Assembly: GCA_035285325.1 (NCBI GenBank)
Contig: JAYKJB010000019.1
Coordinates: forward strand, 1-37,993
Direction: 5' to 3'
DNA from: Candidatus Sericytochromatia bacterium
GTDB taxonomy: Bacteria > Cyanobacteriota > Sericytochromatia > S15B-MN24 > JAQBPE01
DNA: 37,993 nucleotides
The translations under genes and the position numbers were made by a program. This document shows, in pieces, positions 1-37,993 of the stretch. Positions within the stretch are counted from its first letter, which is position 1. Each line of letters starts with the position of its first letter. Under the pieces are notes generated by a model. It was not told the origin of the DNA, ran no database searches, and saw nothing but the letters and a program-made list of their open reading frames with translations.

Positions 1-890
1 GCGATGCCACGGACCGAGTTGCCGCGGGAGTCCAGCCGCGGCGAGAACACGGCGAGCCCCCAGCGACCCGGCACCACGGCGATGATGCCGCCGCCGACGC
101 CGCTCTTGGCGGGGAGACCCACGCGATAGACCCATTCGCCGGAGTAATCGTACATGCCGCAGGTGTACATCACGCTGAGAATGTCCTTGATGTGATTGGG
201 CTGGACGGCGCGCACGCCCGTCAGCGGGTTGATGCCCTGGTTGGCCAGGGTGGCGGCCATGACCGCGAGATCGCGACAGGTGACCATGATGGCGCACTGC
301 TGGAAATACAGGTCGAGCGCCTCATCGACCTGGGCGTCGATCATGCCGAAGTTCAGCATCAGATGGGCGATCGCCCGGTTCCGATGCCCGGTCGTGCGCT
401 CCGACATGAACACGGACATGTCCACGTTCACGCGATGGCCGACGTAGCGCCCGAAGGTATCGAGCAGGCGGTTGAGGCGCTCGGTGGGGTTCTCCCCCGG
501 AATCAGGCTGGCCATGGCGATCGCCCCGGCGTTCACCATCGGGTTGTGGGGACGCTTGGAGCGTTCGTCCAGGGTAATGATTGAATTGAAGGCATCGCCG
601 GTCGGCTCCACCCCCACGCGGCGGTTCACGAAGTCCCGGCCGTGGTCGTCGAGACCCAGGCCGTAGACGAAGGGCTTCGAGATCGACTGGATCGTGAAGA
701 GCTGGTCGACCTCCCCCACCCCGCAGAGCTGCCCCTCGGCGTTGCAGGCCACGATGGCGAAGCCATCGGGGTCGACCTTGGCCAGCTCTGGAATGTAGGC
801 GGGGACCTGCCCCTCCCGCAAGTCGCGGAACTCGACGAGCAATTCGCTCAGGGCGGCTTGAAGCTGCTGGGGATCGGGCGGTAGGGGCAC
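1..890 (-). CDS. glsA: Glutaminase, partial (C-terminus runs off the left edge)
   Basis: Serine-dependent glutaminase that hydrolyses L-glutamine to glutamate and ammonia in the cytoplasm. The minus-strand translation shows the family's Ser-x-x-Lys catalytic motif as QSISKPF (Ser69, Lys72 counting from the chosen start) and the conserved block [11 protein letters not shown]. Near the window edge it reads [16 protein letters not shown], which is typical of the last part of these roughly 310-residue enzymes, so only a short C-terminal tail is missing. I chose the GTG at 888-890, which has a GAGAG purine stretch just upstream; no ATG gives a better fit, so the exact start is uncertain. The gene is divergent from the histidine kinase at 1060. 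The family and the motifs are clear; a role in nitrogen metabolism or acid resistance is family knowledge, not visible here. Confidence 0.92.
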
Positions 891-1059
891 GGCGTCTCTC
901 GCGGGCGGGGGCGTTCGCTTCAGCCGGAAGCGCCTGTCTCGTTGTACCCGCCCAGCAGGGCCGATGGCCCGCCCAGCGGGATTGGCACGCTTCGGCCCTT
1001 CCCCCGCTGAGGCCCGCTGGCCGCTTTGTGTCTGGCCGCGCCGGTGCCAGGATCGCCCC

Positions 1060-2418
1060 ATGCGTGACCCAGCGAAGACAAAGCGTTCGGCGAGGCCTCG
1101 TGGACTTCCAAGGAGTGGCAACGGGGCCGGCGAGCCGCCGTCCAACGGGGCAACCGCCAGCCCGGACCTGGCCCAGTTCGCGGCGCACCACGGAGCCCGG
1201 CTGCTGGCCGGGACGCCGGCACAGAGCAGGCGAGAGGGCAAGGCGCTGCGAGAAGAGGTGGCCCGCTTCAGGCTCGACATCGACCAGCGACTACGCAATC
1301 TGGCGCGTCAGCGCCTCCGCAGCGAACGCATCGTGGAGGCCTTGCCGGTGGCGATCGCCTATCTCGGGCGCGATCTGGTCTGCACCTGGGTGAACGAGGC
1401 CTTCGTGCGCATGGCTCAGCGACCGCGCCACCATCTGATCGGCCAATCGCTGCAGGCGGTCTTCCCTGAGGCACCTCCCAAGCTGGGCCAATCCCTCAAG
1501 AACCTTTTCAGAACCAAAAAGACCGACACGCCTCTGCAACTTCCCTTTGTCCACGTCGTGCCCGGGAAATCCAGCCCCCGTCACTGGGATGTTCTGGCCT
1601 TGCCGGTGTTGGGGGAAGACGCGCAGATCGAGGGCATCGTGCTGGCGATCGAGGTGACGACGCGCGTCGAGAGTGAACAGGCGCAGGCGGTCCGGATCGC
1701 CAAGCTCACCGAACTCGACCGCCTGAAGGGCGACTTCATCAGCATGGTGTCGCACGAACTGCGCACGCCCTTGTCGGCGATCGCCGGCTACGCCGAGTTT
1801 CTGGAGGAAGAGACCAACGGTGCACTGACGCCTGCCCAGCGCGGCTACGTGCAGGCGATCCAGACCGCGGAAGCCCGCATTCGCGGGATCGTGGATGACC
1901 TGCTCGACTTCGCCCGCATCGAGGCAGGCACCTTTCAGGTGGAGGTTCGCCCGGTGGATCTGCTGGAGGTCGTCGGGCACGCGCTGCTCTTGCTCCTGCC
2001 GGCGGGCCAGGCCGGACGGGTCAGCACCTCGCTGGGCGAGAATCCGCCGGCCCTGCAGGTCATGGCGGACCCTTCGCGGCTGCTGCAGGTGCTGCTCAAT
2101 GTGATGGGCAACGCGATCAAGTTCACGCCGCCGGGTGGCGCCGTCAGTGTGAGCGTGGAGCGTCACGGCGAAGACGCCTGGGTGGCGGTGCATGACACCG
2201 GCATCGGCATCCCTACCGCCGCGCTGCCGCACGTCTTCGACCGCTTCTATCAGGTGGATTCCAGCAGCACGCGGGCGCGCGGCGGGGTGGGGCTCGGGCT
2301 GGCGATCGCCCGCTCCCAGATCGAGCGCCAGGGGGGCCAGATGGGCGTCGACAGCGAGATCGGGCGGGGCACAACACCCTGGTTCACGCTGCCGCTTCAG
2401 CCTCCCGCTGGCGATTGA
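1060..2418 (+). CDS. Soluble PAS-domain sensor histidine kinase
   Basis: Two-component sensor kinase of 452 residues. After a basic, low-complexity N-terminus (about 1-60) and a helical stretch comes a PAS-like sensor domain (about 88-200). The dimerisation and phosphoacceptor domain carries [14 protein letters not shown] with His232. The ATPase domain shows an N box ([14 protein letters not shown]), G1 (DTGIGIP), F box (VFDRFYQ) and G2 ([10 protein letters not shown]). No transmembrane helix or signal peptide is visible, so it should sense a cytoplasmic cue. The ATG at 1060 is preceded by AGGA at good spacing; an earlier in-frame ATG at 964 would add 32 poorly conserved residues and has no ribosome binding site. 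No response regulator lies next to it, so its partner is unknown. Confidence 0.9.
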
Positions 2419-2469
2419 GGCGCCCTGCCCGCCCCTGCGCTGTCGCCACAGGGCGCCTGAGCCGCGCAG

Positions 2470-3729
2470 CTAGGCTGCGAGGCCTGCGGGCCAGCGCCGC
2501 AGCGGTCCGACCACCGTGGTGTGTAGCCCCTCGGGCCCCAGCAAGCGGGCGGCCATGGCGGCGACGGCCGCCGGGGTCACCGCGTCGATCGCGGCCAGCA
2601 TCTCGTCCATGCCCAGCTCTCGCCCGAAATACAGCTCGTCCTGTGCGACGCGCATCATGCGGTGCCTGGGGACCTCCAGGGCCAGCTTGAGGCTCCCTTT
2701 CAGCTGGCGCTGAGCCTGCTGCAGCTCGGCCTCGCCGACCTCGCCCTGGGCCAGCTGGTCGAAGGTCTCCCGGATCAGGCCCAGCACGGTCGGAAGGTGC
2801 TTTGGGCTCATTCCGGCGTTGATCGCGAACAGCCCCCCAGCCCGAAACAGCGATTCGCCGCTGCCGATGGCATAGACCAGCCCGCGCTTCTCCCGCACCT
2901 CCTGAAACAGGCGGCTGCTCATCCCGCCGCCCACCACCGCATTCAGCACGGCCAGGGTGTAGCGGTCCGGGTCGGTGATCGCCAGGGCCGGGGCGGCCAC
3001 CACGAGCTGGGCCTGTTCGACGTCCCGGTAGCGCAGCGTGCGCCCGCCCTGGGAGACCAGCTCGGGGGAGAGCTTGGGCACCCCGACCGCGGGCAAAGCT
3101 TGCAGCGCCTGCGCCAGCTGGGCCAGGGTGCGGTCTCGCTCGAACTGGCCGGAGATCGCGACCACCAGACGGTTGGCGGTGTAGTGCTGCGCCATGAAGT
3201 CCTGCAGTTTGCGGCGGGACAGCTGGCGCACGCTGGCGGCCGTCCCCGTGACCGGTCGGCCGAGCGCGTGGGTCGGCCAGAATTTGGCGTAGGTCAGTTC
3301 CTGCGCGAGGTCGTCCGGCGTGTCCTCGTACATCTTGATCTCTTCGATCACCACGGCCTTTTCCCGCCGGAGTTCACCGGGGTCGAGCACGGAGGCGACC
3401 AGCATGTCCGCCAGCACGTCCAGCGCTTCGGGCACGTCCTCTGCCGGCACGCGGGCGTGAAAACAGGTGTGCTCCTTGTCCGTGAAGGCATTCAGGGAGC
3501 CGCCCGTCACCTCCAAGGCCTGGGCAATCTGCAAGGCGCTGCGCCGAGCGGTGCCCTTGAAGAGCATGTGCTCGAGGAAATGACAGGCGCCTTCGAGCCC
3601 GGCGGGCTCATCGCAGCTGCCGGTGTCCAGCCAGAAGCCGATCGCGGCGGAGCGCGCCTGCGGCATCCAGTCGAGTAAAACGCGCACCCCGTTGGGGAGC
3701 GTGACCTTGCTTACGGGCGCGTCTTGCAT
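2470..3729 (-). CDS. M16 family zinc metallopeptidase (processing-peptidase type)
   Basis: A 419-residue inverzincin. The inverted zinc motif HxxEH is present as [10 protein letters not shown] (His50, Glu53, His54), and the distal zinc-ligand glutamate lies about 76 residues later in [11 protein letters not shown] (Glu129/Glu130). The second, inactive half-domain typical of the family follows (residues about 220-410, with [18 protein letters not shown]). The start at 3729 is supported by GAGAGGGA upstream; an upstream in-frame ATG at 3846 would add 39 residues that look like noncoding sequence. It lies directly downstream of pnp on the same strand, the arrangement seen in many bacteria (rpsO-pnp-M16, as for mlpA in Bacillus). 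The substrate is unknown; family members degrade or process small peptides. Confidence 0.92.
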
Positions 3730-3775
3730 GGCTTCCCTCTCTGCGGGCGGGGGCGATCGCCCGATGGTCCCATGA

Positions 3776-3811
3776 AACGAGGTCCCGGATTGACCCACCC
3801 GGGACCTCGTT
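3776..3811 (-). terminator. Perfect 13-bp hairpin between pnp and the M16 peptidase gene
   Basis: AACGAGGTCCCGG and its exact reverse complement flank a 10-base loop. The hairpin lies in the 152-bp gap after pnp and before the peptidase start. In the transcribed (minus) direction it is followed only by TTCATGG, so it may be a weak terminator or attenuator, or an mRNA-stabilising stem, rather than a full stop. Confidence 0.55.
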
Positions 3812-3881
3812 GGCTGGTTGATGGGCTTCCGAGGGCCGACCGACATCCAAGGGCGCCGGTCGGCTGCCCGGTCTCACCGGT

Positions 3882-6056
3882 TCAGGCCTGCGGTTGGATC
3901 GAGGCCGCCTCTTCGGGCGTGACACCCTTGCGGGTCAGGTTCACGCGGCCCTGCGCGTCGACCTCCACCACCTTGACGATGATCTCGTCGCCGATGTTGA
4001 CCTCATCTTCGACCTTGGCCACCCGTTGCGGCGCCAGCTGCGAGATGTGGACCAAGCCGTCCTTGCCCGGGAACAGTTCGACGAAGGCGCCGAAGTTCAG
4101 GATGCGGACGACCTTGCCCAGGTAGATACCACCCGGTTCCACCTCGCGGGTGTGCTTTTCGACCCACTGGCGGGCCTTCAGCATCATCGCGCCGTCGCTG
4201 GACATGATGGTCACCAGGCCCGTGTCGTCGATGTCGATCTTGGCCTGGGTTTCCTCGGTGATCTTGCGGATGTTCTTGCCGCCGGGACCGATCAGGGTGC
4301 CGATGTACTCGGGGTTGATCTTGATGGTGGCCATACGCGGCGCGTAGGGGCTCATCTCGCCGGGGGCGGAGATGACGGCGTTCATCACGTCGAGGATCTC
4401 CAGGCGGCCCTTGCGCGCTTGCTCCAGCGCGACCTGCATGACTTCGATCTCGATCCCGGTGATCTTGATGTCCATCTGCAGGGCGGTGATGCCGCGGTCG
4501 GTGCCCGTGACCTTGAAGTCCATATCACCCAGGTGGTCTTCGATGCCCTGGATGTCCGTCAGGATCGCGAAGCGCTCGCCTTCCTTGATCAGACCCATCG
4601 CAACGCCCGCCACCGGCCGCTTGAGCGGCACGCCGCCGTGCAGCATGGCCAGGGTCGACCCGCAGGTGGAGGCCATCGACGAGGAGCCGTTGGATTCCAA
4701 CACTTCGGAGACCAGGCGGATGGTGTAAGGGAACTCGACCGCTTCCGGCAACACAGGCTTGAGCGCGCGCTCCGCCAGGGCGCCGTGGCCGATTTCCCGG
4801 CGACCGGCCCCGCGGTTCGGGCGCACTTCACCGACCGAGTAGCCGGGGAAGTTGTAGTGGTGCATGTAGCGGCGGGAGACTTCCGGGTCGATCGTGTCGA
4901 TCTTCTGGGCATCGCCGGGCGAACCCAGCGTCAACACGGTGCAGACCTGGGTCTGACCACGCTGGAACAGCCCCGACCCGTGCGCCCGCGGCACCAGGCC
5001 CGTCTCGACGTACATGGGGCGGATCTCGTCCAGCTTGCGGCCGTCGACGCGGATGCCCTTCTCGGTGACGAGCTTGCGGAAGACGTCTTCTTCCAGGTGC
5101 TCGACGGCCTTCTTGGCGTCCTTGGGAGCCGCGGCCAGCAGCTTGCCGATCGCGTTGCTCTCGGGCAGGGCCAGGAGTTCTTCCACCAGCGCCGCCTTGC
5201 AGGCCTCGATCGCATCCTGACGCGCGAGCTTGTCGGGGTTGCTCATGGCTTCCGTCAGCTTCTTGGCGCCGAGCTTGTTGACGTGCGCCACCAGTTCAGG
5301 CGCCAGGCCCGTGACGTTCACGGCCAGCTTGGCCTTGCCGGCCACGGCGTGCATCTTGTTGGTCCACTCACACAGCTTGCGGATCGCGCTGTGAGCGAGC
5401 TCGAGCGCTTCCAGGACCTCGGCCTCGGGCACTTCCTTCATGCCGGCCTCGACCATCATGATGGCGTCATTGGTGCCGGCCACCACCAGGTCGATGTCCG
5501 ACTCAGATTCCTGCGAGTAGGTCGGGTTGAGCACCCATTTGCCATTGACGCGTCCCACCCGCACACCGGCGAACGGCCCCGCGAAGGGGATGCTGGAGAG
5601 CGTCAACGCCACACCGGCGCCCAGGATACCGAGCACGTCCGGCTGGTTTTCCTTGTCGCTCGACAGCACGGTGACCGTCACCTGGACGTCATTGCGATAG
5701 CCATCGGGGAACAGCGGACGGATGCCACGGTCGATCAGGCGCGAGTTCAGAATCGCACTCTCCGAAGCCCGGCCTTCCCGGCGCATGAAGCTGCCCGGGA
5801 TGCGACCCACGGCGTACATTTTCTGCTCGACGTCGACCAGCAGGGGGAAGAAGTCGATGCCTTCACGGGGCGACTTCGAGGCGGTCGCGGCGACCAGCAC
5901 CATCGTGCCGCCGCACTGCACCGTCACGGCGCAATTGGCTTGCTTGGCCAGCTTGCCCACCTCGATGGTGAGCTCCTTGTCGCCGAGGTTGGTCTTGAAC
6001 GTGTGGACCTCGGGCGCGGCGGTGGCGGGCGCCTTGGCTTTCTTGGTTGCGGACAT
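3882..6056 (-). CDS. pnp: Polyribonucleotide nucleotidyltransferase (PNPase)
   Basis: Phosphorolytic 3'-to-5' exoribonuclease of the mRNA decay machinery, 724 residues, within the usual 690-750 range. Two RNase PH-like domains are joined by a helical domain. The second carries FKVTGT and ALQMDIK, part of the catalytic acidic patch. They are followed by a KH domain (about 563-625, with [12 protein letters not shown]) and an S1 domain (about 635-705, with [20 protein letters not shown]). The N-terminus has a short Lys/Ala/Thr-rich extension before the first RNase PH fold. The ATG at 6056 has GGAAGG somewhat far upstream. It follows rpsO with a terminator-like hairpin between, so read-through from rpsO or a separate promoter is needed. 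Confidence 0.98.
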
Positions 6057-6136
6057 GCGTTTTTACTACTGCCTTCCATCTCGGGGCGGCGGTCTGCCGC
6101 CCACTGCCTACAAAAAAGTTTCCGTTTTTACGAAAG

Positions 6137-6159
6137 AGAGGCGGGAATATCCCGCCTCT
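6137..6159 (-). terminator. Terminator/attenuator hairpin after rpsO
   Basis: AGAGGCGGGA and its exact reverse complement enclose an ATA loop. On the minus strand the stem is followed by a pyrimidine-rich CTTTCGT and, a little further on, a run of six T. It sits between rpsO and pnp, where many bacteria have a leaky terminator or RNase III site controlling pnp; which of these applies here is not visible. Confidence 0.65.
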
Positions 6160-6167
6160 TCCAGTGA

Positions 6168-6434
6168 CTACTTGCGAAGTCCGAGCTTTTCGATGATGGC
6201 GCGATAACGGGCCAGATCGGTCTTGTGCAGGTAGTTCAAGAGACGACGGCGACGGCCGACCATCTTGAGCAACCCACGACGGGTCGAGAAGTCCTTCTTG
6301 TTGGCGTTCAGGTGACCCGTCAGGTTCTGGATCCGCTCGGTCAGAAGGGCGATCTGAACTTCGGGAGAACCCGTGTCCAACTCGCTAGCGCGGTGCTCGG
6401 CGATCAGCGATTGCTTTTTCTCTTTGGTGATCAT
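6168..6434 (-). CDS. rpsO: 30S ribosomal protein S15
   Basis: Primary 16S rRNA-binding protein of the small-subunit platform. It has 88 residues, matching the family length of 88-89. The start [11 protein letters not shown] and the signature blocks [30 protein letters not shown] and RRRRLLNYL are all present. The ATG at 6434 has GAGGAG upstream at suitable spacing; the 37 further in-frame codons upstream belong to the leader, not to the protein. Together with pnp downstream it forms the widely conserved rpsO-pnp block. Confidence 0.98.
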
Positions 6435-6560
6435 GGGGAATCGACTCCTCGACACGTGACGCCGCGCGGTCACAGATGCTTGTCTGTGGACGAAGGCGTC
6501 CGTCATGGGCGGCCACGGTGAAGTGAGCTCGCCGGGGGCTGGCACCGCCAGGGTGCCTCA
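6435..6560 (-). promoter_or_regulatory. Structured 5' leader of rpsO (candidate S15 autoregulatory leader)
   Basis: The roughly 125 nt between the predicted promoter and the S15 start fold into several short perfect stems: GGCACC/GGTGCC (6541-6557), GGACG/CGTCC (6488-6501), ACAGA/TCTGT (6472-6487) and GTGAC/GTCAC (6456-6473). The last two overlap and cannot form together. The GTGAC stem ends 5 bases from the GAGGAG ribosome binding site. S15 autoregulates through unrelated leader structures in several phyla; that this one does so is inference. Confidence 0.4.
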
Positions 6561-6566
6561 CGCAGC

Positions 6567-6596
6567 AGTGTACCACTTTCCGACAACTCGCCACAA
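6567..6596 (-). promoter_or_regulatory. Promoter for rpsO
   Basis: On the minus strand, TTGTGG is followed after 18 bases by TACACT, and the -10 is preceded by TGG (extended -10). Transcription would start near 6560. Confidence 0.5.
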
Positions 6597-6725
6597 TCAA
6601 ATTTTAACCCGTGCCCGCTCGAAGACCTCCCTGGCGTCGTGAGGCGTCATCTACCGGGCGAAGACTTGAGGGGTGCTCTAGAATGGTCCCGTCGGTAGCC
6701 CCATAGCGAAACGGAGAAGCCCATC

Positions 6726-7070
6726 GTGCGTCGAGCCATACTTGCGGTCGGATTGTGGGCGCTGCTGGGAGGAACCGGGGAGGCGGCCGAGGGGCTACCC
6801 AATCCCATGGAGCAGGCTGCCACCCGGGTGCAGGGCTACCTTCAGAGCGTGCCTGGTCTGCCCAAGAACATCCTGGTGGTCCCGGCCACGGGGGAGGTCC
6901 TCTGGCCTGGCTCGCCGCCCAGCGCCAACGAACGGGCCGAGGTCTGGGTGGTGGTTCCACGCGACAAGCCGGACGCCAAGCCGTTGATGATGTTCGCGGT
7001 GCGACCGGCCACCGGCGAGGTGTATGCCATGTTCCTGTCCGACCTGAAGACGCATCCACGCTACCGGTGA
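6726..7070 (+). CDS. Small exported protein of unknown function
   Basis: I do not recognise this 114-residue protein. The N-terminus is a clear Sec signal peptide: two arginines, a hydrophobic core (AILAVGLWALLGG) and a likely cleavage site near GEAA. The mature part is about 93 residues, has no cysteine, and contains VVPATGEVLWPG and, later, VRPATGEVYAMF, which look like two copies of one short beta element. The GTG start at 6726 has GGAGAAG upstream; a TAGAAT hexamer at 6679 may be its -10, but no convincing -35 accompanies it. It stands alone between the divergent rpsO and the convergent LON-domain gene. A periplasmic location is inferred from the signal peptide. Confidence 0.7.
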   Translation: MRRAILAVGLWALLGGTGEAAEGLPNPMEQAATRVQGYLQSVPGLPKNILVVPATGEVLWPGSPPSANERAEVWVVVPRDKPDAKPLMMFAVRPATGEVYAMFLSDLKTHPRYR

Positions 7071-7140
7071 GGGGGGACGTCTTCACGCGGGCGCTTGGGG
7101 CCGGACAGCGCTCCCTCGACGCGTGACTGGGGCGCCGCTA

Positions 7141-7812
7141 TCAGTTCAGGGAGAGGCGGAAGCCCCTGTAAAAGAAGTCGCCGCGGCTGCGACCGCGAGC
7201 CAGGAAGGCCTCGATCCGGTCATTTTCTTTCCGCACGATGGCGAGCACCTTGCGCAGACGTTCCTGCACGTCCACCGTTTCGAGCAGGGCCTGCTTGCGC
7301 TCGTGGTCGACCTGCGCGGAGGCGGCCATCAGGTAAGAGAGATCGATCGGCGAGAGCGGCTCGTCCGGGAGCGAGATCGTCACGTTGGTGACGGCAGACA
7401 GGCCTTTCAGGTAGGACTCCAACGCTTCGGAGGCATCCGCCATCAGGTCCGTATCGACGGGGGCGCTGGGATCGCCCTCGTCGATGTCGTCGACCAGGGC
7501 TTGCTGATACGGCTCCCCCTCGACGCGTTCGAGCGTCCGAAAACGACGCACGCCAACGGCGACGATCATCATCTGCCCGTCGGGCAACATCTCGTGGCGC
7601 GTGATCTCTGCGACGGTGCCGACCTCGTGGGGCGTCGCCGGTGTTCCCGCTTCCTCGCCTTCGCGGATCATCACCACGCCGAACTGGCGATCGGCGGCCA
7701 GCAAACGGCTCACCATCAGACGGTAGCGGGGCTCGAAGATCCGGAGGGGCAAGACCATCCCCGGAAAGAGCACCACGTTCAGCGGAAACAACGGGATGAT
7801 GCGCGGATCCAT
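7141..7812 (-). CDS. LON substrate-binding-domain protein (no protease part)
   Basis: A 223-residue stand-alone relative of the N-terminal domain of Lon protease. It opens with IPLFPLNVVLFPGMVLPLRI and then FEPRYRLMV, the hallmark of the domain, followed by the beta-barrel half (about 1-115, with GVVMIREG and VGTVAEI) and a helical half (about 120-215). No AAA ATPase or Ser-Lys protease domain follows. Such proteins are widespread in cyanobacteria and proteobacteria, and their job is poorly known; substrate recognition or adaptor roles are suggested by homology only. The ATG start at 7812 is preceded by an AT-poor stretch with a candidate TACGAT -10. Confidence 0.9.
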   Translation of the reverse strand: MDPRIIPLFPLNVVLFPGMVLPLRIFEPRYRLMVSRLLAADRQFGVVMIREGEEAGTPATPHEVGTVAEITRHEMLPDGQMMIVAVGVRRFRTLERVEGEPYQQALVDDIDEGDPSAPVDTDLMADASEALESYLKGLSAVTNVTISLPDEPLSPIDLSYLMAASAQVDHERKQALLETVDVQERLRKVLAIVRKENDRIEAFLARGRSRGDFFYRGFRLSLN

Positions 7813-7839
7813 GGAGATCCCCCTCGAGCCAGCGAGCGT

Positions 7840-7870
7840 ATCGTAGCGGATGAACCCCCTGAACGTCCAA
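7840..7870 (-). promoter_or_regulatory. Candidate promoter of the LON-domain gene
   Basis: On the minus strand, TTGGAC and TACGAT are separated by 19 bases, about 30 bases upstream of the ATG. The spacing is long, so support is modest. Confidence 0.3.
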
Positions 7871-7958
7871 TCGAGGCCAGCCTCGCGACCCGTGACGACG
7901 CGTCCGTCGGGCGGGCGGCGTCACAGCCGGGTGCCAGTCGGCTGGGAACGCTGCCCCT

Positions 7959-8846
7959 TCAGCTCGGCCGAGTGGCCGTTACCAGCACCCATTCGCCCTG
8001 GTACTGGCTGTCCGCCAGGGCGAAGCCAGCCTCCAGCAAGGCCTCTTGCACCAACGACTCGCGGGCCCGGATGATCCCGGAGGCCAGCAAGGTCCCGCCG
8101 GGCCGGGTGCGCGCGTAGAGGTCGCTGGCGATCGGGGCGATCACCTCGGCCAGAATGTTGGCCACCACCACCTCCGCCTGACCCTTCAGCACGGTCACGT
8201 CGCCCACCAGCACCTCCAGGCGGTCAGCCACCTGATTGCGCTCGGCGTTCTCACGGGTCGCCTGCACGGCCACCGGGTCGATGTCACAGGCCACCACCTG
8301 GCGCGCTCCCAGCAACAAGGCGGCGATCGCCAAGATTCCGCTGCCCGTGCCCACGTCGAGAACCGCCGGGGCGTCGAGGTCCGCCAGCACCGCTTCGAGC
8401 CCGCGCATGCACAGCTGGGTGGTGGCGTGCGTGCCCGTGCCGAACGCCTGGGCCGGGTCGAGGTCGATGATGAGCTTGCCGGGGGTGTCGCAGGTTTCCC
8501 AGGACGGCTTGACCACCAGGCGATCGCCCACCTCGAGGGTGTGCCAGTGGCGCTTCCAGCTATGCTCCCAGTCTTCGGAGGGGACCAGACGAACTTCCAC
8601 CCGCCACGTCGCTCCGGGGAAGTGAGGGGCCAGCCCGCTCAGGCGCGCCTCCAGTTCCGCCCGCCAGTCCGCCAGTGTTTCCGGGGTGCCGGGCCGGTAC
8701 AGCTTGACGGCCAGTTCCGCGGGGACCGGGCCCTCGGCGGGAATCTCCGAGATGACGATGCCCTGGCCCCCGAGGTCTTGGAGGTGCCAGGCCAGGGACT
8801 CGGTCAGCAGCGGAGGGCTATGAACTGCAATTTCGGTGTAATCCAA
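7959..8846 (-). CDS. prmA: Ribosomal protein L11 methyltransferase
   Basis: SAM-dependent enzyme that trimethylates ribosomal protein L11. It has 295 residues, the family length. The N-terminal L11-recognition domain (about 1-80) is followed by a linker with EDWEHSWKRHW and then the class I methyltransferase fold. Motif I is LDVGTGSGILAIAA; upstream lies AFGTGTHATTQL, and VVANILAEVI matches the N-I-L motif IV. The start is a TTG at 8846 with AGGAG seven bases upstream; no ATG or GTG fits. It is divergent from the CofE-like gene. Confidence 0.95.
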   Translation of the reverse strand: MDYTEIAVHSPPLLTESLAWHLQDLGGQGIVISEIPAEGPVPAELAVKLYRPGTPETLADWRAELEARLSGLAPHFPGATWRVEVRLVPSEDWEHSWKRHWHTLEVGDRLVVKPSWETCDTPGKLIIDLDPAQAFGTGTHATTQLCMRGLEAVLADLDAPAVLDVGTGSGILAIAALLLGARQVVACDIDPVAVQATRENAERNQVADRLEVLVGDVTVLKGQAEVVVANILAEVIAPIASDLYARTRPGGTLLASGIIRARESLVQEALLEAGFALADSQYQGEWVLVTATRPS

Positions 8847-8974
8847 GGCGGGGCTCCTGAATGGAGAGGGGCGGGGGCCGGCATCGCGCAGTGGGCGCCA
8901 GGGAAGCGGTGACGGCCGTCATCCCAGTTGTACCGCCAATCGGCTTAAATAGCCATACGGCCAACATTGGAGGT

Positions 8975-9003
8975 TTGTCAGGGGCCTGCGCCTGGTCTAG
9001 AAT
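8975..9003 (+). promoter_or_regulatory. Sigma-70-type promoter of the CofE-like/GNAT pair
   Basis: TTGTCA and TAGAAT are separated by exactly 17 bases, 83 bases upstream of the ATG at 9086. This is one of the best -35/-10 matches in the window. Confidence 0.65.
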
Positions 9004-9013
9004 GAGGCATTCT
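8999..9013. promoter_or_regulatory. Operator-like palindrome overlapping the -10
   Basis: AGAATG and CATTCT form a perfect inverted repeat around AGG, covering most of the -10 and the expected transcription start. The position would suit a repressor. No regulator gene is adjacent, so its function is inferred from position only. Confidence 0.3.
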
Positions 9014-9085
9014 GGACCGTCGATGGCAGGGCCTGTCAGAACCACCCGCCAGAAGGCCGCGGCCTGCGCCGGTCGGAAAGGGAAC

Positions 9086-10315
9086 ATGGACGGATTGCTG
9101 ACATCTCTGGGTGGGGCCGTGGGCGCGTTGCTGCTCGGAACAGCGGCCTTCGAGGGTCTCTATCGCTTGCGGGACACCCGCACGATCGAGCTGATGGTGC
9201 GGCGGCGGGGCGCCTGGGAAGAGTTGCCCGCCCCGGCCGGCGAGCGTCGCTTCCGGGTGGCGGTGCCCTTCCACAACCACAACCTGGCTTACGAGCAGAC
9301 CCTGGTCGACGTGCGGCCCAGCGTTCGCCTGCTCAAGCGCGAAGCGGCGGCCGCGTGGGCCGTCGATGCCTCGGTCTCCGTGCATGCCTTGACGGACGAG
9401 GGGCGCGCTGACGGCTACTGGGCAGCCTGTCTGCTCGGCCCCGGGGAGTCCTGCGAGATGGACGTGCGGGTGACCCTGCGCGGGGAACCGGAGGCCCTGA
9501 GCCTGTTGCACGCGGTGGTGGTGCAGGTGGCCTATGACACCTACGGGCGCGTCGACTTGCAGACCTTTCAGACCGATTGGGTGCTCCCCCTGGCTACGCC
9601 GAAACCGCTGCCGCCGGCGCTTCAGGGCAAGGGCGTGGCCATCCAGTGCGTGCCGACGCCTCTGCTGACCGACGCCGACGACATCGTCGAGGTGATCGAC
9701 ACGGCGACCCGCTCCTTCCGGCAACCCGGGGACGTGGTGGCGGTCGCGGAGAGCGTGGTGGCCATTACCCAGGGGCGCTATTTCCGCCCGACGGCGGTGC
9801 GCCCGGGCTTCTGGGCCAAGCGCCTGTGCTTCTTCGTCCCTTCCAAGGGCAGCCTCAGTTCGCGTCACGGCTTCCAGCTCGCCATGAACGACGTGGGGGC
9901 TGCGCGTATGGTGGCCGCCTTTTTTCTGGGCGCGCTCGGCAAGCTGCTGGGACGCAAGGGGGTGATGTACGAAGTGGCCGGCCAACCCGCCGAACTCATT
10001 GATGACATCACGGGCACCATGCCGCCCTTCGACAAATACATCGTGGCAGGGCCAGACCAGCCGGACCAGGTGGTGGCGCGCATCAAGGCCCGCACGGGCA
10101 TGGAGGCCGCGATCGTGGATGCCAATGACCTGAAGCGCGCGATGGTGCTGGCGGTGACGCCCGGCGTGCAGGCCAGCCAGGTCTCCACCTGGCTGCTCGA
10201 CAATCCTTTCGGCAATGCGGCCGAGCAAACGCCCATCGTGGTGCTGCGGCCACACGCCGCTGGAGCCCACGACGCCCTGGAGAACGCCCATGTTCCGTCG
10301 CGTTCGCTATCGTGA
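9086..10315 (+). CDS. CofE-like (F420-0:gamma-glutamyl ligase superfamily) membrane-anchored protein
   Basis: A 409-residue protein resembling the F420-0:gamma-glutamyl ligase-like proteins annotated in cyanobacteria. A hydrophobic N-terminal segment (about 7-25) may anchor it. An N-terminal beta-rich domain (to about 190, with ADGYWAACLLGPGES) precedes the CofE-like domain, which contains GDVVAVAESVVAITQGRYF, ELIDDITGTMPPFDKYI and AAIVDANDLKRA. True CofE adds glutamates to coenzyme F420; no F420 biosynthesis gene is visible here, and the cyanobacterial-type proteins have no proven reaction that I know of, so I do not assign one. The ATG at 9086 has AAAGGGA upstream. Its 3' end overlaps the GNAT gene by 26 bases, indicating one transcript. 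Confidence 0.8.
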   Translation: MDGLLTSLGGAVGALLLGTAAFEGLYRLRDTRTIELMVRRRGAWEELPAPAGERRFRVAVPFHNHNLAYEQTLVDVRPSVRLLKREAAAAWAVDASVSVHALTDEGRADGYWAACLLGPGESCEMDVRVTLRGEPEALSLLHAVVVQVAYDTYGRVDLQTFQTDWVLPLATPKPLPPALQGKGVAIQCVPTPLLTDADDIVEVIDTATRSFRQPGDVVAVAESVVAITQGRYFRPTAVRPGFWAKRLCFFVPSKGSLSSRHGFQLAMNDVGAARMVAAFFLGALGKLLGRKGVMYEVAGQPAELIDDITGTMPPFDKYIVAGPDQPDQVVARIKARTGMEAAIVDANDLKRAMVLAVTPGVQASQVSTWLLDNPFGNAAEQTPIVVLRPHAAGAHDALENAHVPSRSLS

Positions 10316-11336
10316 CCTGGACCAGGTCCGGCGCATCTTCATCAGCGCCTTCCGCGAGGAGTATGGGCGGCGCGGGGTAGATATCGGTGCGCAGGTCCTG
10401 CGCTGGAAACGACTCTACCCGCTGCTCAAGGGGCTGAGCCTGTTTCCCAACCCTTATCGTCATACGCTCGAGATGCATGTCTGGGATGACCAGGGCCGGT
10501 TGCTCGGCTTCATCCAGACCACGCCTGGCAACCGCGAGCAAACCCGCTGGCACATCGACTTCGTGGCGGTGGCGCCGGAGGCCCAGGGTCGAGGCATCGG
10601 GCGACGCCTGGTGGAAGGGGTCTTCGATACCTACGGTGCCCGCGGGGTGAAAACCTTCACGCTGGAGGTCGACCAGGACAACGCCCCGGCCCTCGGCTTC
10701 TACGACAAGCTGGGCTTCAGACGATACAGCTCGACCACCTACTTTCGAGCCGACCAGCCACCCCCACCGGATGACACGGCCCCCACGGTCGGTTTCCGCC
10801 CCTATCGTCGCAGCGATGCCCAGCCGCTCTTTCAAATGTATACCGATGCCCTGCCTGCCGCCGTGCGAGCCGTCGATGGGAGAACCGTTGCCGATTTCGA
10901 CCGAACTTGGCTCGACTTCGGCGCATCGGCCTTGCGGCGCCGGGCTCATCAGCAAGACGAACAACGCTGGGTTCTCGAGGAGCACGGTCAGCTGGTCGGT
11001 TACGTGAGGGTGGTGGCCCAATGGCGCGAATTGCCCCATACGGTGCATGTGCTGGCCCTTCCCGGGCGGGACGATTTGTATCCGCGCCTGCTGGCTCAGG
11101 CGGCCCGGCAACTGGCGGCCTTTCCCCCCCGGACCGTGCTGGCCTGGGGAGCGGATCACACACCGGGTAAACTTCAAGCTCTGCGCGATTGGGGCCTGCG
11201 GCCCTTCACCGTGGACCACGCGCTGGTGCGAGACAACCTGATCACCCTGAAACTGCCACCGCAAGGGCTCGACCTGAGCCGGGTCGATGACAAGTCGTTC
11301 AAACCGGCTTTCACGCAACCCGCCGCAGGGGCCTAG
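10290..11336 (+). CDS. Tandem GNAT-fold acyltransferase
   Basis: A 348-residue protein with an intact N-terminal GNAT domain (about 1-155). The acetyl-CoA loop reads VAPEAQGRGIGRRLVEG, followed by LEVDQDNAPALGFYDKLGF. A second GNAT-like half (about 165-315) lacks a clear Q/R-x-x-G-x-G/A loop and may serve as a substrate platform. The ATG at 10290 lies inside the end of the CofE-like gene, with GGAGAA upstream, so the two are translationally coupled. The acyl acceptor is unknown; coupling to a ligase-like protein suggests both act on the same small molecule, which is inference. Confidence 0.85.
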   Translation: MFRRVRYRDLDQVRRIFISAFREEYGRRGVDIGAQVLRWKRLYPLLKGLSLFPNPYRHTLEMHVWDDQGRLLGFIQTTPGNREQTRWHIDFVAVAPEAQGRGIGRRLVEGVFDTYGARGVKTFTLEVDQDNAPALGFYDKLGFRRYSSTTYFRADQPPPPDDTAPTVGFRPYRRSDAQPLFQMYTDALPAAVRAVDGRTVADFDRTWLDFGASALRRRAHQQDEQRWVLEEHGQLVGYVRVVAQWRELPHTVHVLALPGRDDLYPRLLAQAARQLAAFPPRTVLAWGADHTPGKLQALRDWGLRPFTVDHALVRDNLITLKLPPQGLDLSRVDDKSFKPAFTQPAAGA

Positions 11337-11367
11337 CCACGGCCCCTGCCCCCTCCTGCTGGGTATG

Positions 11368-11376
11368 TGTTAGAGT
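11368..11376 (+). promoter_or_regulatory. Candidate extended -10 of pspA
   Basis: TGT followed directly by TAGAGT, about 118 bases before the pspA ATG, with no recognisable -35. No sigma-54 -24/-12 element is seen, unlike enterobacterial psp promoters. Confidence 0.3.
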
Positions 11377-11493
11377 ATCCGGGCGTCCGGCTCACGGCGG
11401 GCGTGGGTTCAACGCTGAGGGTTCGCCTGCCGGTGCCGCGCGCGAAATGGGTTCGGCCGTGGCCTGGGGGCTTGGTTCAGGAGGTTGTCCGAG

Positions 11494-12177
11494 ATGGGCT
11501 TGTGGGACCGCATCGTGCGCTTGTTGAGAAGCAACGTCAATGACGTGATCGACAAGGCCGAAGACCCTGAGAAGATGGTCACCCAGATTGTGGTGGAGCT
11601 GCAGGAGAACCTCTCCCAGGTGCGGGCGCAGGTGGCCACGGCGATCGCCATGGAAAAACAGCTCTACCAGAAGTATGAGCAAGCCCAGAATGACGCTGAC
11701 AAGTGGCAGCAAAAGGCTGAACTGGCGGTGGATAAGGGCGAGGATGACCTGGCGCGGGAAGCCCTGAAGCGCAAGAACACCTCCCAGTCCACGGCCGACG
11801 GCCTCAAGCAGCAGTGGGAACAGCAAAAGGCGTCGGTGGCCACGCTCAAGGCCAGCATGGCCAAGATGGAATCCAAGATTGCCGAGGCCAGCACCAAGAA
11901 GGACCTGCTGGTGGCGCGGCACCGCCGCGCTGAAGCGGAGCAGCGCATTCAGAGCGCGCTGTCGACGGCGGCAGGGTCCAGTGCCATGGCGGCCTTCGAG
12001 CGCATGGAACAGAAGGTGCTGGCGGGCGAAACGCAGGCGGCGGCGCTCAACGAACTGAACTCGGATTCGCTCGAAGAGAAGTTCGCGGCGCTGGATAGCG
12101 GGGACGCCGATGAGGATCTGCGCAAACTGAAGGAAGTGCGGCAGGCCAAGTTGCTCTCGGCGGGAGACGCCAAGTAG
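11494..12177 (+). CDS. pspA: PspA/Vipp1 (IM30) family envelope-stress protein
   Basis: Peripheral membrane protein of the ESCRT-III superfamily that assembles into rings or rods and maintains inner-membrane integrity. Its 227 residues are almost entirely helical coiled coil. The amphipathic N-terminal helix (MGLWDRIVRLLRSNVND) is followed by DKAEDPEKMVTQIVVELQ, the family signature, and the end has DSLEEKFAALD. Vipp1 usually carries an extra C-terminal helix; at this length the protein is closer to PspA, but the two cannot be told apart by eye. The start is the ATG at 11494, nine bases after a perfect AGGAGG, rather than the TTG nine bases upstream. No pspB, pspC or pspF lies alongside. Confidence 0.93.
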   Translation: MGLWDRIVRLLRSNVNDVIDKAEDPEKMVTQIVVELQENLSQVRAQVATAIAMEKQLYQKYEQAQNDADKWQQKAELAVDKGEDDLAREALKRKNTSQSTADGLKQQWEQQKASVATLKASMAKMESKIAEASTKKDLLVARHRRAEAEQRIQSALSTAAGSSAMAAFERMEQKVLAGETQAAALNELNSDSLEEKFAALDSGDADEDLRKLKEVRQAKLLSAGDAK

Positions 12178-12214
12178 GTCCGCGCTGCGCGCCCCTTGCC
12201 CGGGGTGATCGCCT

Positions 12215-12239
12215 GGCCCTCGCCGAATGGCTCAGGGCC
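12215..12239. terminator. Hairpin between convergent pspA and LCP genes
   Basis: GGCCCT-C-GCC and GGC-TC-AGGGCC pair around a GAAT loop. The stem overlaps the stop codon of the minus-strand LCP gene and lies 38 bases past the pspA stop, so it could serve both. There is no T tract. Confidence 0.35.
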
Positions 12240-13656
12240 GGGCGGCCAGGCCGAGTTCTCCGGCGTAGTCCTCGCCGACCAGCACCGTGAAGTCCGTCGT
12301 GATGTCGCCCACCGAGGCGTTGACGCGGTCGGGGCTGACCCCGAGATCCTTGCCGACCATGCCGGCGAGCTGGCTGTGACCGGTCTGGCTGATCACACGA
12401 GTGCGAGACAACGTCCTCAGTGAGGCGTCGCCCACGGCCCGAACGGACCAGCCTGCCTCCCGCAATTCCCGGGCGGCCGTGTGGGCGAGACCGGCGCGCG
12501 AGGTCCCATTCAGCACGGTGACCGTGCGCTGGCGGCGAGTGGCGCGTTTGGCGTCGACCGCGGGCTCCAGCCCCATCAGGCGATGACCCAGCTGTCTCGC
12601 GCGGGTGCCATTGGCCAGCCAGTAACTGCCCTTGTACTGCGCGCCACTGAAGGTGCCTGGCAGCATGACCATGCGCACGTCACTGCGTTCCAAGCTGGCT
12701 CCCCACGTTGCCAGCTGAACCAGTTCGGGCCCCGTCATGTTGGTCTTCACGTTGCTCTTGATGGTGTGAAGCATCCGAGGGACGCGCAACAAGGTATCGG
12801 GCGAGAGCACCTGATCGGTCACGGCTTGCATGAATTGCTGCTGCCGCTGGACCCGTCCGATGTCGCCCAGCCCATCGTGGCGGAAGCGAACGTAACGGTG
12901 CGCATCTGCGCCATTCAGCCGATGCCAGCCCCGCTGAAAGTCGATCCGCAAGCCGGCCGTCCGATCCACGTAGTGCATGTCGCGATCGATGTAGAGTTTG
13001 ACGCCACCCACGACATCCACCAGTTTTTCCAGGCCGGTGGTGTTGACCTGGGCCCAGTGCTGGATGGGAATGCCAAGCAATTTCGACACGACGTCGGAAG
13101 CCAGCTTCGGCCCACCGACGTGGAACGCGGCGTTGACCTTGTCCCAGCGTCCGCGCACCAGCACCCGCGTGTCACGTGGGATCGAGACGATGTCGAGGTG
13201 TTTGCCGGCAGGCCCCACGCCCAAGACCAGGATCGTGTCGCTGCGGACCGGACCCGCCGAGGTCTTGTAGCCCTCGCCGTAATTGAGATCGGTGCCGAGG
13301 ACCAGGATGGCGCGTCGCGCAGCGGTGGGGACCAGGCCCTTGGCGATCTCCGCGGCCGTCGGTTGACGCTTGCGCTCCGTGTTGAAGCCATCCATCAGCA
13401 TCGATGCGGAGGCATATCCCAAGGCTCCCAGGAGGCTCAGGCAGAAGGTCAGGAAAACCCCCGCCCGCACCGCTCGCTTGAGGCGTGAAACCTTGCGCCG
13501 GCGGGAGGGCGGTAGCCGGAGTTGACCGGTCTGATAGCCCGGCCCGGTCGGCCCCCTCCCGGCTCCTTCCGATTTCAGACGGGTGGTTTTGCGTCCAAGC
13601 GGTGTGGTCCTGCTGGGAGATTCATCGTAATGGCCCCGGAGGCGTTGCGGTCCCAT
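12232..13656 (-). CDS. LytR-CpsA-Psr (LCP) family cell-wall ligase with LytR_C domain
   Basis: A 474-residue membrane-anchored enzyme of the family that transfers undecaprenyl-linked glycans onto peptidoglycan. A basic cytoplasmic N-terminus (about 1-62) is followed by one transmembrane helix (about 65-86) and the extracytoplasmic LCP domain (about 110-270). That domain shows VRSDTILVLGV, DIVSIPRDTRV and YVRFRHDGLGDIGRVQRQQQ, with the conserved Arg and Asp residues that bind the pyrophosphate and metal. A C-terminal LytR_C domain (about 375-470, with VTVLNGTSRAGLA) follows. Its ATG lies 11 bases after the gltX stop with GGAG between, so the two genes are co-transcribed. The transferred polymer is unknown. 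Confidence 0.92.
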   Translation of the reverse strand: MGPQRLRGHYDESPSRTTPLGRKTTRLKSEGAGRGPTGPGYQTGQLRLPPSRRRKVSRLKRAVRAGVFLTFCLSLLGALGYASASMLMDGFNTERKRQPTAAEIAKGLVPTAARRAILVLGTDLNYGEGYKTSAGPVRSDTILVLGVGPAGKHLDIVSIPRDTRVLVRGRWDKVNAAFHVGGPKLASDVVSKLLGIPIQHWAQVNTTGLEKLVDVVGGVKLYIDRDMHYVDRTAGLRIDFQRGWHRLNGADAHRYVRFRHDGLGDIGRVQRQQQFMQAVTDQVLSPDTLLRVPRMLHTIKSNVKTNMTGPELVQLATWGASLERSDVRMVMLPGTFSGAQYKGSYWLANGTRARQLGHRLMGLEPAVDAKRATRRQRTVTVLNGTSRAGLAHTAARELREAGWSVRAVGDASLRTLSRTRVISQTGHSQLAGMVGKDLGVSPDRVNASVGDITTDFTVLVGEDYAGELGLAARP

Positions 13657-13667
13657 GCGTGCTCCGT

Positions 13668-15131
13668 CTACCGGGGGGCCATCGGCTGGCCACTGATCAC
13701 GTGGTCGAGGCGGCGAAGTGACAGGTCTCGGCCCAGCAGGGTGAGCACCTCGTAGATACCGGGGCTGGCCGCCCGGCCCGTCAGGGCCACGCGGGCGGGT
13801 TGAATCAAGGCGCCCAGTTTGATGCCACGCTCCGCCGCCAAGGCCTTCACCACCGCCTCAAGGTTGCTCTCTTCCCACTCGGACAGCGCGGCGAGCGTAT
13901 CCCGCAGGGACCTCAAGGCCGTAAGCCCCGGGGCGTCGAGATGCTTGGCCACAGCCTCCGCCTCGAATTCGAGGGGCAGGTCGAAGAAGGGTCGGCTGCC
14001 CTCCAGCATCTGAACCAACGTCCGGCTGCGTACTTGCAGGCTGCGAATGATGGAGCACCGCTCTGCTTCGCTCTTGCTGGCCACGGGGAGGCCGGCCTGC
14101 TCCCAGCGCCGGATCATGTCAGGTAGCAGGCGTTCGGGGGTGGTGTGCTGGATATAATGGGCGTTCATGGCTTCGAGTTTGGCGAAGTCGAAGACGGCCG
14201 CACTCTTGTTGAGACCTTCCAGACTGAAGGCCGCGATCATCTCGTCCCGGGTGAAGTATTCCTGGTCTCCGTGGGACCAGCCCAGGCGGACCAGGTAATT
14301 CACCAGCGCTTCGGGCAGGAAGCCATCGTCCGCGAACTTCATCACGGAGGTGGTGCCGTGTCGCTTGGAGAGTTTCGCCCGGTCAGGGCCGAGAATCATC
14401 GGCAGGTGGCAGAAGACAGGCACGGAAGCGCCCAGAGCCTGATAGACCGCCACCTGTTTGGGCGTGTTGCTGAGGTGATCGTCTCCGCGAATCACGTGCG
14501 TGATGGCCATCTCGATGTCGTCGACCACCGCCGCGAAATTGTAGGTGGGGATTCCGTCCGACTTGATCAGCACGTAGTCTTCCACCATCTGGGCGGCATC
14601 GAAGACCACTTCGCCACGCAGGGCATCCTGCACCACGATCGTCCCGGCCTCGGGTCCTCGAAAGCGAATCACGCTCGGTCGCTGCTCGGCTTCGTAGCGT
14701 TGGCGGGTGGCCTCGTCGATGGTCGACCACTGACGATCGAACCGAGGTTCCTCTCCCCGGGCTTTCTGGGCCTCACGCAGGGCTTGGAGTTCGTCCGCCG
14801 ACAGATAGCAGCGGTAGGCCTGACCCGCGGCAATCAGGCGATCGGCGTACCGTTGATACAGGTCCAGGCGCTGGGTCTGGAAGTAGGGACCGTGAGGCTC
14901 TGCGGCACCGGGACCCTCGTCCCAGGGGAGGTCGAGCCAGCGCATGCCTTCGAAGATGGCAGCGGTGGACTCCTCGCTGGAACGAGCCTGGTCCGTATCC
15001 TCGACCCGCAGGATGAAAGTGCCGCCGTGTTTGCGTGCGAACAACCAATTGAACAGGGCGGTGCGTGCCCCGCCCACGTGCAGGTATCCGGTTGGACTCG
15101 GCGCAAAGCGAACGCGGACGCGTGCCGACAA
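13668..15131 (-). CDS. gltX: Glutamyl-tRNA synthetase
   Basis: Class I aminoacyl-tRNA synthetase charging tRNA-Glu (and possibly tRNA-Gln in an indirect pathway), about 487 residues. The HIGH-type motif is PSPTGYLHVGGARTALFN, and the KMSKS-type motif is DRAKLSKRHG (about residues 250-259). The RVEDTDQ and HVIRGDDHLSNTPKQ blocks are typical. No ATG is available at the N-terminus. TTG at 15131 lies nine bases after GGGGAGG and is my choice; TTG at 15137 lies only three bases after it and would add two residues. The LCP gene follows in the same operon. Confidence 0.97.
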   Translation of the reverse strand: MSARVRVRFAPSPTGYLHVGGARTALFNWLFARKHGGTFILRVEDTDQARSSEESTAAIFEGMRWLDLPWDEGPGAAEPHGPYFQTQRLDLYQRYADRLIAAGQAYRCYLSADELQALREAQKARGEEPRFDRQWSTIDEATRQRYEAEQRPSVIRFRGPEAGTIVVQDALRGEVVFDAAQMVEDYVLIKSDGIPTYNFAAVVDDIEMAITHVIRGDDHLSNTPKQVAVYQALGASVPVFCHLPMILGPDRAKLSKRHGTTSVMKFADDGFLPEALVNYLVRLGWSHGDQEYFTRDEMIAAFSLEGLNKSAAVFDFAKLEAMNAHYIQHTTPERLLPDMIRRWEQAGLPVASKSEAERCSIIRSLQVRSRTLVQMLEGSRPFFDLPLEFEAEAVAKHLDAPGLTALRSLRDTLAALSEWEESNLEAVVKALAAERGIKLGALIQPARVALTGRAASPGIYEVLTLLGRDLSLRRLDHVISGQPMAPR

Positions 15132-15356
15132 CGTCAAATGCCTCCCCTATCAGTGCAAAGTGGCCCCACCTTAACAGAGCTCCCAGCCTCAGGAATGTGA
15201 CAGGCGTGACCGAAACGTTTGATTCGTCACACCAAATTCGCGGCATCGATCACAGTTTTATGTTACTCAGACCTGGTATTCATCTTCATGTGAACGTCCC
15301 CAAGTTGTTTCCTCTCGCGGCGTTCCGGCGCGCGACGACAAAGCCGTCGCTCGCAG

Positions 15357-15365
15357 TGATATGAT
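15357..15365 (+). promoter_or_regulatory. Extended -10 promoter of the LysM gene
   Basis: TGA followed by TATGAT, 50 bases upstream of the ATG at 15415; no good -35 is seen. It lies in a 280-base stretch that is noticeably more AT-rich than the surrounding genes. Confidence 0.45.
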
Positions 15366-15397
15366 GTTTATGTTATCCGCGGGGCACACCCGGCTCG

Positions 15398-15411
15398 AGG
15401 TTTTGTAACCT
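15398..15411 (+). promoter_or_regulatory. Hairpin covering the LysM gene's ribosome binding site
   Basis: AGGTT and AACCT pair perfectly around TTGT, ending three bases before the ATG. The only Shine-Dalgarno-like bases (GAGG) lie in the left arm, so the stem could limit translation. Confidence 0.3.
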
Positions 15412-15414
15412 GTC

Positions 15415-17538
15415 ATGAACGCCTCTCCGTCTTACTCGTCGCGTCGCAATCGCACCCAGGTGACCGCTCCTGCGGGAGTGGATCCCATCGGTGCCTTCCT
15501 GCTCAACCAGCGGCGCGAGTTCGTTGGAAGTCGCGGCGAACGCCCTGATTATGATTCCGGCGAGAAGGTGACAGACCTCGGGGAGATCGCGCGCATTCTG
15601 TCGAACTGCGTGGCGGTGGAGCAACCCGAGGAAGATCTGGTGCTCGAGTTGTTGATGCTCGAGGCGATGCTGGAGGACGTACCGGTCAAGTCTCAGGCCA
15701 TTTTGCAGCAGCTCGGGGAACTGGGCGACGAGGTGCGTGACGGCCTGCTGCCCCCCGGCATGATCAATGTCGACTCGCTTCGCCGGCGCACGCGTCGTCT
15801 GCGCCAGCAGCTGAGTGCCTTTGCCAGTCGGGTGTCCGCAGCCCTGGTGATGTTTTTTACCGGCACGCCGGCGCTGATTCAGGCTGCCCACGCGGCCGAG
15901 GACAGCCCCAAGGGGTTTGCCGTCGCCAATGCGCCGCTGGTTCGGGTCATCGACTCCGTGACGGGGCAAGGCGTTTCAGGGGTTCAGATCAAGACGATGG
16001 AAGAGCGTCTGATCGGCACCACCGACACGCAGGGCCAGGCGACGCTGTCGGAGGGATATCTGGAGACCGACTTGCTCAGCTTCGAGAAGGACGGGTACGA
16101 CATGTACCTGCTGGATCGGACCCAGATGTCGGCACGCAACCTGGTGTCCATGAAGCCGCTCAAGGGTCTGGCCTCGGCTGGCGCCGGGGGCGCTCGTGGC
16201 GCGGCTGCGGGCGCGTCCGCCGGTCGTTCGGGTCTTTCGGATGCGTTGAGCCCGACGCGGCCAGGCGGAGCGGGCCGGGCGCTGGAAGGCCCCAAACTGG
16301 CGCACGGCGGGGCGGGTCACGCCCCGCACCTGACGGCCCCCAAGTCGCCGGCGAAACCCGGTGTGCCCGAACTGAAACTTCCTGTTCGGCCTCGGGCCAA
16401 GGGGGCAGAGGCCCATTTGCCTGCGAAACCCGAACTCGACGCCAAATTGCCGCACGCCGCGGGGGCGCATGGCGTCCACAAGCCTGACGGGGCTCACGCA
16501 CCGGCCTCGCCGCAAGACAAACTGCGCCTCGCGATGGGAGGGGCTGGTTCTGCGCACAAGTCTGGCGCGCACGGCGCCAGCTCCCATTCTCTGCCGGGGC
16601 ACGAGGCCAAGGCGCCCTCTGCGTCCGCGCACAGCGGACGTGCCGGCTCCGCGACTCACGCGTCCAAGGGTGGGGGGCACGCCGCGCCGCATGCCGCTCC
16701 GGCCAAGGCCGGCGGGCACGCCGCAGCGGTCCACGCCGAGCACAAGGATGCGACCGGGGGACATCAGTCGGGTCACGAGCCGGTTGCCGATGCCGCCGCG
16801 GCGGGCAAAGCGACCCGCGAAGTGCGCTTGCCTGTCCGCCCCAAAATGGCCGCCGGATCCGGGCATGCGGCATTGGCCGCCCACCCGGGTGGTCACGATG
16901 CGCCAACGTCTCATGCCGCGCCTGAGGCGCATGGGGGGGCGCACGCCAGCGCCGCGTCTCACGGCGGGCACGCCGGCAAGTCGGCTGCCGCCCACGGGGG
17001 CGCTTCTCACCTGGCCTCCCACGACACCGATCGCCAGATGTCCACCCCCGCGCTGCCGTTGCGCCCCCGTGCCACGCGTACCGTGGCGCACGGTGGGCAC
17101 GCGGAGACGGCGCATGTGGTCATTCCCCGCCGCCTGCCTCAGGCGCGCTATCATCTTTCCGAGCATCAGGCGCAGGCACCAGCGGGCGGTGGCGCCCTGT
17201 ATCGGGTGCGCCCCGGGGACACCCTGTCTGGCATTGCCAAGCGAACCCTCGGCAGTGCGGGACGGTGGAACGAAATTTATCAGGCCAACCGCGACAGTGT
17301 TCCCAATCCGTCTTTCCTGCGGGTGGGGCAAAACTTGAGCTTGCCGACGGTGTCGGTGGCCGGGCGTTCGGGCCGGTCCACTTATCGCGTTCGTCCCGGG
17401 GATTGCCTCTACACGATTGCCTCATCGCAACTGGGTAACGGCCGCCGCTGGCAGGCCATCTGGCAGATGAACCGAGAACGGATTCGCAACGCGCGCATCA
17501 TTCATCCCGGCCAGGTCTTGATGATCCCCAACGCGTGA
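15415..17538 (+). CDS. Histidine-rich LysM protein with internal export-signal-like segment
   Basis: A 707-residue protein with an unusual layout. Residues 1-132 are soluble and acidic. A hydrophobic segment follows (about 133-163, with ALVMFFTGTPALIQAAHAAED) that resembles a signal peptide ending in an AHA-A-like cleavage site. Next come a carboxypeptidase-regulatory-like beta sandwich (about 174-240, with GVQIKTMEERLIGTTDTQGQ), then about 340 residues of low-complexity Gly/Ala/His sequence with some 35 histidines and three related motifs LPVRPR, LPVRPK and LPLRPR. Two C-terminal LysM domains (about 596-643 and 660-706, both opening YRVRPGD) should bind peptidoglycan. It is probably a wall-bound protein. 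The role of the His-rich spacer is unknown. Confidence 0.85.
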   Translation: MNASPSYSSRRNRTQVTAPAGVDPIGAFLLNQRREFVGSRGERPDYDSGEKVTDLGEIARILSNCVAVEQPEEDLVLELLMLEAMLEDVPVKSQAILQQLGELGDEVRDGLLPPGMINVDSLRRRTRRLRQQLSAFASRVSAALVMFFTGTPALIQAAHAAEDSPKGFAVANAPLVRVIDSVTGQGVSGVQIKTMEERLIGTTDTQGQATLSEGYLETDLLSFEKDGYDMYLLDRTQMSARNLVSMKPLKGLASAGAGGARGAAAGASAGRSGLSDALSPTRPGGAGRALEGPKLAHGGAGHAPHLTAPKSPAKPGVPELKLPVRPRAKGAEAHLPAKPELDAKLPHAAGAHGVHKPDGAHAPASPQDKLRLAMGGAGSAHKSGAHGASSHSLPGHEAKAPSASAHSGRAGSATHASKGGGHAAPHAAPAKAGGHAAAVHAEHKDATGGHQSGHEPVADAAAAGKATREVRLPVRPKMAAGSGHAALAAHPGGHDAPTSHAAPEAHGGAHASAASHGGHAGKSAAAHGGASHLASHDTDRQMSTPALPLRPRATRTVAHGGHAETAHVVIPRRLPQARYHLSEHQAQAPAGGGALYRVRPGDTLSGIAKRTLGSAGRWNEIYQANRDSVPNPSFLRVGQNLSLPTVSVAGRSGRSTYRVRPGDCLYTIASSQLGNGRRWQAIWQMNRERIRNARIIHPGQVLMIPNA

Positions 17539-17541
17539 TGG

Positions 17542-17562
17542 CTCAGGCCTGCTTGGGCTGAG
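17542..17562 (+). terminator. Hairpin after the LysM gene
   Basis: CTCAGGCC and GGGCTGAG pair with one mismatch around TGCTT, four bases past the stop, in the gap between convergent genes. There is no T tract, so support is weak. Confidence 0.3.
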
Positions 17563-17627
17563 TGGCCCCCAGACGTGTTCCTCGTCCCCTGGGCGGCGCG
17601 CGTCCGGAGAAGGCGGGAGCCCTTTCG

Positions 17628-19409
17628 CTAGCTGCCAATCAGGCTGACGGTCCCGATGCCCTGGGCCTGGTACTGCGGGTGAATCTCCGCAAACGACAGC
17701 ACCGTCAGGTGGGGAAGTTCGCGCTGACAGAGGTCCCGCATGAATGGTCGGATGCGAGGGTCACACAGCACCACTGGCTGGTCGAGATGGCCACATTGGA
17801 CTACCAGCCGACTCGTCAACAAGTCCCGCTGCGAGGAACTCAGGGACAGGGTCTGGCCCAGCGTACCTGTCTGGATACCGTCCAGCAGGGCGCCCTCGAC
17901 CGAGGCATCGAGGAGGATCACGTCGATCACCTGGTCTGGATTGGCCACCGCGGCACACAGCTGGCGCGAGAGTGCCTTGCGGACCAGTTCAGTCAGCACC
18001 AGGGGATCGTTCAACGGTCGGATCTGCGCCGCCATTTCCATCAGCATGAGGTTTTCCACGGTGGCCCGGTTGGGACCGAACTGGTTCGCCAGATAGAACG
18101 GATGAACTGGTTTGGCCGCGACTGCCAGCGTCTCCAGAATGGTCAACTGGTCTCGGATGCTGACCTGCTCCCGCAGTAAATTTTTCAAGATCTGGTGGTA
18201 GTCGCACAGTTCCAATTTCTCAGCGAGCACGGCTTCGATGGTCTGGGGGTGGCGTTCCCTCAGAAAGTCGAGCATGACCGTCAGCTCTTCCATGGCGAAC
18301 ATTTCGTGGGCGTGGCGGCGAATGGTGGCCTCCAGGTGTCGGGCCAGCAATTCATTGCATTCCAGCACGGTGTAGCCCAGGTTACGCAGGCGGGTGCCAG
18401 CGGCGCGTGGCACCCAGATGGCTGGCCTGCGCGTGACCGGGTCGCGGGTGGCGAAACCGGCAATTTGAGGCGGCATGGCATCCGCGTGGGGACTCTCGAC
18501 GGCCAGGTGATAGCCCAGCACCAGCTCCCCTTCGGCCACCGCGTGGCCCCGGACGCGAATCACGTAGGCGTTGGGACGCAACTCCACGTTGTCACTGATG
18601 CGTACCCCAGGACAGATGAACCCCAGGTCCTGGGCAATGTCCGCGCGCATCGGACCGATGCGAGACATCATGTCGCCACCAAGGGCGGGATCGACCAAAT
18701 TGATGAGGTCCATGCCCAGGTCCAGTTCGACCGAGGTCACGCTCAAGGTCGTGAGCATGGCCTCGGGATGCAGCAGGTCCTCTTCGTCTTCTCCCTGGAG
18801 AAATTCGCCCCCGACTCCGGTCGGGGCTTCATCCGAGAGCAGATGATTCAAGTCCTCCGGAACCGTCGAGCGAGCGCCTCCGCGCGCGGGCTCCGCTTCG
18901 TCGGCTGGCTCGAACGGCAAGGTCGCGAACATGTCGTAGAACAGCGGGTAATCACGGAACATCTCCCGACTGGCGAGCAGGTTGCGGTAAAGTCCGTGGA
19001 TGATTTCCAGCGCCTCGGCCTGCACCTGAATTTCGCTGTTCTTTTCCAGCAATTCGGCGGCCCGCTCGGCCTTCTTCAGTTCCTGTTGGTTGTCGCGATA
19101 ATGGTCGAGCAGCGCCGTGATGTTGAATTTCAGATACACGGACAGCTTGATCTGGGCGGCCATTTCTTTGATGCGACTGGGCCCCAACGCGAGGTCCAAA
19201 GGAATGGTGGCGCGGTCGATCGGCACCGGACTTTCGGCCGTTCGCAAGGCAAACTGCAACTGATCAAACAGGGGCCGGGCTGCCAGTTCCCGCTGGCGGG
19301 CCAGCGCCACGGCTGACCGGAAGGCATCCCGGCGATCGTCCAGCTCGGCGCCGGGTCGGATGGGCTGCATCCGGCCAAACCAGGATCTCAGTTTGTCGAA
19401 CACCGCCAT
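17628..19409 (-). CDS. Soluble FHIPEP-family protein (FlhA/SctV cytosolic domain without the export-gate channel)
   Basis: A 593-residue protein whose residues about 222-592 follow the cytosolic domain of FlhA/SctV, the nonameric export-gate ring of flagella and type III secretion. Matching blocks are ELDLGMDLINLVD, SRIGPMRADIAQDLGFICPG, VRISDNVELRPNAYVI (FlhA: VRIRDN), LGYTVLECNELLARHLE, LLREQVSIRDQLTILETLA and, at the very end, PHLTVLSFAEIHP. The eight-helix membrane channel of FlhA is absent. Residues 1-221 are instead a soluble, mostly helical region (with LGPSRIKEMAAQIKLSVYL) and an acidic linker. The ATG at 19409 has GAGGGAG upstream. No flagellar or type III gene is adjacent. The family match is firm; the function is unknown. 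Confidence 0.85.
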   Translation of the reverse strand: MAVFDKLRSWFGRMQPIRPGAELDDRRDAFRSAVALARQRELAARPLFDQLQFALRTAESPVPIDRATIPLDLALGPSRIKEMAAQIKLSVYLKFNITALLDHYRDNQQELKKAERAAELLEKNSEIQVQAEALEIIHGLYRNLLASREMFRDYPLFYDMFATLPFEPADEAEPARGGARSTVPEDLNHLLSDEAPTGVGGEFLQGEDEEDLLHPEAMLTTLSVTSVELDLGMDLINLVDPALGGDMMSRIGPMRADIAQDLGFICPGVRISDNVELRPNAYVIRVRGHAVAEGELVLGYHLAVESPHADAMPPQIAGFATRDPVTRRPAIWVPRAAGTRLRNLGYTVLECNELLARHLEATIRRHAHEMFAMEELTVMLDFLRERHPQTIEAVLAEKLELCDYHQILKNLLREQVSIRDQLTILETLAVAAKPVHPFYLANQFGPNRATVENLMLMEMAAQIRPLNDPLVLTELVRKALSRQLCAAVANPDQVIDVILLDASVEGALLDGIQTGTLGQTLSLSSSQRDLLTSRLVVQCGHLDQPVVLCDPRIRPFMRDLCQRELPHLTVLSFAEIHPQYQAQGIGTVSLIGS

Positions 19410-19598
19410 CTTCGGCGCTCCCTCAGGGCCTCACATGCGCCCCCCGTCTTCCTCTTACCCGCTCCCTGCGGCCTGCAATCCTGCTGAACGCTTGCTGCGC
19501 AGCCGTCCGACTGCCCAGGGCCCTTGGTCGGGGCACGTGCAGCGGCCCCGGGCGTTGCCTGGTTGCCCTGGGAGCACGAAATGACGCCGTTTCTTGCC

Positions 19599-19628
19599 TT
19601 GACCCTCATTCTGGCCGCGTGATACATT
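19599..19628 (+). promoter_or_regulatory. Promoter of the gcv operon
   Basis: TTGACC and TACATT are separated by 18 bases, and the -10 is preceded by TGA (extended). It lies 31 bases upstream of the gcvT ATG, leaving a short leader of about 25 nt with no room for a glycine riboswitch. Confidence 0.65.
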
Positions 19629-19658
19629 GAGCACGCCAGAAGGGACTGCCAGCCGGCC

Positions 19659-20786
19659 ATGACCGAACTTTCCACGCCCGCGACCCTGTCGCGTACGCCC
19701 CTCCATCAGGAGCACTGCTCGCTCGGAGCCAGAATGGTTCCCTTCGCGGGATGGGAGATGCCGGTCCAGTACAGCGGCATCCTGGATGAGCACCACGCGG
19801 TTCGACAGGCCGCAGGCCTGTTCGATGTCTCTCATATGGGGGAGTTCCAGGTGCGGGGCGTTGGGGCGGAGGCCTTTGTGCAACGGGTCGTCGCCAATGA
19901 TGTGGCCCGTTTGGCGGCGGACCAGGCCCTCTACACTCAATTCACCCGTCCGGATGGGGGTACCGTGGATGACTTGCTGGTCTACCGGCGCCCGGATGGC
20001 TTCTTGCTGGTGGTGAATGCTTCCAACATCGCCAAGGATTGGGCTTGGCTGAAGGGCCACCTGTCCGGCGACGTGGAGCTCACGGATGTGTCCGATGATA
20101 CCGCCATGTTGGCTTTGCAAGGGCCGTGCGCCGAGCAGATTTTGGCGCCCATTGCGGTGCTGCCCACACCTCTGTCCTCGCAAGGGGCGTTCCGCTGGCA
20201 GGATGGTCTAGTCGCTGGTCTGGCCTGCACCGTGGCCCGCACGGGGTACACGGGCGAGGATGGCTTCGAAATTTTCTGCGCGCCGGCGGACGCCCCCGCG
20301 CTGTGGCGCGCGTTGCTGGCAGCCGGCGCCGAGCACGGCCTGAAGCCGGCCGGTCTGGGGGCCCGGGACACGTTGCGTCTCGAGGCGGGCTTGCCCCTTT
20401 ACGGCCACGAGCTGACGGACCAGATCAGCCCGGTGATGGCCGGCCTCACCTGGAGCGTGAAGCTGGATAAAGGGGATTTCCTCGGGCGTGAGGCCCTGAC
20501 CGCCCAGCGCGCCGGGAGCATGTCGGCTCGCGTGGTGGGTCTGGTGTTGGAAGGCCGGGCGATCGCCCGGCAAGGTTACGCCGTTTTCGCCGCGGGCCAG
20601 CCGGTCGGTGAGGTCCTCTCCGGCACGCTCTCGCCCACGCTGCAACAACCCATCGCGACGGCGCTCGTGGCGGCCTCCGCCATCGACAGCCCCTTGACCG
20701 TCGAGATTCGCGGGCAGCAACATGCCGCCACGCTGGTGCGTTTGCCGTTCTATCGTCGCCCCGCCACCACGAGAGATGGAGCTTGA
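19659..20786 (+). CDS. gcvT: Glycine cleavage system T protein (aminomethyltransferase)
   Basis: Transfers the methylene carbon from the aminomethyl-lipoyl arm of H protein to tetrahydrofolate and releases ammonia. It has 375 residues, the family size. Signature blocks are MVPFAGWEMPVQY, GLFDVSHMGEF, ARTGYTGEDGFEIF and GLGARDTLRLEAGLPLYGHE, the last carrying the catalytic-site Asp and Arg of the family. The ATG at 19659 is the first gene of gcvT-gcvH-gcvPA; gcvH begins three bases after the gcvT stop codon. Confidence 0.97.
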   Translation: MTELSTPATLSRTPLHQEHCSLGARMVPFAGWEMPVQYSGILDEHHAVRQAAGLFDVSHMGEFQVRGVGAEAFVQRVVANDVARLAADQALYTQFTRPDGGTVDDLLVYRRPDGFLLVVNASNIAKDWAWLKGHLSGDVELTDVSDDTAMLALQGPCAEQILAPIAVLPTPLSSQGAFRWQDGLVAGLACTVARTGYTGEDGFEIFCAPADAPALWRALLAAGAEHGLKPAGLGARDTLRLEAGLPLYGHELTDQISPVMAGLTWSVKLDKGDFLGREALTAQRAGSMSARVVGLVLEGRAIARQGYAVFAAGQPVGEVLSGTLSPTLQQPIATALVAASAIDSPLTVEIRGQQHAATLVRLPFYRRPATTRDGA

Positions 20787-20789
20787 GTC

Positions 20790-21173
20790 ATGACCTTGCC
20801 CGCGCAGATTGCCTTCGTTTCCTCCCACGAGTACCTGGTTCCCGATGCGGAAGGGGCCACCATCGGCATCTCCAAGTACGCCGCTGAACAGCTCGGGGAC
20901 GTCGTCTTCGTCGAGTTGCCCCCGGTTGGGAAGCAGCTGGCACGCGGGGAGTCGTTCGGCGTGGTCGAGTCGGTCAAGGCCGTCTCGGACCTGTATGCTC
21001 CGATGGCGGGTGAAGTGGTGGCCGTCAACGAGGCCCTGAATCAGGAGCCCGGGCTGGTCAGTGAAGATCCTTACGGGCAGGGGTGGATCATCCGGATGAA
21101 GGGCACGCGTCCGGAGGCTGGGGACGGCCTGATGGATGCGGCCGCCTATGAGGCCTACCTCGGAGGATTGTGA
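20790..21173 (+). CDS. gcvH: Glycine cleavage system H protein
   Basis: Lipoyl-carrier protein that shuttles the aminomethyl intermediate between the P, T and L proteins. It has 127 residues. The lipoylated lysine is Lys63 in VESVKAVSDLYAP, and the N-terminal block SSHEYLVPDAEGATIGI is typical. The start ATG follows the gcvT stop by three bases, with GGAG upstream. Its TGA overlaps the gcvPA ATG as TGATG. Confidence 0.97.
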   Translation: MTLPAQIAFVSSHEYLVPDAEGATIGISKYAAEQLGDVVFVELPPVGKQLARGESFGVVESVKAVSDLYAPMAGEVVAVNEALNQEPGLVSEDPYGQGWIIRMKGTRPEAGDGLMDAAAYEAYLGGL

Positions 21174-22531
21174 TGAACCCTTATCTTCCCCTGTCTGCCG
21201 ACGACCGTCGCGAAATGCTGGCGGAGGTCGGCTTTCCTTCCTTTGAAGCCATGGTCGCCCACGTGCCGGCCAGGTTGCGTTTGCCTGAACTGCGCCTACC
21301 GGAGGGACTCAGCGAATTTGAAGTTCAGGCCGCGATGCGCGACCTGGCCGCACGGAACCGGGTTCCGGATGGCCGCACCTTCCTTGGTGCCGGCGTGTAT
21401 CAGCGCTTCGTGCCGGCAGCGGTCGACGCCCTGGTCTCGCGTGCCGAGTTCTACACGGCGTATACGCCCTACCAGCCTGAGGTCAGCCAGGGGACGCTGC
21501 AGTACACCTATGAGTACCAGAGTCTGATCTGCGCCCTGACGGGCATGGACGTGTCAAACGCCAGCCTGTACGACGCATCGACCGCCGTGGCGGAAGCCGC
21601 GTTCATGGCCATGCGGATCACCGGTCGTCGAGACGTCGTCGTGGCCGACACCGTGCATCCGGAATACGTGGAAGTGCTGCGCACCTACGCGCGGGGGCCG
21701 GAGCCGACGGTCCGCCTGGCCGCGACCTCGGATGGCCTGCTGGACCCGGAGTCATTGCCCTCGCTGCTGTCCAGTGAAACGGCCTGCCTGGTCGTTCAGA
21801 CGCCCAACTTCCTCGGACTGGTGGAGGCGATGCCAGCCCTCGCCGAGGCGGCGCACGCGGTGGGGGCCTTGCTGGTGGCGGTGGTGGACCCCGTCTCGCT
21901 GGCCGTGCTGACCCCGCCAGGGGACTACGGCGCCGATATCGTGGTCGGCGATGGTCAGTCTGTCGGCAATCTGCCCCAGTTCGGGGGGCCTCACGTGGGC
22001 TTCATGGCCTGCCGGAGCGAGCATTTCCGCCAGCTGCCCGGTCGCATCGTCGGGGCCACCGTCGACTCGCGCGGAGACCGCGCCTACACGCTGACCTTGC
22101 AGACGCGCGAGCAACACATCCGCCGCGAAAAGGCCACCAGCAACATCTGCACCAACCAGGCCCTTTGCGCGCTGGCCGTGACCGTCTACCTGTCGCTGGC
22201 CGGGGCCGAGGGGTTGCGCCAGGTGGCGGAAACCTCTGCGGCACGCGCCCACGACCTGGCCCGTCGCATCGCGGCTTTGCCGGGTTACCAGCTGGCCCAT
22301 GCGGGGCCCTTCTTGCATGAGTTCGTGGTGCGGGCGCCCGTTCCTGCGGCCGCCTTGCTTGAAGCCCTGGAAGCTCAGGGGATTCTGGGCGGCGTGGCAC
22401 TCGAACGCTGGTTCCCCGACCGTGAGCGGGATTTCCTGGTGGCGGTCACGGAGGTCAACACCCCCGCGGCCCTCGAGGCCTTCGTGGCGGCGCTGGCGGC
22501 CTGCGCCAGTGCGACCGTTCCCTCACGTTGA
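21173..22531 (+). CDS. gcvPA: Glycine dehydrogenase (decarboxylating) subunit 1
   Basis: The N-terminal half of P protein in organisms with a two-subunit enzyme; it decarboxylates glycine together with GcvPB. It has 452 residues, as expected. It shows FLGAGVYQRFVPAAVDALV, YTPYQPEVSQGTLQ, NASLYDASTAVAEAA, GDGQSVGNLPQFGGPHVGF and the TSNICTNQALCAL block. The catalytic PLP lysine belongs to GcvPB, which is not in this window; the next gene is spoVS. I chose the ATG at 21173 (GGAGGA five bases upstream) over the GTG just before it. Confidence 0.97.
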   Translation: MNPYLPLSADDRREMLAEVGFPSFEAMVAHVPARLRLPELRLPEGLSEFEVQAAMRDLAARNRVPDGRTFLGAGVYQRFVPAAVDALVSRAEFYTAYTPYQPEVSQGTLQYTYEYQSLICALTGMDVSNASLYDASTAVAEAAFMAMRITGRRDVVVADTVHPEYVEVLRTYARGPEPTVRLAATSDGLLDPESLPSLLSSETACLVVQTPNFLGLVEAMPALAEAAHAVGALLVAVVDPVSLAVLTPPGDYGADIVVGDGQSVGNLPQFGGPHVGFMACRSEHFRQLPGRIVGATVDSRGDRAYTLTLQTREQHIRREKATSNICTNQALCALAVTVYLSLAGAEGLRQVAETSAARAHDLARRIAALPGYQLAHAGPFLHEFVVRAPVPAAALLEALEAQGILGGVALERWFPDRERDFLVAVTEVNTPAALEAFVAALAACASATVPSR

Positions 22532-22567
22532 CGGCCTGCGCCAGCGCGAGCTTCCCTCGCGCTGGCG
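22498..22567 (+). repeat. Imperfect 35-bp tandem duplication over the gcvPA stop
   Basis: Unit 1 (22498-22532) ends with the gcvPA stop codon plus one base. Unit 2 (22533-22567) starts with the same 12 bases GGCCTGCGCCAG and matches at most later positions. Unit 2 contains the perfect hairpin; unit 1 only a degenerate version. Confidence 0.6.
22539..22567 (+). terminator. Perfect 12-bp hairpin after gcvPA
   Basis: CGCCAGCGCGAG and its exact reverse complement flank a CTTCC loop, eight bases past the gcvPA stop. There is no T tract, but the stem is strong enough to end the gcv transcript or protect its 3' end. The following 229 bases, up to spoVS, contain a run of nine C (22611-22619) and no recognisable gene or gcvPB remnant. 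Confidence 0.55.
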
Positions 22568-22796
22568 GCTCCCTGCGCGCTGCTCCTGGACGTGGTGGGC
22601 GTTCCGGTTGCCCCCCCCCAGCCTGAGCTGCCTGCTTGCACGCCAAGTCCAATGCCTCCCTGGCATCTGGCACGAAGGCCTGGGGCAAACCTTGTCTGAT
22701 CTGGCCTTCGCCCGACGGCGTGGCGGGCGTACCATCGCGGATGTCAGCGGAGTTCTCGGATGTGACGCTGCCGTCTGACACGAGGAGGGTCGCCTG

Positions 22797-23087
22797 GTGT
22801 TATCGAAGCAAGCTCCCCCCAAGCGGGTTCCCCTGTTACGCGTCTGTTCCAATTCCAACCCGGCCTCGGTGGCCGGGGCGATCGCCGGCGTGATCCGCGA
22901 AACGGGTCACTGCGAGGTGCAGGCCATCGGGGCGGGGGCGGTCAATCAGACGGTCAAGGCGATCGGTATCGCCCGCGGCTACGTGGCTCCATCTGGCCTG
23001 AACCTGGTCACGATTCCTGCCTTTCTGGACATCGAGGTGAATGGCGAGGAGCGCACGGCCATTCGTTTCATCATCGAGCCGCGTTGA
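22797..23087 (+). CDS. spoVS: SpoVS-family protein (stage V sporulation protein S)
   Basis: A 96-residue protein. The SpoVS domain fills residues about 11-96, with SNSNPASVAGAIAGVIRE, IGAGAVNQTVKAIGIARG, YVAPSGLNLVTIPAF and NGEERTAIRFIIEP, each close to the Bacillus protein. The GTG start has GAGGAGGG seven bases upstream, and about 10 basic residues precede the domain. In Bacillus SpoVS acts in septation and sporulation; similar proteins occur in non-sporulating lineages, where the role is undefined. It is an Alba-like fold, so nucleic-acid binding is possible. Confidence 0.92.
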   Translation: MLSKQAPPKRVPLLRVCSNSNPASVAGAIAGVIRETGHCEVQAIGAGAVNQTVKAIGIARGYVAPSGLNLVTIPAFLDIEVNGEERTAIRFIIEPR

Positions 23088-23130
23088 CAGGGGGCCGCAA
23101 GCCCCGTTAGTGTGAGGCCGCAGGAGGGTA

Positions 23131-23148
23131 CGAGCCCAGGGGGGCTCG
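23131..23148 (+). terminator. Candidate terminator after spoVS
   Basis: CGAGCCC and GGGCTCG pair around AGGG, followed by CCCCTCCCTTT. It lies 43 bases past the spoVS stop and 25 bases before the next gene. Confidence 0.35.
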
Positions 23149-23173
23149 GCCCCTCCCTTTGGCAGAGGTCTCT

Positions 23174-26100
23174 TTGCATCGGTTCCGTTTTGCGTTATCC
23201 ACTCTGGCCCTGACCCTGGCCCTGGGAGGCCCTTTCGCGGCTCCCGCCCGGGCTCAGACCGCGTTGTTCGAGCCGGGCAGCAGCTGGACGACCCTGCAGA
23301 CGCCTCACTTCCGCATCTATCACACGCCGGAGCTGGCCCACAAGGCCCGCGAGGTGGCTGCCATTGCCGAAGACGCCCACCGCCTGCTGGTTCCCATGAT
23401 GCAAGTGGAGCCTCCGGACGTGACGGAGGTGGTGATCTCGGATGTCTTTGACGAACTGAACAGCCTCGCGCACAACAGCCCGCACCGGGCGGTCTGGCTC
23501 TGGATGACGCCGCCGAATCCGGATGAGGGGATGCCGATCGGGCGTTATGACCAGTGGTTGCGTCTGCTCTTCATTCACGAATACACCCACATCCTGCAAT
23601 TTGAACACACGCCCTGGCTGGTCAATCAGATCAACTCCGCAGCCGGTGGCTTCATCTTCAGCCAGTTGCCGACCCTGCCGATCGAGGTGACGCTGCAACT
23701 GCCGGACCTGCTCACCAACGTGCCTTCCTACTTCACGGAAGGGTTGGCGGTGTATACCGAGAGCAAGTTCACCGGCGGCGGACGCGGCCTCGAGGGCGAT
23801 TTCGAGATGACGCGTCGCATGGCCTTCTGGGAGGGCAAGGTTCCCGCTTACGATCAGGTGTTCGGGCGATATATGCTCGAATGGCCGATGGGCGGCTATG
23901 AATACACCTGGGGCAGCGCCTTCATCGCCCACCTGGTGGCGCGCCACGGGGAAAAGGCGCCCGCCGAGATTCTCCGGCAGTACGGGGTGTTTCCCTACCT
24001 GGGCTTCGACAATGCCGTGTGGCGGGCCACCGGGGAGACGGCGCAGCAGATCTGGGCCGATATGGTCCGAACCCTGGGGGCGCGCTACGAGGCCGAGCGG
24101 CTGGTCTGGAAAGCGCGCGCGGACAAGCGGGAGACGCTGGCGCGCTTTCCGGTGCCCAAACTGGTGACCGACACCGGCCGTCACCATCGCCATCCACTCT
24201 GGTTGCCCGATGGAACGCTCTGGTACACGGAGGCCGCTCGTAACCAGTCCGCCAAGATCTACGCCGACAAGCTGGATGGTTCGCCGCGCGAAGTGGTGAT
24301 GTCCAAGAGCACCCGCTCGGCCGTGTCGGTCGCGGAAAATCCAGATCTGGTTTACTACGAAGCCGACACCTCCGAGTCTCCCCGCGGTCTGACCAGCTAC
24401 CGAGACATCTTCGTGCTGGACCGCAAAACCAAGAAGAAAAAACAGCTCACCAAGAATGCGCGGCTGTTCGCGCCGATGGTGTCGCCTGATGGCAAGCGCC
24501 TCGTGGGCGTTCCCAACGGTGGGGGGAAAACCGGTCTGGCCATTTACGACGCCGCCTCCGGTCGTCACCTGCGAGAATGGCTGTTCGACCAGAATGCTTA
24601 CCAGTTCGGCAATCCGGTCTGGTCGCCGGATGGCAAGCGTCTGGCCGTGGCCGTCTGGCATGCCGGCACCCGTGACCTCTGGTTGGTCGACGCGGAAAAA
24701 GGCGACATGAAGCCGCTCTGGCGCGACCTCGCGCTCGATTTTTATCCGACCTGGACGCCTGATGGACGGGGCTTGGTGTTCGTCTCGGATCGCACCGATG
24801 GGGTGTTCAACGTGCACGTCTTCGACCTGGCGACCCGACGCCTGCGGGCCCTCACGGATGTGCCCGGGGGGGCCTTTGACCCGGTTGTTTCGCCGGATGG
24901 CAAGCAGATTGCCTTCGCCACCTATTCGGGCCGCGGCTATGACATCGCCCTGATCCCCTTCGAGGCGGCACCCGCCCCGCACGGTGTGGCGGTGCGCTCG
25001 GCCGGTCCCGTGCCGGAACTGCCGAGCCTGCCCCCCGCCACCATCCGGGGCATCTCGCCCTACAATCCGCTCACGACCATGGGGCCGAGTACCTGGTTCC
25101 CGCTGTTTTCGCAGGACGAACAGGGCCGCAATGTCACGCTCTACACTTACTGGCAGGACTTGCTGCGGCAGCAAAGCTTGGTGCTGATCGGGGGATATGG
25201 TCTCAACAGCGGACGGTTGAATTACGGCTTCAACTACGGCAACTCCGCGGGTGCCTTGCCGTGGTCACTGTTTGCCATTGAATATGCGGGCCTGGGGCGT
25301 CAGCCATTGTTTCCGGACAAGGAAGTCCCAGAGGATATCGTCTGGGCCAACCGCTGGCAGTGGAACAAGTCGGCCACCCTCTCCATGCAATGGCCCGGAT
25401 TGCGCTACCCCCTGTTCGAACCCCCACCCATCACCGGGGACAACTGGACCTTCGGTCTGCGCACCGAGCGGGTGGAAGACTATGCGCTGGAAATCGAGGA
25501 TACGGCGGTTCCCGACAAGTACGCGGACAAGTTCCCGGCCGATCAGCGGCTGACGCCCGTGATGAATGGCGATCTGCCGGCCGTCTGGACGGCGGATAAC
25601 CCGGGAAGCTACCACAGCGCTTTCGTCCAGTGGCAGCGGGCCCAGAGTGTACGCTGGCCCTACGATTACGGTCCTTCAGAGGGACAGCTGACCACGCTGG
25701 GGGCCGAGCAAGGCATCCCGGTGGCCGGGATGCCCGTGGAGCGAACCTTCACGCGCTTGTGGGCAGACCACCGGTTCTATGTGCCTTTGCCGCAGAAGCA
25801 TTCGCTGGCGCTGCGGACCACGGGGGGCTTGGTCTACAACCGCAATGGCGACTTTTACATGGCAGCCTGGCGCGCCCCGTTCGGCTATCAGCCACTGTCG
25901 ACGCTGAACCGCTGGGACCTGACTTCCGCGACGGATTATTCCAACCGGATGATTCTGCTGCGCGGCCACAATTTTGCCGTGGGCAATCGGGTGGTGTCGG
26001 CGGGGTTGGAGTATCGCTGGCCGATCATGGAGGTCATGCGGGGCTGGGGCGAATTCCCCTTGTTCATCAACCAGCTGTATGGGGTGGCGTTCCTGGATGG

Positions 26101-26311
26101 GGGAGCCTTCTGGGGCGTCGATTCCACGAGTCTCGACCTCCCGACCTTGAATGACACCCTGAGCGGCACCGGCGCAGAATTGCGGGCGCGCACCGCCGCA
26201 TTTCAAGGTGTGCCGGTGGATCTGCGGTTGGGCTTCGCCCAGGGCATCACCCGTGGGGCTTCTCTGCGCGGCGATTTTCAGGTCAACTGGGGGCTCGGAA
26301 CCACGTTCTGA
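23174..26311 (+). CDS. Predicted outer-membrane protein: HExxH metalloprotease + beta-propeller + D15/Omp85-type barrel
   Basis: A 1,045-residue protein combining three parts. After a signal peptide (cleavage near PARAQ, about residue 28) comes a peptidase-MA-like gluzincin domain (about 40-310). HEYTH at 135-139 supplies the zinc and catalytic residues, and the Glu189 in YFTEGLAVYTE is the likely third ligand. A TolB-like propeller follows (about 340-620), with SPDGKRLVG, SPDGKRLAV, TPDGRGLVFVSDR and SPDGKQIAFA. The C-terminal third (about 650-1045) resembles a D15 barrel: ILLRGHNFAVG, GLEYRWPIMEV and a terminal Phe. The TTG at 23174 gives a clean signal peptide; a TTG 15 bases earlier is possible. 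Surface or periplasmic proteolysis is inferred. Confidence 0.82.
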   Translation: MHRFRFALSTLALTLALGGPFAAPARAQTALFEPGSSWTTLQTPHFRIYHTPELAHKAREVAAIAEDAHRLLVPMMQVEPPDVTEVVISDVFDELNSLAHNSPHRAVWLWMTPPNPDEGMPIGRYDQWLRLLFIHEYTHILQFEHTPWLVNQINSAAGGFIFSQLPTLPIEVTLQLPDLLTNVPSYFTEGLAVYTESKFTGGGRGLEGDFEMTRRMAFWEGKVPAYDQVFGRYMLEWPMGGYEYTWGSAFIAHLVARHGEKAPAEILRQYGVFPYLGFDNAVWRATGETAQQIWADMVRTLGARYEAERLVWKARADKRETLARFPVPKLVTDTGRHHRHPLWLPDGTLWYTEAARNQSAKIYADKLDGSPREVVMSKSTRSAVSVAENPDLVYYEADTSESPRGLTSYRDIFVLDRKTKKKKQLTKNARLFAPMVSPDGKRLVGVPNGGGKTGLAIYDAASGRHLREWLFDQNAYQFGNPVWSPDGKRLAVAVWHAGTRDLWLVDAEKGDMKPLWRDLALDFYPTWTPDGRGLVFVSDRTDGVFNVHVFDLATRRLRALTDVPGGAFDPVVSPDGKQIAFATYSGRGYDIALIPFEAAPAPHGVAVRSAGPVPELPSLPPATIRGISPYNPLTTMGPSTWFPLFSQDEQGRNVTLYTYWQDLLRQQSLVLIGGYGLNSGRLNYGFNYGNSAGALPWSLFAIEYAGLGRQPLFPDKEVPEDIVWANRWQWNKSATLSMQWPGLRYPLFEPPPITGDNWTFGLRTERVEDYALEIEDTAVPDKYADKFPADQRLTPVMNGDLPAVWTADNPGSYHSAFVQWQRAQSVRWPYDYGPSEGQLTTLGAEQGIPVAGMPVERTFTRLWADHRFYVPLPQKHSLALRTTGGLVYNRNGDFYMAAWRAPFGYQPLSTLNRWDLTSATDYSNRMILLRGHNFAVGNRVVSAGLEYRWPIMEVMRGWGEFPLFINQLYGVAFLDGGAFWGVDSTSLDLPTLNDTLSGTGAELRARTAAFQGVPVDLRLGFAQGITRGASLRGDFQVNWGLGTTF

Positions 26312-26350
26312 GTTGGCTCATCGGGTCCAATCAGGCTGACCGGTCGGTTC

Positions 26351-26367
26351 CCCGGGAGTGCCCCGGG
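26351..26367 (+). terminator. Candidate terminator between convergent genes
   Basis: CCCGGG repeated around AGTGC forms a 6-bp GC stem followed by CGTTTCT, 39 bases after the outer-membrane protein gene. Confidence 0.4.
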
Positions 26368-26390
26368 CGTTTCTGGCGCCACGGGTGCCG

Positions 26391-27164
26391 TCAGCCGCCT
26401 CGCGTGGGCGCTGACTCGGCCTTCAGGGCCAGCTTGCCCCGCCAGCGTCCGCGAATTCGTCGCTGGCGCTTGCGCCAGGCCGCTTGCAAGGCCAGTCCGT
26501 AGCCGGTCGCGACCAGGGCGATCAGGGCGATCGCCACGCCATCCGTGATCGGCACGCCAAAATCCCGCCAGTACTGACCGTCGTGGAGGTCATAGAACAG
26601 CTGGAGGCGCCGTTTCCCCTCGCGGTCCTCCGGATTCTCGTGGGCTCGGTGGGTCATGAAGGGGCCACCGGGCCTCGCTTGAACCCAGGTTCCTCGCGCG
26701 CTCACAAGGACCATGCCGCCGTCCGCGTTGAGGGCCAGGCTGGCCACTGCGGGCTGACCGGCCGGCAGTGGCACGGGGGCCCAGTGGGCGCCATCGTCGA
26801 CGGAGCGCCAGACGCCGCGATCCCGCAAGACCACCCACAGCGTTCGGGTCGGACGTGTGGTGAACAGCAGGCTCGAGACCTGCACGGCCTTGACGGGCAT
26901 CGGCAGGTTTTCCCAGTGTTTGCCCCCATCCGGGCTCACGAACAGCCCATCGTTCGTCCCGACAAAAAGCTGGCGGGCGTTGGCCGGGTTGACGGTGCTG
27001 CTCAGAATGTAACGCTGATGCGGCGTCGTGGCCGGGAGCGGCGGCGCCAGGCGCCCCTGCAACCAATCCTTGTGGTTGAGGCCCAGGGTGGTGCAGGCGG
27101 CCAGCAGGATCAGCGGCGAACTGACAAGACCGATCAGACGATGCAGGTGGCGCTGGTTGGACAT
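26391..27164 (-). CDS. PepSY-type membrane protein with BNR/Ycf48-like repeats
   Basis: A 257-residue protein with two membrane segments enclosing a periplasmic domain. The N-terminal helix (about 7-29, HRLIGLVSSPLILLAACTT followed by GLNHKDW) and the C-terminal LFYDLHDGQYW plus helix (about 203-226) match the ends of PepSY-associated membrane proteins. The central region holds BNR-type turns, SPDGGKHW and SVDDGAHW, as in photosystem-II-assembly factor Ycf48 and sialidase-like propellers. There are too few repeats for a complete propeller. PepSY proteins often accompany peptidases or iron reduction; here the convergent neighbour is the outer-membrane protease. The function is not assignable. 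Confidence 0.75.
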   Translation of the reverse strand: MSNQRHLHRLIGLVSSPLILLAACTTLGLNHKDWLQGRLAPPLPATTPHQRYILSSTVNPANARQLFVGTNDGLFVSPDGGKHWENLPMPVKAVQVSSLLFTTRPTRTLWVVLRDRGVWRSVDDGAHWAPVPLPAGQPAVASLALNADGGMVLVSARGTWVQARPGGPFMTHRAHENPEDREGKRRLQLFYDLHDGQYWRDFGVPITDGVAIALIALVATGYGLALQAAWRKRQRRIRGRWRGKLALKAESAPTRGG

Positions 27165-27190
27165 GGGGGCAGGGGGGATTCCTGAACATC

Positions 27191-27216
27191 AAAAAGGACC
27201 CGCGGGCAGCGGGTCC
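27191..27216 (-). terminator. Rho-independent terminator of the DEAD-box gene
   Basis: On the minus strand GGACCCGC and GCGGGTCC flank TGCCC and are followed by five T. This is the clearest intrinsic terminator in the window, 16 bases past the stop. Confidence 0.9.
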
Positions 27217-27231
27217 TCAGGGCACGCCGGC

Positions 27232-29181
27232 TCAGACCGTCGCTGCTTCAGTGGTTTTCTTGGCCCGGGTCGCGCGCTTGACGGGGGCCTTTTCCTCCAC
27301 GACAGGTTCGGCCACCGCCTTGGCGCGGGTGGTCCGGGTCTTCTTGGGCGCTTCCGTCACCTCGGCAGCGGGCGCTTCCGCCGCTTCCGTCCGCTTGGTG
27401 GTGCGACGCTTCTTGGGCGCTTCCACCGCTTCGGTCGGAACAGCCATCACCACGGGGGCGGCTTCCGGTTCCGCGCTGGCCTTGCGCACCGACCGCTGCC
27501 GGACCGGCTTGGGCGCTGCCTCACCCGCTTCGACGGGCGCTGGACGCGCGGGCGCGGCCACCGGTGCCGGGGCGGCAGCCGGCTCAGCGGCCGCCGGGAA
27601 GCCGGCACCATTCATCTCACCTTGGCCGCCTTGGCGACCGCCGCGGCCCCGTCCGCCGCGGCGGCGGCGACGGCCCTCTCGGCGGCCCTGGTCCTGACCC
27701 TCACCCCGGTCTTCGGCTTGGGGCTGATCCGGTGCCTGAGGCGCCACATCGAGCCACGCCTCGGCTTGCGGCGTCTGCGACAGCAGGGCCGCCAGGATGC
27801 GCCGCGAGTCGCCACGCGACATCAAGGCGTCCACCAGGCCCCGATAGGGCTCGGTATTCGCGGCTTCCGACGAGATGGCCTGGAAAATCTGCGAGGCCAC
27901 GCCGGCCTGCTCCGGGGTCAAACGGGCGCCACGGCCGTCGAAGCGACCAGGTGCCTGTCCGGACGGTTGACCAGGCCTTCCGTTCGGTTGACCCGCTTGA
28001 GCCGCCGGCGCAGCGGGCTGTCTCGGGCCTGCTGGCGCGGGGGCCGCGGCGTGAGGCTGCCGAGGGGCTTGGGCCTGACCGCCCCCTTGGGTTTGCTTGA
28101 GGTCGCGCATGATGTTCTGGAAGTCGCGCTCCTCTTCCTGCGTGACCAGCGTGAAGGCAATTCCCGACTTCCCGGCGCGCGCCGTCCGGCCGCTGCGGTG
28201 GATGTAGGTGGCCGTGTCGCGGGGAACGGTGAAGTGGAAGACGTGCGAGACGGCGGGAATGTCCAGCCCGCGCGCCGCCACGTCGGTGGCCACCAGCACG
28301 TTCAGCTCGCCGTCCCGGAATTGCTGCAGCGTGGTCAGGCGCTTCTCCTGGGGGATGTCGCCCGTCAGGATGCCGATCGTGATGCCTTCCCGCTTCAGAC
28401 GCTGATGCACCCAGGCGGCTTCCACCTTGGTCTCGCAGAAAATGATGGCGGATGCCACATCCGGGTTGCGCAGCAGTGTGCCCATCGCCTGGATTTTCTT
28501 GTCTTTGGGGACGCGCGCGAATTTGTGGGTCAAGCCCACGGCAGGGGTAAAGCCAGAACTCACTTCGATTTTCTCCGGGTTGCGCATGTACTTGTGCGCA
28601 ATCTTGACGATTTCGGGGGGGAACGTGGCGCTGAAGAGCAGCGTCTGTCGATGCGCGGCGGGCACGCGATCGAGGATGTATTCCAGGTCGTCCTTGAAAC
28701 CCATATCGAGCATCTCGTCCGCTTCGTCGAGCACCACCACCTTGCAGGTGTCGAGGTGCAGGTAGCCGCGTTCGATGTGGTCGCGCAGCCGGCCCGGGGT
28801 GCCAACCACCACCGGGGCCCATTGCATCTTGTCGATCTGGGTCTCGATCTTCACGCCGCCGAACACCGCCGCCACGATGATCTGCATCTTTTCGGCCACG
28901 CGTGCGAGTTCGTCAGAGACCTGCAGGGCCAGCTCACGCGTCGGGCAGATCACCAGCACCTGGGTGTCCGGGTTGGTCGGATCGATCCGCTGAAGGGTGG
29001 GCAGGCCAAACCCGAGGGTCTTGCCCGTGCCGGTGCGCGCCTGCACCATCAGGTCTTTGCCCGATTGCACATGCGGAATGGCTTCGTCCTGCACCGCCGT
29101 GGCGTGGGTGTACCCCATTTTTCCGAGCCCCTCGAGTAGGTCGGGGTGTAGCTCGAAGTCGGTGAAGGGTTTTGGAGACAA
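27232..29181 (-). CDS. DEAD-box RNA helicase with long RG-rich and basic tail
   Basis: ATP-dependent RNA helicase of 649 residues. The core (about 1-365) holds the Q motif (ATAVQDEAIP), Walker A ARTGTGKT (48-55), PTRELALQ, DEAD in VLDEADEML (152-155), SAT (184-186) and motif VI HRSGRTARAG (328-337). A Pro/Ala/Gln linker leads to a small helical block (about 415-480), an RG-rich segment (GRREGRRRRRGGRGRGG), an Ala/Pro stretch, and a terminus with repeated lysine/threonine clusters (KKRRTTKR, KKTRTTRAK, KRATRAKK). The tail probably binds RNA. The TTG start at 29181 has AGGAA nine bases upstream; no ATG fits. It resembles the DeaD/CshA group, so a role in ribosome assembly or cold adaptation is possible. 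Confidence 0.94.
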   Translation of the reverse strand: MSPKPFTDFELHPDLLEGLGKMGYTHATAVQDEAIPHVQSGKDLMVQARTGTGKTLGFGLPTLQRIDPTNPDTQVLVICPTRELALQVSDELARVAEKMQIIVAAVFGGVKIETQIDKMQWAPVVVGTPGRLRDHIERGYLHLDTCKVVVLDEADEMLDMGFKDDLEYILDRVPAAHRQTLLFSATFPPEIVKIAHKYMRNPEKIEVSSGFTPAVGLTHKFARVPKDKKIQAMGTLLRNPDVASAIIFCETKVEAAWVHQRLKREGITIGILTGDIPQEKRLTTLQQFRDGELNVLVATDVAARGLDIPAVSHVFHFTVPRDTATYIHRSGRTARAGKSGIAFTLVTQEEERDFQNIMRDLKQTQGGGQAQAPRQPHAAAPAPAGPRQPAAPAAQAGQPNGRPGQPSGQAPGRFDGRGARLTPEQAGVASQIFQAISSEAANTEPYRGLVDALMSRGDSRRILAALLSQTPQAEAWLDVAPQAPDQPQAEDRGEGQDQGRREGRRRRRGGRGRGGRQGGQGEMNGAGFPAAAEPAAAPAPVAAPARPAPVEAGEAAPKPVRQRSVRKASAEPEAAPVVMAVPTEAVEAPKKRRTTKRTEAAEAPAAEVTEAPKKTRTTRAKAVAEPVVEEKAPVKRATRAKKTTEAATV

Positions 29182-29234
29182 GGAGAAGCGTTCCTGTAGA
29201 GCGTGCAGGCCGTGAAGACCCGGTAAGACGCCTC

Positions 29235-29243
29235 AGTATACCA
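29235..29243 (-). promoter_or_regulatory. Extended -10 promoter of the DEAD-box gene
   Basis: On the minus strand TGG is followed by TATACT, 53 bases upstream of the TTG start, leaving a leader of roughly 45 nt. There is no clear -35. Confidence 0.45.
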
Positions 29244-29300
29244 CACCCCGTTCGCGCCCATCAGGCGCGGAACGCTGCTCGCATCGCGACACGGCGGGGG

Positions 29301-31070
29301 TTATTTCTTGCCGAACAGGCCTCCGAAGAGACGTGCCAGTCCCCCCCCTTTGCGAGAGGCCTCCAGGGCCTCGCGAATCTGTCGATAGCGGGTCAGGGCT
29401 TCCTCGGTCAGCGGGCTGGCCGCGAGGCGCCCCTGATCCAACGCTTCGAGGATCTCGTCGTAGCAACGGAGCGCGGGTTCCAGACGTCCGGCTTGCTCCA
29501 GCAACTTGGCCAGGTCGAACTGACAGGTCCAGTGCTGGGGATTCAGTTCCAGCGCCTTGTCCATCGACTCCAGCGCGGGTTGCACATCGCCCCGGGCGGC
29601 CAGAATCAGTCCGGCGTGGTAGTGCAGGTCAGCGTCTTGGGGCTTGATTGCGAGGGCCTTGTCGCTCGCCTCCAGCGCTTCCTGATGACGGCCGGCCCGA
29701 CTCAGGGCCAGCGACCAGGCATCGAGCAGCGACGCGTCATCCGGATGAACTTCGAGCGCGCGCTCGTAAGCGTCGGCGGCCTGGCGATGGCGGCCCTCGG
29801 CATCCAGCACCTGGCCGAGCACGCGCTGAATATCAGCGCCGACCTGGTCCAGGTCGAGCGCCTTCTCGATGGCTTCGCGCGCGCCCTGGTTGTCTCCCCG
29901 GGCCAGCGCCACCTGGGCCAAACCGGCGGGAATACGGGCGTCTTGCGGCGCAATCGGCAGCGCCCGCTGGAGATAGGCCAGCGCCTTCTCCGCGTCCCCC
30001 TTCTGGAGGTAGAGCGGCCCCAGGTTCACGTAGCAGGTGGCCTGCTGGGGATCCAGCAGCAAGGCCTTCTCGTAGGCGGTGATGGCATCTTCTACCTTGC
30101 CCTGGGCTTCGTGGGCCCGCCCCAGGTGAATGAAGCCGTCGGCATACTTGGGATTGATGCGCACGGCGTTCAGGAAGGCCGCCAGGGCCATGTCCACCTT
30201 GCCGCGCCGCAGGTGAACCAGCCCCATCTTGTCGCAAGCGAGGAAATGGCTGGGCTGCAGTTCCAGCGCCTTCTTGTACTCCGTCAGGGCCGCGTCCCAG
30301 CGTTCCAGGCGTTCGTACACCTCGGCCATGCCGAGACAGGTGTCGGCGGCTTGCGGATCGAGCCGGGTGCTCTCTTGAAAGGCCTGAAACGCCTTTTCGA
30401 CCTCCTTGGCGGCGAGATACCAGCGGCCCAGGTGGTAATGGCTGCGCGCAAAGGTCGGTTCGAGCGCCAGGGCCTGGTCCAGCTGACGGCGCGCCAGATC
30501 AGCATCTCCCGCCTCCAGATTCAATTCCGCCAGGTCCAGCAGGTGTTCCGGGTTTTCGGGAAAGCGTTGGTGCGCTTGTTCGAAGAGGGTCCGCGCATCG
30601 GCCTTCCGGCCCACCCGGGTGTAAAGCCGGCCGAGCAGCGACATGGCACCCTCATCCTGGGCGTCCAGCTTGCGGGCCAGAACCAGCTTCTCGATGGCCT
30701 GTGGGTACTCGCCACGCCCCTGCAGAATCAGCCCCATCTCGATGAACGGGCGCGGTGAGGCGGGGTTCAACTCAGCGGCACGCGTGAGAATGCCGACCGC
30801 CTCCTCGGCACGTCCCCAGCGCCCCACCACCCGACCGAGCGAGAGGGTCGCGTCGAATCGTTTGGGTTCCAGTTCCAGCGCCTTTTGCAGGGCGTCGATC
30901 GCTTCCTGCGGCCGCCCTTTCTGGCGATAGGCTTCACCCAAGGCGGCCATCACGTCAGCGTCTGCCTCGCCCGACCGGATCAGTTCCAGAAAAATGGGAA
31001 TGGCTTCATCCAGGGCGTGGCGCTTGAGCGCGGCGAGGCCTTCGGATTTGGTCTTGGGGGCGGCTTCCAT
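29301..31070 (-). CDS. Large TPR-repeat protein
   Basis: A 589-residue protein made almost wholly of about fourteen to fifteen tetratricopeptide repeats (from about residue 10 to 540). Repeats read like GRPQEAIDALQKALELEP, GEYPQAIEKLVLARKLD, GKVEDAITAYEKALLLDP and GDAEKALAYLQRALPIAP. There is no signal peptide, membrane helix or catalytic domain, so it is probably a cytoplasmic scaffold. A short basic, Gly-rich end (KGGGLARLFGGLFGKK) could be an amphipathic membrane-contact helix. The ATG at 31070 has AGGAGA upstream; in-frame codons further upstream overlap the promoter and look noncoding. The partner is unknown. Confidence 0.88.
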   Translation of the reverse strand: MEAAPKTKSEGLAALKRHALDEAIPIFLELIRSGEADADVMAALGEAYRQKGRPQEAIDALQKALELEPKRFDATLSLGRVVGRWGRAEEAVGILTRAAELNPASPRPFIEMGLILQGRGEYPQAIEKLVLARKLDAQDEGAMSLLGRLYTRVGRKADARTLFEQAHQRFPENPEHLLDLAELNLEAGDADLARRQLDQALALEPTFARSHYHLGRWYLAAKEVEKAFQAFQESTRLDPQAADTCLGMAEVYERLERWDAALTEYKKALELQPSHFLACDKMGLVHLRRGKVDMALAAFLNAVRINPKYADGFIHLGRAHEAQGKVEDAITAYEKALLLDPQQATCYVNLGPLYLQKGDAEKALAYLQRALPIAPQDARIPAGLAQVALARGDNQGAREAIEKALDLDQVGADIQRVLGQVLDAEGRHRQAADAYERALEVHPDDASLLDAWSLALSRAGRHQEALEASDKALAIKPQDADLHYHAGLILAARGDVQPALESMDKALELNPQHWTCQFDLAKLLEQAGRLEPALRCYDEILEALDQGRLAASPLTEEALTRYRQIREALEASRKGGGLARLFGGLFGKK

Positions 31071-31103
31071 GGCGCAGCAGTCTCCTGGCGTAAGGACCGG
31101 GGG

Positions 31104-31112
31104 ATCATAGCA
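31104..31112 (-). promoter_or_regulatory. Extended -10 promoter of the TPR gene
   Basis: On the minus strand TGC precedes TATGAT, 33 bases upstream of the ATG. The surrounding CCCCTGTGCTATG also occurs identically at the tRNA-Pro promoter. Confidence 0.55.
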
Positions 31113-31350
31113 CAGGGGGCTGCCCGCCGTCGGCTCGCGTGTCAGCCAGGCTGACCCGGCAAGACCGCGCCGAGCCGCCTCCAGCCCCGCTGCGAGGCGA
31201 TGGCCAGGCACTGCCCCGCGGGCATTCGCCACCTCACGTCGCGGACGCTCGTCGAAAGGAGGCCGGCGCAGTACCATGGCGGCTGCCGACGTGCGGGGGA
31301 TCGCGAACCGCGCGCGGCCCTGCCGTCTGCTCCCGCGAGGAGGTCCCCCC

Positions 31351-31905
31351 TTGGACATTCACGAAGCCACCGCGGTCTACGTCTTTGACCCCGACTTCAC
31401 GCAGTTGCTGTTCGTGCGCCACCGCAAGCCCCCGCTGGCGGGCCGCTGGTTGCCGCCGGGCGGCCACGTCGATGCGGGGGAAACGCCGGAAGAGGGGGCC
31501 GTGCGGGAGGTCTTCGAGGAGACCGGCCAGCAGGTCGAATTGCTTGATATGACCCCCGACTTGCCTCGCCACGGGAGTCCGCGCGCCTGGCGCATGGCCA
31601 GCCCCTGGCTGGTGCAGGTCGAGGACCTGGGAGACCATCGCCATCTCGACTTCGTCTACGTGGCGGTGGCGACGGCGCCTGGGGCCCTCATCACGGAACC
31701 CGACCAGCCGGCCCGCTGGTGGGGAGCCGAAGCGGCCGAAGATGCGGCGGTGCTGGAGGACTGTCGCACGCACGCGGCGCACCTGTTCGCGCAGCGCGAG
31801 CGCTTCCGCTCGCTCTGGCAAGCGCAGCGTGCGTTGCGGAGCGCCCCGGTGGAGGAGGCGGGCGCCCCGAGCGGGCAGCCGGCGGGGGTCAGGCCGGGGT
31901 CGTGA
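31351..31905 (+). CDS. Nudix hydrolase
   Basis: A 184-residue Nudix-fold pyrophosphohydrolase. The Nudix box spans residues 38-60 (GGHVDAGETPEEGA then VREVFEETGQ), with the spacing G-x5-E-x7-R-E-x-x-E-E-x-G and all metal-binding glutamates intact. The TTG start at 31351 follows a near-perfect AGGAGGT; a longer in-frame form from 31276 has no ribosome binding site. The C-terminal 40 residues are low-complexity. The substrate cannot be read from the sequence. The end overlaps the convergent Dabb gene by 17 bases. Confidence 0.9.
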   Translation: MDIHEATAVYVFDPDFTQLLFVRHRKPPLAGRWLPPGGHVDAGETPEEGAVREVFEETGQQVELLDMTPDLPRHGSPRAWRMASPWLVQVEDLGDHRHLDFVYVAVATAPGALITEPDQPARWWGAEAAEDAAVLEDCRTHAAHLFAQRERFRSLWQAQRALRSAPVEEAGAPSGQPAGVRPGS

Positions 31906-32185
31906 AGTCGACGATCGCCCGGGCCTTCATGTAGGGGGCCAGGTGCGCGGCGATCGCCGCCTGATGAGCCGGGTGATTGACGTAGGCCAGGCAGCCGTCG
32001 AGATCGTCGTGTTCGGACACGAGCGCGTGCGAGTAGGTGGTGTCACGCGGCGACACGTTCCGGCCCATACGCAGGCTGTGCAGCTCCGGAATCGTGTCGA
32101 CCAGACCTTCGAAGGCCGCGATCATGGCCGTCTCCTGGGCTTCGGTCTGGCCTTCAATCTGGAACAGGACGAGGTGCTTGAGCAT
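31889..32185 (-). CDS. Dabb (stress-responsive alpha/beta-barrel) domain protein
   Basis: A 98-residue single-domain protein of the Dabb family: it begins MLKHLVLFQIE, has the typical LRMGRNVSPRD and SHALVSEHDDLDGCLAYV, and ends AYVNHPAHQ...KARAIVDF. These dimeric ferredoxin-like folds include stress proteins and small-molecule cyclases; no catalytic residue identifies the role. Its ATG lies one base after the stop of the PH-like gene, so the two are co-transcribed. Confidence 0.88.
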   Translation of the reverse strand: MLKHLVLFQIEGQTEAQETAMIAAFEGLVDTIPELHSLRMGRNVSPRDTTYSHALVSEHDDLDGCLAYVNHPAHQAAIAAHLAPYMKARAIVDFTTPA

Positions 32186-32186
32186 G

Positions 32187-32522
32187 TCAGGCCTTCTTGG
32201 CGCCCGCAATGCGGCGCGACAGTTCCAGCATGAAGGCGGCGGGGTCCGCCGGGGTGACCACCAGCCAGGGCAGCAGGGCGCGATCGAGTTCGATGCTGAC
32301 GGCCTTGCCGAGCAGGTCGACGTGGTTCGCGTGCAGTTCGCTCCACAGCTCGTAACCCCGTTTGACCTGACGCATGCTGCCGTAGGGAATCTCTCGCAGT
32401 ACCAGCATGCCGTTCAGCGCCACGATCTGCAGGCTTTGCTCGCCCAGTCGGTAGTCGACCAGCTGCGGCAGTTCGGGCATTTGGGGCAGATTGGGCAAAT
32501 TGAAGGGCAGGTTCACGGGCAT
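32187..32522 (-). CDS. Small protein with a bacterial PH-like domain
   Basis: A 111-residue protein. A short Pro/Leu-rich start (LPFNLPNLPQMPELPQ) resembles a polyproline helix. The rest (about 27-108) has the look of a small PH-fold: alternating strands (YRLGEQSLQIVALNG, LREIPYGSMRQVKRG), then SIELDRALLPWLVVTP and a final helix ADPAAFMLELSRRI. That last block is what bacterial PH domains typically show. There is no membrane segment. The ATG at 32522 has GGAGG upstream. It is the first gene of the pair with Dabb. The fold call is by eye and moderately secure; the function is unknown. Confidence 0.65.
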   Translation of the reverse strand: MPVNLPFNLPNLPQMPELPQLVDYRLGEQSLQIVALNGMLVLREIPYGSMRQVKRGYELWSELHANHVDLLGKAVSIELDRALLPWLVVTPADPAAFMLELSRRIAGAKKA

Positions 32523-32549
32523 GGGCCTCCATCGGAACAAACGCCCATG

Positions 32550-32558
32550 ATCGTACCA
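32550..32558 (-). promoter_or_regulatory. Extended -10 promoter of the PH-like/Dabb pair
   Basis: On the minus strand TGG precedes TACGAT, 27 bases upstream of the ATG; no -35 is seen. It lies in the divergent gap shared with ung. Confidence 0.4.
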
Positions 32559-32661
32559 CGCGCCAGGCTGGCGGGGTTCCAGCTGGATGCCGGAGGGTAC
32601 AACCTGCAGGGAGGGGGCAGCCGGAACTGCCTTCCCCCGTGCGCAAGCCACAGGTGCCTCG

Positions 32662-33360
32662 ATGACGGAACCCGCCTTACCACCCGTCGAACCTCGTCTG
32701 GATGAGAGCTGGAAGCGGGTGCTGGCCGCCGAATTCCAGCAGCCCTACTTTCGCGCGCTGAAAGCCTTTCTGTTGGCCGAACGGGCTGCTGGGAGAACGT
32801 TCTATCCGCCGGGGCGGCTGATCTTCAACGCCCTCGATCGCACCCCGTTCGAGGCGGTGCGGGTGGTGTTGCTGGGCCAAGACCCTTACCATGGCCCTGG
32901 TCAGGCCGAGGGGATGTGTTTTTCGGTGCCGCGCGGCGTGGCGATTCCGCCCTCGCTGCAGAACATTTTCAAGGAACTGCAGGCCGACCTGGGGCTGGCG
33001 AACCCGGGACACGGGCATCTGGGCGCCTGGGCGGCGCAGGGCGTGTTGCTGCTCAACGCCACCCTGACGGTGCGGGCCCACCAGGCGGCCTCGCATCACG
33101 GTCAAGGTTGGGAAACCTTCACCGACGCGATCATCCGGGAGTTGAACGTCCGACGCGAGGGCCTGGTGTTCGTCCTGTGGGGGCGTCACGCCCAGCAGAA
33201 AGGACGGTTGGTCGACGCCACGCGGCACCTGGTCTTGAAGGCGGCCCATCCGTCGCCCCTGTCGGCCACCAACGGTTTTTTCGGCTGCCGCCACTTCTCC
33301 GCGATCAATCGCTGGCTGGTGGCGCGTGGTCAGGCGCCGATCGACTGGCGCCTGACCTGA
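32662..33360 (+). CDS. ung: Uracil-DNA glycosylase, family 1
   Basis: Removes uracil from DNA to start base excision repair. It has 232 residues. The water-activating loop [13 protein letters not shown] carries Asp74, and the minor-groove loop AAHPSPLSA carries His196. [22 protein letters not shown] and [10 protein letters not shown] are the other family blocks. I chose the ATG at 32662; a further in-frame ATG at 32587 would add 25 residues unlike the family. There is no strong ribosome binding site. It is divergent from the PH-like gene. Confidence 0.97.
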
Positions 33361-33377
33361 CCCGGCGCGTGGCCGGG
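33361..33377 (+). terminator. Hairpin after ung
   Basis: CCCGGC and GCCGGG pair around GCGTG immediately after the stop. There is no T tract. The following 96 bases, up to the convergent kinase, hold nothing recognisable. Confidence 0.25.
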
Positions 33378-33473
33378 CTGGATTGCGACACGCGGGAGGG
33401 GGGAAGCGCTGCAGAAGGCACGCTTTGGGCGGATGGCGGGTTTTTCGCTTGCCACCGAAGCTGCCCGCCTGAT

Positions 33474-34862
33474 TCAGGCCGTGAGGGGCTCCGTCGCCAG
33501 CGGGGGCGTCGGCGCATCGAGCTGGCCCAACGGCAATTCCACCCGGAAGCAGGCGCCCTGGTCTGGCTGACTCTCCACCCAGATGCGGCCCCCGTGGGCC
33601 TCCACGATGGCCCGACAGATCGACAACCCCAGGCCCACCCCGCCAAAGCGCCGCCCCAAGGTCCCCTCGACCTGATAAAAACGTTCGAAGATGGGGACGT
33701 GGTGCTCGGCCGCGATGCCGATGCCCGTGTCGGCCACGTCCAGTTGGGCCACGCCGGCCCCTGGCGTCAGCCGGACCGTCACGTGGCCTCCAGGCGGGGT
33801 GAACTTGAGCGCATTGGTCACCAGGTTGGAGACCATCTGGCGCAGGCGGGCGTGGTCCCCCACCAGAGGGATGGCCTCCTCGGCCTCCACCTGCAGGGTC
33901 ACGGATTTGGCCTCGAACATGCCCCCGTGTTCCCGGATCACGCTCTGGACCGTCTCGCGCAGGTCCCTGCGCGCGTGGGCGGCCAGCGGCGGCAGACCCG
34001 ATTCCAGCTTGGCGTAGGTCAACAGGTCCGAGACCATCTGACGCAACCGTTCCGCGCTGCTGGCCACATCGTCGAGCACCCGCGTGCTGCGAGGCTCTGA
34101 GGCGAGCTGCGGATGGTTCCGCAGCAAGAAGATGCCCGTCAAGATGGCCGTCAGCGGCGTGCGCAGCTCGTGGCTGACGGTGTGCAGAAATTCGCTCTTC
34201 ATCTCATCGAGCGCGCGCAGCTCCGCGTTTTTTCTCTCCAGCTCCCGCTGGACGTTGCGCAGCAGAAAGATCACCATCCAGATGCCCACCAGCAGGTGCA
34301 ACACCCCGGAGGAGAAATAGCCCACCCAGGCCCAGGCCGTTCCCCCGATGACTGGAAACAACAGGGTCAGGGCGCCAATGCTGCCCACCAGCAGGCCCAG
34401 CACCTTGTTGGATTGCTGCTGGTGGGTGCTCGGCAGGCGCCACAGGGCCAGGCCCAGCGCCCAGTGGTTCCAGACCATCGCCAGGACGCCTGGAATCAGC
34501 GCCATTTCAAGCCTGCGGGTGGTGACGGCCAGGACGAGCCCCAGCACCAGGCAGAACGCGTGGCCTTTCCAGCCGGGGCCATGCAGGGGGTCTTCGGAGG
34601 CCACCTCACTGGCGCAGCGAAAGACCAGGAAGGCGCCCAGCTGGTACAGGCCAACCAGTGGGATCAAGACCACCAGATGGTGCGAACTGCCGACGCTGGA
34701 GACGAGCAGCACGAAGATCAGCAGGAAGACCGCGTAGCTCCAGGTCCAGCTCTGGAAGAAGGGTTCCCGATAGATGCGGGCGATCGAGAAGGAGAAGATC
34801 AGGGGAATCAGGAATCCCAGCAGGTTCGTCAGCTTGCCCAGCGTGATCGCTTCGATGAACAC
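33474..34862 (-). CDS. Membrane histidine kinase with seven predicted helices
   Basis: A 462-residue sensor kinase. The first 200 residues form about seven hydrophobic helices with short loops (approximately 11-29, 41-57, 61-82, 103-115, 118-141, 153-172 and 176-201) and no sizeable periplasmic domain, suggesting it senses something within the membrane. A short coiled coil leads to HisKA with [14 protein letters not shown] (His231) and the ATPase domain: NLVTNALKFTPPGG, DTGIGIA, IFERFYQVEG and GGVGLGLSICRAIV. The GTG at 34862 has GGAG five bases upstream; an ATG 14 codons earlier has no ribosome binding site. It is divergent from the oxoamine synthase fusion and has no adjacent response regulator. 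Confidence 0.9.
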   Translation of the reverse strand: MFIEAITLGKLTNLLGFLIPLIFSFSIARIYREPFFQSWTWSYAVFLLIFVLLVSSVGSSHHLVVLIPLVGLYQLGAFLVFRCASEVASEDPLHGPGWKGHAFCLVLGLVLAVTTRRLEMALIPGVLAMVWNHWALGLALWRLPSTHQQQSNKVLGLLVGSIGALTLLFPVIGGTAWAWVGYFSSGVLHLLVGIWMVIFLLRNVQRELERKNAELRALDEMKSEFLHTVSHELRTPLTAILTGIFLLRNHPQLASEPRSTRVLDDVASSAERLRQMVSDLLTYAKLESGLPPLAAHARRDLRETVQSVIREHGGMFEAKSVTLQVEAEEAIPLVGDHARLRQMVSNLVTNALKFTPPGGHVTVRLTPGAGVAQLDVADTGIGIAAEHHVPIFERFYQVEGTLGRRFGGVGLGLSICRAIVEAHGGRIWVESQPDQGACFRVELPLGQLDAPTPPLATEPLTA

Positions 34863-35056
34863 CGTTGCTCCATTCCTCTCGCCGCACCCGGCCTGGCTGC
34901 TCAAACCAACCGTCTGAGGGCGATTTCGTTCCCCACATACCCGGCCCGAACCCCTTGTTGGTGCGCCGTCGTCGGCGCGACGGGTCGGGACCTCGCTGGC
35001 CGCTCGTTGTTGCTTGCGGCAACCATGGGCGTTTCATGCCAGAGGCCGGTTTGCGC

Positions 35057-35067
35057 GGGGGGGGGGG
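35057..35067 (+). repeat. Homopolymer run of eleven G
   Basis: It lies 66 bases upstream of the oxoamine synthase fusion start, in a 270-base divergent gap. The run is long enough for slippage. No strong promoter is evident on either side; TTGACC at 35083 is a -35-like hexamer without a good -10. Confidence 0.85.
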
Positions 35068-35132
35068 TACAAGTTGCCTGTTGACCAAATTGTGAGAAAG
35101 GTCGTTTCTCTGTCAAGTGGGAGGGTTGTGAC

Positions 35133-37625
35133 GTGCGCAAGGCCGCCGACTATCTCGATGCGTGTGATCGCAGCCTGGGGCAAGCCGCTCAGCGGGGTTT
35201 GATGTACCGCACGGCCGAAGACCAGGCCTGCGATGGCCGTCTGATCACCCTCGACGGCGAGCCCTTGCTCCAGTTCGCCTCAGGCAGCTACCTGGGCCTG
35301 GAAATGGACCCGCGCCTGAAGGCCGGGGCGATCGATGCCATCCAGCGCTATGGCACCCAGTTTCCCTCGTCGCGCGCCTTCGTCTCGGCCCCGCTGTATG
35401 CCGAGTTGGAGGAGCGCCTCGGGGCGATTTTCGGCACGCCCACCTTGGCCACGGCCAGCTCGACGCTGGCGCACCTGGCGGCCATTCCGGTGCTGGTCAA
35501 TGAGGACGATGCGGTGCTGATCGATCAGCAGGTTCACGCCACCGTTCAGTCGGCCCTGAACCATGTGCGCGTGCACGGCGTGCCGGTCGAGGTGCTGCGC
35601 CACAATCGACTCGATTTGCTGGAGGCGCGAGTGCTGGAGCTGTCGCGGCGCTACCGACGGGTCTGGTACATGGCCGACGGCGTGTACAGCATGTTCGGCG
35701 ACGTCGCCCCGATGCCGCCGCTGATGGATATGCTCGAGCGCCACCCTGCCCTGCACTTCTATCTGGACGATGCCCACGGGATGAGCTGGACCGGGCAACG
35801 CGGCCGTGGGCACGTCCTGGAAGCCTTGCCGGCGCATCCGCGCCTGTATGTGGCGACCTCGCTGGCCAAGAGCTTCTCGTCGGGGGGCGGGGCGCTGATC
35901 ATTCCCGACGCCGAATTGCGCCGCAAGATCCGCACCGTCGGTCCCTCGCTGATCTTCTCCGGGCCCCTGCAACCCGCCAATCTGGGGGCGGCGATCGCCT
36001 CGGCCGAGATTCACCTGTCCGAGGAAATCGCCGGCCTGCAGGCGGACCTGCGCACCCGCCTGGAACATTGCAACGCGCGCTGTCTGGCGCTCGGGTTGCC
36101 GCTGCTCTCGACCGACCTGGTGCCGATTCGCTTCATCGCCACGGGACTGCCGCGCGCCAGCTATGAACTGGTCGAACGGCTGAAGCGGGACGGCTTCTAT
36201 GGCAACACGGCGGTCTTTCCCGCCGTGCCGATGCAGCGGGCGGGGCTGCGCTTCACGATCACCTGTCACCAGCAGCTGGCGGATATCGACGCCTTCCTCG
36301 CGGCGGTGGCGCGCCACCTGCCCGAGGTGCTGGAAGCCGAGGGCAGCAGCCTGGAGGAGGTGTTCGAGACCTTCGAGATTCCGACGAAACGGGCGATCGC
36401 CGCGGCGGATGTGCCTCCCGTGCGGGAATCGCTCGGGGGCACAGGGGGAGCTGGGGGGGCCTTTCGGGTGGCGCCCGAGAACCTGCGGGTGCGGCACGTG
36501 CGGACGATTGGGGAAGTGGATGCGGCCGTGTGGGATGCTTGCTTCGGGCGCCGGGGCAGCTTCAGCCACGAAGGCCTGCGCTGCCTGGAAGCCATTTTTG
36601 CCGAAGCCGCCCGTCCGGAGCATCGCTGGAACTTTCACTACCTCTGGGTCGAGGACGCGGAGGGCCGGATCGTGGCCGCCAGTTTCTTCACCGATGCGCT
36701 CTGGAAGGACGACATGTTGGCGCCCGCGCCCGTCTCGCGTGAGGCGGAGGCGCTGCGACGGACCGATCCGCTGGCCCTGTCTTCGCGTTATTTCGCCATG
36801 GGCAGCCTGCTGACCGAGGGAGAGCACCTCTACCTCGACCGGCAGCGCGACTGGCGGGCCGCCCTGCAACTGCTGCTGCGGGAGGCCGCTCGCCTGCAGC
36901 GCGCGAGCGAGGCCGATCACCTGGTGGTGCGCGACGTGCCCGATGCCGATCACGAATTGTCGGACTGGCTGTCAGCTGCCGGTTTCGTGCGCTTTGCCAT
37001 GCCGGAGGTGCTGGTCCAGACGCTGGATTGGCAGGACGAGGCGGCGTGGCTGGCGAGCCTGTCCAAGAAGGCCCGCCGGCATGTCCGCAAGGAGGTGCTG
37101 GGGTGGCGATCGCTCTATGAGGCCCGGGTGTATGGCCAGACCGCTGAGGCGCCCGGGGCGGCGCGCCTGGCGCACTGCCATGCCCTGTATCGCCAGTTGC
37201 AGCAGCGCCAGCTGGAAATCAACACCTTCGAATTGCCGGACACCACGCTGCCCACCCTGCTGGCGTCGCCGGCCTGGGAACTGGTCACCCTGCGCAAGCG
37301 GCCCTCGCCCGAGCAGCCGGATCCACCGGAAATTGGCATGTTCGTGAGCTTCATCGGCCCGGAGGCCTACGTGCCCGTCTTCGCCGGACTGGACGACGCG
37401 CACGTGGGGCGCGAGGGGCTCTATCGCCAGGTGCTCTGGCAGATCATCCAGCGCGCCCGGCACCACGGGGCCCGGCAGATCCGCTACGGGATCGGCGCGA
37501 CGCTGGAAAAGCGCCGGGTCGGGGCGCAGGTGCAGCACGTGTCGCTCTGGTTGCAGTCGCGCGACCTCTACGCCATGGAGCGGGTCGGCCACATGATGCG
37601 CGACGTGCGGCCCGGCGCGGTTTGA
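35133..37625 (+). CDS. Bifunctional alpha-oxoamine synthase / GNAT-type N-acyltransferase
   Basis: An 830-residue fusion. Residues about 1-400 are a fold-type I PLP enzyme of the alpha-oxoamine synthase family (BioF, KBL, HemA, serine palmitoyltransferase): ASGSYLGLE, the stacking His in IDQQVHATVQ, DDAHG (212-216) and the PLP lysine Lys246 in TSLAKSFSSGGGAL. Such enzymes condense an amino acid with an acyl-CoA. After a Gly-rich linker (about 420-445), residues about 445-825 resemble large GNAT-fold acyltransferases, with SKKARRHVRKEVLGW and YRQVLWQIIQRARHHGARQI. The GTG at 35133 has GGGAGGG seven bases upstream. One chain could form an amino-ketone and N-acylate it, as in sphingolipid synthesis; the substrates are unproven. 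Confidence 0.85.
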   Translation: MRKAADYLDACDRSLGQAAQRGLMYRTAEDQACDGRLITLDGEPLLQFASGSYLGLEMDPRLKAGAIDAIQRYGTQFPSSRAFVSAPLYAELEERLGAIFGTPTLATASSTLAHLAAIPVLVNEDDAVLIDQQVHATVQSALNHVRVHGVPVEVLRHNRLDLLEARVLELSRRYRRVWYMADGVYSMFGDVAPMPPLMDMLERHPALHFYLDDAHGMSWTGQRGRGHVLEALPAHPRLYVATSLAKSFSSGGGALIIPDAELRRKIRTVGPSLIFSGPLQPANLGAAIASAEIHLSEEIAGLQADLRTRLEHCNARCLALGLPLLSTDLVPIRFIATGLPRASYELVERLKRDGFYGNTAVFPAVPMQRAGLRFTITCHQQLADIDAFLAAVARHLPEVLEAEGSSLEEVFETFEIPTKRAIAAADVPPVRESLGGTGGAGGAFRVAPENLRVRHVRTIGEVDAAVWDACFGRRGSFSHEGLRCLEAIFAEAARPEHRWNFHYLWVEDAEGRIVAASFFTDALWKDDMLAPAPVSREAEALRRTDPLALSSRYFAMGSLLTEGEHLYLDRQRDWRAALQLLLREAARLQRASEADHLVVRDVPDADHELSDWLSAAGFVRFAMPEVLVQTLDWQDEAAWLASLSKKARRHVRKEVLGWRSLYEARVYGQTAEAPGAARLAHCHALYRQLQQRQLEINTFELPDTTLPTLLASPAWELVTLRKRPSPEQPDPPEIGMFVSFIGPEAYVPVFAGLDDAHVGREGLYRQVLWQIIQRARHHGARQIRYGIGATLEKRRVGAQVQHVSLWLQSRDLYAMERVGHMMRDVRPGAV

Positions 37626-37648
37626 CGCGCGATAGGCCGTGTGTCCCA

Positions 37649-37685
37649 GGCCCTTTTGGGCCGAATCGCCCGGCCGGAAAAGGGC
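37649..37685 (+). terminator. Hairpin after the oxoamine synthase fusion
   Basis: GCCCTTTT pairs with AAAAGGGC across a GC-rich middle, which can itself pair; alternatively GGCCC and GGGCC pair around TTTT. It begins 24 bases past the stop. Confidence 0.3.
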
Positions 37686-37721
37686 TGACGCCGCAGACCC
37701 AGGCCCGCCCACCCGCTCGCC

Positions 37722-37751
37722 TTGCGCCCTCGCGCGCCCCTGTGCTATGCT
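37722..37751 (+). promoter_or_regulatory. Promoter of tRNA-Pro
   Basis: TTGCGC and TATGCT are separated by 18 bases, the -10 is preceded by TGC, and the hexamer ends nine bases before the tRNA. Confidence 0.6.
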
Positions 37752-37760
37752 TCGTCCGTT

Positions 37761-37834
37761 CGGGGCGTAGCGCAGCTTGGTAGCGCACCACTTTGGGGTA
37801 GTGGGGGTCGTGGGTTCAAATCCCGCCGCTCCGA
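37761..37834 (+). tRNA. tRNA-Pro (anticodon GGG)
   Basis: A 74-nt cloverleaf can be drawn by hand. Acceptor arm CGGGGCG/CGCTCCG with one G-U pair, D stem GCGC/GCGC, anticodon stem CCACT/AGTGG with loop TTGGGGT (anticodon GGG), T stem GTGGG/CCCGC around TTCAAAT, and discriminator A. CCA is not encoded. Confidence 0.96.
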
Positions 37835-37838
37835 CCTG

Positions 37839-37860
37839 GACCCCCACTAACGTGGGGGTC
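37839..37860 (+). terminator. Hairpin just after tRNA-Pro
   Basis: GACCCCCAC and GTGGGGGTC pair perfectly around TAAC, four bases past the tRNA. The left arm is also exactly complementary to 37801-37809 inside the tRNA (anticodon stem plus variable loop), so two folds compete. There is no T tract. Confidence 0.55.
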
Positions 37861-37876
37861 GAGTCTACGAACAACA

Positions 37877-37916
37877 GACGGTCAGCACGCTTTGGGCGGG
37901 CTGGCCGTCGGTGTTT
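37877..37916 (+). terminator. Rho-independent terminator downstream of tRNA-Pro
   Basis: GACGGTCAGC and GCTGGCCGTC form a 10-bp stem with one G-U pair, followed by GGTGTTTTG. Probably the end of the tRNA transcript. The last 75 bases of the window hold nothing I recognise. Confidence 0.7.
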
Positions 37917-37993
37917 TGTCTGGCCCCGCCGTCGAGTTCCCGAACGCCATGCAGCCTTCGCCCTCAAGACGCGAGGCCGGTGTCCCGAACTTC

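Follow-up and report, generated by a model that had tools for sequence, protein, structure and literature searches.

A free-standing FlhA cytosolic-domain protein with an altered chaperone pocket and a new helical domain in Sericytochromatia

A 37,993-nucleotide stretch of Candidatus Sericytochromatia DNA (the window) encodes a 593-aa protein, P0001, in which the complete cytosolic domain of the flagellar export-gate protein FlhA (FlhA-C) carries a helical domain in place of the membrane half. The ORF is real and intact and lies at the stated coordinates (17628..19409), on the minus strand. There is little doubt that P0001 is a soluble, paralogous FlhA-C protein. Its gene derives from a duplicated copy of the 'beta' FlhA that the host itself carries, and P0001 is one of several membrane-free FlhA-C families of non-photosynthetic Cyanobacteriota. 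As far as the literature and solved structures searched show, the only setting in which FlhA-C is known is the docking ring of flagella and injectisomes, and the literature search returned no paper mentioning both FlhA and Sericytochromatia.

The original prediction recognized the whole FlhA cytosolic domain in residues 222-592 (SD1-SD4; 17634..18746, minus strand), and this was confirmed. Pfam FHIPEP matches residues 211-592 in two stretches (E=8.6e-73), and the solved structure closest to P0001 is that of B. subtilis FlhA-C (3mix, E=5e-58). AlphaFold, run with 19 sequences as input, gives residues 222-592 of P0001 the FlhA-C fold at a pLDDT of ~90, and the top Foldseek matches in the PDB are all FlhA/SctV cytosolic domains (E ~1e-25, target TM 0.78-0.86); a predicted structure without the FlhA-C fold, which had been named as grounds for doubt, did not appear. 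The alignment also reveals an insert of ~30 residues (433-464; 18018..18113, minus strand) after the SIRD...ILETLA segment, which is common to P0001 and its orthologue (see below), absent from FlhA, and predicted to be floppy, with low pLDDT over much of its length.

The membrane half is absent, again as predicted. The FHIPEP match includes profile positions 321 onward only, indicating that the membrane half is missing, and no 19-residue window of P0001 reaches the transmembrane threshold in hydropathy analysis, compared with 99 in the host FlhA encoded on contig C61. The eight-helix membrane domain with FHIPEP loop, as in the FlhA/SctV gate, was not found in P0001. The soluble helical region proposed to replace it corresponds to a confidently predicted all-helical domain, termed 'H' here (residues 23-165; 18915..19343, minus strand; pLDDT ~90, and 91 when folded alone), which is unrelated to FlhA. 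A linker with low pLDDT and predicted disorder follows (residues 166-221; 18747..18914, minus strand), and its end (HPEAM, residues 214-218) aligns with the FlhA linker motif PE(x)V/M. Searches with the H domain gave no PDB match by Foldseek at E<=0.001 and nothing above cut-off in Pfam, and its identity as a known flagellar chaperone (FlgN, FliS or FliT) was rejected on these grounds. An amphipathic N-terminal helix (VFDKLRSWFGR) was likewise considered as a membrane anchor and rejected, since its high moment did not reach significance in comparison with shuffled sequences (p=0.15).

P0001 is related to both FlhA and SctV and is a member of neither, with NCBIfam equivalog scores of 251 bits for FlhA (cut-off 772) and 127 bits for SctV (cut-off 692). 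It shares with the cytosolic domain of the FHIPEP family (PF00771) the whole SD1-SD4 fold, the linker motif and a GYXLI-like motif (GMDLI), and it is 41-45% identical to beta FlhA C-domains. It differs in its lack of a membrane domain, the helical domain found instead, the ~30-aa insert, and a chaperone-binding dimple with the changes F459T and T490R. A known case of an export-gate cytosolic domain that exists as a separate soluble protein is FlhX, a free-standing FlhB C-domain homologue reported to act with the flagellar gate. FlhX is among the fT3SS-associated proteins (PMC10746217). However, FlhX represents a different gate protein, FlhB, whereas P0001 has a divergent binding pocket and an additional, fused domain; FlhB C-domain (FlhX-like) homology was not detected in P0001, for which FHIPEP is the only Pfam match above cut-off.

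An orthologue of P0001 is present in another genus (G001:C137, RYN_339). It is 53% identical over residues 8-591 and has the same architecture, and its locus (LCP-gltX-LysM-gene-(K+ channel-like)-gcvT) is syntenic with that of P0001. Other relatives are a second protein from the same genome (G001:C257) and a divergent one that lacks SD4 (G006:C3); the named sources of homologues are the MAGs Cyanobacteria bacterium RYN_339 and Candidatus Sericytochromatia bacterium CBMW_12. Descent was assessed with a tree of 17 rows. P0001, its orthologue and the second RYN_339 protein form a clade (support 98/97) that is nested with the beta FlhAs of the order (100/99), and the FlhA nearest to this clade is that on the host's C61 (87/88). 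A topology with beta FlhA as a clade excluding the P0001 group was rejected (AU p=0.005). Duplication of the host's flagellar FlhA is the likely origin of the P0001 gene. The possibility that P0001 is one part of a split FlhA was rejected, because the flhA genes of the host are separate and have their own membrane halves and because P0001 is nested in beta FlhA. Derivation from an injectisome gate was ruled out as well, by the higher score for FlhA than for SctV and by the position in flagellar beta FlhA. In a larger tree, other free-standing ('solo') families of Sericytochromatia fall in the same larger clade as P0001, and a Vampirovibrionia solo family groups with the FlhA of its own class (100/99), although long branches leave the precise placement of the remaining solo families uncertain.

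The P0001 gene is surrounded by genes for an LCP protein, gltX, a LysM-domain envelope protein (15415..17538, plus strand, convergent; domain read from sequence) and gcvT (19659..20786, plus strand; read from sequence), none of which is an export or flagellar gene. Since gcvT is divergent, the P0001 gene looks monocistronic, and no sigma-28-like promoter was found upstream of it. The original remark on the lack of flagellar and type III genes nearby holds for the window, but not for the genome, in which flhB and fliPQR are present in flagellar clusters with ordinary flhA. There are three ordinary flhA genes in such clusters, one cut by a contig end: fliM-fliN-cheY-fliO-fliP-fliQ-fliR-flhB-flhA on C102 (cut by the contig end), flhA-flgD-flgE with fliM/N-, fliO-, fliP- and fliR-like genes on C54, and flgI-sigma-fliF-flhA-flagellin on C61 (gene names were read from sequence; FHIPEP and FliP were confirmed with profiles). 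The host genome also encodes further FlhA-C-like proteins, namely soluble ones on C65 and C21 and a C5 pair, of which one member has membrane helices and the other a single N-terminal hydrophobic stretch. LIM-like zinc-domain proteins are encoded between flhB and flhA on C102 (L011 15839-16846) and on a flagellar contig of RYN_339 (G001:C118; L093 889-2031).

Flagellar chaperones are bound by FlhA at a dimple that includes D456, F459, L461 and T490, and the linker makes ring-stabilising contacts (PMC8166844, PMC10965912, PMC5932034). The dimple residues of Salmonella (L438, I440, P442, D456, F459, L461, V482, V487 and T490; after PMC10965912, PMC8166844) map to L302, V304, S306, D323, T326, R328, L349, L354 and R357 of P0001 (18339..18506, minus strand). 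Aspartate is kept at D323, F459 is replaced by T326, L461 by R328 and T490 by R357, so that the conserved flagellar D456/F459/T490 reads D/T/R. Position 490 is T or A in 14/14 FlhA rows and in 0/11 solo rows (R, S, V, R, Q, L, R, Q, R, H, R), and position 459 is F in 12/14 FlhA rows compared with 1/11 solo rows, where the rows are not independent and involve ~six lineages. The altered dimple suggests that chaperones of the FliS/FliT/FlgN type probably do not dock on P0001 in the normal way, with docking altered or lost. Some binding may nevertheless survive, since D456, which makes a hydrogen bond with a chaperone tyrosine, is kept and L461 is variable already within beta FlhAs. Residues invariant in beta FlhAs are kept at 59-67% in SD1, SD3 and SD4, compared with 48% in SD2. 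The assembly framework thus appears to be kept in P0001, and ring formation is plausible because the linker, SD1, SD3 and SD4 are retained. The 'repurposed docking ring' originally envisaged is accordingly borne out as a repurposed free-standing FlhA-C, but not as a ring that docks cargo-chaperone complexes, in view of the changes at 459 and 490.

Relatives of the H domain also occur as free-standing proteins. The H family (a name coined here) comprises helical adaptor-like proteins of Sericytochromatia with a helical bundle and a terminal F-x-D-x-P-L-L-x-x-L/F motif, with up to 20 matches in one genome. Profiles of the P0001-type N-domain (A4) and of the helical proteins whose genes adjoin another solo FlhA-C gene (A5) both match G004:C8, G005:C97 and G001:C339, and comparison of the two profiles with hhalign gave an alignment of 115 columns (E=7e-4, probability only 27%). 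An HMM of the free-standing H family matches the N-domains of G006:C33 (8e-8) and, weakly, of the P0001 orthologue (0.004); the L038 H protein misaligned and was left out of the full-length alignment (A1). Through these intermediates, and although direct comparisons taken singly score modestly, the N-domain of P0001 likely belongs to this separate, multi-copy family. The T-x-P-L motif occurs 34 times in H proteins, in their tails, compared with 3.1 expected by shuffling, a 12-fold density over other proteins. P0001 contains T-I-P-L at residues 68-71 (19197..19208, minus strand), for which any role is putative, and T-x-P-L is also present in both RYN_339 homologues. In the host genome an H gene (L092 2493-3464, G000:C63) lies between two Ser/Thr kinase genes, and in another genome two H genes (L095 6244-7834, G007:C3) adjoin genes for a GAF-GGDEF protein, an Arf/MglA-like GTPase and a roadblock protein. 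These adjacencies to kinases and to MglA-like GTPase/roadblock genes, along with the T-x-P-L enrichment, are the grounds for a putative link of the H domain to signalling. The H family may be a group of phospho-signalling adaptors of Sericytochromatia that has not been described before. The members at L092, L095 and L038 (7536-9884) are cytosolic and helical, and their disordered tails contain T-x-P-L/TGxL motifs. LCP-family proteins (12232-13656 in the window; L035 3244-4647) contain a conserved cytosolic TGxLRLPPSRRRK segment, which is similar to the H-family tail motifs.

The distribution of solo FlhA-C proteins was examined in 292 genomes of the phylum and 146 of a Vampirovibrionia-like class, with some class labels inferred from gene content and genome size. 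FliP is present in 18/18 genomes of the class Sericytochromatia and FHIPEP in 17/18, while no FHIPEP match was seen in any photosynthetic-type genome listed or in family f14. Solo proteins were seen only in genomes with FlhA and FliP, with two apparent exceptions (G109 and G256) that lack a full FlhA. Both have FliP, and the missing FlhA is therefore likely an assembly gap; the idea of a solo FlhA-C in a genome without export apparatus was not upheld. An HTH_17-FlhA-C fusion (E=4e-13 and 1e-47), present in family f6 of Sericytochromatia (G011:C80, G013:C62), resembles P0001 as a membrane-free FlhA-C of the same radiation joined to a non-export domain. Unlike in P0001, its N-domain is DNA-binding, and one of the two loci (L041 5765-7018; L042 6315-7556), L042 in G011, is divergent from fliP-fliQ-fliR-flhB, where the fusion is perhaps a candidate regulator of export genes. 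Most family-f9 genomes sampled encode a free-standing FlhA-C protein (family F) alongside normal FlhA, as is the case for P0001, but family F arose separately within the FlhA of its own class and has another N-terminus. In Vampirovibrionia-like genomes this protein is 493 aa long (L048 5725-7203, L049 6224-7702, L050 5674-7152), with a normal flhA elsewhere in the genome.

What P0001 does can be approached from these features. We give about even odds to a putative role as a signalling-linked scaffold or regulator, that is, a repurposed FlhA-C rather than a cargo-docking ring. An flhA copy would have lost its eight-helix membrane half while keeping the whole SD1-SD4 and linker, and this soluble copy would have gained the H domain. 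The FlhA-C part would probably self-assemble, or pack on an FlhA-C ring, via SD1/SD3/SD4 and the linker; with the altered dimple it would offer chaperones of the FliS/FliT/FlgN type no normal dock, and the H domain would couple it to Ser/Thr-kinase and MglA/roadblock-type signalling, such that the assembly would respond to a signal instead of feeding the export channel. The gene's surroundings weigh against this reading, as no signalling or flagellar gene is adjacent. Its main rival, to which we assign roughly half that weight, is that P0001 is a cytosolic decoy or reservoir of flagellar export, which binds cargo, chaperones or FliI/FliJ, or inserts into the FlhA-C ring, and throttles or orders export in the manner of FlhX. 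Derivation from the host's own beta FlhA lineage, retention of D456, and the G011 fusion gene facing fliP-fliQ-fliR-flhB are consistent with such a role, and so is the co-occurrence of solo proteins with FliP and FlhA, together with the absence of FHIPEP from the photosynthetic-type genomes listed. However, hardly any solo family retains F459 or T490, and the P0001 gene has neither a flagellar gene nearby nor a sigma-28-like promoter.

A role outside export, as the ring or scaffold of a type IV pilus or of a polarity machine, is unlikely. On host contig C21, an H gene, a solo FlhA-C gene (family C) and a pilT-type ATPase gene lie side by side, and the H gene pair beside the Arf/MglA-like GTPase and roadblock genes also fits, as pilus polarity in myxobacteria is under MglA/MglB control. 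Each of these is one locus, where contig ends limit the view, and no pilus gene is found near the P0001 gene. That P0001 is instead a split or decaying FlhA with no new function is very improbable: although it evolves faster than its orthologue (end branch 0.85 vs 0.17), the long ORF is intact in two genera with conserved synteny and architecture, the two proteins have the new insert in common, and the host genome has separate flhA genes. 

Taking the signalling-linked reading further, we tentatively propose, at somewhat below even odds, that FlhA-C in non-photosynthetic Cyanobacteriota is a detachable, general-purpose cytoplasmic module that was freed several times, changed in its pocket and recombined with DNA-binding, signalling-adaptor and other domains, with P0001 as the version linked to signalling by Ser/Thr kinases and MglA-type GTPases.

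The radiation of FlhA-C proteins that lack the membrane half, differ in the pocket and have acquired other domains suggests that an essential component of the export gate can be put to new use. Free FlhA-C proteins are natural soluble forms for structural work and make it possible to study ring assembly independently of chaperone docking. They also bear on the flagellated lineages that are sister to cyanobacteria, in which export systems have hardly been studied.

Other FlhA-derived genes were seen in the same genomes. FlhA-C-like proteins without SD4 are encoded at L013 1235-3114 (G000:C65), L043 6501-7412 and L045 5672-6688; the L013 copy overlaps a 142-aa gene that resembles a pilus ATPase N-terminal domain by eye, without Pfam confirmation. 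An FlhA-derived gene pair (L012 7651-10577, L044 33-2140) consists of a membrane form with a reduced N-half and a single-TM FlhA-C form, and adjoins a CBS/poly-A-polymerase-like gene and a site-2-protease-like gene. Finally, open frames of 108-178 aa whose FHIPEP match is confined to the final ~95 profile positions (G012:C104, G014:C304, G017:C12, G013:C16, G011:C64, G008:C39 and G016:C682) possibly represent a family of free-standing FlhA SD4 domains.

Follow-up and report, generated by a model that had tools for sequence, protein, structure and literature searches.

An oxoamine synthase fused to a Fem-like tandem GNAT domain and accompanied by signal-transduction genes: a candidate synthase of a cell-to-cell signal

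What might be made by a protein in which a PLP-dependent oxoamine synthase and a GNAT-type transferase share one reading frame, next to a membrane histidine kinase? Such a gene lies in the window, i.e., the whole stretch of 37,993 nucleotides that was analysed, which is the entire contig C19 of a 3.83-Mb genome. A reading made from the sequence alone had proposed that condensation and N-acylation are joined in this one chain, possibly in a sphingoid- or ceramide-like lipid pathway or an acylated amino-ketone pathway. The evidence assembled here makes the fusion look more like a maker of a cell-to-cell signal than a maker of a membrane lipid. The features that bear on this question are as follows.

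33474..34904, minus strand: membrane sensor histidine kinase, divergent from the fusion, with HisKA and HATPase_c domains; its aligned start lies near 34862
34254..34859, minus strand: multi-pass N-terminal sensor domain of this kinase, with about 6-7 transmembrane segments by hydropathy
34905..35132, no strand: intergenic region of 228 bp common to the fusion and the divergent kinase, from the sequence
35133..37625, plus strand: two-domain enzyme of 830 aa, oxoamine synthase plus Fem-like tandem GNAT; a stop-free ORF with 33 homologous loci
35133..36332, plus strand: N-terminal PLP oxoamine-synthase domain, residues 1-400, from domain models, a BioF alignment and a tree
35766-35780, plus strand: DDAHG motif (D212-D213-A214-H215-G216), inside the N-domain
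35868-35870, plus strand: codon of K246, inside the N-domain
36465..37622, plus strand: C-terminal transferase domain, predicted tandem GNAT of the FemX/MprF type, residues 445-830, from an AlphaFold2 model compared by Foldseek and VIA-align

The fusion gene and its oxoamine-synthase domain

The fusion starts with the GTG at 35133, which is preceded by GGAGGG at 35120-35125, 7 nt upstream; the N-terminus MRKASDF is also found in homologues, in agreement with this start. A scan with the C-domain across one genome per species (84,980 species) returned 33 loci, each of them a fusion or what a contig end or frameshift has left of one (L073, for example, is a fragment). At all 33 loci the C-domain is accompanied by an oxoamine synthase within one gene, which shows the fusion to be an ancient and conserved protein, not a chance run-on. 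Its carriers belong to the Cyanobacteriota (UBA8530, RYN_339), Bacteroidota, Myxococcota and Pseudomonadota, together with one actinobacterial bin, and several of the loci come from metagenome bins. Many genomes hold two or more paralogues, with a maximum of five or six. A plasmid search returned N-domain relatives only and no full-length fusion. The fusion is apparently undescribed: in the open-access literature, no paper was found that names DUF7793 or PRK07505, two families discussed below, or that describes an oxoamine synthase-GNAT fusion.

Two observations of another kind were made along the way. At window 37761-37863, a tRNA-Pro (ggg) 135 bp behind the fusion is followed by a near-perfect hairpin-like repeat: 11 nt of the tRNA (37799-37809) have their perfect complement at 37839-37849, a short way beyond the tRNA end. 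We take the tRNA to be unrelated. An apparent open frame of 24,350 aa elsewhere in the same genome is a run of N and was discarded.

The N-terminal half of the fusion matches Aminotran_1_2 (E 8.6e-19), and oxoamine-synthase models reach 242 bits on it. By alignment, H133, S179, D204, H207, T233, K236 and R361 of E. coli BioF correspond to H135, S186, D212, H215, S243, K246 and R373 of the fusion, so that the PLP lysine (K246), the stacking histidine (H135), the Asp/His pair (D212/H215) and the carboxylate arginine (R373) expected of the alpha-oxoamine synthase superfamily are all present. The sequence-only reading had described a complete PLP oxoamine synthase with Lys246 and DDAHG; both were located where it had placed them, and the catalytic residues align with those of BioF. 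Two places in the pocket are changed. At the position of BioF Asn47, where the compared BioF, KBL, SPT and CqsA references keep Asn, the fusions carry Gly, Cys or Thr, and nearly all of them have small or polar residues in place of BioF Gly108-Phe109; both losses are common to the fusions and a stand-alone group, PRK07505. Because the catalytic residues are kept while these two places are altered, the chemistry of an oxoamine synthase should be intact in the fusion, probably acting on substrates unlike the known ones.

Scores against NCBIfam models agree with the placement of the domain in a tree of 58 N-domain sequences. The window protein reaches 122 and 120 bits with the two SPT models (cut-offs 640 and 500), 160 bits with BioF (426 required) and 127 bits with KBL (460 required), and the fusions that were tested score 242-263 bits with the PRK07505 model (NF005697; cut-off 342). 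In the tree, the fusions form a single group (support 100/99) whose sister is a set of ten Rhizobiales plasmid proteins, two of which were tested and are PRK07505 members at 511 and 529 bits (cut-off 342). A long branch with 100/100 support separates the fusion and PRK07505 groups from BioF, KBL, SPT and CqsA/LqsA. The suspected kinship with serine palmitoyltransferase is not supported by the phylogeny, and a placement inside KBL or BioF, which would have refuted the sequence-only reading, was not found either; the domain belongs to no known clade. Membership of the CqsA/LqsA family was also considered for the fusion, and is ruled out by a score of 87 bits against a cut-off of 428 together with the separate 100/100 clades.

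A predicted Fem-like fold in the C-terminal domain

In the window protein, the C-terminal half matches PF13480 and PF04339 at or under the cut-off, and 27 of 31 homologues match PF13480. A comparison of the C-domain profile with the sequences of solved structures gave weak, chance-like matches only. An AlphaFold2 model built from the 31 homologues (pLDDT 93, pTM 0.91) was closest to FemX (6snr; Z 23.8 over 308 residues, 4.2 Å) and to Sba18 (9wqy; Z 22.2 over 271 residues, 2.7 Å), which with Sbb17 represents the aminoacyl-tRNA-dependent peptide synthases (Z ~22 over ~270 residues, 2.7-2.9 Å). FemA came next, and then N-myristoyltransferase (NMT) and MprF at Z ~18. The best matches that run full length, i.e., Fem and Sba18/Sbb17, lie at Z 22-24, and on the strength of these full-length matches the model predicts that the domain is a tandem GNAT of the Fem type, with the fold of FemX and the aminoacyl-tRNA transferases. 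The GNAT-type domain that the first reading saw in the same frame is thereby confirmed on an 830-aa stop-free ORF and specified as a predicted tandem GNAT, and its idea of two sequential activities in one polypeptide stands as a prediction, with both domains in one chain. The modelled fold alone does not discriminate between acyl-CoA or ACP and aminoacyl-tRNA as the donor, given that NMT matches too.

Sixteen residues (domain numbering) are invariant in the 31 C-domains: W23, E42, F45, E52, W55, Y59, K81, D83, M84, S91, E95, R98, G113, G119, R156 and D157. All of them, including an acidic and basic set, lie in the first GNAT half, where invariance is also better tested because one of the 31 rows spans that half only. 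In Fem enzymes, the acceptor is held by the first GNAT half. Free-standing C-domain relatives of ~390 aa occur in Flavobacteriaceae amid housekeeping genes (e.g., L181, 4707-5879) and give no hint as to the donor.

Signalling genes around the fusion

In the window, the fusion stands head-to-head with a multi-pass histidine kinase across 228 bp, a neighbour that the sequence-only reading had overlooked, and no response regulator adjoins this kinase. The same kind of neighbour was found for all six fusions of the window's class, which are spread over three genomes. Among the five others (two in G001, three in G002), the kinase is head-to-head in four and in tandem in one, and one head-to-head case has a second kinase behind the first. 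The HisKA kinases of these genomes total 15 in the window genome (3.8 Mb) and 73 and 132 in the other two, and with such totals a six-fold adjacency is not expected by chance, although the counts are not independent events since the three genomes are related. The sensor domain of the window kinase occurs in 3 of 18 genomes of the class, exactly those with the fusion, at sensor-to-fusion copy numbers of 1/1, 4/2 and 7/3; an exact match of this kind would arise by chance once in 816 if draws were independent, a figure that the relatedness of the genomes makes a rough guide. The sensor domain is absent from 14 fusion carriers outside the class, Bacteroidota among them. At the opposite end of the contig (window 964-2418, plus strand) lies a second histidine kinase, in a genome with only the 15 HisKA domains.

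In Bacteroidota, the neighbour is of a different kind. DUF7793, a small protein predicted to adopt a STAS/SpoIIAA-like fold, which is a regulatory fold (pLDDT 89; closest structures 2q3l, SpoIIAA and further anti-sigma-factor antagonists), adjoins 35 of 38 fusions, and the remaining three lie at contig edges. A survey of 149 Flavobacteriaceae genomes, using >400 bits for the fusion and >100 bits for a strong DUF7793, showed that the two mark the identical 17 genomes, with DUF7793 within 4 kb of the fusion in all 18 cases. Six extra strong DUF7793 genes lie elsewhere in those 17 genomes, and weak matches (<55 bits) are also present in other Flavobacteriaceae. Co-occurrence counts of the fusion with either the sensor domain or DUF7793 are raw and uncorrected for phylogeny. 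Adjoining DUF7793 are PAS-kinases, kinase-receiver hybrids, or PAS-AraC and AraC regulators. In one locus (L052, 1898-3567), four tandem DUF7793 genes stand behind one fusion and are followed by a kinase and a receiver-like protein. Behind many flavobacterial fusions (L056-L070) stand a gene for RteC, a regulator of mobile elements, and conserved small genes; this suggests that the system is carried by an integrative element.

Elsewhere, a deltaproteobacterial bin (L134) has a kinase-receiver gene head-to-head with the fusion, L051 has a response regulator nearby, and six loci (L048, L049, L053, L072, L073 and L074) have no signalling gene within the stretch examined. In one Gammaproteobacterium (L076), the neighbours that diverge from the fusion encode a fatty-acid--AMP ligase and an acyl carrier protein, which we count in favour of a signal synthase as a probable source of its acyl thioester. 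Among the stand-alone PRK07505-type genes (L163-L173, Rhizobiales plasmids), several lie behind a PhoB-like gene annotated as a response regulator, in which Pfam detects mainly the DNA-binding half and the receiver weakly or not at all. A TraR-like autoinducer-binding gene follows a PRK07505 member twice (Rhizobium SL42 and Peteryoungia), a GNAT gene follows one relative, and for three Rhizobiales relatives the listed neighbours include no regulator. Across phyla, the constant companion of the fusion is signal transduction, its kind varying by lineage, which would be expected if the product is sensed and less so if each lineage merely regulates the enzyme.

Candidate products and comparison with known systems

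The explanation that we favour, and that we hold to be somewhat on the probable side, is that the fusion is a two-domain signal synthase whose product, a putative N-acylated or N-aminoacylated alpha-aminoketone, is read by the paired sensor. The N-domain would join an acyl thioester and an amino acid in a decarboxylative condensation that gives an alpha-aminoketone, as the intact oxoamine-synthase residues suggest. The Fem-like C-domain would then load an acyl or aminoacyl group onto the new amine, a step suggested by its fold and by the invariant acidic and basic set of the first GNAT half. The product would leave the cell, and the divergent multi-pass histidine kinase would sense it and so report population density; the conserved pairing and the co-occurrence point to this step. 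Several paralogues in one genome fit several signal channels.

The kinase that adjoins the enzyme may instead serve to regulate it, with no role in sensing the product. The product would then be a secondary metabolite, a pigment or a surface modification, whose making is timed by the kinases, STAS proteins and AraC regulators. Regulators do commonly adjoin enzymes, and RteC beside many flavobacterial copies points to a mobile element that brings its own regulation. However, the same enzyme is paired with different sensor types in different lineages, the sensor domain tracks the presence of the enzyme, and further biosynthesis or export genes are not conserved around the fusion; we regard such a metabolite as possible, if rather unlikely. 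The sphingoid or ceramide-like pathway of the sequence-only reading, or an acyl-aminoketone membrane lipid made by one chain, involves the same two kinds of reaction. In its favour, the CerS of bacteria acts as an N-acyltransferase (PMC11324152), and the fold matches include NMT, which takes long-chain acyl-CoA. This lipid proposal is nevertheless not supported: the N-domain groups apart from SPT in the tree and scores far under the SPT cut-offs, a clear Bacteroidota-type SPT exceeds the cut-off in only 1 of 28 fusion-bearing genomes, the Asn that SPT shares with the other references is replaced, and the conserved neighbours are sensor and regulator genes with no lipid genes among them. A membrane lipid seems quite improbable to us, and keeps its small share because NMT-like folds accept long acyl chains. 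Ordinary biotin synthesis or threonine catabolism, by a BioF or KBL with an added domain, could be entertained for the window genome, where the fusion is the sole oxoamine synthase found, but is contradicted by both model scores and by the tree placement outside both clades, and most Bacteroidota carriers own other oxoamine-synthase genes of KBL or BioF grade besides their fusions; we consider it highly improbable.

A more specific version of the signal-synthase explanation, which is bold and in our view unlikely, would see a new autoinducer class in at least four phyla. An N-aminoacyl-aminoketone, its amino acid drawn from aminoacyl-tRNA, would close to a pyrazinone-type signal, for which the DPO autoinducer of Vibrio is the comparison. 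It would be read by lineage-specific sensors, i.e., a multi-pass kinase in one cyanobacterial lineage, and a STAS protein with a PAS-kinase or AraC regulator in Bacteroidota.

Few groups are known to signal with small fatty-acyl ketones, and knowledge of cell-to-cell signals in Bacteroidota or in non-photosynthetic Cyanobacteriota is scant. If the fusion is a signal synthase, one gene and its neighbour would constitute synthase and receptor, which could be tested in culturable flavobacteria; DUF7793 and PRK07505 would gain their first functional context, and a capping step absent from the CqsA-type synthases would be added.

Among known systems, CqsA/CqsS and LqsA/LqsS are cognate pairs of a PLP synthase and a six-transmembrane histidine kinase encoded by adjoining genes (PMC3376566). 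The fusion shares with them a synthase of the PLP oxoamine-synthase fold beside a multi-pass membrane histidine kinase, an arrangement found for six of six fusions in the window's class, and likely also the condensation of a fatty-acyl group with an amino acid. As a positive control, six clear CqsA/LqsA genes were picked by model, and two of these had a histidine kinase nearby in the short stretches available. The synthases belong to different clades (100/100), a Fem-like domain is fused only in the protein described here, and the sensor domain of the window kinase has no sequence relation to that of the single membrane kinase that was located next to a CqsA/LqsA gene. PRK07505 is the sister clade of the N-domain, shares its pocket changes at BioF N47 and G108-F109 and sometimes has adjoining regulator genes, as well as autoinducer-binding genes, whereas it stands alone without the C-domain. 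FemX/FemA, Sba18/Sbb17 and MprF have the tandem-GNAT fold across the whole C-domain at 13-19% identity, but only here is that fold joined to an oxoamine synthase. Spt and CerS of Caulobacter carry out condensation and then N-acylation, as is predicted for the fusion; however, they are separate proteins, the fusion N-domain is not an SPT, and carriers and neighbours differ. Thus, the fusion would follow the logic of CqsA/CqsS and LqsA/LqsS, built on another oxoamine-synthase clade with a capping domain added, so that the systems would be alike in logic and not in ancestry.
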